From Datnioides undecimradiatus (taxonomy: Eukaryota; Chordata; Actinopteri; Lobotiformes; Datnioididae): a stretch of DNA of 64,000 nucleotides. Within the stretch, counting starts at the first letter, position 1. Each line of letters starts with the position of its first letter. The stretch is from the NCBI GenBank assembly GCA_008933995.1, contig WARS01000013.1, forward strand, positions 10,994,023-11,058,022. The letters are read 5' to 3'. The notes under the pieces are model-generated. The model saw only the letters and a program-made list of their open reading frames with translations. It searched no databases and was not told where the DNA came from. Position numbers and translations under genes: made by a program. Below are positions 1-64,000 of the stretch, piece after piece.

Positions 1-1204
1 TTTTTGGGGAGAGTCAGAGTGCTGCAAAGGAGATGACAACTGTTGAGTTTTCTCCTAAATTACAGAGTCTTGGTTTAAGCTAGAATGCGTATTACGTGTT
101 GAATGTCAAAAAATATACAACATCAACATCAAATATTGTGAGTCCTATCTAGTACCAGGTCTGCATATGCTGTCAAAAGACTCTAAAATGATCAACAAGG
201 GAGGAGGCATGCTTATTCTCCTTCTTTCTCAAAGCATGCAGTTTTGTTCCTGTACTTTGTTTCCCAATAATACTTCTGCCGTCCCCCTTCTCATCCATCA
301 TGGATTTACATTCATCTTTTCCTTTTGCCAACTTAGCAGGCAGAACCACAAGGCAGACATTCAAAGAACCATTGTGGCAGCAAAAGATGGCCACTAGAGA
401 AAACTAGCAGGAATTCCAAACACACCATTATCCTAGCTGCGCCTAGCCAAATGACTACCTTCACTCCATCCTCAGAGCACACATATCCATCCCAGAGGCA
501 AAACACTGACAATAAGCACAGCAGTGTAGTGACATGCAGGCCTGGTATTGTACTATGTGCTAAGAGAAGATTTTGGGTTCCCTGGGAAAGAAAACATATT
601 CATCTTGGATGAATATGAGTTTGGCCTTAACTACTCTCTCCAAGAGACCACAGTAAATCTCAACACTGAAGCAAATATAGTGCTAAAATGACTGGACAAG
701 CAGAAAAAGCTTTTCTTCTTAATGACCTCATTACTGAACTCTTTTTCTTGGACAATGTCTCCTGCCTTATGACTCTTTCATCTACAAATGACTAATGACT
801 CAGCACAACTTCTGTCTTCAAACTCCAAGTTGTCTATGTGTTGCCCAGAACTCGGCCAAGAACCAAGTCTACCGGCTGTGACATGACTAATGTACAACAT
901 AACCATCAGAGACACTGACTGAAGTTTGGCACAATAAATCCAACAAAAAACAACAATTAACAATACAGTAGCTAATTTGACAACATTAATGCATTTCTAA
1001 AAGTCATTAACCATGATTGATGGATTAGTTATGGTACTCCTACAAAAATCATATGCTCAGATGAGAATATAGGGGCTTGTTTGTATCTGTAAACATGTTT
1101 ACCACTTTCAATATTTATGTCTGGCAGAAAAATCTTTACATTACAAAAATATTTTAACCTTTTAAGAAACACACTTTTATACTAAAAGTTAGAAGACAGG
1201 ATTG

Positions 1205-1330
1205 ATACAACTCTTACAGTACTTGAGTGAAGCCAGAGCCAGCAGGTGGTTAACTTAGCTTAGCATACAGCAGGAAACAGCTAACCTTGTAAAACTTAGC
1301 AAGAAAGCAAGTAAACAAATTTCTATTGCC
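1205..1330 (+). mobile_element. percomorph palindromic MITE-like repeat, copy 1 (partial)
   Basis: Contains the signature TTAACTTAGCTTAGCATACA followed by GGAAACAGCTAACCTTG. This is one arm of an element I recognise as very common in spiny-rayed fish (consensus-like words AGCTTAGCATAAAGACTGG and GGGGGAAACAGCTAGC). The other arm is missing or too diverged to see. Confidence 0.6.
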
Positions 1331-2114
1331 AGATTTATTGAAATTGCACTGATTAACAAAACAAAAAACTTGAACTACACTTACAATAAGCAAAAATGTA
1401 AATAAAATTTAAATGTAAACAAAAAAGTAAAATCATGACTCGTTTCATTAGATAATTTACTGTCTATTTCTACCTTAAAGAAGCTAAAAACACTAACGAC
1501 TTTCTCCCTGTTGTTTTTTTTTCTGTTTTGTTTTGTTTTCTGATGCATGAACTTTATTTGAGTACAGTCACTCCTCTGCAGGGCTTGTCTTTCTCAGCCC
1601 ATGTGGAAAGTTAGACTTTGGGCTCACTCACTCGCTCTCTCTCCGCCTTTATCTCCTCCCATCATCTTTCCTCCAACATCTGTTGACCCATTTACAGTAA
1701 GTGTATAAGTGGGAGGGCAACGTGTGGAAAATGAACACAGCAAGAAACAGAGAAAGAGAAAGTGTAAGAGGCTGAGAGCAGACAGAGAAGACCAAGTGGA
1801 ACACCTCAACCACAGGAAGTGGACAGAGCCCCACAAGGCTTCATTCTTGTGCGAGCTGGCAGCAGTCGGCGGGGCCGCAGTGGAAAAGGCATTGCTAATT
1901 TGAATTAAACAGGGTCTTTTATTCAACATTCCTCTACTGTGAGTGAGCCAGGTTAGCAGCCCCAAAACCGTTTTCTCTTTAAGAAGTTTCTATTTGCTCT
2001 ATTTCTCCACACAGCTTGTTGAATAGTTCAGTGAAAGATCCACACAGGCTGTCTGGTACAGCTTCAACTAGTCTGTCCAGGAGCTCAATTAGGTCACCAT
2101 GAAAAAGGAAAATC

Positions 2115-2450
2115 ATAGAATAGAATAGAATAGAATAGAATAGAATAGAATAGAATAGAAATGCTTTATTGTCACTGTACATCAGTTGATGAGATTAAAA
2201 GTGTCACATCTGATCAGTGTTGAAATATTTTTTGAAAAGTACAGAAAACACATCAACAATCACACAGAGATGTGAGACTGATAAATACTAAAATTTAAAT
2301 AAAATAAATAGATAAATGAACACTATAAAGAGCAAAATTCAGATGATTGCACAAAATTGCAGACAGATTTCTTAAAACATAGCACTGTTCACAGATCTTT
2401 TGGCCCATGGATAAAAACTGTTTTTCATCCTGGTGTCTGCATCACAGACC
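2115..2450. mobile_element. LINE-like 3' fragment with (AATAG)n tail
   Basis: A run of about nine GAATA pentamers (about 2115-2160) leads into TGCTTTATTGTCACTGTACA and, 240 bp on, GATAAAAACTGTTTTTCATC. This order is typical of the 3' end of a widespread fish retroelement: a short tandem tail, 'TTTATTGTC', then 'AAACTGTTTTTGAGTCTGGTG'. The family name is not certain. Confidence 0.5.
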
Positions 2451-5400
2451 CAAATGGGCTATCCTTGAGACAGTGCCAATGGGTGAATACTGAGGCTTGA
2501 GATTTGACTGTTCTTTTCCTATGGAGAACTCAACATTGTTCCAAGGCTTCACTTCTCTATTACAGACGTCACAGAGACGTCAGCAGACACGGGGACAGAA
2601 TTCACTTTTTCCACACGTCTGTCTGACTCAACAAATCTGTCTGAAGATGTACAAACAGACACATCAAAACTGCAGTGCAAATGTGGGGTTTGAGGCAAAT
2701 GCCTGTATAGAAGAAATATCAGCACCTGACGGATACTTTTCTGCAGGCGACCAAGTCACCAGGGGAGCCAAAGAAAGCCTTTCTTCTCTAAGCATCTATC
2801 AAAACAAGATTGCCGCATGCAGGATTTCAGACACCTTGCACGAGTGGGGTCTTTAAGCCGCTACACATAGAGGTAGATCACATGTGCGTTTCCAGTCCGA
2901 GGGAGTGAGGGCAGACAGGGTGGCAAGGTGGAGGGGTGGGAGGGGGGAGAACTAAGGCCTTTGTTTGGATCACACAAATCGGCTGTGGCCTCCTACAAAG
3001 CAGGCTGAGCCGTGGTGTTGTAAGCAGTGTCACGTGCGACGCCTGATCTGAACAGTGGCACAGCCACCTGGAAAGAGAGCTGGGGAAATGGTGAGGGCCA
3101 TGGGGGGGCACGGTGATGAAAGAGGGCCTGGCACTTTCTAATTATGTGCTGTTTTTTAGGATTAATATTTTACGAAGACCTTCCGAACTTTTTTCAACTT
3201 GAGTGTTTTTCTTGTGTGTTTTTCTGCAGAATGATTCATCTTGGAAACTGTCTCTGATCTGTGTTTCCTCTCCAGTAGTAGAAAAGAAGCCCAGCTGACT
3301 GAGAAGGAGTCAAGATCTGGGTCTGGATCAGGTTGTCCCTGAGCCCGAAGCTTGTTAGGCTGTGGGGATTTTCCATTCACTGGTTCATACTTTCCCTCCA
3401 TATGCTGGTCCACACAAAGCTTATTCAACCAATAACAAACACGCAAACAAATAACAAGTTGCTGCCAGTGCTGGGGCAAAACATGAAAGGGATTTTATCT
3501 GGGCTCTCTACGAGGCCAACTGTGGACGGCAACAAGGCTGCCCACTACCTTAACTTTATTTCATATCCTGCTTTAACATATGCATCTTTGTGAGAAATAC
3601 ACATTATATAGCCAAACTATTACAGCACATTCAACTAACAAGCATTAGATAATTAAAACTAATCCCACTACTTTTCACAGACACCAGCCATCCAGATGCA
3701 GATGAATAATTTAATATGTTTATCCATAAATACACCTCATGAATAAATAGCATTGCACCACTGCCAGCAGCTCTTAATTACATACTAATACTGGGTTTCT
3801 CTGACCACAGATGACCACAAACCGGCTGGCCCTCTCTTGGCCCACATGACACATTCATGGATGGAAGGCCTGAATCCTGACCAAGCAGCCCCGAGGCACC
3901 CCTTGACCTGCCCCTATCCTTTGCCCTGCCAAAGAAACAAAAACTAGGACACGGCAATGAAAAACATCACACGACAATGCCAGAGCTTCATTTCGGCCAA
4001 AGACAGGAAACAGTGGCTAACACCGGAGTTTGTGTTTTAATGCCGCTACTCATCGCTGTCTTGTCAAAAGGATCAAGGGCAGCAGAATAGCAGGCATGGC
4101 AGCAGCCAGCTGCAGGGTGGTGAGAGTAACAATGCCTGCACATCGCCGCTGTTTATTTCTGACAGCTATCCTATAAACAATTCACTCTGCAGGTGAGACA
4201 CAACACATTAACCTGCCACTCCAAACCCACCTCACAAATACAATAAAGGGTTTATTGTATTTATTTATTGTTAACCCTGGCCTGCCCCCACTGCATTTGA
4301 TGTTTGGATCTTGGGTCTCTGGCTCCCTGCTCACCCCTCTGCCTTCCAAGATATCAACACCACATTTTCATTCCTTCCTGGGGGGCTTCTGGGGTGGCTG
4401 GCAGGGCGACAAGCAAAGCAGGAAGGCTAAATCCAGCTCTCGAAAGCACAACAAACTGAGCGTTCTCTAAACACAGCAGCACTACTGCTCCTTGGGGCAG
4501 AGAAACCACCAAGCAAACAGTTTTATCAGCAAAGTAAATTGCAAGATTCATACAGGACAACACCACCAGATAGCCCAACAAAATAAATAGATTGAGCCTA
4601 TATCGGCAGTGGTTATGCAAGAGGAAAAGTAAATGAATACACACAAAGGAAATCAATGGTGAAATTCATCAAAAAGATATGTCATTCAGCTATTTCCTTA
4701 AGCATAAAAGGAGAGATAAGAAAAGTTTAAAAAAACAGACACACACACAGTGCTCACACAGGCACAAACAGACATACTTTTTCTGTCCTCTGTTCTCCCC
4801 TTTTCTCTCACAAACACACACAGATGAAAGAAAATAGATCCACTGCCTACTGAATAAGGTTCTTACATCGCAACTCTATTTCTGAGATTGAACAGACTCA
4901 TTATTTGATTCATTTGCCTCTTATTTCCTCACAATGGACTGAGGATTAGCTTAAAACTATTAGTATTGTGCAAGTTTTTTCTTGTAAAGAGCAGAGAGCA
5001 GGCTACGCTGCCACGGCCCAATAATGACTAAATATCTGAAAGGCACTGAGTCTGTTCTGGCTTAGAGCTGTCACCCAGAAAGCAGGACACCAACTTTGAT
5101 CATCACAAATTAAGCACCAAGTACTCTTCAGACAGTCAATTTCATTTGTTACTAAGTCATCTGTCCTTTGAATTAGTTTTGTAGTGCTCTAATTGCTGCA
5201 CAGAAACAGTTATGCAAATGGTAGGAAAGGCCCAAGGGGGTCGAAGAGGAGGATGAGAGTAATCATCATCGGGAGAGCCAGGAAACCCAAGGAGACCAAA
5301 GTTAAACAAGCACTGCAGAAGACAAGCTGTGTCTTCAATAATGCACTCTCACGTACAGGATGTAGTAATTTATTACTGCGCCTAATCAGACACAAAGTAG

Positions 5401-8400
5401 TTTGCCGTACAGAGAAAAGACCTGCCACAAGGCATGGCCAGATGTTCAACATCTGCTTGTCTATACCTTCAAGATGCAGGGTGGGAGCCTCAATTACCTA
5501 AATTATCATATTATTATTGCTCATGTCTCTCATTCTCCAACATCATAAACCCCACTCTGTTTCCCTTCTTGTCTCAGGCTTAGTCCCAGTCACCACCCCC
5601 CCACCCACCCACCCGCCCCTTGAGGGTGCCTCTGGCTTGCCCCGCCCCCTTCTGTGGAGAGCCCTGCTGGGATTACATAATGGTCTTTTTAAAATTTAAA
5701 TCCCTGACACGCTTTTCTTGGCTGAACACAGGCCCGGCTCTCTTGTCCTGCTTCAAGGGGCCAGCTCTGCCCTCTCTACTGCCCCAGCCTCAACTCCTCA
5801 TCTAAAAATGGCCAGCTGGTGGCCTGTGGATCACATCCGGCTCACCACACCCTTAAATAGAGCACACACATATGTATACTGTGTATGTATGTGTATATAT
5901 ATTATATATAGTTTTGCCTATAGGAACTCAGACTGAGGTCCTTATGATGATAACGCTATATTTATTTACTCCTTTCCTTTCCAGATGAAGTAATAAGTGA
6001 CTACAGATCTTAGAAATTGAAGGGTAAATGAAGAGTATTTCAGTTTTGATACCTGAGCACAGAAATTACCTGTATATCACTCAACCATTTTGTCACATCA
6101 GAAAAGAGCTAAAGCAGCAATGGTAAAAGAACAAACAAAACAAAACAAATTAAGATTTTTTATCTTTCAGGTCATTGTTTGGTTCATGGCCAACAGCTTC
6201 ACCGTTTTGTGACGGTCTAACTGCTTTCAATAGCATTTTTAAAGCCACACCAGGCAGCTGGAAAAAGCCTTGATAAACCAACTGTACAGTACCCAGCCAG
6301 CCAAAATGACTGACATCAAGTTTGGACCCAGCTAACTTACTGGCTAACTGGAGCATTTAACAGCATAAGATGTTTAACCTAGGAGTTGATGGAGACCTAA
6401 CAGAGACACAAAGCCACAAAGAGAGTCAGTGGTCATTTGGCCAGAATTGAGTCAATGTCGAAGCTGTTTCTCTCTGAAATAACCATATCATAGCGCGTAG
6501 GCCATTTAGTTTGAAAAACAGTCATTGTCATTATTCGTGTTATTGCAGGCACATTACCTCATGAAGTACGAGCTGATTTGGGTGCTGTCCACACTCATGG
6601 TGACAAACCATCTTCTCTGCTGGTGTGTGATGTAATGCTTGCATATTTGTGTGTATGTGAGTATGCTACTAAGAAACACAGATTGAAGTCTAAAGTCTAC
6701 AGCATCTTTGAACTTTTTTAGAAACATGTTTCCTTTATTGCCTACATGAGTGAAATGAAGTGTGTGTATGTGTGTAGCAGGCAGATGTGTGCACATGCCC
6801 ACACATCAGCAGCAGGTTCTTGTAGGAACAAGATGCTGCAAGGCGACAGACTCTTTCATGTTGAGCAAGGGCTGTTTTCCTTGACATGTTGATGGCTATC
6901 TGGACTGGGTGGTGGCTGCTTTTGGGAGACAGTAGCAGGATCAAACAGATCACTTCCTTTTCCATATCTGCACAGTAAAGCCACTGGCTTTGAGTCAACT
7001 GTCTGGTAAATGACACCATTGATTAAATGCACACTAAACAACCCCCCCCCCTTATGTCCCATTACAACTCACTGTGGGTCTAACTTCAAAGATCAAAGAT
7101 AAAAACCCACCAGATTTAATATCTTTTAAAGGCAGTGTTTCTTTTGATAGGAGTCACTCAGACGCCCATTACATCATGAAAGATGATGTTTTCCACTCTG
7201 AATGTGGCTGTTACAAAAGTGCTTCATCTCCTAAAGAGCTAATTGCAACCTAGGTGGGAACTGTCTATAAAACTGTCCTTATTACAGGCCAGGGGCAGGG
7301 GACGTCATCTCAGTGTTACACACTTCCTGTGTTTCCAGGGCACACTCACTGCACGTGGGAATATTTCAGGATCCCAATAAAGTCTCCAGCCTGAGGAGAT
7401 GGCAGCTCTATAACAGTCTACACCCTACCTGCAGGCAACAGAACAGGCAAATAATCTCCACATTGATCTTTACTGCAAGGCCATCAATTGTTCATTGATT
7501 AGGAATGCAGATCAAAGTTCTATAAAAAGGTCATATGCCCAGACGACCATTTTGTTTTTGTTTTACTCTTTCAGTATCCCTTTATGCCAGTCTGACCCAG
7601 CACCCCAGGGTACAAAGGACAGCATTGTGGGGGTTACACAGCAGGGCAAAGCAGCTGCACTGGACAGTGGCTGACTTCCCCGGCAATAGCCAACTCACTA
7701 ACAAAGGCCACTGTGAAGCCCCATCCACATGAGTGAATAAATAAACCTCTCTCATGCATCTTTCAACCAGCAGCATCTGCAAAAGCACCTTGACAAAGAG
7801 CACATTTATCACGACAATAAAACTAACATACTCAGTATACAGGTTGTGTACATAGAGTTTGGGAAACATGTTGTTTTTTCTTTTCACAGTACATACAATG
7901 AGCTTCAAAAAGGCTGATCAGCTGTTTTCAACTGGGTTCAGATTCAGTCAGTAGTCGACAGTTTCCACGCCCAACATCTGCTCCACACCAAACTTCATGT
8001 TTTTAGCCTTTTTTTTGTTTTTTTCAAAATACCATTTGGTTTTTCTGGGATAATTTGGACAGCAGCATCATGGGTGACGGGGAGAGAGAGGGAGGAAGCA
8101 TGACAGAAGTTTGAATCATATGATGGATTTTGTGGTCCCACAGTAAATTTAAAGAATAAGGTTGATGATATTATTTACAATTTCCATGAAAAGACCAAAA
8201 CCAATGATGCAAAAGTCCACCTCTCACACTTCTCTACCCTGTCTGTGGCTCTCCACCCAGAGTCCATTGGTTCCTTCTGAAGGTCATGTCATCCATTGTG
8301 GTTCACTGATTTGCTTTTAAGAGTTTCTGAAAAACAACAAAGGTCTATGGCTCAGAGGAATAAATTATATCGGGCGTTGGCTTTTGGAAATACATTATAA

Positions 8401-10052
8401 GCAGGATCAATTGACTGGTGGTTTTGGTCTTTTCATGACATTTGTTGACAAAAAGAAAACCACTAAATATCACAGGAGGTATCCTTTAATTTTAATGAAG
8501 AAAGAAACCCACAATACCAACTGAGAGCACCCTGACAGACTATTACTAACCTTCTGTACTGACTTCTGTACTTAGTAACACTCTAAAGTAGCAGCTAAAA
8601 GTGATTATTCCAACCTCTGTAATGTACTTGTACATGGCACGATCCCTCAATAATAATCCTAACTTTCAGAAAACACCTAACTTCAAAGAAAGTCAGGACG
8701 AAGACTGGTATTTCTATTGTGTCTCTAACTACCCTGACACTGCAAAGCAACAGGTCCCTGCAGAGCACGAGTCCTATAACTCTTGTGTTTGAGAGAGTTT
8801 GGCATAAGCTGTTTCTAGAAGAAGACAGGGGATGCAGTCACTGTTGTTTCTGTCCCAGATAGAGACACGGAAGAAGGCTGGCCCACAGATGAGAAGGGAG
8901 GGAAAGAGCAGGTTGTGAAAAACAGCAGGTTTCTCCATTGCTCTGGGTGAGTCTCTAATGACTTCCAGGCCTGCTCTCAAACAGTCTCTGAGTCTAGACA
9001 GCAGCTACAGCACTCTACCGTGGCCTCCCAGACGCTCACTCTCTCTATCCCAGGCCAACCCCCCCCAAAAAAGCAACACACAAACACACACAGATACACT
9101 AACCCCCCCCCCATCCCAGGCTCTCTGTCCTCTCAGAAAACTACAGGCGGTTCAGTCTAAGAGGCTGACCAAAAAGACACTGCTGCTTTCATTCCCTCCC
9201 CAGGGATTCAGCCTCAAAGCATCTCAACTCTAATGAAGACTTTGAAATGACGGCTGTCTTTTTTTAGCACTACTTTCAGTTTGGTTGTGTCTCATGACTG
9301 CATCCTCTGTGGCTCTGCAAAATGCAAAAGCAAATCACATCTATCAAAGAAATACAAACTTTGTAATTCTCCTAATTGGCCATGACAGGCCTGCTTGAAG
9401 GCAGAATGACCTCTGTCACAAAATGATAAAAGATCCCAGTGTTTTCAGGACTGTGTTTAGCCAAATACATCTAACAGGCCAACACGCTCAGTCTGTTTGT
9501 CAATGACTGCTTTTAGAATATGTCTGGATGAATCATAGGCTACAGTAACATGTTAGCATAGCCCTGATATTACAAAAATGTATTTTAAAAGCCAGCACAG
9601 CAGGTTTTCTGTGGCAGTTTTAAAAGTAGAGACTTCATCTGTTGAAGAGTGTTCAAGTCAAATCAGTCTACATATTCACACATGCACAGGTATGTTAAAG
9701 ATGCTACATGACCCGAATATGAGCAAGCATGTTTTTGCAAGCCATAAAACTGAAGGTTCAGCTAACATTTCTTTTTATACAAATTTAATAGCTCTCTGTG
9801 TTTTGACCTCCCTTAAACACTCCCTTATTTATTTCACAGGAGATAAGCAGAGAGTTTATAGAAATAAAAATATATATACACAAGCTGAAAAGCATTTCCT
9901 TTCTACTGTAGGCTCCAATTATCCACCCTGAGTGGTTTAATGTCAGCCAAAGTTCACTCTTGCAGCAAGATCATAACAATCAGGGTACACAAGAAGGTAA
10001 CCCACAGTCTCTGGATACAATATGTTGCACTCAGTAATTTTGAGGGACTTAC

Positions 10053-10175
10053 AAACATCAGGCTCCTCGTCAGAGCCGTCTGGGCAGTCTTTCTCCCGAT
10101 CGCAGCGCCAGCCCTTAGAGATGCATGTCACCCCATCTTTACACACAAACTGCTTTGGGCTGCAGGACTTTGGGG
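10053..10175 (-). CDS. lrp1: lrp1 exon 2: first LDL-receptor class A repeat
   Basis: The 123 nt exon lies between a TTTTCAG acceptor and a GTAAGT donor (10047-10052). It encodes [14 protein letters not shown], then [20 protein letters not shown], ending at DV plus one base of Cys. Six cysteines and the acidic calcium-binding cluster (Trp-Arg-Cys-Asp and Asp-Gly-Ser-Asp-Glu) define a ligand-binding class A repeat. The strong match to the first repeat of LRP1, rather than LRP1B or LRP2, is judged from memory of those proteins. Flanking intron reads into stops directly after the donor. Confidence 0.95.
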
Positions 10176-12722
10176 CTGAAAAGAGACAAGGAAAAAGTGA
10201 ATTAATTAAAAGATTTCAGAAAAAAAGCTCCTTTTGTGTCAGTGATTTTTATTTTCTGAGGGCTCATTAGCAACCAGGGTCTGTTGTGTTCAGAGTCAAT
10301 AGTGGCCCTCACTGGCCCTAATTAGATCCTGGAAAGTTGCTACTTGATGGAGGGGGAGAGAGAATGGATACACACAAAAAAACAAAACACACACTCATGC
10401 AGGCCTGGAAAGGCTTTGCATAAACTTGCTGCACCTAAATATCCAGGTCAGTGTTCCCAGGCCAATAGCAGTGATGCAGCACGTCTGGAGGTTATCAAAG
10501 AACATCTTGTTCAGTGAATTGCCCCCCTATCGTCCATTTCCCCTGGCAGAGAGAGGAAAAACTGCCCACTCAAGCCACAGCCAAATGGGGGAACGTATTG
10601 AAACCCACACTAATTCAAGTCCTCTCAGAACAGCACATAAACACTATGAAAACACACATATACACACAAGAGCATCAAAGCTGAGTCATCCTGGGAGGCA
10701 TTTGGGGAAAGCTCTTGTTGAGTAGAGTTTGATACAACAACTCACCGCTAAGTGATGTAGATAGGGAAAAATGAAAGATGGCGTGTACTTAACAATTTAA
10801 GTATATAACTAAAAGAAGCATTATATAAAACTGAATGAAAAAGGAAAATAAAGACTCTTGGAAGTACTTGACCGCATTACACTGAGCACTCACCACTTGA
10901 GATTTTACAAACTCAATGAAAATTAGTTTACAGTTGTCATTGAAAAGCAAAGTAAAGCCAGAATTATTAGATTGGTTACTGAGGGTGTATGATCCATCCA
11001 ATTGTTGTTGTTCTGGTTTTATAAACAAGCCCCTCACTTTTTTTGCACTGTATGTTTGCACCACTCAACTTAAGTCTGTAACAAGCATCATAATTGTGTT
11101 AAAATCTGTTGTAAAACTCCATAACTGTGCACAACAGAACAGATCCATTTTACTCTTAATGTCTGAGGTGCAACCACAAAGACTTCACACACCCAGGTGA
11201 CAATTTCTTGTGGGTTATGCCAGGTTCACATCATATTGTTCAAGCCTTAGCTACAAGCAGCACAATTAAAGATACCTAGAATCTAATTACATTGGTGAAC
11301 CCATCTGATGTAAATAACTACAAACATGTTGGCAGAATGGCTGCAAATGCATTACCACTAAGAGTTTCATCATAATATTTTAATTTTAATTTTGAGCTTT
11401 ACACTGTTAAATTTTAGTTTCACATTACAACACATTGCAACAAAAGTTGAGAGCATAACCTGGTTTAGTTACTATAATGTACTTATTGAAATTCAGATTT
11501 CAAACGTGCACACATTAATTCCAAGGCAAGTTAGAGATAAAGTGACATCTGGTCAAACATGGACTTGAGGAATATTTAGCCATATGTCACAGTAATTTAG
11601 AGTCAACAGCACTGAGAAGAAAGGATCACATTACATGTTTCGATTTTTTATTCATGAGGCCAGACGGGACCTTGTCACATTGTGGGTGTAAAGCAATAGA
11701 GGGCATGAGGACACACACTAAAGGACATATTGCTGAAGCATTAGCTGAATACAAAACAATTCTAATAGAGTATTTGTCATTATGTGCTGCTTTCATAAAA
11801 CATTATTTCTTCCAAAACCATTTATTCATGAAAACAAAATAAATATTTTACCGGTTGACATTTAAAGAGAGCAGCAGGCAATCCCCAACTATAATTGGAA
11901 TTCACTCATGGATAGTTCAGTGTTTGAATATTTATCACCTGGCTGTGATTGAACCGATGGCTTTGCATCATCTGAGCTCATGTTTCTCTCTGAGCCTCTC
12001 CGCTACATCTGGGAAAAAGTCTTTTTAATACTCCTCTTTAATTTCTTTCTGTCAGTTTGTTGAATATCAGTGGTCCGGGTTTACTCTTCCAACATATTTG
12101 ACAACAATGCCTCACTGAATTGACCCACCTTAGCCCCCTATCATTTAAATTTTTAATGTTATTTTAAAAAAAGTGTCAACATCTGTTCTGAAATAGTGAC
12201 TGTGGTAAATAAATGTAACAATATGAAGACATTTTTAATAATATACAGGTGTCTGACATCTCTGCCAGAGTATTATATATCTGCTTGTATGCTTTATCTC
12301 CAAGCGTTTGGTATCTTGGTGTGCAAATGCTTTGCCAAGATGTTTTTTGATATCAGATTACTGTTGTTTTTAACTTATATATTCAAGTTAAACAACTGCA
12401 GCTCATCAAGTTTACTCATCAAGTTGAAAACTGAAATGTAGTACAAGTTTTCCACATCAGTGACGTTACTGTAAACTTGAGCTTATTCAGGGATGTAGCA
12501 AGATGAAAAGGACACGGGGAAGGATGGGATAGAATAAGGGTGGATGATGGGATGAAGTAGAATCAACAGGATGACTGTATTTACATTAAAGCTGGCCTCC
12601 AGCTCCAGAGGTGGAGGGAATCTTGAAACGGAGCTCAACCTAAATACCATGAATTCAACCTGACATATTGCTGCACACATTCACACACTCCCCACTTAGC
12701 CTACTCTCTGTGCCACTGTGAT

Positions 12723-12779
<57 letters not shown>

Positions 12780-15700
12780 GGGGGGGATCTTTTTCTCTCT
12801 CAGAAATCCTAAGGATTTGAATTATTCATAAAATGCAAGTCTTGTGTTAAAGCGTTTCCTCTGTGCTCTGCTTGCTCCTTTGTTCTTATGTGTGTGTGCA
12901 TTTGTTTGTTTGTTTGTTTAGAGGTGTCAAAAACAACCATTGCAAGAAGCTACTTGCAACGCCTCTATTGTTTATTTACATGCTGACACACTTTAAATCA
13001 GTGTGGTGGTTTTTTTGTTGTTGTTTTTTTTAAATAATGGTTTGGGGAGGAGTCCACACTGCCTCTGACTCGACCTCAAGATGCTGCTGACATAAACGTA
13101 TCAGTGAGCAAAGGAAGTAGGTCAGGAGGTTAGCTAGCTGAAGGTGAAGGCAGGCAGCGTTAAGGGTTACTATACCACCAGTTCAGCTAGCTGTGATGTT
13201 TAGATGGAAGCAGAGAGAGTGTAGACAAAGGCCATGCTCAGAGCTGACATTAAAGTCAGTCTCACTTCACCAAATCACAACTAGACCTCTAAAAATATTA
13301 TGGTGACAATTACACTATGTCATTTATGTAGAGATCCTTCATGACCCCTTTCCCTCACATTGAACACCATTTTCTATGTCCCTGCTCTGATCTTTTTTTA
13401 CTTGTACAAATGCAATCGCAACTGCTGCGATTTCAGGCAGCACAAATCACACTGGTGGTCAGGCAGGGCAGTACAGACAATGGGTGCATCTCATTTCCCT
13501 TTAATGCAACCACAATCTTCCTCACTTGTATTTTCCTCACGTCTTAGCCCCTTACCACTGAAGACATGAGGACAGATGCAAAAAAAAAAAAAGTAGTGAG
13601 AAAGCAGAAACTGAGGAAACAGACTGAAGACGAAGGAGACGTCCTCTTCTCTCAGGCTTCATCTGAGACTACGCCAGTTTCTAATGATGGCAGCACAGCT
13701 GGGTCACAGCTGGATCAGTCATTAGTCAGCTCAGCTGTCTTTTGATGCCTTTGACTTTGAATTTGCACATATATGTACCGTCCAAATATACTACTGCCAT
13801 GGATGGTTAGTTTTAAATGAAAAGTTTGACAAACACCCACATCTACATTACAAAATTGTAATCTTTATTTGGACTGCGGGCAGAAGTCAAACCACCAGAG
13901 TAAAGTGGTAATTGGACTTGACTTGAATGAATGAATGTACCATTCTGCTGGCAGCAATACATTTCTTAAATATTTTTTTTATTTTTTGATGCTGTATTAA
14001 TTGATATTCAGCTACACTATTTAATAATAGGAAATATTTCCTTTCAATCATATTGAAAGAAAATATTTCCTCATTATCAAAATACATTTACAGCTGAATA
14101 GTGACTCTCCTGCTTTCCCTGACTTTAATATAACATATATTATAAAGATTTAAAAAGGGAACAGGCACAATAAAAACAGCTGAATGATTAAAGCTGTTTA
14201 TGATTTTTTTCAAATAATTGTAATTACACTTTCAATCAGAAATAAATCTAAAAATCAGAGTAATGACTGTATATTCATTTTCACGCCATAACTATAAATA
14301 GATGTAGATGTTTTCTGACTTTGAATGTCAAGCAGGCCAAATGAAGTGGTCTCTGGAAGTAGATGCTGACACCCACTTTAATGTCAGCAGTAAATTCAAT
14401 GTGTGCTTGACACAATCAGGATCTATCCAGTTAAATAGTTTGAGGAGAGTCAAGATAGCTGTGATCCAGCCAAGCATATTTTTGGCTTAGTGGTCTGTTT
14501 ATGGTTTTGTGGATAGGTGCACAATACAACAGGTCTCTATGTGTTTGTTTAAAAAGGAAATGACACAAGGAGGAAGAGGATGAAGCAAAAAAAGATGGGA
14601 AACACATGGACATGACTCAGGATGTCAATAAGAGAACAAGGTGGATGAACTGCAGCTACGAGAGCAAATGGAAAGGGGTGGGGGGGGTGAACTACAAGTC
14701 AAATGGAGGCAGGGCTCTCACAGCTGGGGACAGGCCTGAAGATCTGAGAGCAGGCTGAGCTGGGCTGGGATACTGGGATGAGATGGAGGAATGTCACACA
14801 TGCTATCAATGAGCTGTCTGTGTGTTTACCAAAGCAGCGGCTCCATGAAAATGCTTTGGGTCATCGCCATTTGGGACGGATTACAAATACACTGCCCTCT
14901 GCCCCGCTGCTGTTTGCTACTCCTCCAAGATGAGCTCAGTCTGGTTGGGAGAAAGAGTCCTCTCCTGAGGCAAGCCTCGCCCCCGGCCACAGCCCCATTT
15001 CCTCCGACACCCACAGCGGTGCTATAAATAAGTTGGAGGCCTGCCCTCCAAGATCAACCAGGGCACTACAAAGCACCAGCAGACACAGAGACTACTGCCT
15101 CATCACACACCACTCACCAGCAGTTGAGGTGAAGGCGGAATTTAAGTACTGTCAACAGTCGTGCTGAAAGGGAGCTTGAGCAGTATGGAGCCCAGTCTTG
15201 GGTTGTGTAACAGGGAGACCTTCCTTCCACTGCACAGCCACAATTCAAGTTCCCTTGAGCAAGAGAATCTGTACCAACTTGAGGGCTGCTGATCTAAAAC
15301 TTACCAAGTGCTCTGACCTGCCAGTTCTGTATCTGCAAACCTTATTCAGGTCCGGTATGACAAGTTTAGGAATACAGAGTCATGATGGAGTTTGGGTACT
15401 TTGGGTGGGGATGTGTGCATGTGTGTGGATGTTTGACCAAAATTTCACAACGGCAATCCATCCAGCAGTGTGTGCAGTCATACACACTGCTGGATGTACA
15501 AAGTACATAGGATTCATCTTCTGGGCACAATTAATGTCTTTGTCATTAAATCAACCCAGTAGTTAATAGTCATCTACTGACAGGCCAACATTGACACCCA
15601 TAGAGCCATGCTGCTCAGCTAATTAAATACTCTTTGCAGAGTGCTATACACAGTGTATGAGTCTCTTCAGGTTGGATCTGTTACATAAGTCTGATTTCAT

Positions 15701-18700
15701 AACTCTGGTATCTACCTGCCTCTGTGAAATAACAGAGGTGGGTTTTCCCTGAACTTTCGTGAACTGTGAACTGATCGCGCACACCTTGTATATGTCAGTA
15801 TGTGTTAGACACTACGAAGGATGGAGGTGGGGAAATATCACATAGTCATGAAAATTTATTTGCACATCCATAAAGTTAATGCTTTTACATGACAGCAGTC
15901 CCTTTCTTTTACTACACACAGAAAGAACCTCAGGCTACATTCGCCTAGATCTGAGGAGGTGATCCTTTCTAAGTTCAGGAGCATCAAAACAGGTACTGAT
16001 TCATCCAAAACTATGGAGAATAATAAAACTGGCAGGCCGCACAAACGCACCAGGTGGGTGTGTTGGCTCAAGTAAGTGCGTGGTGAAGTTATTCAAAACG
16101 CTTACACAGACTGTTGCAATGTCTGCTGGGAAAGAAAACATCTAGTTTAGTCTACTGAAGATAACGTGTACTCGCACTAATAAAACACCTCAACAGTTTC
16201 TCAGGGGGCAGAAGATAATCCTGCTAATACCAAATACTCTTCAACTGTGCACATGATAAATCCTTATTGTCTTTTCAAATGTTTAGGAAGGAGAGGTTTA
16301 TAGGAGGGCAAGATAAAAAACCAGCATCATGTGTGATCAATCGAGACATTGACTCCCACTTGGACAAACCTCTATACGCACTTTATCTTTAGTGAGAGCC
16401 ACAGACTGGAATAACACTGAAACACGGCCAGTTTTGCACTGTCTCACAGCTCAGTTTCTTGACAGAATGCGACAGAATAGAACAACACAAACGCTGCAGG
16501 TGATTAATGATAAACAAGTCAAGCCAGTCCACAAAATATCAAGTGAGGAATGTGTTTAATATTTTGTGTTTAGCAGCACCATGGCCATGGGGAGCTTTCT
16601 AGATTTAGACAGCATGAGACAGCAAACTGCCACAGAAAAGCTAAAAGTGAAGCCGAATAGGAAGGGACTGATGTAGAGTAGAGAGAGAGAGGGGCAGGGG
16701 CCTATTCTTCTGACCTTTGGGCTGACCTGAGGGGGTTCTGCAAAAAGTGAGGGAAGAGTCTATATTGGCCTGTTTGGCTGCGGCCTGCCACCTCCTCATC
16801 CTCCTCCACAGCCCAGGCACAAACGCTTCAGGATTTTGTAATGGAAGAGAGTGAGAAGAAGGAAGAGGGAGGGAAAAAAAGTTTTCCAATTTGTCATGTT
16901 ACAAAACAGAGAAAAAGAGGCCCCAGCTGTGCCTCTTAAATAAACCTTTCCGGCAAAGTTTGGAGGAGCTGTAGAGGTCTAGCCAGGAGTGAATAAAAGA
17001 AAAGTTCAGACAGGATGTCGACACAGAGAATGGACGACAAAGTATATTCATGTTTAAGCAGCTACAGTATCATATCAATATTATGAAAAAATAGCAACAG
17101 GAGAAAAAGTCCATGGACGTTTCCGTCTGCGTGTGCAACTGCTCAGCTCACTCAGCCTCTTGATGAATGTTTGATTTCATCATGTTTTTGATGAGATGTT
17201 GTGTGTTTTTGCAGATCTACGCAAGCATGTGTTATGTATGCACTTTGGAGCTGAGGAGAATTAATATCAGGAATGTGCTCATGTCTGGCGATAGTTGCCA
17301 AGTAAAATGGAGCTCTGATGTACTGGACAGCACAGGCTTGCCTGCAACTGTTTGTACTTTACAGGTCGGATCTGAGCACATACTCAATCTACGTGGTACT
17401 GAGAAGCAGAACCTATTAAACGAAGCAGAGTAATCAAATGTGAACTTAATTAAGAGCTATTTGGATGTCTGGCTGAGATTTCACCACGTTTCAACCCCAG
17501 AGTGGTAATCAACCATGACTGCTATTTGTAGTAGAGTCAGCGTTGAAGCTCAGAGGGGGGAGGCTACAACCTCCTTCACTTCCACATAAGGATTAAATCG
17601 AATTCAGCAGCAGAGTGGGGATGAAGCAGAAAACCACAAGGTGTGAGCCGCCATTATCAAGTTAGTCAGTTTAGACAAATCCCTTTGCCACACCACCACT
17701 GCAGCACATGCCGTACGTAGCTGTACAGGGAGAGAAATGACAATTAAGCCTACTTAGTATGCTGCCGAGGGAAACATATTAAAGAAGATTATATGAAATT
17801 CTTTAGTGTCTTTTCATAAGACCAGTACAACTTTCAAGTCTCAGTGTGGCGCATGAGCTCCAAGGAGCAGGACTAGATTCTCCAGAAGGTTCTTTCACAT
17901 TCACTGTCCATGTGCAAAACTGGGCACCTTCACCTGCTTTCAAGCTGAGTGTAAGCTGAAAAGATCAATACCACAATAATGGCTTTCAATTCAATACAAG
18001 TGTACAGCTAGCAGCCAGTTAGCTTAGCTTAGCACAATGACTGGCAATGGGGGAACAGCTAGCCTGGCTTTGTCCACAGGTAACACAACCTGTCTACCAT
18101 AACCTCTAATATCTTGTTTGTGTAATCAACAGTGTAAAAATTTAAATTTTCTGTTGTGTGGTTATGCTCTGGACATTTTCTTGGCTCTGAGCAGTTGCCA
18201 GGTAACTAGAAAGGAAGCTACTGCTCCCAGCTAAGAAACAGTCGAGCCCATAACCCTTAGTAAGAGAGAGACATGTTGTTTTTACCCTTTGGTTTTCCTA
18301 CAAATTAAACTAAGAAAGATGAAGCATGTTTATTGGTAAGCTTTTAAAGTGCTGGTCAGGAGGAGGGTACCAATCTATAGAGCCAAGCTAACTGTTCCCT
18401 CCCATTTACAACCTTCATACTAAACTAAGTTAACAAACAGATAGATTGATCTTCTCATCCAAAGCTACTGCCACAAGCCACAAAGGCACAAAGGGAAAGT
18501 GAATTATCCAAAATTTCAAAGTAGTCCTTTCAGTTCAGTCAATCCTGCATGCCAGATCTACATATTCACCATGTAAGAAGAACCTCATCATCTCCAAATG
18601 AAAAGAAAGAGGCTGTTGGAAAAAATATATCTAATTTAGTAATGGTGTGCGTAGGCTAATAATAGGAGAGCGAGCAGCATCCCATTCTCTTTGCAGCAAA

Positions 18701-21700
18701 GCACAATGCACATAATCAGAGAGAACATGCTGCCTACACATGCAGTTGCGTGTGGGTAATCCACATAAGTAAATGTGAAGATCAATTGCCTTAAAATTTG
18801 GTAAAAAATTCAGAATTATATATGTAGAGATTTATCAGATGTGATGTGGTGTGGGCCACAAACATCTCTCACCCATGTTTTTGCTCAGGCGAAAGATAGA
18901 ACAGCCACTGTGGGCCCAGCAAAGGCCATGTGAGGAGATTTCTGCCACAGAGTGAAGGGTGCATGCCTGCTTGAGGAATTAGTGTTACAATTAGGCTTAT
19001 GTTAAGGTTATGGTTGGGTACTTTGTGTTTAGGATTAGAAGTTAAGGAATAAATCTAAATCACAGTTGCATGAATAGTGACCTTGGTCCTGATGTGATTG
19101 AGTGTGTGTGTGCCTGTGGATGGGCTGCATATGTAATGTATCTGAAAATGATCACTAATGTCAGTGTTTCACAATCTGGCAAGATTCAGCAGCATGGAGC
19201 CTTGGCGACTTCTATTAGGTACTTTATCTGTAGATAAGAATGAGGCCTGCTTCTTTGGTTCAATTTTCTTCCAACAGTTCAATTCACAAGTAATCTACAA
19301 TAGGTGCGACTCTGCTCCGTCACACTTTTTGTCCCAGGAAAGAATGGATGTCAGCGAAAAAACCTTGTAGCAGAGGCTTAAATGGATGTGAATGAATGTA
19401 TTTGTTCTGCGGGCTGATGCTGAAAATAGACCGTATTTTAACTGGAGGAGGAACCAAGAATGGAAACTTCTCATAAACAAAGAAATATATGACTGTGATA
19501 GTTGACTGACTATATGTCTATCTGAAGCTGGAACTGAAGCTAAACATTCACAACAGACAAGTATATGATGATTGCATTTCTGCATTAATGGTGTGAATCA
19601 ACTCATGGACAGTATCAATCTTTCACAGCAATAATACTCAATATAACTCCTATTGTGCGAGAGCAACCTGACAAATCAGGGTCACAGCTTTAGGCACGAG
19701 TCATCAACACAAACAGTCCTTTCAGGCCGACACAGAAAGTTAAACTCATGTTTGCTATCAGTGTGAATGGGTCAACACAAATCATCCAGCCTGACCCTGA
19801 CACTGCCTGACCTCAACAATAAAGGGCGAAAGGGATTGTGTTACTTAAATATAATATACTTTCTTTTGCAGTATTAAATACAGTCAAGAATTGAAGGAAT
19901 ACAATAAAGTTGCACACTGGACACAAATGTCCAGCATAAAACACTGTAAGTTTGACAAATTCCTTTTAGCAAGTTGCAGTAAGCAACTGCAGTTACTAAC
20001 TTTTTTGTAATCGTGACTGTTAGGTTGTGATGAATGGTCAACCGTGGGATGAATGAATGTTCATAAAACAATACTATCTCAGTCCTCTACTCTAATCACA
20101 TTCACACCTGTGCATGTGAAGGACCACTGCTCAGTGATAACAGCTTCAGCCATAATTAAGTTTCTTATTCAACTCTCACTGTCTCCCTCTTTCTCTTTTG
20201 CATGCACTCTTACTCATGCAGATATAAATTTATCTGCTGAATTATCAAGGGAGTATAATCTTTTAAACAGATCATTCCCTGGATGATAATAGTGGCTGCC
20301 ACTGGAAGACCATAAAATGAAATGTCTGTGCTTTACACAGAAAACTAAACCCACAAGCTATGGTAATAAAACAAGATCAATGGCTTTCTTTGCACTTACA
20401 TCTAATATAAGTTAACCAAAGCAGTTACAAGACTTAAACAGCACCTCCCAGCTGCTATAATCAATACTTTTATATTGACACTAGATCACATGACTACTTG
20501 TACTTGAACAAGGCGTCTCTAATGATCAACCCACAGAGAATTATCACCCAACTCTGCAGCTCCTCTGTGCACTACTGAGCTTTAGAGTCTTTCAGTTCAT
20601 TGTTTTGGTTTTCCAACCAGCTCCACACTTAAGAAACACACTGTCAGCAACAACAGGCTGGTAACTGAGGTAACAACCAGCTGGTAAACAAAGTGAAAGG
20701 GCCACATAATTTTCTTAAGAGATGTTAAAAAGAGCTGTTAGAGCTGTTGTTAAAAGGCTAAATATTTGCACATTTCTGTATGTTTATCTGTATCAGCTGA
20801 TTGTTTATACACAATGACAACAGCATCACCTGATAAAAATCATAATCCTGAAAATATGAGGTCTAAATCTTTCTGTCTACCACTTATAACCGCTCTCCAA
20901 AAATCCTGGTCACTCATAAACATATTTAAGTTCAGTTTTCTGCTCTCATTGTTTAAACTGTTGACTGTATGATTTTTGTGGAATTGTTTCTAGGCTCTGC
21001 AATGTAGCAACAGGGGGACAATGGCTTCCTTCTTCCTTGGAGTAATGATGAACCATTGGTCATCATGCAGGAAGGATTTCTGACATTTTGTACGAGAAGA
21101 GATAATAACTACTGGCTAAGACAGATTGTCCAGGGGATACAGCCTCCTCCTCAGCATTTGATCTAAGCTACAAATCAAAGACATTTTTATGAGCCTGCTT
21201 TCATAAGTGATTCTTTTCTTCTATCCTCACCTTCACACGCTCAGAGCTGTGGCATGAAAAGTTGCTGGCTAATGTATTGTGAACATACAGTTCTACATTG
21301 TTATCCCTGAGCACGTTTCTGCTCATCTTCTCCCAGAGTGCCTCCTGAGGCCGACTTCTACAGTATCTCCAATCCTTAAATAGCTCCATCTAGATAGTGT
21401 ATCTCAATCAGCGGGCCACAGCTCCAAAGTGGGTCACAAGGCTGGTCTGACAAGCCTGGCCACATATACACAGAGCACTTTGGTGAACATACGCCACCTT
21501 TTAAAAAACTTTGCTGTATTTTCAGGCACTGGTGAAAAAAAGTCAAATATTTTACATTTATGATACGTTTTAGGCAAATGAGTTGGGAGCATCTCAGTGC
21601 TGCTAGTTTTTAAAAAAAATAAAGCACTTTTTTATGCCCTTTTCCCTTCTTGCTGCAGGTTAGATGAGATAATTGACACCACGCCCCTAACTGCATGTTG

Positions 21701-24700
21701 ATTAGGAAACTGAATCCAGGAGACAGTTTGCATAGCTTAGCATAAAAACTGAGAACAGGGGGAAACAGCTAGCTTGGCTCTGAAGGTAAAAAAAAAAAAA
21801 AAAATTATATATATATATATTATATATATATCTCAGCATTTCTTATGTGCTAAATATTTAAACTGAGATTTATCATCTTTTTAAAGGTTATGTGTGGGAG
21901 TATTCGTGGGCTGGGAGAGCAGGTCACACTTAGTAGACTGGGTTATGATATCTTTTATGACAGCTTTTGTAGTCTTTACGCTTGCTTATGCTAACTGGCT
22001 GCTGGCAGGATACATATTGACCTAACAGTGAGGAGATAAGAAGGGTGGTCGATTCTCTTCTAACTAACTAACAAGAAAGTGAATAGGCATATTTTCCAAA
22101 ATTTCAAACTCTTTCTTCAAGGCTAAAACACATTTTTTAATGACATAACAAACGAGAAATAAGGGCAGGAAGTTTCTTCTTTTTACACACAAATGAATAC
22201 CTACAGGACAGGTTTAACCCAAGTTGTGCAGTTCATTGTTTAGTCTATGTGTTGAGTCTTGCACCAGTTGGAAATGCATTGCTTCAGCAGCACAGAATTT
22301 CAATAATGAAGCCACATAAACCATCAGTGTAATAATAAGCAACTGAACTTTACTTAGCCAGAGTTGTTTTCCCCCAGGAAAAGCTACTGACCAAAGTACT
22401 GGATTTTATGTTGTCTTCAGTTATGCAGCCACTGCTGGTTTTCAGTGTGTCACATAAGGTATTTATGCAGCATCGGGATCAACAATTTCTTGGTTATTCA
22501 CTGATCTAAACCAAATATCTAAGGGCAGTGTTAAATATAACCTCCTGTTATTTACATTAGCCACTTTTTACATACACTTTTAAATGGTCAACAGCAACAC
22601 GGACTAACAAATGTAATCTGTGTCCACGTTCGCCTCAGTTGTCAGCAAACAGTAAAGTGGTAACCTTTTGGCCAAGTGGATGTCATTGTGATGACAGTAT
22701 AACACCAGTAACAGCCAAATGCTGGGCCAGTTCTAAGACCTCCACCAAATGTTACAGCAGAAAGAGAGACGCTCCACAGGAAAAGTGCTAGGACAAGAGG
22801 GGCACTGACAGTGCACTGTTAACCCGGAAGTTCTTTTCTATGCAAACAGTTTGAGTAAATACTAATTTTTAAAATTAGTTTTGTTACATTACTTAAAGAG
22901 TTTTGAGTATAAGGAAGAGTGTATGAGGCAGTCATTGGTTGTACTATTTTTGTAAGTTTAACAAACTTAAATGATCAAGTGTTATTCTCATTACAGCGCT
23001 GTTCTGCTAGGATTGGCTGGAAAACTCAAGACAAGTCTGTGCTTGTCTGTTGGCGGATACAGAGAAAGTTGCAATCTATTTTCTCTTTTTATTTTCACAG
23101 AGCACTTAAGGTCGTTGCACTGCATGCCCTTTTGGACAATACATTTTCTGTCTGCAAATTTCTGTTTTTGGACCCTTTAATGGACATTTGCCTGCAGTAA
23201 AGAGGTTACCATTTTCTGCATGAACTAGGTGAGCTGTTTTCAAGTACTACTATTTAGAAACGGCTGGAACTTTTCTAGTTTGAAACGTGTACATTTGAAT
23301 GTGCCTAAATTTGAGGTTGACTTAGGTGAATAATGAGCATTTGATTGTTAGGGATTGATAAACAGTCTTAAATTCAAAATGGGGAATTACATGAGCCAGC
23401 TGGGACGGGCTGATGCAAAGATTAACGGTGGTAAACGTGGAAAAAAAAATGCTGACGGTGAAGAAAGAAACCAAGACAAGGGGAGTGATGGGCCAACGCT
23501 GGCCAGCGCTTTTCACTGAAAGCCAGGTTTGTGAAAGTGTCCTTTAAATGTTTTTCTTATTTGTGTTACATACATCACTACACAACATGTTCAGAGAGGT
23601 AGAAGTAACTCTGCCTGAATATCAAAATTTAGCTTATTTTCAAAAGTTTTTATGTATTTTTCAGGTTTACTTGGAGTTTTACAGGGTTGTTGGTAGAAAT
23701 CTTAAAGAAGAATTCTTTGGTGGTCCTGATGGTTTGTGTCCAAGCTTGATGGAAATCTTCAAAAGGAAGACAGGTCGGATCGGCAAGCTTCTTGTAATGA
23801 TATTGATGGTTGGTTCATCCCTATTACAAAAACTAATTCTCTCACCTTCCCTCGTTGTATTTCTCTGTATGAACAAATAAACTGATATAAGATATATTTC
23901 TTTGTTCTACATTTAAGTGTGTGTTATACCTCTTTGCAGAGCACTGAGCCAACAGCCACTAGATGCCTTGTCCTGAGAGGATGTCCAGTCATTCTTGGGG
24001 ATGATGCATCTGTGTTCCTTAAGAGCAGTTCGGTGAGTAACGTTTTTTGATTATTGCTTGAATCAGTTTTGCCTTTCTCCTATGTTTTGTTTATTTGAGA
24101 TGATGGGTTATGATAATTAGCATTTATGAAGATGTTTCATTGACCTTAACCTATACATGAACACATACAAAAATGGCTCTAACAGCTTGTTTACACAAAA
24201 TTACCTAAAATAAAACCACAGTGAATTATAAAAATCATACTATTAAATAAAGCCATACAGCTGATTGTAGACAAATTGCTGTTAAGCTGATTATCCTCTT
24301 GTTTCTCGCATTATGTAGAATCTTAATGAAGGAGGGACATTCCAGTGGGAATCTATGAGGACAGCAGAGCTGCAAGCCCAGCATCACCACAACATCACAT
24401 CATTGTTAATACATATTTGTTGCTTTGTTGTGTGTTTCAATAAAATAAATAAAATGTACTGGATTGTGTGGTCATTGACAAAAGAAGAATTTAATTGCAA
24501 TTTTCTTATCTCAAATGTTTTAATTTTTAATATAGTCATATTTTTAATAAAACTAGGATTTTAAGTGTATTAAGTTCTGACTGTTGTACTTTTAAGTAGA
24601 CTCCACAGTTTTTTCTATTGTTGATTACTTAAACCATTTAATTGTATATAACTTAAAATGTTAAATTCTGACCATTGTACATTTAAGTTGACTACACTTA

Positions 24701-26431
24701 AACAAATTAATTTTCTCTACTGTCAATAACTTAAACCATTTGAGGCAATCACTTGACGAAAGTGGTTTAAGTACAATCAACTTATCCAGGTTTACAGTGT
24801 GAGGCGAGTTCATTAAGAGGAAAGGAGCCTGAGCTACTTCTATTATTAAGGAGACAGGATGTGTGTTAAATGAAGAAGTTTAACACTTAAGGGAGAGAAT
24901 GACAAAATAGGAATTGAATGAGGAACCAGAAATTTCAGACACAGAACTTCAAAAAACATTCAAAATGGATGTTTCCATGAAAAAACACAGATGTCTCAAG
25001 CTGAAATGACTCCAGCTGTTCCCAGCAACCCAATGTCACCACATTTCTCTGTTTGTATCCTCTCTATAAGGTGTTTACCACTGAAAGCCTTGGGGGACAG
25101 TGCTGTCCATTCCTGAGGACCAGTGATCTCATTTTGCAGTGACATTACAGTACTTTCATGGAGCGAAACGATGTGAATTCTTTCATTAAGGTCTTTTTCA
25201 CTGGGCCCCCAATTAGCAGCGTCTTCAGAACAATTTCATACTGTTCATGGAGGTCCCCTCTGGGAAACAAAGAGCGGTTGAGACCCAATTAAAATTGGGG
25301 TTTGTTGGTGGCCTGGGGTCTTTGCTCTGGCTTCAATACTAAGACAGTGAGAGAAAATCTTTAAAAAAAATGGAAATAGAAGAGTTCCAGGCGAGTCTGA
25401 AAAACTTTACTAGTAACATATGCGCTTCAAAGGGCTCTAAGAATCAAAGAGGCAATCAAAGAGGTTAAAAAAGCAATTTAGCAATGCTTGCAGGGGGTAA
25501 CATGGAGTCGAGCTTCTTATATAAGATGACATGTTGGCTGAGGTTTGGTAAGACTGGCTTCAAAATGTGGGTGTTACAATTACAGAGACCCAGTAAAAAT
25601 CCAAGCTATTGTGTAAATCTCACATTCAGTCTAACTGATTATTATATGAGCCATGTCAGCTGTGAAACGAAAATTTCAAAGGGCTGCGTTGAGAGGCTCC
25701 GTGAAGCACAGCAGCCTCTGCATCCCAGTGGGTTTTCAAGTAAAGCTAAGGTTTTGGCGATCTCCTCTGCACAAGGCTGACTCATCAAATCAAGGCATTA
25801 AGACTGACGCGGAGGAAAATTTCACTAAAACAATAACAGCGCATCGAGGCAGAAACTGTTTGTTTTAGGGCAAGCATTGCTCAGCTGTTGCTGTAATCAG
25901 AGTAGCAGAAGGGAGAAACTGCAGGTGATTGCAGGCTATCTGAGTCTATCTTCAAGGTGGTAATTTATATGGATTTTGCTCCCCAAGAACCTCATAGCAC
26001 TTGATTGCCAAGTGCAAAGAGACAGAGGAGAAGCATTTATGGCTTGACGATGAATCTAACAGAATGCAGCTTGTGGTTTAAATAGGTCATGTATGTTTAA
26101 AGCCCACTGAATCTAATGAAATGTCAAATTTACAACCCTTATTAGCAGCCAGTGCTCCTCTTTGGAAACATTTGCTGACCAGCGAAAGTCATCTTTATTA
26201 TTCTCAGGAGCTGAGCTTTCATTCAAAGGCCAGACATTCCCAGGATGAATGAGGGGCATTATATCTTTGTAAAAATAAACTCACATACTCTTTTCACCTG
26301 CAAAGAATTGAAGAAATCCGTCTGCACTAACTCCTCTTTGATAACGCCCTTTTCCTTTCTTACCAAACAGAGGAGCGTGTGAGTGGGACTTGCAAGGCTT
26401 AATAGTTTCCAGAAGTTGTTCCAGTCTCTTA

Positions 26432-26482
<51 letters not shown>

Positions 26483-27506
26483 CACAAGGTCGTGGGGGGA
26501 GCTGTTTTGAACTGCTCACTATCTGCTAACAGATCACAGTATGACTGTAAGGGGGTTGCTTTTCTGTGTGTGTGAGCAGGTGACAAAGTCAACAATCAAA
26601 CACAACAATGATGCAGCGCTACATGTCTGTTGATGAAAGTACTCAACATCTGAGCTTACAGCTGAGGGAAAGTAATTGTAATCATAACACAGAGCCTGAC
26701 ATGGGTCTATTATTCCAATAAAGCATCATTCAGCATCAAAACTGCACCACAGAAAACACTTTTCAATACAACCACCAAAGACACACTTTAAATTGCCCAT
26801 TAGAGTATTACGACCATTACAGTGGTGTTAGATTGAGCAATAGCACGACTGCTGTCATCACATCAGCGCAACAGTCAGTGAAAAAAATCTGTTGAACGTG
26901 AACTGACTGAAGCCCAGACACATTAGATACTGCACCTCCACAGATGGCTCCAAAGCGGACATGTTTTTAAAGACATGACACCGATCATAGATTTACCTCT
27001 GCCCGTCTGACTGCTGCTTCCAATTTAAATAATAATAATGATGCATCGATCTATAAACAAGTGGCTGAAGCAGGTATTTGGGGCCTATTGCTACAATTTC
27101 ATCACTGAACGTCAGTGTAAACGTGTGAGAGCGGCTGTATCCAGCGGACGGGCAGGAGGAAATGTGCGAGCTCTGCTGTGACATTGCAATATTCACATGT
27201 GGCACAGGGAGACAGAAACAAAAGACCGCTTTAATTGTCTCGCCTCGGTTTCATCCCCTCCACGTTTCCACACTCAGTTGAGCATTCATTACCTCCAGGG
27301 CACAGTCTACTAGTCTTGCATGCAGACACAAAACACAACAATGATAATCAGCTTGCGCACACTTGTGTAGTTTTTTTTCGTAAGCATTTTATACAAGACT
27401 CTGGTGAACCTGAAATCAGCTGCTGCTTACCATCAATAGCCCTTCCAGGAGCGATTACTTCCAAACTGTGCAACAATCCCAAGAAAAGCAATCCTGTTGC
27501 CAACAT
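10053..27506 (-). CDS. lrp1: lrp1, LDL-receptor-related protein 1, 5' part (exons 1-2; gene continues off the left edge)
   Basis: LRP1 is a very large endocytic and signalling receptor of the plasma membrane that binds many ligands, including protease-inhibitor complexes and lipoproteins. Only its first two exons are here: a 25-residue signal-peptide exon and an exon with the first LDL-receptor class A repeat, joined across a 17.3 kb intron. The joined codon (G from exon 1, CC from exon 2) is Ala and gives [12 protein letters not shown], which matches the start of mature LRP1 as I remember it from mammals (IDAPKTCSPKQF). Exon 2 ends after the first base of the sixth cysteine codon of the repeat, the boundary I remember for vertebrate LRP1. 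Both junctions are consensus GT-AG. The ATG follows an in-frame TAG ten codons upstream. Teleosts may keep duplicated lrp1 copies and I cannot tell which this is. Later exons should lie to the left of base 1. Confidence 0.93.
12725..12778. repeat. (GT)n microsatellite
   Basis: About 27 uninterrupted GT units followed by a G run, in lrp1 intron 1. Confidence 0.95.
15023..15030 (+). promoter_or_regulatory. TATA-box-like site in lrp1 intron 1
   Basis: TATAAATA on the plus strand lies in a GC-richer block, after a C-rich stretch and an E-box-type CACAGCTGGG about 300 bp upstream. About 100 bp downstream, GAG/GTGAAG (15128/15129) could be a donor. The first ATG (15185) opens only a 35-codon frame (15185-15292) that I do not recognise. 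A promoter is suggested, not shown. Confidence 0.25.
15459..15496. repeat. 38 nt palindrome (15 bp perfect arms, 8 nt loop)
   Basis: CATCCAGCAGTGTGT (15459-15473) and ACACACTGCTGGATG (15482-15496) are exact reverse complements. It lies in lrp1 intron 1. Confidence 0.9.
17940..18530. mobile_element. percomorph palindromic MITE-like repeat, copy 2 (near full length)
   Basis: The left arm has CAGTTAGCTTAGCTTAGCAC and GGGGAACAGCTAGCCTGGCT (from 18015). The right arm has the reverse complement-like GAGCCAAGCTAACTGTTCCC and CTAAACTAAGTTAAC (to 18432). The centre has words shared with the family (TTGGCTCTGAGCAGTTGCCA, AGAAACAGTCGAGCCCATAA). The outer flanks (AAAAGATCAATACCAC; GATTGATCTTCTCATC) are also inversely related. 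It has no coding capacity. Confidence 0.75.
21640..22125. mobile_element. percomorph palindromic MITE-like repeat, copy 3 (near full length)
   Basis: The left arm begins GCAGGTTAGATGAGATAATT and contains TTTGCATAGCTTAGCATAAA and GGGGGAAACAGCTAGCTTGG. The right arm has CTTGCTTATGCTAACTGGCT and ends GATTCTCTTCTAACTAACTA, inversely related to the left end. An A-tract and (TA)n run (about 21788-21830) have expanded inside it. Confidence 0.75.
23385..24032 (+). pseudogene. broken multi-exon fragment resembling the teleost SAMD3-like uncharacterised family
   Basis: Three fragments are spaced like exons. A (23385-23526) ends with [11 protein letters not shown] before a GT donor. B (23665-23808) follows a TTTTCAG acceptor and encodes [18 protein letters not shown] to [11 protein letters not shown] (23940-24032) follows TTTGCAG and encodes [20 protein letters not shown] to VFLKSS before GTGAGT. 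The order RWPALF, then EF-R-V, then LVLRGLPVILGDD is, from memory, that of a large fish-expanded family often named sterile-alpha-motif-domain-containing-3-like. Fragment A starts in another frame ([12 protein letters not shown]) and shifts within a run of nine A near 23444. The family's SAM domain and C-terminus are not seen, so I call it a remnant. The fragment lies on the strand opposite lrp1, inside its first intron. Function unknown. Confidence 0.5.
24571..24745. repeat. diverged tandem repeat, period about 91-101 bp, two units
   Basis: Unit 1 has TTCTGACTGTTGTACTTTTA and ends with TTACTTAAACCATTT. Unit 2 has TTCTGACCATTGTACATTTA and ends with TAACTTAAACCATTT. The first anchors are 91 bp apart and the second about 101 bp apart because of an indel. 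It adjoins the right terminus of the inverted-repeat-bounded segment and is probably part of it. Confidence 0.65.
26434..26481. repeat. (GT)n microsatellite
   Basis: About 24 uninterrupted GT units in lrp1 intron 1, about 1 kb downstream of the lrp1 exon 1 donor. Confidence 0.95.
27431..27506 (-). CDS. lrp1: lrp1 exon 1 (coding part): signal peptide
   Basis: Read on the minus strand, the ATG at 27506 opens a hydrophobic leader beginning [17 protein letters not shown] and ending in GRAID, followed by G and a GTAAGC donor (27425-27430). The start context has A at -3. The upstream in-frame codons are TAG, then nine sense codons, then ATG, so no earlier in-frame start is available. Signal peptidase cleavage near GRA/ID would match the mature N-terminus known for LRP1. 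The exon ends in phase 1, exactly complementary to exon 2. Confidence 0.92.
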
Positions 27507-28150
27507 GTTGGCCGTGGTGCGCAACACTGTAGCCTATCTTGAAAGAATATTAGTCATCAATCGCCTCTTGGTACTGTCAAGCTGGAGGTTGCAGACAGGC
27601 GAACGACGTGTAACCGTGCCCGAGCGATGATGCTCCTCACTGGAAATCCGCTTTCTGAGTGCGCAATGGAGCTGACAGGGATGCTGCTGTCTGCCCACTC
27701 GGAGAGTATTTTTTAAGCAGACTGTCAAGGCAAGAAAGCCGAGGCTTCTCCCAGCCCGGGGTTGCTCAGGGGCTCCTTGGATGCATGGACAGCCCTGCCA
27801 CAAAGGCTAGCAGGCTGAAGAGAGCATCAAGCTAGCCTGGCTTGTAGTCGAGATGAAGGGGAGCTGGCGGCTCTGATCATACAGCTGTCCGTCTTTTGTT
27901 CTCCCTGCCCTGGTGAAGAAGCCACAGGAGGAAATAAAGAAGTGGATCAAACGTTCCTCTCCTCCTCACCACCTCTGCTGCTGCTGCTGCTGCTGGCCAC
28001 AGATTGAGCCTGAAGCCTGGAGCTCAGTCAGTCAGCGGTCTGAGTGACGTCGCAGCGGCAGTGGCTGGGCTGGCCCTCCTCTCTCTCCAGCACCCGACAC
28101 CCCCACCATCCATCCACCTCGATCCAATCACACCAAACTTACTGCAACAA
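27507..28150 (-). promoter_or_regulatory. presumed lrp1 promoter and 5' untranslated region
   Basis: This block upstream of the lrp1 start is richer in G+C and CpG than the surrounding intron. It contains a CRE-like TGACGTCG (28045-28052), GC-rich runs and a (CTG)7 run (about 27976-27996 on the plus strand, so CAG on the lrp1 strand). I see no convincing TATA box, as expected for a broadly expressed CpG-type promoter. The start site of transcription cannot be fixed from sequence alone, and a non-coding upstream exon cannot be excluded. Confidence 0.5.
27976..27997. repeat. (CTG)n trinucleotide run, about 7 units
   Basis: Seven consecutive CTG units in plus orientation (CAG on the lrp1 strand) lie about 470 bp upstream of the lrp1 start codon, inside the presumed promoter or 5' UTR. 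Short runs of this type are length-polymorphic in many vertebrates. Confidence 0.85.
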
Positions 28151-29189
28151 TGCTCTGGATTCTCCGTCAGTCTAGGTTTTAATTATTTAGTGCACATTTG
28201 CATGTTTTTTAATTTTTTCTTTCCCATTCATTGTTGTTTGTAACTTGAAAAATTGATAATTATTAAACCTTTTTAATCGATAAGGTGGAATCTTTTGATA
28301 AAGGTAATACCAGACTTTATCTCCAAAGGAGAAAAAAAAAAAATCAAGCAAATTTTGTGTGTTGTTGAATATGCAGCTTGAAAATATTCAAAAGCAATTT
28401 ATCAACATCATTTTAAAAATGAAGGGTAGAAGGCACATATTTAATTTAAAATGCATGATGTTTAGTCTGATCACCTGGATCCCCATTTACTTTCAATTTG
28501 GCAGGGTAGTCATGGATCCATTTAACTTAAATGATTTATGAATTTTTAATAGGAGACTATAATGTAAAACAGCAGTCTGGATTGATTAGGCTCCCATTTC
28601 TGGGAAAGTCTCCTTCCAAGAATCCAGCCTTCATGCAGCCTTCAGAGGACTGATTTCTGGCTGAATGTACGCCTCCTCTCCAAATGAGATCAAACATCCC
28701 CAGGTGGTTCAACACTGCATCATCACAAAGTCCTGCCCCCAGTTTCAGGAGGACCAACACTAGTGACCAGCATGCAAATTAATTTTGGGATAATGTTGAC
28801 CATTGGTTGTTGTAGATTTCAAATTGTGGCAGAAAATGGCACATTAAGTGACATTTGGCGAGACCTTTGAGGAGCTTTGTTCATTAACTATGATTCATGA
28901 GATCTTACAATGACTTCATTTTGATTTTGATCTTATCAACTACATTAGCTGCCCCCCAACTCAGCTGTTTTTCTTCAGCCAGTGAGGTGCTTCACATCAC
29001 CAGGAAGATGTTCCTACCTTGCAAATTCAACCAGCATCTGTTCCCATATTGTGAAAAACCTGTTTGGGTCACAGATCAGCAACAACTGCATAATCCCTCA
29101 ATGGTTTCCCATCCACAAACATTGCATCATTTATTCATATTTTTTACTGTATAGATTTTTTTGCTGCATATATAGCATTTTTATTATTT

Positions 29190-29400
29190 TAGATTAGATT
29201 AGATTCCTTTATTAGTCCCACACTGGGAAAATTACAGTGCCACAGCAGCAGGAAGAGCCAGAAGAACAGTGTACACAGGGTAGAATCTTTACAGAAGTAT
29301 AAAAAAATATATAAAAATATAAAAAATCAAGCATGTGTTATCAAGCATTAATATATCAAGCATGGTTCTGGATACAATGTACAATGCACAGTGGAGAAAC
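29190..29400. mobile_element. LINE-like 3' fragment
   Basis: Three tandem AGATT units lead into CCTTTATTAGTCCCACACTG and GAAAATTACAGTGCCACAGC. This 'pentamer tail, then TTTATTAGTCCCACA' arrangement is typical of a widespread fish non-LTR retroelement 3' end. The remainder is diverged and A/T-rich. Confidence 0.5.
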
Positions 29401-29679
29401 ATGTTGAGTATGATACAAATAAAACCTTAACTCTTGAAACAGCAACACCATTACCACAAACTAAACACAAGGGGGTGTCATCCATTGATTTATGTTCCCA
29501 CCCACAGCACTGAGAAAACACTGGCCAGGAACTTAAAGGCAGCTTTTCCCTCATGATTCTTTTGGGCTGAGTGCTGCATTTCTCTTTGAGGATCATCACA
29601 CTTAACTCAGTATTTAAACAACGCCATTACATTTTCAGTTCCTCAACAAACAAACTTCCTGTATATGCGATGTTTGATT

Positions 29680-29900
29680 TTTTTAAGGATTACTTCTCTA
29701 CTGCTATGCTGACGATGCCTTATTGTACATATAAATTGATAAAAATTGAAATCCCAGAGTCAGCAAAGTCCCTCCATCTTTAAGAGCAATGAGGTGCAGA
29801 TCCTTCCAATTGAACTGCTTCAAGACTTAGTCATTTTTACAACACAGTAGATCCAACATTGTGCTCCATAATCGCTGAACAGCTTTCCAAATCAGTCACA
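29680..29900 (+). pseudogene. possible reverse-transcriptase remnant of a non-LTR retroelement
   Basis: At about 29699-29729 one frame reads YCYADDALLYI followed by a stop. YADD is the catalytic motif of retroelement reverse transcriptases, and CYADD-LYI is usual for L2/CR1-type LINEs. About 60 codons on, FQLNCFKT resembles the downstream 'FLQLN--KTE' word of the same domain. Several stops and frame changes occur, so it is inactive. The match is short and may be partly chance. Confidence 0.35.
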
Positions 29901-32900
29901 AATGGCATAATGTTTGGTTCCTAACTGACTTTTCTGAACCAAATTGGAAAAATCTCCAAAAACATTGTCAGAGATATTTTAACACATTTAAAAACAGGAA
30001 AGCTTCTCCACAGACTTCTATTTTCACTGCTACAGTTCACTGTTAGGATTCCTGTCAGGGGTCTCCAGACACTTCAGGCTCCTGATGATATTAAGGATTC
30101 ACCATCACTTAGATATCAGCTTGTACAAACTACTTTTTGCTGCAGGGAACAGTTAAAGATGAAAGACCAGTTCAGTCAGTGTTGACAAGCAATACAGTCA
30201 CCAGTGTGCAAAGAGCAGAAAATGGTAGCGAGTTTAACTTTAGGCAAGTCTTCGACAATTTTATGAACACAAATTCACAAAGTTTAATTGAGGCACACCT
30301 CAGGGAGCAGAACCTACTTCACCAAAGAAAAGTATCTTATCTTCTGGTGTACATTGTGTCTTGGGGTTTTTTTGACTCTCTATATGTGCAACAGCACATG
30401 TGAAGTTGTAGCCAAAAAGGGGGATCGTAGAACTGTTTCATTTCTTTGATCATAGTTTTATATATCTTACAGTTCTAAAAACCATATAAGTAAATGTGGG
30501 TATGAAACCATGGATCTTTAAGTAACTTATTTGATCCCCAGAGGCCAATTTTCTTCTTAGTCTACATGAATCATTTGTTTAGACAAAAGGCCAAAGCAGG
30601 ACTGTGTTGTATACATCAGGCTACTCATAACTTTATGATGAAAACCTTGGCAAGAGAAGAGACCAAGGCCAAAGTCACATACTGCTGGTTATAAGAGCAC
30701 TTATTACAAACAGCAGACACATATCATTGTGTTGACTCTATTATTTTGATGTGTTCTACTATAACACAGACTACCATATTCATAAATCATCATGGAGGTC
30801 AAGGATATGGCATTAATAAAATACCCCTTTTTATTGTTTTGTTTTGGGATTTTTGTCATTTTTTATAAAATGTGTGAGTCTCTATTCTTGACACCCAAGT
30901 CTTAAATCATATCCCATTTCCTGGCCTTGAGTCCTAAAGATGTTTTAACCACATGAAATGCCCTTTAAAAAATATGAACACAAACAAAATAATGAGACTA
31001 TAATCAAATCAATGCATTACATAAAATGTTGATTAGGTTTGTTTATATTACTTTTCCAAACATACAAAGATTCCAATATTGTTCAGAGAGAAAGACTTAA
31101 AAAACTGTCATGTGGTTACACAGGAAATTTGGGCTGATTTCACAACACACCCAAAAAAATGTCACTCAACAACAAAAATCATGTATTGCAGCAAGCAACT
31201 ATCCATTCCTCATAAAATAACACAAATCATGAAAGATCACATTCAGCCAGCGCTTTCTTTTTGCTCTGTCCCTCTCTGGCAATAGGACTATGACACCTTA
31301 CACAATCTTTCTGTTAAGTTAAAACACTTCACTCAAAAACACATCGAGTGTAGCTGACCTTCAGCCTTTAAACGCTGGCTCGAATGTCCGCTCTGAATAT
31401 TTCTCTGACCAAAATTGTTCAGCTCTGGGTTTAGGAGAGCTAAGAGCCATTCAAGGCTCAAGTTTAAGTCACATGTTAATGGTGTCAAAGTGGAGTTTTA
31501 AATCCAATCCAATCTCTATGAGTCATATGAGTGCGAGTCCACACCTCTGGTGAACACTGTTACCTTCAGTCTACATTGTCTCATTTTCCAGGTTAGTTCT
31601 CACAAACATTTGTAATTTCACACGTGGCATTTCAGATAGATCAGAAAACATGTGGCACGGCCCATCAGAGTGGTAGAAGCATGGTGGTGAGTCTGGAGTC
31701 TTATATATCAGTGTCAATGAACAGAGGCTTTAGTCAAATCATATTTACATCTTTAACGAATTCAAAAAGGCATGAGTGAAATGATGTGTTTTGTACCAGA
31801 TTATCCTGACAAAATGCAGCACATATATGCAGATTTAACACTTCTCAACAGTTTTTTCAATCCTACTATTTATCCTTCAATTTTGAGTATTTATACTAAG
31901 TAGTTTACTCCAACAGTGACCACCAAAGCTACCTGGCGCCTGTCTGTGAAATGCTACATAATACTGACACCTAGTGGGTCTACACTGCCAGTATTATGAT
32001 TCAAAGAACAATAGATCCTTTGTGTCCGAGATCTTTTTAATTTTTTTTTCTTACATGAATTACAAAAGAGAAAAATGACTCAGCACATAATGACTTTTGT
32101 ATCCAGCAAGACGCGCTGTTTTGAGAGGGTATAATCTTAACAATCTTGATTTTTAAAACCTCAGCACCATTATATTCATTGAGCTCACACTTTGCAGGCA
32201 GCTTGAAGAGAAACTCTTTGGATTAAACACTGAAATGAGTCTGCAGCACTTTAAACAAGTGGTCTTCTGTGTTAATTTAACCAGGATAGTTAGTTATTTC
32301 CCAGTTTTATTGTCATCCTTTCATGTTTTTATTTGCACTGAGGTGCTTGGCAAGGCTTGAGGTGTTTTCTTTAGTTTTACTTACACTGCAGTGGTCACAC
32401 AGCACTGACTCTTAACCTATCAGATGTTGACTTCCAGTCCAAAAAATGTCCTCATACCAGAGGCTTTTGCGCAATCCTAACCTAACTAAAAACAGACATT
32501 CAGTGGGGAAAAAAAGACACAACCACAAAGACTTTCAATATAAATGCACAAAAGAAAACTTCAGCTTCTAAGACAAAGAGTAACACACACACACACACAA
32601 GTCACTGCCATGTACGTGTGATGCACAGTCTTTATTCATAATTGTGGTTCCATTGTGCAGCAAGGAGTCCCTGTTTTCTGTTTTTGTAATTTCTTTGGTA
32701 ACAACAACAAAAAACTTGCTTCATTCTATTTAGAATTTATAGTATTTACTTACTATCAATGTCAGCATCTTCAAGCATCATTGTTTTATCTATGTTTAAT
32801 CTATAAATGTTGATGATGTCTATAACTTTATTGTTCAATGTGAATATGTTGTATGATTTATCCTTTTTTCAGGCTTAAATTTTTATTACTTAAGCCAGTG

Positions 32901-33686
32901 TTTCACAGCCTGAGAGCTGGGAACTTCCAGGAAGAATCAGGAGAGGAAAATGATAAAATAAAAAATTCTCATACAAATTCACAAATTGTGATTTTTTTTT
33001 TCCTACATTTTTTTTAAGCTTTACTCTTTCTTTTAGAAAATGATCTGTTTTTTATCCATTCATGGATCCCAACATTCAAATGAGACAAAATCCAAAAAGA
33101 ACGGCCCTCTCAACCCAAAATGGTTAAGCAACCTGAGTCGATGGACATGACAAGAAAAGTTGCAGCGGGCTAACTTAATTTGATTATTTGAAGACATGGC
33201 TGCTGGGAATTATTGATTTGTGTCCATCAGGGGTGAAGTGTTTAACACAATCTACCAGCAGATGGAAGCACAAGATAGGACATCCATGCAGTCCATGGCC
33301 TCCTACACACATCACCTTCATTTTACGTCATTTTCAAAGGTCAGACATCAGTCTTGTGCAAATTCAAAATAATATGTAAACTAAATTACCGTCTCTGTTT
33401 TACATATTTTCAAGGAGGGGATCTCTTTGTTTGCAAAAATGTGTAAAGCGATGACGGAGAAGAACTAAAGCAATGAAAAGGAGAAATTTATCTCAATACA
33501 TGCAGAACAGTGGCTTCTATTGCTGACAGCATATTTCCATGCATTCATCATCATATTCTCAGCCTTCACAATGAAAACTGACAAATGATTGTTGCAGCTT
33601 GTCATTTGTGGTTATTTCATGTCTTACACACAACACTTAGAGCCAGCAGCCAGGGTCTTTTTCTCCACAATTTTTACTAATAAGTC

Positions 33687-33688
<2 letters not shown>

Positions 33689-33743
<55 letters not shown>
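33689..33743. repeat. (GT)n microsatellite
   Basis: About 27 uninterrupted GT units in the lrp1-rbms2 intergenic region. Confidence 0.95.
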
Positions 33744-33745
<2 letters not shown>

Positions 33746-36700
33746 TTGTGCGTGACAGTGGCACAGGCAGAGAGATCAGCTCTAATGGCTTATGCTGATA
33801 TTTGACCCTGCAGCCATTAGAAAGTGACTCACCGATACTGTATATACACATCTTTCATTATTCTGACATTTCGCACAGCATTAATGCCTCACCTCATTCA
33901 TCTCTGGACAATTTTCTTTTCCATCTGTAGCTCTTGTATATTGATCTGGGCCCTCTGCAGTGTCATGCTGTAACATCATACTGTATCTGTTGAGAGACTC
34001 ATGTATTGCTTTGTAGTTCTGATGTGCATAATTCATTCTCTTTGACTGCCAAAGAGTCATTATAGACTGATTTGCTCTGCCTTGTTTGATATTTTTAATA
34101 TTACCAGTCAGCTCTCAAATTACAGAATCATGATGAATGAAAACAATGGACACCACTGACAAAGTGAAAGTTGAATATTCAATAAAATGGTAACACTTGC
34201 ATTGCAAGTAAAAGCTTTATACTAACCGTATCCAACAGGGTAACACACTGAGTATTAAAGGTATCAGTGAGTGTGAACTGTCAACAGTATGCAGCAGCAG
34301 CAGAGCATCTCTCGCTTCCTCTGTATAAATCTCTCTGAAAAGGTTGAGCTATTCCTCTCTTTGTGAGATTGATTTTCACGTCATAAGATGGAAAGCCATC
34401 AGTCTTAAATATCAGAGAAGTGCCGGTTATTAGTCTCCTGCTAAAAGACCTCTCTCCTGCCTCCGCTGGTGAGTTTTTTTTCCAGGGCGATTTTATAGTC
34501 GGAGTAAGTGAAAACACCATTCATCTGGTTTGTGTCATGACTGGAGCAAGTATTTCATGCGTCATTCTTTCATCCACAGCTAAGGCCCATGATGCACCTC
34601 CGCCCAGTTCACTGCAGCTGTGATGGAAGCCAGGTCGAAGCCCAGAGAGGAGAAACGGGTCAGCGCTGGTTCTCACATACTGCACTACTGCTAAGAAGCT
34701 TTCTAATAATGTAACCAATCCAGTGTGAAGAATACAAATAAAAATCTGACATATGCAGCTAACCACAGATAAAACTCACCTTAGTAAACACACACACACA
34801 GATCTGCCCGCGCACATGTCCATAAATCTCTAAACTGCATCATGATTTGGGCCTACATCATCACTCATCTTCTACACTCCCCTTCTCCCTCCCTTTGCTG
34901 GTGCTCCAGTCCTCCCCTCCCTTGCTTCAGAGCCAGATGAATTACCTCATCAATCAAAGTTCCCAGAATCACATCCTGTGTGTGTGTGTCCCACTGATGC
35001 AGTGTCTCCATTCAATAGGAAAACAGTATGAGGTACTCACTGCAGCCATTTTGTATCAAAATATATATTCTGCACATCTCAAGTCATTACTTTATCATTC
35101 CTCTGTTCATTTGCTTGTTCTGAAGGAGTTGCACAGGAAACTGCTAATTTTGTCCATGCACGAAAGCCTCTTTAGTGAAAATGATCAAGATGTCTCAGGG
35201 GTCTTGGGTGGTTTGACACATTACGGGTGTCAGTAACTCTTCACGGTTGCTGTGAAGGACAAACTGGATGAAGTCTAAAATCAGAATCACTGATGTAAAG
35301 CATCAGATGGAGGAGAGAGAGACCATGGCATGGGCTTTTAATTGACAAATACGCATGCAAATTTCTAAAAATTAAAGATTTAAATTAGCTGTTCAGCCAC
35401 AAGAAGATGATGAAAATGACAGGGTTTTTTTTTTATTTCAGAGATATATTTTCAGATTTTTAAAAACTGTCAAAATAAAATTTGCCTAGACCAGCTTGAA
35501 AAGAGAGTCCTGATTTGATAAACATCCTGACTTAACATTGCATTATTAGCTATAAGAAAAAGTTTGAATTTAGCCTTTGACAATGCCTGAATAGCAAAAT
35601 CCAAAATAGTGGTATCAGAGTTCAAAGATCTTAACCCCTCCCCTTTAGGTCTTCTACCAGAGGAAGCGTTACAATGTTGTACAGTCTGGTTTTTTTTTTT
35701 TTCCTCCTCAAAAGGAACAATTATGGAGCGGGCAATGCTGATAACACCTAAGGAATTTGAGGCATGCACAAACAGCCCTTCCCCCATCCGCTTAGCTCTC
35801 TCCCCTTCCCCCTGCCCTCATCCCCTTCTTTCCTTCCCTCCCACTCCATCACCAGGCTTTCTTTTTGCCTCTTTACACTCAAATCTGTTGCTCAGATTAC
35901 TTCCAGCTGGAACACGGAGTAAATAGCCCACTCAAGAAATTCTTTAAAACTAATTTGCAATGAGAAAATAAAAGACTAGCATAAACTGTGGAAGAAAATG
36001 TAGTTTCCTGCAAGAGTTGATAGGAATTGTTGTGACATTGTGCCAGAAAAGGTGTTCGGACCAGAAATTGTACATTTTTGTGTGTATGATTACCTGATAC
36101 TTATAACCTGGAATGGTAGGGTTTGGAGTGGTATCCACAGGGAGAAATTGATGCAAATACAGTATATACGTCATAAAAGTAAGTCTTGGTTTCGTGGATC
36201 TACCTCAAGATCATTTTAACTTCGGAGTTGGGATTATTTGATTTTAGTACACATGACCATCAGGACACAAAGTCTGATGTTATTTTATTTAAGCATTTCA
36301 CTGGATTGTTCAGAGACTGTGCATCAGTATCCCTGTAAATGCACATGTTAAATTGCTAATTTTCAGCACCAGATGTTGAATTATCCACCCAATTCCGACA
36401 GTAAAAAGCTAATGCAATGAAAAGCCACACTTTCTTCACATATTACTTTTGCTTTAGCAACTTTAAAAGCGTATATTCGGATGGATTAAAGAAGGTTGAG
36501 GGTTTTGTCAGTCGGATGTCCCGTGTCATGGACCCCCTAACGTCATCCACACTGCTTTTGGTCGATTGAAGCTTCAATAAACAGCAAGCCAAAGAAACAG
36601 GGTTGGTGTTGATCTCCCTTACATAAATGTACCTACTTTGTTAAATAAAGAGAGAACAGAGATTATAATAGGGTTTCCCCTCACACATACATACACACTC

Positions 36701-36891
36701 TATATATATATATATATATCTGTTCAAGATGGATCCACCTCTGTGCAAATAGGCTGACAATATTTGTTTGTTTTGGGTTTTTCTGTTTGCCGTTCCTCTC
36801 AAGCCTTCCTCACCAAAACTTCCTCTTTCACACTCTCACAAAAACACATTCCAACCACAGGGAATGCTTGACTGATTGTCTGGTGTGTGAT

Positions 36892-36892
<1 letters not shown>

Positions 36893-36923
<31 letters not shown>
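36893..36923. repeat. (GT)n microsatellite
   Basis: About 15 GT units, intergenic; a (TA)n run lies about 190 bp to the left (36701-36719). Confidence 0.93.
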
Positions 36924-36924
<1 letters not shown>

Positions 36925-39402
36925 TCTGCTCTGCAGTGGACATGTTCAAGTAACTTCTCTCTTGTGAAACAAGCACATACATCCATCTGTTTGTCTGTGC
37001 TGCTGTTCACTGCACATTTCACAGTGAGTACAACGGGGATATAAACAGTGCCAAAATATCCTGCCCCTGTTGAGCAAAAGCGTAATTACAAGTGTACTTT
37101 TTATGAGTTCAATATGTGGTATTGTAGGTTTTATTATTTTTTTAAATTCACGTCATTATTTCTGGAACTAACCAGTTGTACAGACGCAAACCACTGTTGC
37201 TGCATAGATGGTTTATGTCTAATGATAACTACCACAGATCAAAAATTTAAAAATTTAGTTTGTTGCCTTTGCAGAGATTACTTCTTGATGATTCTCCATT
37301 AAAGCATTTGAAGCAGGTGTAAATATGAATAACGCATCACTTGGCAAATGTTTATCCGTTTAAGTTTCACTCTTAACTAGCACGTGCCGCTGTCCACACA
37401 CAACTTTCAAAAATGTTAACTTTTAAAATTGAGCCTTTCCCCTTTTCCTCCTTTTGCCCAGTTGCATATGTTCAACCACCGTTTGTTGTCTTTCTCCCTC
37501 TGTTAGCCATTCTGACCTTGAACCCCACACTGACAGTCTCAATGACCAAGTCTCTCACTCACACATGAACTCCCTGAACCCTTCCACGCCATTCATATCC
37601 ACTTTCTTACACACAGACACACATGCGCGCACACGCACACACACACAGACTCCCCTTTCTCTCAACAACAGCTCACTTTGATGACAGCAGAGCTTCACCC
37701 CCACAGCATTTGATGCTGTTTTGTGTGTGTGCGTGTGTGGGTGGGTGTGTTCGTTGTGAACGCAAGCAAAGGGTGGAAGGGTGGTATTTCCTCATGTGCT
37801 GTTGTCCTTAAATAGGCTGTATATGGGTGATAGTTGCAGCTGTTTTGTTAGGTTTTTGGCTAAAGTTGCTAATTAAGTTTGACTTTTGTATCAGATTGAG
37901 TTTTGTGTGTTATTTTAGATAATAACAACAAAAAAGGAAAGTGCATTTCGACACAAAACTGGACCAGATGAAGCAGCACTTTTATGTTATGACCTTTGAC
38001 CTGAGTTTTGAAACACTTGAATGCCAGGGTTCTCTCCCACATTGAGGCAATAATAAATCAAACTGGAAAAAAAAATAGGCAAAGCACCATCCCTTCTATC
38101 CCTGATACACACCATTCGGCAATTCAGTGCTTTACACACACACACATGCACTTACAAGCATGTATATGCACATACAGACACGCGCACACCCACACACACA
38201 CTGCTTAGCTACCCTAGAGGTAATAAGGCCAGAACACTTGGGATGGAGGGGGCTGGGTTACCTAGCAACGAGCCTGTTGACGTCCAAACAATGTTCATGT
38301 CGTCAAAGTGGCTGGTTGTGCCAGACTGAGGTTCTGCTGAGTGCAACAATGTCACTGGTGTGTTCCTAAATGCAGACAGAGGAACAGCCCACAGACAAGC
38401 TGCTGGACTGAATGAAATGGAGACCAACACTAAGTTGCTTCCTGCACTAATTCAGGGAAATTACCGTCACACCGCTGTATTTGTCATTTTATGGCCCGTA
38501 GAGGTGGCTTGCAGCTCTCACAACTAAGTGGCCAGTCTGTGATTTACAATGCAGGAGACAGGAGGTCAATTTCTTCAACTGGTTTAGGTGTTTTATAAAG
38601 ATAAATAAACATACTGGCAACTATGTTCAGATACATATTTATTTGTGAACTTTCAAACCTACACTGTGATTTACATAAACTTGAAAAAAACAAGATTAAT
38701 CAATCTATATATTATACACTGCTTGTTTGCATCTCCTTTGAGCTACAGACACACTTCAGTTTTGAAAACTGGCAAGGTCGTCCAGCTCAACTCCCTCATT
38801 TGAATAACAGGCACATATATATTCTGAGGGGAAGTCTGTTCTGCCCACCAGTTCTAGAGAAATCAAAGTGCACTGTGACGCTGTAGGCATCCATCTCAAC
38901 AGTCTTCTTGTTCTCTTGTGTTTGCTGTCTCACACTTGTAGCACACCTGTGATCTCTTTGTGCAAATGCTGTAAAAAAAAAATATGACTCATGTTTTTCT
39001 TGCAGGGGTTTTTTTCATAGATAATAAACCATAATAAAATTAAATTTTGTGCCATTCACAGTGAGTCATCCATGCTATGTAGTCTGGAACATATGACCTG
39101 TAATTGCATAATTCAGGCCACCATCAGATATAAAGAGTCACAAAAGTGTGCTGTAGTGTCACTGGCACTGATTATTTTGAATGCCACTGCATTTTAGGCA
39201 TCAGGTTTCAGCTGCCATCTGTGTTGGGATGCATCTCCCAGCCAATCACTGGCAACAGGAGAAAGTGAAAAGGCATTTAAATATAGCAGGAGTAGATAAG
39301 AAGCCAGAGACACTGACGAGGCAGCCATGGATAAGATGTGAGAGGTAACTTTAGGCCACTGCTCATTCACACTCCTGTGGCAAATGTTTAGGTTTAGTAC
39401 CC

Positions 39403-39492
39403 TGTATGTGTATGTGTGTGTGTGTGTGTGTGTGTCTGTGTGTGTGTGTGTGTGTGTATGTGTGTGCGCGCATATGTGTGTGTGTGTGTGTC
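39403..39492. repeat. compound (TG)n microsatellite
   Basis: About 90 bp of TG units interrupted by TATG, TCTG and GCGCGCATA variants. Open frames across it are artefacts of the repeat. Confidence 0.93.
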
Positions 39493-40821
39493 TGCTGTTT
39501 AACAGCCTCAGTCTGTGACCTTCAGAGGAAACTGCAGGACATCATCAGTGTGGGCACCAGATGCACCGGTATTGCTGCATTACACCATGACCAGCCTACA
39601 TCACTGGATCACACAGATGTTTATTTCAGACCGTTTACAAGACATTATCTCCGTAACAGGCTGTGCGTAACCAACACCCTCAACAGTTTTCACTATGTCT
39701 GATCCAATGTCTCAGTGCGTGAGGCTGCTTTGCATCAGTGTTGTGCTGCATATTTAATCACTTCATATTAATGAGAGAAATAATGTCTTGCATGGGAGGA
39801 AAGCAGCGGGACACAAGCAGTTTAAGCTCACTCTATGGCAGAACCACATAAAACCATATGATTAGATGAGGCAAAAATCTACATAATCTGGATTTTATAG
39901 ATTTTATGTGCAACACGTAAGTAATGAAAGAGTTTTAGATAAAGAGTATAGTTTTGGGAAAATATATGCTGTGATTATGGATATTACAGGTCATTACAAG
40001 GTTGGCTGTCTCTGTACAAACAACAGTTGAACCATGTCTCCACACAGCGCTGACACACACGGTATAGACCTGCATCTGTGTACGAGACACTAAAACTGAT
40101 GTGGTTTTGCTGCTTGCTGTACATTCATTTTAAAGGTACTGTTGAGGTAAAGCCTGGAAGAGATGTGGTCGTGGTGAAGAAAAACCCTATTAATGACATT
40201 ATGATTATTTTTATTAAGGTTTTAAGGGATGAGGACACTAATCTCATCTTTTCAATTATTGAGGTGCTTTCTCACCGCCATTCATTACTGAAACATTTGG
40301 TTGTGTATGTCCCATCACTTTCAACATTGAAGCGTAATCACAGTACGCTGACAAGTAGATTCCTTACATTTACACTATTTTTGTCATATAAACATTGGCA
40401 GTATAGAGTTATCACTGGCAAAATAAGATTCAATTAGAGGGAAATTTAAGGCATTAACTTGAAGTATGTTTGTATATCTTATTTCATGGCAGGCTAAAAG
40501 AGATCAGTATGACATGAACGAGTCAAAATAGAAAGCAGAGATTTGTGATGTCATCTTTGTATTTATAAATGCAATGCATATGCAATAAGGGCTGACTTTG
40601 ATTAGACGAACTGTATGAACTTGACGGTTCAAACTGGTTTATCGAGGGAACTCAATTCTACAGAATTCCCATCTAGGATTTGTTATGACTTCAGATGGAT
40701 GGTACTCTTTGTATTGCAAATTTCTACAACAAGGTTTAAAGAGTGCTTAGCAATCAATACAAACGAACACAGAGGGAAGGTTACACAAGCAAAGATGAGG
40801 ACAGCGGCAAAATCAAAGAGG

Positions 40822-40822
<1 letters not shown>

Positions 40823-40861
<39 letters not shown>
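40823..40861. repeat. (CA)n microsatellite, left of the mariner-like element
   Basis: About 19 CA units ending 10 bp before the left terminus of the mariner-like element. Confidence 0.95.
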
Positions 40862-40863
<2 letters not shown>

Positions 40864-40871
40864 TCCATATA

Positions 40872-41231
40872 CAGTACTACTCGGAAAATTAGAATATCGT
40901 GTAAAAGTTGTTTTATTCAGGCAATCCAACATCAAAGGTGAAACCAATACATTTTATAGACTCATTACATGCAAAGTGAGATGTCTCAAGCATTTTTTGT
41001 TGTAATTTTGCTGATTATGATTTACAGCTTATTAAAACCTCAAACCCAAAAACTCAGAAAATTAGAATACTGTGAAAAGCTTCAGTATTGTAGGCTCAAA
41101 GAGTCACACACTAATCAGGTAAGTAATCCAAAACACCTGCAAAAGGGTCCTGAGCCTTTAAAAAGTCACCTTTAAAAGTTGAGTTACAGAAATGCATGCA
41201 CTTTTTCAGGATATTCTAATTTTCCGAGTAG

Positions 41232-41236
<5 letters not shown>
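40872..41236. mobile_element. non-autonomous mariner-like element with perfect 27 bp terminal inverted repeats
   Basis: The left end (40872-40898) begins CAGTACTACTCGGAAAATTA. The right end (41210-41236) is its exact reverse complement over 27 bp, ending in GTAGTACTG. An internal copy of the AAAATTAGAATA word near 41058 gives the inner repeat common in such elements. Interior words (TTATAGACTCATTACATGCA; CCAAAACACCTGCAAAAGGG) match, from memory, a common vertebrate Tc1/mariner-type repeat. It is 365 bp with no transposase. A TA lies on the left, but the right flank is overwritten by a (TG)n tract, so the target duplication cannot be confirmed. Confidence 0.85.

Positions 41237-41284
<48 letters not shown>
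41235..41284. repeat. (TG)n microsatellite, right of the mariner-like element
   Basis: About 25 TG units growing directly out of the final ...ACTG of the mariner-like element, followed by a short (TA) run. Confidence 0.95.
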
Positions 41285-41293
<9 letters not shown>

Positions 41294-41639
41294 CTCAAAA
41301 ATGTATTATACGCCCACCACATTGGCCACTTATGAATAGTCACCTCTAAAACTGGGATAATAATAATAATTACACTACAGTATGATAGTCACTAGTACAT
41401 TCATGGGCTATTGTAGCTGTATGATCTTAATAATCTCATGATATGATGTGGTATTTTATGATTTTTGTGATATTTAAAGACAGATAAAAACTGATTTCAT
41501 AAGCTTGCTGTTAAAGGAGTCTGTAATAAATTAATATATGTAGTGAAGTGAAGTGGGGTCAAGAAGTGGATTGAGGAGCCCCAGACTAAAAAAACATGTT
41601 TCGCCATAACCTGATTTTACAAGCGTTTTGTCCTACGAG

Positions 41640-41942
41640 TCACAGTTTTTGAGATGCTCCTTTCCTAGTTATTCTTCCACACATTCCCCCGGTGAGAGAA
41701 ATAACAGCGGGCGGTGAATGGAGTCGAGCTAATCCCCCTCTTCTTCGTGGAACCTCAAGCACCCACCCACCGTAGGGACCCCTGAAGTAGCCCAGGGGCC
41801 AGCAGTGGGGGCCCCCGTCCTGCTGCAGCAGCAGCACCACTTGCAGTCTAGCAGCGGGACTCCAGGCTCTCATTTCCCCAGCTGCTGACGTCAGCTGGCA
41901 GCCTGGGCTGTGCTCGCCGCTCCGGACATAGCGCCGAGAAAA
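41640..41942 (+). promoter_or_regulatory. presumed rbms2 promoter and 5' untranslated region
   Basis: GC- and CpG-rich DNA directly upstream of the rbms2 start, continuing into intron 1 to about 42.6 kb, so it behaves as a CpG island promoter. No clear TATA box is visible. An in-frame TGA at 41886-41888 precedes the first ATG. The exact transcription start is unknown. Confidence 0.5.
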
Positions 41943-42014
41943 ATGCTGCTCTCCGTACCGCCAAGGGCAGGAATCAACCCATACAACGGCTATAACAGCA
42001 GAAACAGCAAAAAG
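41943..42014 (+). CDS. rbms2: rbms2 exon 1 (coding part)
   Basis: Encodes residues 1-24, from [14 protein letters not shown] to RNSKK, and ends in phase 0 at a GTAAAC donor. It matches the RBMS2-type N-terminus (human MLLSVTSRPGIS, from memory). This short exon lies in the CpG-rich island and is followed by an 11.2 kb intron, a common layout for first exons. Confidence 0.93.
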
Positions 42015-45000
42015 GTAAACGCTTTCGGGATTTTCCCTTATTTTCGGCTTGTTCGCCCTGCAGGGCAACACGCCCGTGTCTGTCGCGACCAAAGAGAGGA
42101 AAAACAGGCTTATGACAGTGAGCTGCAGTGTCCTTGAAAAGCGAAACGTACTGAATTTAACTTCAGACTTGGTGGAGTGAAAATGCAGCTCGCAGAGCCG
42201 CCGCGCTCCGTGCTGCGTGTAGGTGGGAAATGTAGCCCCCGCTTCGGTTCCTGTCATGTTTGTCCGCCCGGTGCTTTTATTTAGTAGTATTTGTGCGTGT
42301 GTAGTACAGTGAGGATGTCGATATGGCTCTGCTCACTCATTTGAAAAAAGTCAATGGTGGAGAGGAACTTTTATGGGGAGCTGTGCCGCGTCGGGATAGC
42401 GCGTCTGTGTCCTGCTGGATGTGTTTGTGGAAGTGGGGGTAGGGTGGAAGGCAGAGCCGAGGGAACATGTTACAAAATGAATTCTGCCTATTTCCCTCCG
42501 AGAGCTCTCCGGACACTCATATCGAGCTTCAGATCAGCTTTTCATTGTCTCTGCTGCCGCGTAAGTTTGCAAAGTTTTTTTTTCCTCGTTTCCCATCTGA
42601 AAGCGGAATATGCCCCACCCCTTGAAAAATCCCACCAGACCACGATGACTACATTCCCAGAATTATGAATCGTGCTCTCGTGGTTGCGTTCAGTGTTGAC
42701 ATTGTCACCTTTTGTAACCTGTATATGAGGGAAGGATACTTACGCACAAATGCATAGACCAAGGTTTTACATTAATGCCTAAAATATAAAATTACGCCAA
42801 AATACTCAAATATTCAGGTAACTCAAAGCTCAATTTTAAGTATTTTTAAGCAGTTTTTCTGCTAAAATCCCTGTTTCTTAGTATTTCCATTTGGACATGC
42901 AGAGGTTATTTGTCTCCTCTCTATGGAAGTGATGTTTCTAGCTCTTTCAGTGTACATGGTGATATAATGTTGTGATTTCACTTCCACTGGACTCACAGTA
43001 GCTCCTCCTGTTCCTCTGCTCTGCATCGCCGTGTGCGCCTGAACTCTGAATGGCATTTTGAAAATGTATATTGACACATTGTCTTTCTGTGATCTCGGGC
43101 ACCGCCTGGCTGCTCATCCGCCTGGATCTGATGTCAACACTCGTGTCTGTCTGAGGAAACCAGCACTGGATTGTTGTTTGTTCCACACAGACACAATTTG
43201 CAATTTATTTTATTGCATCTTTACTGAACACACATTTATATGGAGTTCATAACTTGAGCAGTTACTCGGCTGGACCTCATTTTGTTGCTTCGAGGAGACA
43301 AACAGTTCCTTCCCTAAACTATCAAAGCAAACCATTTTTAGCTCACAAGGGACCAATGAAAATGTTGAATGTCACTTTTTCAAAGGAAGTACACTGTATA
43401 GACAATTAATGGAGTAGTCATGTGAGTGTCAACAGATCTGACCACATGCGTAACAAATATATAATATAGATTAAGTAGACATTTTCTAGGTAAGCTTTTG
43501 ATGTAGATGCAGTTTTTTTTACTACAGCTTAGTGAATATTTAGAAATGACTCTGTGATGACAATAGTCCTCTTTTTAAGTGTTTTGTATTATATTCACAG
43601 CAGTTTATTGCCTGATAACAGCTAGGTCCTAAGCTTTGTAGCTGCAAATGATTAGTAAAGAAGTTGGCCAGTTATTTTTTTTTAGTAATTGTTTAATAGT
43701 TACAGAAATTTTAGGGAAAAATGTTGTTTACAACTTTTAAATCAGTAAATATAACTTCATGTTTTGGACAGAATATTTAGAGTAAGCCTCTTTGTCTCTG
43801 GACCATCGTGATGGATGTTGGTCATTACTTTTTAATATTTCGGAGTCCAAACCATTGACTGAATGATTAAAGAGACTAATTGGCAGATTAGCAGATAATG
43901 AAAGTAACTGTTAGTTGTAGCCCTTTGATACTTTATTGCTAATTATTATCGGCTAATTATTGTCGGCTGATATTCGAAGTTGGGCGAGTTAAGGGAAAAG
44001 CTTTCGATTGGAGGGTGGATACAAGTCTCAGGTGATTTTGACATTGATTTTGTTGGATATGAAGCTCCACCCATCAGCTGGCTAACACTGGCTTAGCATT
44101 AAGACTTAAATCATGGAAAACATTAGCTTGGTGTTTTTCACAAAATGTTGAACTAAGCAGAAATGAGTGCAGCACCAGAGCAGTTAATTGTATTTAAGGG
44201 AACAGTTCGTCATCAAAAGCCCTGAACTTTGTGCTTACTGGTGCCTTTAATTAGGTTATTATAGCTATATATAGTCAAATCTGCTGTAGACTAAATTGAG
44301 AAAAATCTCATCAGAGGTTTTCCAGTTACCTGGGGTAACATGTTGACTTAGAAAGAGTATAGATAATACGAATAGATAGTGTTGCAGGCTGCAAATCACT
44401 GTCAAGCCTTTGACTTGACTTTATATAATTATGAGCATATACTACATATACTATGTGCAAATGAAAGGAATGAAAAGGTATTGAACAAGCAATGTAAAAG
44501 GAAATTACTTATTATTTCTCCCCCATTTATTTTAGTGGTCCCAAGCTCTTCGATTTTGCGGAGCCAAAGTTCACGGAAAGGTCAAGTTCCTGTGTTGTGA
44601 TTCCTAACATTTCCTCCTTCCGCCTCCACCTCCACCCTCACCTTCTTCTCATTCTTTTTATCTCCCACTCACATTCTGCCATACCTGAGCTGCTCCAGTA
44701 CACAAAATAAAAGTCTGATCGCTAATATCAACATGCAGAGCGGCGAGAAAAGCGCTCTCTGTGTTCTGTGAGGTGATTACTGAGCTTGGCGACTGAAAGG
44801 TGTTTGGTTTCTGTTGTGTTTAAAGCCAGCTGCTCCTCCCTTGACTCAGCACCTCATTTCCTCCCTCAAATAAATAGAATTAATGTTCTCAAATCAAATT
44901 TGGTCGGTTTCCGTGTAAAGCATCCTGGATGGAAAAATAACAGGAGGCGGCTTGTCGCCTCTCAAGGTATCACGCGTCCCAGTCAGGGCCTCGTCGAATG

Positions 45001-48000
45001 GCTTGGTTTTTTGTACTTGTCAGTCAGATTTTTGTTCTCCTCTTGGCGGGAGTCCTTTTCAACAAATGTCAACTCGCCGCTGTGATCTGGGTACCTCAAC
45101 ACAAACTGTATTGGATTGAAACACCAACGCAGTGTGAAAAGAAATGAAAGAAACACAAAACTTGAGCATTAAATTGTCAGAGAGGTTTCTCTAAAAGGCC
45201 ATTCAGACATGGCAGAATCACACCAGGATCCCATGCTTCTTTAAATCAGTGATTTCACTTTCAGCTCCACGAACTCTCAGACGTCACCAGTGTTTCCATC
45301 ACCAGTGATTCACACGAGGCAAGAATTGCCTCATGTGAATCACTGCTCTTTTAGAAGACTTTGCTTTTTACTTTAAGTTTGTTTTTGTTTACTTTTGTGA
45401 CATTATTCTTTGACAGTCGTCAGAGTTTGACGGCTGTATGTAGCACCAGTGGATTTTTTTAAATTTAAAATGATACTTGCAAACAAAGGGAGTTTGTTTT
45501 AGAGCTTGCACAGAGACAAACAGGCAGATAAAACATTTAACAAAGATAGATTTTCAGAGTCTTTTGGTTAATAGTAAAAAAAATGTACACATAAACAATA
45601 CAATCAGAATAAACGAGTGCCACACAAGAGTTTGGTTGATAAAGCAGGCTCGTTGTGTTGCTGGTTAACATAAATTCAGTTTGTGTAAAAAAGTCCAGAA
45701 TAATGAAATTGCAGTTATATATGTTGTGTAAATTAATGTGGTAAATCCAGTTCATGGCAGCATAAAATAATGGCAAAACATTGACAGTTTGTGTGATTCG
45801 GTGAATGAAATCATACATTTCTTACAATGGTTCCTGGTAAACCATACAATCACAAGGGTTTATTTTGAGCAGGGGGGCAATAAATCACTTAAACGTCATA
45901 AACAACCTGAGATGAGATTGCATTCATTAATAAATCCTTGTTTATTCGTCATACATCGTGGACTCACAAAGATAGCTCACTGGCTATCACGATGAATAAC
46001 TGTGATCTCACTATTGAGCTGAAATATATCAATGTTACAGTTAACTTTTTAAAAACCAATAGTTTTTGCTTTGTAACATTTAGAAAGTCCTAGTGTGCCA
46101 GTGTTCTTCCTCAGTTTTTATTTGATATTTATTAATGATGTAACAAGTTGTTTTCTATCAATATGTGCGGATTAGCACTTAGTTTCACTAAATCAAACCT
46201 AACTGAGCAGCTGCAAAATCACTGGTGCAATGTCAGCTTCATTCCCTTTATATTCTTGTTCGACCATGTGCAGCTACAGTACTACTAACGCATGTTTTCC
46301 TTAATATGTCAGAGTATGAGTCTGTCTAATCTCTGGAGTCATCTTTGTGTCAGAAGTCAAATGTCAAGTGCCACTGAACGGCTCCAACAAGGGGATTTTT
46401 TCAAACAGTTCCTGATGGTATCTGTTTTACCCTGCAGCAGTAAAGCAGTAGAGAAACTTTGACTAAAAAAAAAAAACTAAACTAAACTAAATGTTCACTG
46501 TGATTGATTATTGTACCAACAGTCTGTCAAACTGGATTCAAGCCTGTGCAAGTATGTTTTCCTCTCATACTGTCGTGAACTGAAACCAAATGATGTCTGG
46601 AAGGTAGAAAAATCATTCCAAGAACACGTCATACTTTGTCAGTAAAAATGTGAATCATAGTTTGAAACAGGGTTTGTATGCGAAAACATAAAAAAATTAG
46701 AAAGGATAACACCAAAATAAAAAGCTAAGCTACAATTTGAAGCATTTGACATTTGATCTTATGAACAGCTAAAACAGGCATTTACTAAATATTAGTAATG
46801 TAATGTCAGTTTCCGTCTGTTCATAAATGTTTTACCTTCATACTGAAACTAACTAACTACGTTTTTAATTTAAAACTCTGGAGATGCTGCTTAAAACAGG
46901 ACAAATTACATATCATAGGAATTCATTTCAAATATTACCAACAACTAATATGTGAACATTTCCTGTGAAGAGTGCAGCTCTACAAAGATTTTTACAGCAT
47001 TTATGGTGTGGTTGAGTCTCACAGCTCACAGTCTAGCCCTAAGCTCGCAAGCAGTAACATTAAGAAGAAGGAACTTAGAACAGTACAGGTAACGTCTTTA
47101 TCACTCATTACCAATTTGACCATTTTAAAGTCAGAATTCATCATAACCAAACAAAGACAAATCATGTATATTAAAAATATACATACATATAAATACATAT
47201 AAAAACATACTGTTTTTGCTCGCGCATAAATGTGACCAAACAGTTGCAGCAGGGTTATGGAAATGTTTGTGGAATTAATTGATAAATAATAACTGGATAT
47301 TGGTGTTCATGTTGGTTGTGAAATACCAAGCAGTACAGACATAAGCTTGTAAACGCATTTTTTGTAACACAACAGGAAATACATTATATATACAAGTAAT
47401 TGCTGTCTACTCGGTCACTCTTGCATTTGTGCCTTAAACCAGCTGTTCCGCTGAGTCTGTCCTCATTGAACTCTCCTGTACAGACACCTTTGTCCTTCTG
47501 GCCTTCGGCCAAGTATTTGTTTATCTATCTCTTTGTTTAATGTGTCAGATATTTTGGATCGGTCCCCAACTTCAGTGCCAGCCACATGAACCAGCCAAGG
47601 TGAACAGGTAGAGTGGGAGACAGAGTCCTTGGAGAAAGCACAGCTGTCAGAAATCCGACGCCAAGTGCTGCAGTGATGCCAGACACTCGGTGTGCCTCAC
47701 ATCTTGTTAGATCTCTGGCTGAGCGGAGGGCAAGTGTTTGTAGGTATCTGTTTCCAGTCTCCCCCAGCTCTAGCCACCTGACCCGGCTTAAAAGCCCCAC
47801 ACGCATGTGCGTTTGCATCAAATTGTGATCGACAGCATTAACAGACAGACAGTTTGAAGATTAATAGTTTGTACAAAGACAAAGGAAAGGGGAGGGTTAG
47901 AGTCGGAGAGGAAGGAGGGTTCAGGTACAAGTCTGGACGTGAGTTTGGTGTCCCTGTCACCTGGTTGGAATGCAGAGCTCTTCATTCAAATGGTCCAGTG

Positions 48001-51000
48001 ATAAGATCAGGAGCAGACAGAGGATTTCCTGCCTACCACCATGCTGCAGCTTTACTAGACACACAGCCCTCACCTAACCCTTGCTAACATGACTCATTTC
48101 CATTTTTCCATAGATATCTAATGCGCTCATAACTGCTACTTTCATTTTCTCAATGTGGTCTCGTTAATGCCTCAGAGAATTTGTTTTGGTGTACTATGAC
48201 AAATATGCACTTTAGTATTTGGGCAACAATATGGTTTTACAATATATATCTTGACAGTAATCTTGACAAACAAAGTGTTTGGTGATGCTTCAGAAGAATT
48301 TCAAATGATCACTCCCATGACTCATTTTCCTCCTCGGTCCTAAAGTGGAGCTGGTGTGAAGCGGCGGCTCAGCAGCGAAATTCGAGACAAGCTGGAAGCT
48401 GCGTCCTCATTCAGCCAGGCTATAAATCTGCGTGTTAGCATGTAAGTCGGTCAGCTGGTCAGACAGTCATGTCTCTTCACTGCCTGAGGAGAAGACAGGC
48501 GCTCCAGTAGGAAGCAGGCAGGCAGGACATGGGAAGGAGCGCTGACCCCCCTAAACAGCCAGGAAATCCGAGGAATTCTGTGGGTCAAACTGGGGTCAAC
48601 TAGGGAAACCCCACAGGGCGAGGTGGGGATAAAAACAAGAGGTGCACGGACACTAAAAAGAGGGTTGACATCTAAACAGGTGGAGTTGTGTAAACAGATA
48701 CAGTAGCAAGTCTTTAAAGTGGTCATATGGAGTGAATTAAAGGTCACATGCACCGGTTTGATGAGAGATTAAAGTCAGACAGTACTAACAACATGTGGTG
48801 TTTGAGAAAAACACTTTCTGGCACCTTCAGAGAATCAATGTACGTTACATCAAGATGGAGGAAATGGTTTTATTTATAGGATGAGTTTGATTTTTAAATT
48901 TGGTTTGGTCCAAAATATCCAGTGATAAAAATATCCTGTGATATTTTGAGCCTTTTGTTGTGAATTTGGAGCAGTAGAGGAGAGACAGTGAAGCGTCTTG
49001 TCTGAACTGAGCTGATCATCAGAGCTGTGCAGTCTGCGCAGGTGTCTTCGATCTCCAGTGGTATGTTTTATTACATTTAACCTTTAAGTGTGACACAGTT
49101 TGTTTTTTTAAGTTTAACCCTTAAATCACTCTGTGCTGATCTGACGTCTCATCACAATGTTGTCTTAATACAATACTAGTTTTACAATGAAGTAGATACT
49201 AAGAAGTATCGATAAATGTTCCTCTTTCAATGCAACACAAATTAGGATATTTCTTACTAACAACTTGCACACCATAAAGTCACTGAACACACTCCAACAC
49301 ATCTGTAATAATGTTAAATGTTAGGATTTCTTTATGTTCAGAGACTCTAACTGGGGATTTGAATGGAGATTTATTTTGAAATTGAGGATTTCTGCTTCCT
49401 CCACATTTCTCTTGTCCTCTGTTAGTTTTCTGCTGTCACTCCCAGCGCAGAAGTCACTGACAATGTAAGTTGCAATATTACTGCTGGAAAGTTCATATAG
49501 AATAACTCGATTCTTTCCCTATTTCAGTTGTAACAGTGAGATCTGCATTGATATTTATCCCAGTCTTTGTAACATCAAACATAGCATATTTTTGTGAAGT
49601 CTGACAAAAAGGAATTAACATTTTCCTAAACATTAAGAATATAATTGACTAATTATTAAACCTAATTATTAGCAATCAATGGAATATCACAAAACAGCAA
49701 CAAAAACAATATAATATCTCGAGTATATTGGTATTTCATTTTCTACAGCAAACATGCAAATCAAGTACATAAGGCTGATGAAAGGATGTCAGCAATGTAT
49801 TTAAAATTTTAGTAGTTAATGTTTCAAATAATATTTTATAACCAGTTTAAAAGACAAATGAAGGTAGGACCCTTTTATTTGACACAAAGGTTAAGAATGA
49901 GCATAATCATATAACACAGTGCTGTGGATTAAAAGCTAAAACTATTAAAAGTACTTTTGTAGTCTGGCAGTGTGAGTGTTATGTAAGTATCTGAGCCTTT
50001 GTACAGTACCAATTTGCACATTAATGACAATTTCTAAGAAATAACAAGAGGTTCAGATTTGTTATTATAATAAAGGTCACTACTAATATGTTTTGACTCA
50101 AGATCTTATGCAGCTCTTTTACAATCAAGTGCAGTATGACTGCGTGTGTGTGTATGTGTCTGTGTGCACGCAAGAATGTATTTGTGTGGTGGCAGACTGG
50201 TGATTTAGGGGCTTTTGTTGCAATGATTTGCTCCTGGTACAGTCTGGAGCTTGATTGGGTCTTGGCACACTGGTAAAGCGTGTGTGTGAATGAGATTATA
50301 GGTCTCTGCTGCCCTGTTCTTTCATTCACAAATTAGCTGCCTCTAAAAATGCATTCATCATGAACTACACACTGACAACATAGGTAAACTCCTAGAGGCA
50401 GGCTCGTGTTGTATTTGTATTTTTTCCACTTTCCACTGAAAATGATTCATTTTATTAAAAAAAAAACTTTTTTAATGAAATGAAAGGAGATTTATTTATT
50501 ATTCATATTACAGTTTCCTTAATTTTTCCTTTTACTTTAAAAAAAGCCATTCCAGTAGCCTAATTTGTTTGTATACACATTTTGATTTCAGCAAACAAAG
50601 GCAAAAACACTGAATATAATTGAACATATATTTCTAAAGTAATTGAAGTTCGGATATAAAGAACTTCATTATGGTTTCTTGACACAACTGAGGCAACATT
50701 AAATACTTGAATATCACTAAATATCATGTATGTAACAGGAACTTACTCTGAATTCGATGTTACAGCCTGCATATGCATCCTTGGGTTTATGCTTTTTTCT
50801 TTACTTGTGGTCTGTGTAAATATTCCTGGAATGAAGGAGATGAAAGGAAAAACACACACGCCTCTTTTCTTTGTTTTACTCAGAGCAGGTCGTGTCTCCA
50901 TCTCGGCAAACATGAACAAACACATGCAAACTATTAGGGTTTCCTCAGCGATAGAGGAAGAGAGGATTGTCTCTGGAGAAACAAGCCTTTGGCACCCCGA

Positions 51001-54000
51001 GGACTTTTTTTCACAGGGGTGGCCAGCTGGGGGTCTCTGGGTTTTATCAAAACCAAAAGCCTGAACTGGATTTGAGGATTTCTACTCAAAACTATGTCAA
51101 TATTAAAGTAAAGGAATCACATACATTAGTTTAAGCTTAATGTTAGTAATTATCTGCATTGTGTGCATTGACCAATTAACTAATACTTATGTGTTATATA
51201 CATAACCAAAATATAATGTGTAAAAACATTATTGATTGAAAAGATTAGTAGCTAACAAAAAATAGACAAGATATTTTGCATAGAAGAACAGTATGCAGCT
51301 TGCTCCACACACACACACACACACACACCAGGCCACCCCTTGGTAGCGCCATTGAAATGAGCCTGTTGTTGAAGGTGCTGCCATGCTGTTGGCAAAACAG
51401 AGGTCAGAGGGGCTGTCTTAGAGTCTTAGAGGAGCTCCATGCCTTATGGATGGTGTCTAATTAGTGGAATTGGTTGATGCTGCTGGTGGTCCTAGTGTGA
51501 CCATGCTGTCCTGCTGGGCTTTTCCCTAAACTCCAGTGGTCTGACCAGTGACCCTCTCCTCTCTTCTGAAATTAACCCATTATCCTCTTGTCACCTCCGT
51601 CCAACTGTCCGCTCAAGGGGAGACCCTGCAGCTCAGTCAGAAAGTGTGGGTATTCCTTTCATATGCGCTACTGAATTAAAACATTTGGCTGTTAGATTGA
51701 TTGAAGTCATTTTCTCAGAGCAGACAGACACAACATTTGCCAGTTCTGGCGAGCCTGGTCTGCACTCAAGTGTTACTATTTATTGCCTGAGTCTTATTTG
51801 GAAAACAGCCAGGAGATCTATTCCTAGAGAGAGAGAGTGAGAAAGAGAGAGAAAGAGGTCTTTTTTCTGATTTCTTGACAGCAAAGTGATAATGAAACCA
51901 CATTTATCCCAATAAACTATTCCTCCACATGATTACACAATCTTTTGTTTGATTTCTCCAAGGAGGGCCACAATCCCATAGTGAGATGAGATGATGCACT
52001 GGTTGTTGCGCAACGGTCTTTCATGTTCCTGGTGGTGAGTCATCGACATGGGCTGCCATCGCTTACAACTAGTATTCAACTGTGTGTAGTCCTCATAGTC
52101 TGATGAGGCAAAACATCCCTACGTAATAAATTAGAAGGAAGTTCAGTAGTAGTTGAGGTTGATATCAGATTATTGCAAAATTCCAACATGAGTATGTCAT
52201 GTAGTAATAAACTCCGTCCGTGCTGTTGTTACTCATTTCTTTGAGTTCTCCTTGTTTCTATTTTGATAAATGGAGTTTGTATGAACTGAACTGAACCCTG
52301 CTTTTGCTTATACACTGAGAGGGAAATGATGTTGCAACTGAGGCTTCTGGAAATGTAGAGCAGATAGAAAATGCAAGCTATAACAGACTGATTTATATAG
52401 AAATACCTGCTTTTATAAGCAGGTGTAACATCAACAAAGAGTTGCAGCATCAAAATTGGTTCACATATAGTCTATTATGTAATTTAACGTTATTAGACTG
52501 ACTATATGTTCGTTTTAGATGGTTAGCTTTGGTTTTAATACGCACCACAAGTTTTTTTGCTGTCCCAAAAGTAAAAAAGAAGTTACCTAACATAGAGAAA
52601 GCATAAGAGGCCCCTTTTCCCTATATGGAGCAGGCAGCCAAGAGGCCCCACATTCCCCTCAGAAAGCAGTATTGGTGAGTGTTGACATGAGGCCTGCATG
52701 ATATCATTTTTCACAGCTCCCATATAATCATCTGTCTCTTGCAGTTTTGCACTTTGAAATAATGACTAACCTCAGTGTGCTTGTCCAGTGTTTGAAAATA
52801 CAAGGTATTTTATAAGGGGTGCTTTGATCACTGGTCACACACCGTCTTTGAGCCAAATCGTCTGACACACCGTAGTAAACATTTTTTTTTGTTTGTTACA
52901 GTAAATGGTACAATTGTCTAATAGGTCAATGACTCCCCGGTCCTGTGCTGTGCTGCATCTGTCTCACATACTTAGTCCACATCACTGCCTTATTTTAGAT
53001 CAGACTTTGCTGAAAATTGGCACGTGCGTTGTTCGTGTTTAGATTGCTTACTATAGCACATTATTAGATTTTTCGATCACATATTTAAACTGAATATTGA
53101 CAGATTTTTATTGCCGGCAGATTAAATTGTTGCTTTCTTAGATTACAGCAATGATTTTCTGTTGTGTTTTCATATCCGGGAAACAAATTTGTATACTGTT
53201 GTTCCTATTGCAGCAGGCCTATGTGTCCTCCGGCCACCAGATGGCGCCCCCAAGTCCCAACACCAATAGCAGTAGCAACAGCAGCGGTGGGGGAGGGGAA
53301 CAGCTGAGTAAAACAAACCTGTACATCCGCGGCCTTCATCCAGGGACCACGGACCAAGACCTGGTCAAGCTCTGCCAACCGTGAGTGATTTTTATTTATT
53401 TATTTATTTTTTTACTTTTTTCTTACTGACTGTGACAGTAAGACTGGCTGTTATTCACCAAGAAATAGACAAAGCAGTGTTACACATCATAATATAACAC
53501 TTTCTATATGGAGTATGGAAACAAATGTAACATGTTTATCAATGACTTTAGAGGTGATAGTAGGCACATTATATTTAAGTTAAGCTAACTGTTTCTCTTA
53601 CTTCCAGTGTTTTTGCTAAGCTAAGCTAATTGCGTTTCAATTTGTCAAACTGTTTCCATTAATGAGTTAGCCACTGAGTTGGAAACATAACTTCAAAGAA
53701 TTAGGCAAGAAATGTTCAGTGTGCAAATGAGTTTAACAGGTTTAACAATAGTTTTTGCTACACTGTGCAATCTCTGAACATGTACAAGTTTGGTTGTTGA
53801 ACATTGATTATAAGGCAACAGTATTGGAAGCTAACATTAAATCAGACTGCAGTTCCAGTCCATCTTAAAGGGAACACATTTTCTATAGATAATTATCTTT
53901 GACGTTACATTCAAGTTCTCATGAGCAGATAACATCTGTGCTGTCTGGAGCTATGCTCTTCATCTGTTTGACACATGAAATTAAATTGTTTAAGGCCATA

Positions 54001-57000
54001 AGTTGATGTTCCAGAAAACGAAGCTGTTTAGGCAGGAAGAAGGGAAAAGTGTGGTTTGTGAAAAAAGGACGCAAAATCACCACAACTAAAGTCTGTTTGA
54101 TTAAATCTTAACAATCTCAGCAGCACAAGACATTCTCAGCAAAACGGTACAGACTCAGAGGGAAATGGTTGAAAGGAGGAACAAATGCAGAGAGTTGGGG
54201 GGGGGTTAAAGAAGGAGAGAAGGGGCCAGAGAAGGGTACAGCATGTTGCATCCTCATGTCCTGATCTAACCTTCCACTTTTTGTGAAGTTGAATTGGCTC
54301 AACAGCCATGAACTAAGACTTACACAGACAAACAGCTTAGGCTCTGTCATATGTCGGTCATAGAAACACACGCATGCACACACATGCTCACGCACACAGA
54401 TAAAATCCAGCAAAAAAAAAAAAAAGCACCCAAACTGGTTTTGTCTGCTACAGGTGAGGGCTGTGCTGTATGTCACAGATGTGATTTGTGAACTTTAGCC
54501 ATGCATCTGTCTTCTCCACAGGTCATTCACAGCAACAGCACACCTCCCTGAACAAGCACTGGCCATAACTAATGAAAACCTGTCTTGATAATACCAACAC
54601 CACATCCCCCTCCCTCAATAAATCAGGTGTTTCATTCTCCATTTTAACCAAGAAAGCCTCCCCACCAATCCACAGAGCAAATTTACATGACTCGTATCTG
54701 ATAATCATGTTAATATTTGAGTATGGATGCACTTCGTTCACACACACACACACACACACACTCACACAGAGAACAATCAAAGAGATCTTGAAATTTGTGG
54801 CATGTGAGACACAGGGACTCGGGAGTAAAAACCAGGGGGTGGACAGAGAAGTCATTGTGGGGTGGTGGAGATGTGGAGAGAGCACGTAAGCTTTAGGGGT
54901 GGGTGGGAGGGCTACACTTGAAGGGGAAACTTAAATGAGAGGGAAAAGAGTAGCATGGCCTGCTGGGAAAGAATGTCAGACGGCTGTATATGGGTCAGAG
55001 CTGTCTTTCAAGTCCCTGTGGTGTGTGTGTGTGGTGGGCTGCTGTTCTACTGCAGAGGGGCTTAGGTAAGTGGAGGGTCACATAGTCAATACCCTCAGAC
55101 CTTTGAACTCTCCTGTCATCTCCGTTAGGTAAAACATGAAACACAGCTTTTGTTTTTGTTTGTCATACTTGTACAGAAAACTCAAACTGCTAAATAGGAC
55201 TTTCTCAGTCTGGGCTTAGGGGCAACAAGAAAAAAAGACAGCTGTCAACATAGTAAAGTCCAACTTCATTTAGTTTATAAATGAGTAAAGTTTTTACTGT
55301 TATGCCACAAAACAAATTCTTATGTGCCACTAATAAGTATTTTAGGCTTCTGAGACGAAATTAAGTTAGGATTCAAGTTATGATTTGTCTGAGCATCAGA
55401 ATATTTCAGTGCATTTTGACAGAACTAATCCAAATCAACAGTGCAAGAGAAAATGGGGCTCACTTACAGCTCGTTCTATCTTTTTTCTGTTTTTGAATCT
55501 GCTGACCTCAATGGCTAGAGGAACAACACCTATCTTTGATTCTGAGTGAAATGCACAGTTTGTGATTTTTTGATATACTTTTATGTCCCTCATTTTAGTC
55601 TTGATGTCAACAAGACACTTTTAAACCAATTGATTTGATTGGATAAAATTAATAATGATAACAATTGAAAATAATATACAGATTTGCACTCACTGCAATC
55701 ATAGTCAGCTTATAGAAACCAAACATTTGTCTGTGCTCTGTGTGGGGTTTTTTTAGATATTTTTCTGTCAGACTAATTTTAGTAATAGGTCTCAAAGGAA
55801 ATGTCTCTAAAATGGCTCAGAAATTTGTCCCAGAGTTTTGTACGTGTGTGTACAGAATAAGATCTTCCAGAGTCAAGATGAAATATAAGTGAAAAGATGT
55901 TTTTCCAGTAAGTGCAAGCAAGTGAAAGCAGTGAAGCTGTGCAAGTCATTTTCACCTACTTTATACCAAATATGAGGACCTTGTCTTCACATTGTTTATC
56001 CATTTAAGTTTGACATATATGAATACCATTTGTAATTGGCTTCACCACGAACCTTTGGGTGACTTATACAGTGTTTTGAACTGTGGTAAACAGTGCACAT
56101 CAAACAAAATGTCACCATATAGGTGCTCGCAGAAGCTCAGAAAGGAGATGTAAGGTTTCAGTTGGACTCGAATAGGTTGAATCATATTGAAGTCTGTACA
56201 CAATATTCATGCCTAATGACCACTTTGCAGCTGTTAGATGGCAGTGGGGAAACTATAAACATAGCCTATGCAAAGGTCATCTGGCTATTTGGCAACGGGT
56301 GATGAATCATTAATGTGTGTGGCGAGGAAGTTTCCTTTTTAACGTTTCCATTCTTCACATCATAATATACAATAACCAAGAGTTAATAAGAATTGAAGTA
56401 GCTGAAATGGGTTTTTTTATGTTTGTCTGCTACTGTTGTTTCCTTAAAAAAAAAAAAAAAGATGCATGTCCTTAAAGTCTGTGTACATTTTAGGAAATAA
56501 GATGGCAACATTTCAGCATGAGAATAATTTCTGCCGTGGCTGTCTAGTCAGATCTGAGTCATTTTGGGCAAATGTCCACTGGAACCAGGTGGGAGCGTAG
56601 GACCCAGCAGCATGCAGCACCGTTAGGGTGGAAAAACAGAGAGAGGGAGAGGGACGTGGTGGGAAGGAAGGCGAACTGGAGGGGTGAAGCGTCAGGTTAC
56701 AGTGTACATTCCGCCCAGACGCCATGTCGCCCAAACAGAGGAACACCAGCCGCCCTCACTGGCTATATTCACCAGACAAGGGCAGGTCTATTATACTGTA
56801 GTGCTGATGCACCGTCTTCTTATAATGCTGCACTCCATTAGTTTCCACATCTTACATAACACTTCAGCTGCTTTTAAGGTGATTCTCATACCATAAATGT
56901 TTTATGATACTGCATCAATGCATTAATTGATTCTCTCCTTTTACTGTTTGGCCTTTGTCATGGCTTTCTATTGCAAATGACTGGACTGAAATAACTGAAA

Positions 57001-60000
57001 TTAAGACTCTTATGCTTATGTTTCATACACCCTATGACTTCCTTTGTGTGTGGATCACGCACAGAGTTCCCTTGAGAGTCAGTGTTTCTATTTGTGAATC
57101 AGACATTACTATCTGACGGCACTTAAATGCTTCATTTGAACCAAAAATACCTGGTAGTCGAGCTGTATTTAGGAGAGAGGTGTGTGTTGTGCATTGGCCT
57201 GTCTGTGAGTGTGTGGCAAAGACAGGCCTGGAACAAATTGTTTTTGGCCCTGGGCTCCTGTCTCCTGTCTGGTGAAAACAACAGGAGAGAACAGTGTTAC
57301 TGTAACAGCCTCCACCAGAAGACAAAGACAGAGAGGGTGGAGGCAGACAAAGTTTTCTGTGAATGCTTGATTGACACCGTTGATTGTATGATACATCTTT
57401 ATGCTTCCACCTCAATCATACGTTTGTGTGGCAGAGCTGGTATGCAGGAGCAGATTCCTCTCATTGCCACATAGTCACCTCATCTGTCATTGATCCAGTT
57501 TTCTGTGTGCTCCTCTGTTTCCTCAGGTATGGCAAGATTGTGTCGACGAAGGCCATCTTGGATAAAACCACCAACAAATGTAAAGGTGAGTGGTGTTAAA
57601 CCAATTTTAAGGGAAGAGTTTGCATCATGCTGTTAGTTTTCCAACATTTTGGGATATATCGCTTTCATGCTGAGAGTTACTCTGTGCCTGCGTGCTAAAT
57701 ATAAAGCTGCACCTACAGATTAGATTAGGTTACACTAAAAACTGGAAACAGGTAGAAACAGCCCTGTTCTGTCCAACAGTTATAACAAATCCAGCTCCTT
57801 TCTTTTATCTGTATAAATATCTTAGAGAGTCAGGATGCTTAGCTGCTTCCATACTTTATGCTAGGCTAAGTTAACTGTCATCTTTAGTTTCATATTCAAC
57901 AGACAAATATGAAAGTGGTGTTGATCTTCTTATCTAAATCTCAGCAAGAAAGCACACAACTTCAGAACTTAATAACACCACAGCAATTTTGGTCTGAACT
58001 GTTCTGTTTTACAGGCTATGGCTTTGTGGACTTTGACAGTCCAGCGGCAGCACAGAAAGCTGTTACAGCCCTGAAGTCCAGTGGGGTCCAGGCTCAGATG
58101 GCCAAAGTAAGAAATCAGCCAATTCTTACTGCTCATCCATATTTTTTTGCCTTTGGTTTAGTTTTTTTGCTGTTCTGTGTGCAGCTTTGAGGTCACTCAG
58201 CGAATCTATTTACATATAATCAAAATAAATACTTCATTGTAACAAAGGCACAGCAATGCATCCATGATCATATATTTCAAACAATATTGTTAATCAGCTC
58301 ATCACCAGATAATTTGAGACCCTGCATAATAATGATGAACTCATTTTCCAAAGCATCCAACATGAAACCTTCTCAGAAAACACAGCACGTAAGTTGCAAG
58401 CTACAGAGGCCTACGTGACACACCATATCTATGGTCAAGTTCATCTTCTAATCCAGTCTTGTCTGGCCCTTCTCTTTAACGTATTGATCTCCAAAGAGCC
58501 ACCTGCTAAACTTTGACCACCAAGAGTCATAGTCCCTTTCTGCAAAGTGCTCGCTTGGCCTCTCGATTATGTAAAAGGTAAACTGTTAACATGGAGTGTC
58601 CTGTTGGCAGAGCTTCAAGATAAACTCTGGTTTATAGGGAGGTGTCAGTACCTTTAATCTTCATTGGGCGGACCTGTGCCAGTAATGCACAGATGTACGA
58701 AGCATAAGCATTACAAGTAAAATCACCCCATTTTTAATCATTCTTTTGGCTAACACCACCCTCCCTGCTTTGTTAATCCATTACTGTCTTTCCTTTCATC
58801 CTCATTTTGCCTCCTCTTTCTCCACCACCCTCCTCAGCACCTTCTCTCTCCGTTCCCTCACACCCTTGTGTCTGTGCTTGTGTATGTTGCTAACCTGCTC
58901 CTGTTGTAGCGCTTGTTCTGAGCTCTTTGTCCAAGTGTCTGCAGTCAAAGCAACTCTTGTCGGCCCATTAAGCTGATCCCTCTGGCTCTCAGGCTCCCCA
59001 TTGAGGGAACCCAGGGGAGGGTGCCACTACACCCACTGTCAATGGGACATGCACAATGGGCTGGCATTGTCCATCGTCTGGGCCCAGGCCTGGGGCTGAC
59101 ACCAGCACTTAATACACTCCACCCCAGTGTCCCTGCCCCCTCCCCCTTGTCCTGCACCCAAACACCCACTGCAATGTAACACCAGAATCTTCCTCAGCCC
59201 CAACCCTGGAAAAGTGTAACAGATCCACTCTGCCAGCTGACCTGAGCCAGTCCAGTGCAACTGAACCTGAAGTCTAACTTCACTGCACCTCCTCTGTGAG
59301 AGTGCCACACAATCCTGTGTATCTCAATACACCACAAGTGCAACTGGACACCAAGACTAGACTCACCCAGACAGCATGTGCTCAGTCAGAGGTGTTGATA
59401 ACCACTATAAAATCCTAAATATACACAGTCGCTTCAGAGCCACCGGGTTACCTCAGGTCAGGAAAAACAAGCAGCGGTCTGAAATCAGTTTAATATCAAA
59501 CTCTTCAAGTGCAGTTTCACCTGTTTCCATCTTCACCATGGCTGCTACAGAGTGTTGTTCATAAACATAATGAGCCACACCTTGCAGTCAGTGTCCCCAG
59601 AGTATGTTTGGTCCCTGAATGGACCAGCCCAGCCCATGGGCTGTGGGCCCAGAGGAGCCGCATACGTTCAAGCGACAAAACCATGACAGAGTTAAAAATA
59701 GATCCCTTCTTACATCCCAACAGCACCTCCCTGTTCAAACTCAGACGTCAGCTCTCACGTGCTGCTCAACACACACGCAGGCAAAGCAGAGACACACCTC
59801 AACAGGCATAGCTCACCTAGGGCCTGGTGCACACGAAAATTGCACTCAGCAAATCCCATTCACATGTGCCTGGGCTGGGTCCAACAGCATTTTCATATCT
59901 CCAGCGGGGTGAATATTTGTTTGAATATGAAATGGGATATTGTGTGCACTGGCTGAGGTAAACGGTAAATAAACAGATTAAAAAGGCATTTTTTGTCCCT

Positions 60001-63000
60001 TTGTCATCAAGCCTTAAACTCCATTAGTGTCATCTGTAGTGTGCCACCGTGTTGCATAATGGTCATGTCGCCACACCCAGCATGACGACAATCACAGAAA
60101 ATAGGTTACCTCGTCGCCAGGTGGCTCAGGGCTGAGAACAGAGGCTACTCATAAATAGGCAGTAAATCGTCATTTGAGATAGCCGTTGACACACCGTAAT
60201 ACCACAAATGCTCTCGGTCCTCATTGTCAGATCAATAAACTTACAATGCCTGTGTTAATTTTGGCTGGACTCCTGCATCTGCCTGTGCTAGCACCTGGAT
60301 CCAGGCTGTCAACTCTGGTGTGATGGGTCAGCCTACTTCAGATCGTCATTCCTTGAATTGTTTGACGTGCATCTGATAATTTCTTTCATGCACAATAGCA
60401 AAGCTTTATCATTTGTGGTGACTTGATTGCAGTAAGTGTTTTTATAAGAGGGATAAGCTGAAAGAGAAGAGGCTGTTCATTCATCCTCCTTTGCTCTTTT
60501 CTATCGTCTTCCTCTTTCATTACCAAATTACTCGAGACTCCCACTACTTCCTATCTTGTCAGCTCCCTCCCTGTGCAAAATATCAGCCTTTTGAGCCACT
60601 CGTTCCTCCCACCCTCCCTCTGCTCTATCCTCTTCCTCCACTCTCTGTTTTCCCTTCCCCTCGTTTTAGCCCAACCTCTTTTCTCCCAGTTGCCAGGCTC
60701 CTGTTGCTCTCTGTACTCTTTAACTTCATGCCTGGCTTCCTGTCTGCTTCTGCACAGTCACACAAGGTTTCACTTTCAAGCTGGTGGCACAAAACAAGTC
60801 TCTGAATAATCTCACCTCCTTAATTGACATGCAGCTATCGAGACCTCTTAATTAGGCAACATTTCACCCGAATGTGCGACTTAATCTTAATTTGCATGTG
60901 TTGGTGTATTAATGTGTGCTTTTTTCAAAAACCAGACAGCTCAGCAAAGGCCGTGACACACGCATCACATGTCTGACAGATTATTCAGGGTTTATGCTTA
61001 TTGGTCGGAGACTAATTATGATAAAGCTGTTTATCCATATCAGTTCCTTTTGGAAAATGATGCTTGACAAAGCTTGATTGAAGCTTTAATGCACAGAGAG
61101 TGCCTGCCTACACAGGAGGTTCTAAGATTCTCCATTTACATCACAAATGGAAAGAAAATATTAAAACTAATGGTATGTTTTTTTGTTATACCAATGAAGT
61201 ATTAAACAAGAAACAAACTGAACAATGGTTTCAACTTCTGCATTAACAGATAATTGTATTCCAGTGAAACAAAAGGAATCGTATCTTCATTCAAAAAGAT
61301 CTGTACGTGAACTGATTTTCATGTCAATTTATTGTACAGCAACAAGAGCAGGACCCGACCAACCTCTACATCTCCAACCTGCCAGTATCGATGGATGAGC
61401 AGGAGCTGGAGAGCATGCTCAAGTCCTTCGGCCAGGTTATTTCCACACGCATCCTCCGAGATGCCAACGGGACCAGCCGCGGAGTTGGATTTGCCAGGTC
61501 AGACTGTAGCACCCTGATTGGCGTGTAGTGATAAAAAGTAGTCTGTATGCAATTAAGAACTGAAATGGACTCTGACTGGATTTCAGGATGGAGTCCACAG
61601 AGAAGTGCGAGGCCATAATTCAGCATTTCAATGGCAAATTCATCAAGACTCCACCGGGAGTGCCTGGTGCGTGGACTGTTTGTGTTGTATTATGGGAACC
61701 TGATATTGTTTTTGGTGTTACCAGAACTCAGTGTTTGTTTCATCTGCTGTGATCATTGAATTCACTGTCTTTTGCTGATGTGCTGCTTTTCACAGTGCCC
61801 ACAGAGCCCTTATTATGTAAGTTTGCAGACGGAGGTCAGAAGAAGAGGCAGAACCAGGGGAAGTACCTCCAGAATGGACGGCCTTGGGCTAGAGACGGAG
61901 AAGCGGTGAGATGGCCAAGTTTAACTCGCTATTCTTAAATTGAACTTCTTTGGTGGAAATTAAAGCAAGAACACCTTAGAAAAAGTTCAGTTTTATCATT
62001 CTCACTGTGTGTTAGCTGACTTATTTAGGACAGACTGCACCGGTGTTTGCATGACCTCACCGGTTCTGAATCCTGTGTATTGCTTTCCCAGGGAGGAATG
62101 ACGCTTGCGTATGACCCCACAGCCTTACAAAATGGGTGAGTGGTATGCATGAACTGACTGAAAACAGTCCCAACCCTCCAGGAAAACAAACACATTTCTC
62201 AAACTCTAGTATACTGCTGCCCTCTACAGGTTAACACAGGCACCCAGACATGTTGATAATGTAGACATGCTGCAGATTGTTGCTGTGATGTGGTTGTCTC
62301 GATGTTTTTCATACCTCTCTCTGTCTGTTTGCCAGCTTCTACTCGTCGCCCTACAGTCTGGCTCCCAACCGAATGATCGCCCAGACTTCGCTCTCACCCT
62401 ACATGCATTCTCCTGTCTCATCCTACCAGGTGGGATTGTATTTTTAATTCACATTAATTTATTTTAAAGCCTTAATGAGTTTTTAATCTGCCTTAAGGCC
62501 GACACTTCATTTTCTGTTGCTTCTCTGTGCCAAAGCCCTCATTATGTCCACATTATGTAAGTTAAGAGACCCTTGGGGACGACCCCAGCTCACAGCAGTT
62601 GTAATATTCTTCTGGTTCAGCCTCGATTCTTGACCTTTCTCTGCAAACTTACATAATTCAGAGGTGGCTGAATGCAGCTAAGGAACACTGCAAAGATTTT
62701 TTGACGCATTTCCTGATGCACAGGTAAACAGCCCGTCCTGGATGCACCATCAGTCATACCTCATGCAGCCAGCTGTGAGTAACGACCACCTTCTCTCCTC
62801 CTCCATTTATACTTGGCCACTTTATTTGCCCTGTGTCAGAATCAATCAGAATCAAATGAATATAAAAATAAATATATTAATAATAAATCCAAATGTAGAC
62901 ACCACCAAAATCAGTTCATCAGCATTGTTTCCTATGTAGCTGTAGCTTAACTGTAGCTTGTGACTTAACTGTGTGTGTTTGACTCTTTCATGATCACTTT

Positions 63001-63380
63001 AAACAAATTAAATGATTGAGAGTCGTTCTTTTTTATATGTCTATGTGTTTGTGTGTGTCTATGCACTCACAGGGTACAGTTCTTACCCCAACAATGGATC
63101 ACGCCATGTCTATCCAGCCCACGTCCATGATGGGACCTCTCACCCAGCAGCTAAGCCACCTGTCCCTTGGCAGCACGGGCACAGTCAGTACAAATCACAC
63201 AGATTGTCTCCATAACTAACTATTCTTCAAATGATTAATTATTCATGTTTAAAATGTAAATACTACACAGATTTAGTGTTTTCCTTTCTGCTTTCCCTGC
63301 AGTATATTCCGGCCAACACAACTATGCAGGGGACCTACATCCCCCAGTACACCCCAGTGCCTCCCTCCAGTGTCCCAGAG
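41943..63380 (+). CDS. rbms2: rbms2, RNA-binding motif single-stranded-interacting protein 2 (exons 1-12; last exon beyond the window)
   Basis: RBMS2 belongs to the MSSP/RBMS family of proteins that bind single-stranded nucleic acid through two RRM domains; family members bind A/U-rich RNA and affect mRNA stability. Twelve exons join in frame to 372 residues: 41943-42014, 53214-53380, 57527-57585, 58015-58106, 61340-61497, 61587-61666, 61796-61905, 62092-62135, 62336-62429, 62724-62774, 63073-63183, 63303-63380. RRM1 has RNP2 LYIRGL (60-65) and RNP1 KGYGFVDF (99-106). RRM2 has RNP2 LYISNL (139-144) and RNP1 RGVGFARM (177-184). The N-terminus [14 protein letters not shown] is specific to RBMS2; RBMS1 and RBMS3 start differently. 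The C-terminal [14 protein letters not shown] segment also fits RBMS2. The ATG is the first after an in-frame stop at 41886. Human RBMS2 is about 407 residues from memory, so roughly 30 codons are missing at the right edge. Duplicates a and b of teleosts cannot be separated here. Confidence 0.96.
43637..43924. mobile_element. percomorph MITE-like repeat (TTAGTTGTAGCCC type)
   Basis: The left end AGCTGCAAATGATTAGTAAA and right end GATAATGAAAGTAACTGTTA followed by GTTGTAGCCC are diverged inverted repeats. Just inside the right end is AGACTAATTGGCAGATTAGC. These words match a common fish repeat that I recall with ends like GGGCTGCAACTAACGATTAT. It lies in rbms2 intron 1 and has no coding sequence. 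Confidence 0.6.
45303..45345. repeat. 43 nt near-perfect palindrome (20 bp arms, 3 nt loop)
   Basis: The left arm is CAGTGATTCACACGAGGCAA and the right arm is its reverse complement except for one position. The loop is GAA. It lies in rbms2 intron 1. Confidence 0.9.
51306..51329. repeat. (CA)n microsatellite
   Basis: About 12 CA units in rbms2 intron 1, about 1.9 kb upstream of exon 2. Confidence 0.93.
53214..53380 (+). CDS. rbms2: rbms2 exon 2: low-complexity linker and start of RRM1
   Basis: Encodes residues 25-79 plus two bases of Pro80. It starts [15 protein letters not shown], passes through a Ser/Asn/Gly-rich linker and enters RRM1 at [11 protein letters not shown], ending at KLCQ before a GTGAGT donor. 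The acceptor is a tandem CAGCAG: use of the second AG starts the exon at 53217 and drops Gln25. I chose the first AG for the longer form; both keep the frame. Confidence 0.94.
53560..53700. mobile_element. percomorph palindromic MITE-like repeat, copy 4 (partial)
   Basis: Has AAGTTAAGCTAACTGTTTCT, CTTCCAGTGTTTTTGCTAAG and CTAAGCTAATTGCG, the right-arm words of the family. It lies in rbms2 intron 2, about 200 bp after exon 2; the left arm is missing. Confidence 0.6.
54740..54761. repeat. (CA)n microsatellite
   Basis: About 11 CA units in rbms2 intron 2. Confidence 0.93.
57527..57585 (+). CDS. rbms2: rbms2 exon 3: RRM1 middle
   Basis: A 59 nt exon between CCTCAG and GTGAG that completes Pro80, encodes [19 protein letters not shown] (81-99), and gives the first base of Gly100. 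The sequence is nearly identical to mammalian RBMS proteins as I remember them. It supplies the first residue of RNP1, which is split between exons 3 and 4. Confidence 0.95.
57586..58014 (+). other. rbms2 intron 3 (429 bp), mostly MITE
   Basis: A short intron from GTGAG to TTTTACAG. Most of it (about 57640-57960) is one copy of the percomorph inverted-repeat element, leaving only about 55 bp at each end that looks like original intron. Confidence 0.8.
57640..57960. mobile_element. percomorph palindromic MITE-like repeat, copy 5
   Basis: The left part has AATATAAAGCTGCACCTACA, AAAAACTGGAAACAGGTAGA and AACAGCCCTGTTCTGTCC. The right part has TATGCTAGGCTAAGTTAACT, AATATGAAAGTGGTGTTGAT and CTTCTTATCTAAATCTCAGC, all family words. 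It occupies most of rbms2 intron 3. Confidence 0.75.
58015..58106 (+). CDS. rbms2: rbms2 exon 4: end of RRM1
   Basis: Begins with GC to complete Gly100, then encodes [20 protein letters not shown] to AQMAK (101-130), completing RNP1 and the final helix and strand of RRM1. It ends in phase 0 at a GTAAGA donor. The translation runs on in frame into intron 4 for about 30 codons, a chance read-through. Confidence 0.95.
58107..61339 (+). other. rbms2 intron 4 (3.2 kb)
   Basis: GTAAGA to TTGTACAG. Its centre (about 58950-59350) is unusually C-rich on the plus strand but shows no recognisable coding exon. The rest is ordinary AT-rich intron. I identify no mobile element in it. Confidence 0.75.
61340..61497 (+). 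CDS. rbms2: rbms2 exon 5: linker and most of RRM2
   Basis: Encodes residues 131-182 plus two bases of Arg183, from [20 protein letters not shown] through [20 protein letters not shown] to GVGFA. It contains RNP2 of RRM2 (139-144) and most of RNP1 (177-184). The [15 protein letters not shown] segment is a hallmark of the RBMS family. It is bounded by TACAG and a GTCAGA donor. Confidence 0.96.
61587..61666 (+). CDS. rbms2: rbms2 exon 6: end of RRM2
   Basis: An 80 nt exon after an 89 bp intron. It completes Arg183 and RNP1 (RM), then encodes [19 protein letters not shown] and TPPGVP up to 209, plus the first base of Val210. The acceptor is TTTCAG and the donor GTGCGT. Confidence 0.95.
61796..61905 (+). 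CDS. rbms2: rbms2 exon 7: conserved post-RRM2 segment
   Basis: Encodes Val210 (completed) to Ala246, including [20 protein letters not shown] and NGRPW, the conserved basic stretch after RRM2. It lies between CACAG and GTGAGA. Within it, TTATGTAAGTTT carries an internal GTAAGT that would make a strong cryptic donor. A diverged inverted copy of this exon lies in intron 9. Confidence 0.95.
62092..62135 (+). CDS. rbms2: rbms2 exon 8
   Basis: A 44 nt exon encoding [14 protein letters not shown] (247-260) plus two bases of Gly261. It corresponds to the MALTYDPTTALQNGF region of other RBMS proteins. Acceptor CCCAG, donor GTGAGT. Confidence 0.94.
62336..62429 (+). CDS. rbms2: rbms2 exon 9
   Basis: Completes Gly261, then encodes [18 protein letters not shown] to SPVSSYQ (262-292), in the Pro/Ser/Gln/Tyr-rich C-terminal region, ending in phase 0 at GTGGGA. 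Acceptor TTTGCCAG. Confidence 0.95.
62430..62723 (+). other. rbms2 intron 9 (294 bp) with inverted exon 7 copy
   Basis: GTGGGA to GCACAG. The middle contains an inverted, diverged copy of exon 7 (about 62604-62657, extending perhaps to 62670). A short forward piece resembling the start of exon 7 (about 62527-62563) is also present. The forward and inverted pieces share a perfect 12 bp inverted repeat (62552-62563 with 62646-62657). Confidence 0.8.
62724..62774 (+). CDS. rbms2: rbms2 exon 10
   Basis: A 51 nt, phase 0 exon encoding [17 protein letters not shown] (293-309), a segment characteristic of RBMS2 among the family. Acceptor GCACAG, donor GTGAGT. The human protein, as I remember it, has about nine more residues just before this segment; they are not present here. 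Confidence 0.93.
63073..63183 (+). CDS. rbms2: rbms2 exon 11
   Basis: A 111 nt, phase 0 exon encoding [20 protein letters not shown] to LSLGSTGT (310-346). It matches the conserved VLTP-MDH...[13 protein letters not shown] segment of RBMS2/3. Acceptor CTCACAG, donor GTCAGT. Confidence 0.95.
63303..63380 (+). CDS. rbms2: rbms2 exon 12
   Basis: A 78 nt, phase 0 exon encoding [20 protein letters not shown] to SSVPE (347-372), bounded by a pyrimidine-rich CCTGCAG and GTATGA. The remaining C-terminus (family motif with SGQQ-Q-AVD and a Tyr/Phe-rich end) should be on the next exon, beyond base 64000. Confidence 0.93.
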
Positions 63381-64000
63381 GTATGAAAATAACCTCAACC
63401 TCAGCAACGTTTAACATTACCATGAAGAAGAAGCAGAAGACTGATAATTAAAAACTCTCAGAGGGATGTTTTTTTAAAACTTGAAAATCAACCGCTTTAA
63501 GCACATCGGGTCTAGTGTATTTATATTTTAAGGAGCATCAAAGTTAGGGCACAGAAGCAGGGGAGGGTGTTCATACTGTCATCTGACTGATTTACTGAGC
63601 TAGACAGTGTGTATGTGTCCTGAAAGTGTGTGTGTGTGGGGGGGGGGCGTTATGTGACAGGCAGAAATGTATATGTGTGTCATAAGTCTATAAACTGAAA
63701 GAAAATAATTTTCTATCAGAGAAGTTGTTTTTTGTGTGATGTAGCATAAAAACAGTATTGATTCATGTGCTATTTTGGAGCGATGAAACAGAAACAGGGC
63801 AAGACGGAGTCAAACCATTTCTCAGTTTGTGTTCACAGAAACACAACAAGACAGACTAAGACCGATTTTTGTTAGATGGTTGTGTATTTCCTGTTTTTTT
63901 GGACTCACCTGTACCCACCATAAATCCATATGTGAGCATCAGATTCAAAACTCACACATTCCCTGTGTTTTATCCATACAGCATTGCACGTGTTTAAGCT
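63381..64000 (+). other. start of rbms2 intron 12
   Basis: No coding exon recognised. It has a short GT/G-rich tract near 63.63-63.65 kb. The final rbms2 exon was looked for and not found. Confidence 0.7.

Follow-up and report, generated by a model that had tools for sequence, protein, structure and literature searches.

An inverted copy of part of exon 7, probably an old one, lies in intron 9 of an RBMS-family gene

Intron 9 of a gene that, to judge by its encoded protein, belongs to the RBMS family carries a block that, read from its bases, is an inverted, diverged copy of a segment of exon 7. The block is probably the outcome of an old local inverted duplication of the template-switch type, which has been diverging passively and serves little if any selected function. 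According to this reading, a tract of ~51 bp in the 5' half of exon 7 would have been copied in inverted orientation into intron 9, ca. 0.75 kb further downstream, during local replication or repair, in an event that we infer from the sequence to have been of template-switch type. The intron copy would then have diverged free of coding constraint, and a short neighbouring direct copy of the exon 7 start suggests that more than one copying step took place. The pre-mRNA may form a predicted duplex between exon 7 and intron 9 in which exons 8 and 9 are looped out.

Results

The gene was studied within a stretch of 64,000 nucleotides (hereafter the window) for which 41 open reading frames were listed. 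The closest solved structure to its protein is that of RBMS1 (E 5.6e-55, covering residues 1-89 of the 242 given), and the first residues of exon 7, up to CKF, align with the end of this structure. The label rbms2 is that of the earlier note, as is the exon numbering used here (mapped exons start at 58015); by sequence the gene is a member of the RBMS family, the choice between rbms2, rbms1 and rbms3 being undecided. A single open frame runs across eight joined exons from 61341 to 63380 (two outer ends were off by 1 and 3 bases); the acceptor TACAG at 61335-61339 sets the exon start at 61340, and the exon from 63073 ends at 63183, as set by the donor ACA/GTCAGT. Skipping exons 8 and 9 jointly (138 nt, 46 codons) keeps this frame, while skipping either alone breaks it, an arrangement that is expected by chance for about one in three pairs of exons. 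A degenerate exon 7 pattern had 0 matches in viral and prokaryote contigs, as expected of an animal gene. An 18-nt tandem repeat (2.2 copies, 62935-62972) is situated in the intron after 62774. Among the literature matches listed, none dealt with an inverted copy of an exon within an RBMS gene, which is not proof of absence, and a portion of one zebrafish paper mentions the expression of rbms2a/rbms2b (PMC9304896).

Table 1 Exons, intron and exon 7-like tracts in the RBMS-family gene (positions in the window)
Feature	Position	Strand	Details
Exon 7, RBMS family, presumed source	61796..61905	+	110 nt; splice sites ACAG/TGCCCA and GAAGCG/GTGAGA; frame open into adjoining exons
Exon 7 arm of the inverted repeat	61812..61862	+	51 nt; 78% complementary; repeat search
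Exon 8	62092..62135	+	44 nt; within predicted loop
Exon 9	62336..62429	+	94 nt; within predicted loop
Intron 9, carrier of both copies	62430..62723	+	TACCAG/GTGGGA, ACAG/GTAAAC; frame kept
Short direct match to exon 7 61802-61818	62531..62547	+	15/17; BLAST E 0.75 for whole window
Second short direct match to exon 7 61812-61830	62552..62570	+	16/19, first 12 exact; repeat search
Inverted, diverged copy of exon 7 segment in intron 9	62607..62657	-	51 nt; exact 18-nt core at 62640-62657

The two arms of the inverted pair (Table 1) agree at 40 of 51 ungapped positions and are separated by 744 nt, the intron copy being the downstream one. A base-by-base comparison bears out the claim of the earlier note of an exact reverse-complement match between 62640-62657 and 61812-61829. 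That note also put the similarity at about 75% over 55 bp; the similarity itself stands, the measured identity over this length is 40/55 (73%), and the ungapped match ends at 61862/62607. The peptide that it read on the minus strand of the copy does follow from the bases, with 10 of 17 residues equal to those of exon 7 (counted by eye). On the other hand, the CAG that it had placed at an acceptor-like distance is outside the block and 10 nt away from it, as compared to 16 nt in the exon. Anchored extension beyond the block gave scores no better than those of shuffled flanks (67/300 shuffles as high upstream and 196/300 downstream), and as the similarity does not reach past the block, the CAG is not counted as part of the copy and is best taken as chance. 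The block is thus discrete and sharp-edged: the recognisable copy consists of exon bases only, ~51 bp in all. Homology of the copy into intron 6 or toward the acceptor was considered and rejected, given that the longer alignment obtained with lenient gaps is not carried by the flanks. A separate 15-nt inverted pair (87%) joins intron 6 (61738-61752) to 62590-62604, beside the copy but not collinear with it.

The copy stands well apart from what the window and randomized sequences offer. With exon 7 as the query against the 64-kb window, BLAST returned it with an E value of 4.9e-8 (short-query settings) or 6.6e-8 (standard settings), the next matches having E values of 0.16 and 0.06 in the two settings. 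The earlier note had itself proposed a shuffled-sequence test of its reading: exon 7, aligned locally to intron 9 in inverted orientation, scored at best 60 versus a shuffle maximum of 35 in a 2/-2 scheme and 54 versus 32 in a 2/-3 scheme, i.e., 0/5000 in either (dinucleotide shuffles of intron 9, n = 5000 per scheme). Intron 9 was taken as 62432-62723 in the shuffle, folding and duplex-energy runs and as 62430-62723 in the joint direct-match and distance-matched tests. When the query comprised intron 6, exon 7 and the start of intron 7, the observed score was reached, whichever of three schemes was applied, by 0/3000 shuffles and by 0/404 real (overlapping) stretches of 292 nt taken from the window. 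Similarly, none of 1234 real, overlapping, distance-matched pairs from the 64-kb window attained the score of the copy, and the best of these controls was a simple GT repeat (score 40 vs 54). That the match is a chance similarity or an assembly error is next to negligible as an explanation: nothing was found in favour of either, E is about 5e-8 in the window with none of the 5000 shuffles reaching the observed score, and a divergence of 22% is unexpected for an assembly duplicate.

With the low-complexity filter on, the window contains three inverted repeats with E <= 1e-3, and the exon 7/intron 9 pair is the second of them; exact inverted 18-mers that pass the complexity filter are found in three places. 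Several other repeat structures were seen elsewhere in the window. A palindrome-like block at 40823-41282 ends in (CA)n and (TG)n; its inner arms, 40866-40908 and 41200-41242, are 91% complementary, and an extra direct copy lies at 41052-41078. The block resembles a small palindromic element or the product of a further event of direct-plus-inverted copying. Two tracts 36 kb apart, 21647-21746 and 57855-57950, share a 100-bp inverted similarity (70% identity, E 1.6e-4) and are perhaps an old dispersed repeat. Finally, 27-nt inverted arms that are 89% complementary lie at 8177-8203 and 8419-8445, with 215 nt between them.

The distribution of differences between the two arms bears on whether the copy has been under any constraint. 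The 51-nt block has 11 mismatches, none of them inside the 18-nt core; they are spread over codon positions 1, 2 and 3 as 4, 4 and 3, so the copy does not appear to have been held by coding. Under random placement, the chance of a clean 18 at that end is 0.4% for the 51-nt block (0.08% for 55 nt), and that of 18 uninterrupted matches at any position is 4.9% (1.2% for 55 nt). A G-U pair is retained at 6/11 mismatches over 51 nt, or 6/15 over 55, and the probability of 6/11 is 0.005, 0.04 or 0.13 under a transition bias of 1, 2 or 4, respectively. The clean core and the G-U mismatches together lean slightly toward a pairing that has been kept, in an undecisive manner, the pair having been chosen for its exact core.

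Overlooked by the earlier note, two further short tracts of intron 9 match the start of exon 7 in direct orientation (Table 1); they are 4 nt apart and together span 62531-62570. The score of the best direct local alignment, the match at 62531-62547, was reached by 43/5000 and 25/5000 shuffles in two schemes, and the joint score of both matches by 0/4000 shuffles and 0/610 real stretches, a figure that is overstated because the two matches share ATTATGT and may constitute an internal tandem repeat of the kind that shuffling destroys. We therefore consider a small direct copy of the exon 7 start in intron 9 to be likely and less secure than the inverted one. A full direct second exon 7 in this intron was also entertained and found to be weak: 8, 79 and 35 of 3000 shuffles, and 0, 11 and 4 of 404 real stretches, scored as high in the three schemes. 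The direct alignments run back into intron 6 in two of the three schemes.

Given that both arms are contained in one transcript, the exon 7:intron 9 duplex can form, looping out exons 8 and 9. Its predicted energy is -113.0 kcal/mol as compared to a shuffle mean of -61.4 and a shuffle best of -80.9 (n = 1000, none of which reach it). The mean pair probability predicted for the core is 0.992-0.994 in all five pre-mRNA contexts, ranging from the unspliced form to that in which intron 9 alone remains, in calculations that leave out proteins, kinetics and splicing speed. The earlier note had suggested that the pre-mRNA could fold exon 7 onto intron 9, and the predicted exon 7-to-intron 9 fold does put the exon on the copy. 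The effects that it named, a shift in the inclusion of exons 7-9, a circle of exons 8-9 and editing, would be possible outcomes of such a fold. The predicted loop stretches from the end of exon 7 to the start of intron 9 and contains exons 8 and 9 along with introns 7 and 8. Folded alone, intron 9 forms a predicted hairpin in which the direct match at 62552-62570 pairs with the inverted copy, though the intron as a whole is not more stable than its shuffles (z -0.29, with 75/200 at least as stable). At equilibrium the mean pair probability of this rival hairpin is 0.0 in 5/5 contexts, and its energy is -19.7 kcal/mol versus -73.0 for the pairing with exon 7, the stretches compared differing in length.

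Two splice-site motifs in the region deserve mention in their own right. A decoy 5' splice site, TAT/GTAAGT, which the duplex core would mask, ranks only ca. 25th of 367 GT sites by U1 pairing; it was set aside owing to this low rank and to the Cys-Lys-Phe codons, which themselves supply TAT/GTAAGT. At 62720-62729 the intron 9 acceptor is directly followed by a donor-like CAG/GTAAAC, 4th (tied with 3rd) of the 367 GT sites by U1 pairing in 57901-63990. Such back-to-back 3'/5' splice-site motifs are known from recursive splice sites.

Discussion

Exon 7 is taken as the source of the duplication because it is the coding side and because its start aligns with RBMS1, an alignment limited to roughly the first 16 nt of what was copied. 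The mismatch of 22% suggests that the copy is not recent, and the lack of extension past the block fits a discrete copied tract. The mutational route is inferred: short inverted copying by replication template switching is described in passages of PMC8794818, where no more than 8 bp separate source from target in the compensatory cases that pass quality criteria, and where the discussion allows for longer distances. The likeness consists in a reverse-complement copy of a nearby tract, from which RNA stems are possible, while the differences are that the event is unreconstructed here and that the tracts in those cases, as far as these passages go, are a few bases apart. The separation of 744 nt is far above the 8-bp limit of the cases in that part of the paper and counts against a template-switch route. 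A different origin would have the block as a dispersed or transposed repeat with exon 7 sequence from a paralogue or retrocopy that landed here. Only exon bases were copied, which makes an RNA intermediate or a paralogue conceivable, but no other copy of the block is present among the BLAST matches in the 64-kb window, no tandem array extends over it, and a chance landing in the same gene, a mere 744 nt off, is unlikely; we find this account scarcely plausible. No Rfam match at gathering score was found in 61300-64000. Old local duplication is the origin that we favour, and the copy has most likely been tolerated with little or no selected function.

A selected function in splicing is the alternative that the predicted pairing brings to mind. 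The copy would dock exon 7 and loop out exons 8 and 9, leading to their joint, frame-keeping skipping or to a circular RNA, and the direct copy at 62552-62570 would compete for the inverted one and free exon 7. We regard such an element as unlikely, with arguments on both sides. Its duplex is predicted in all five contexts, the looped-out exons of 44 and 94 nt are in frame only together, intron 9 alone does fold the direct copy onto the inverted copy, and the core is clean with G-U-tolerant mismatches. Human data also point that way, for according to PMC8052449 the average inclusion of looped-out exons is lower, and circular RNAs show an enrichment of conserved pairings around them. Against this, the hairpin is no thermodynamic competitor to the exon pairing, the whole of intron 9 is predicted to be no more stable than its shuffles, and human genes are depleted of pairings with exons in the loop (PMC8052449). 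From the pattern of these human pairs of conserved complementary regions (PCCRs), the consequence to look for would be joint skipping of exons 8 and 9 or a circle made of them (PMC8052449), either of which is possible under the modelled fold. A more elaborate form, which we deem quite improbable, is a kinetic switch whose parts are all copies derived from the exon, whereby the inverted scrap docks exon 7 and loops exons 8 and 9 as an in-frame cassette (to be skipped or circularised) and the direct scrap acts as a fast local competitor.

Two classes of long-range RNA structure invite comparison. Like the PCCRs outlined in PMC8052449, the exon 7:intron 9 pair has complementary arms less than 10 kb apart with exons looped out between them, and its two tracts are predicted to pair stably within a single pre-mRNA (-113.0 kcal/mol, exceeded or equalled by 0/1000 shuffles); however, in the sections of that paper at hand PCCRs are defined in conserved intronic sequence, whereas one arm here is coding and the pair is known from one sequence. 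The docking-site/selector-sequence structures of mutually exclusive exons, as presented in an excerpt of PMC6071210, share with it one inverted intronic tract and two candidate partners of the same sequence. In contrast to the structures of PMC6071210, one partner here is a coding exon, no duplicated spliceable exon came to light, and the predicted ensembles give the second pairing negligible weight. Two pairings of comparable weight, as in docking and selector sequences, are not predicted at equilibrium, the second having a mean probability of 0.0 in all five contexts.

An exon paired with an intronic sequence is also the layout of GluA2 editing. There, as in the fold predicted here, the exon faces an imperfect inverted copy of itself from an intron further downstream, the editing complementary sequence; the copy described here is not in the adjacent intron and is known from sequence alone. 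By analogy, the intron copy would serve ADAR as an editing complementary sequence, and the adenosines of exon 7 would be edited. What speaks for this is that exon and intron can pair imperfectly over ~51 bp, with a perfect core of 18 bp, but intron 9 must remain unspliced when the enzyme acts, and we consider an editing substrate to be very improbable. We know of no recoding site in RBMS genes.

Even if the duplex is inert, it is a usable test object in which a constrained coding arm faces a free intronic one, and the keeping or loss of pairing could be read across relatives. If the duplex acts on splicing, a DNA copying error would have supplied a ready-made long-range RNA structure with an exon as one of its arms.
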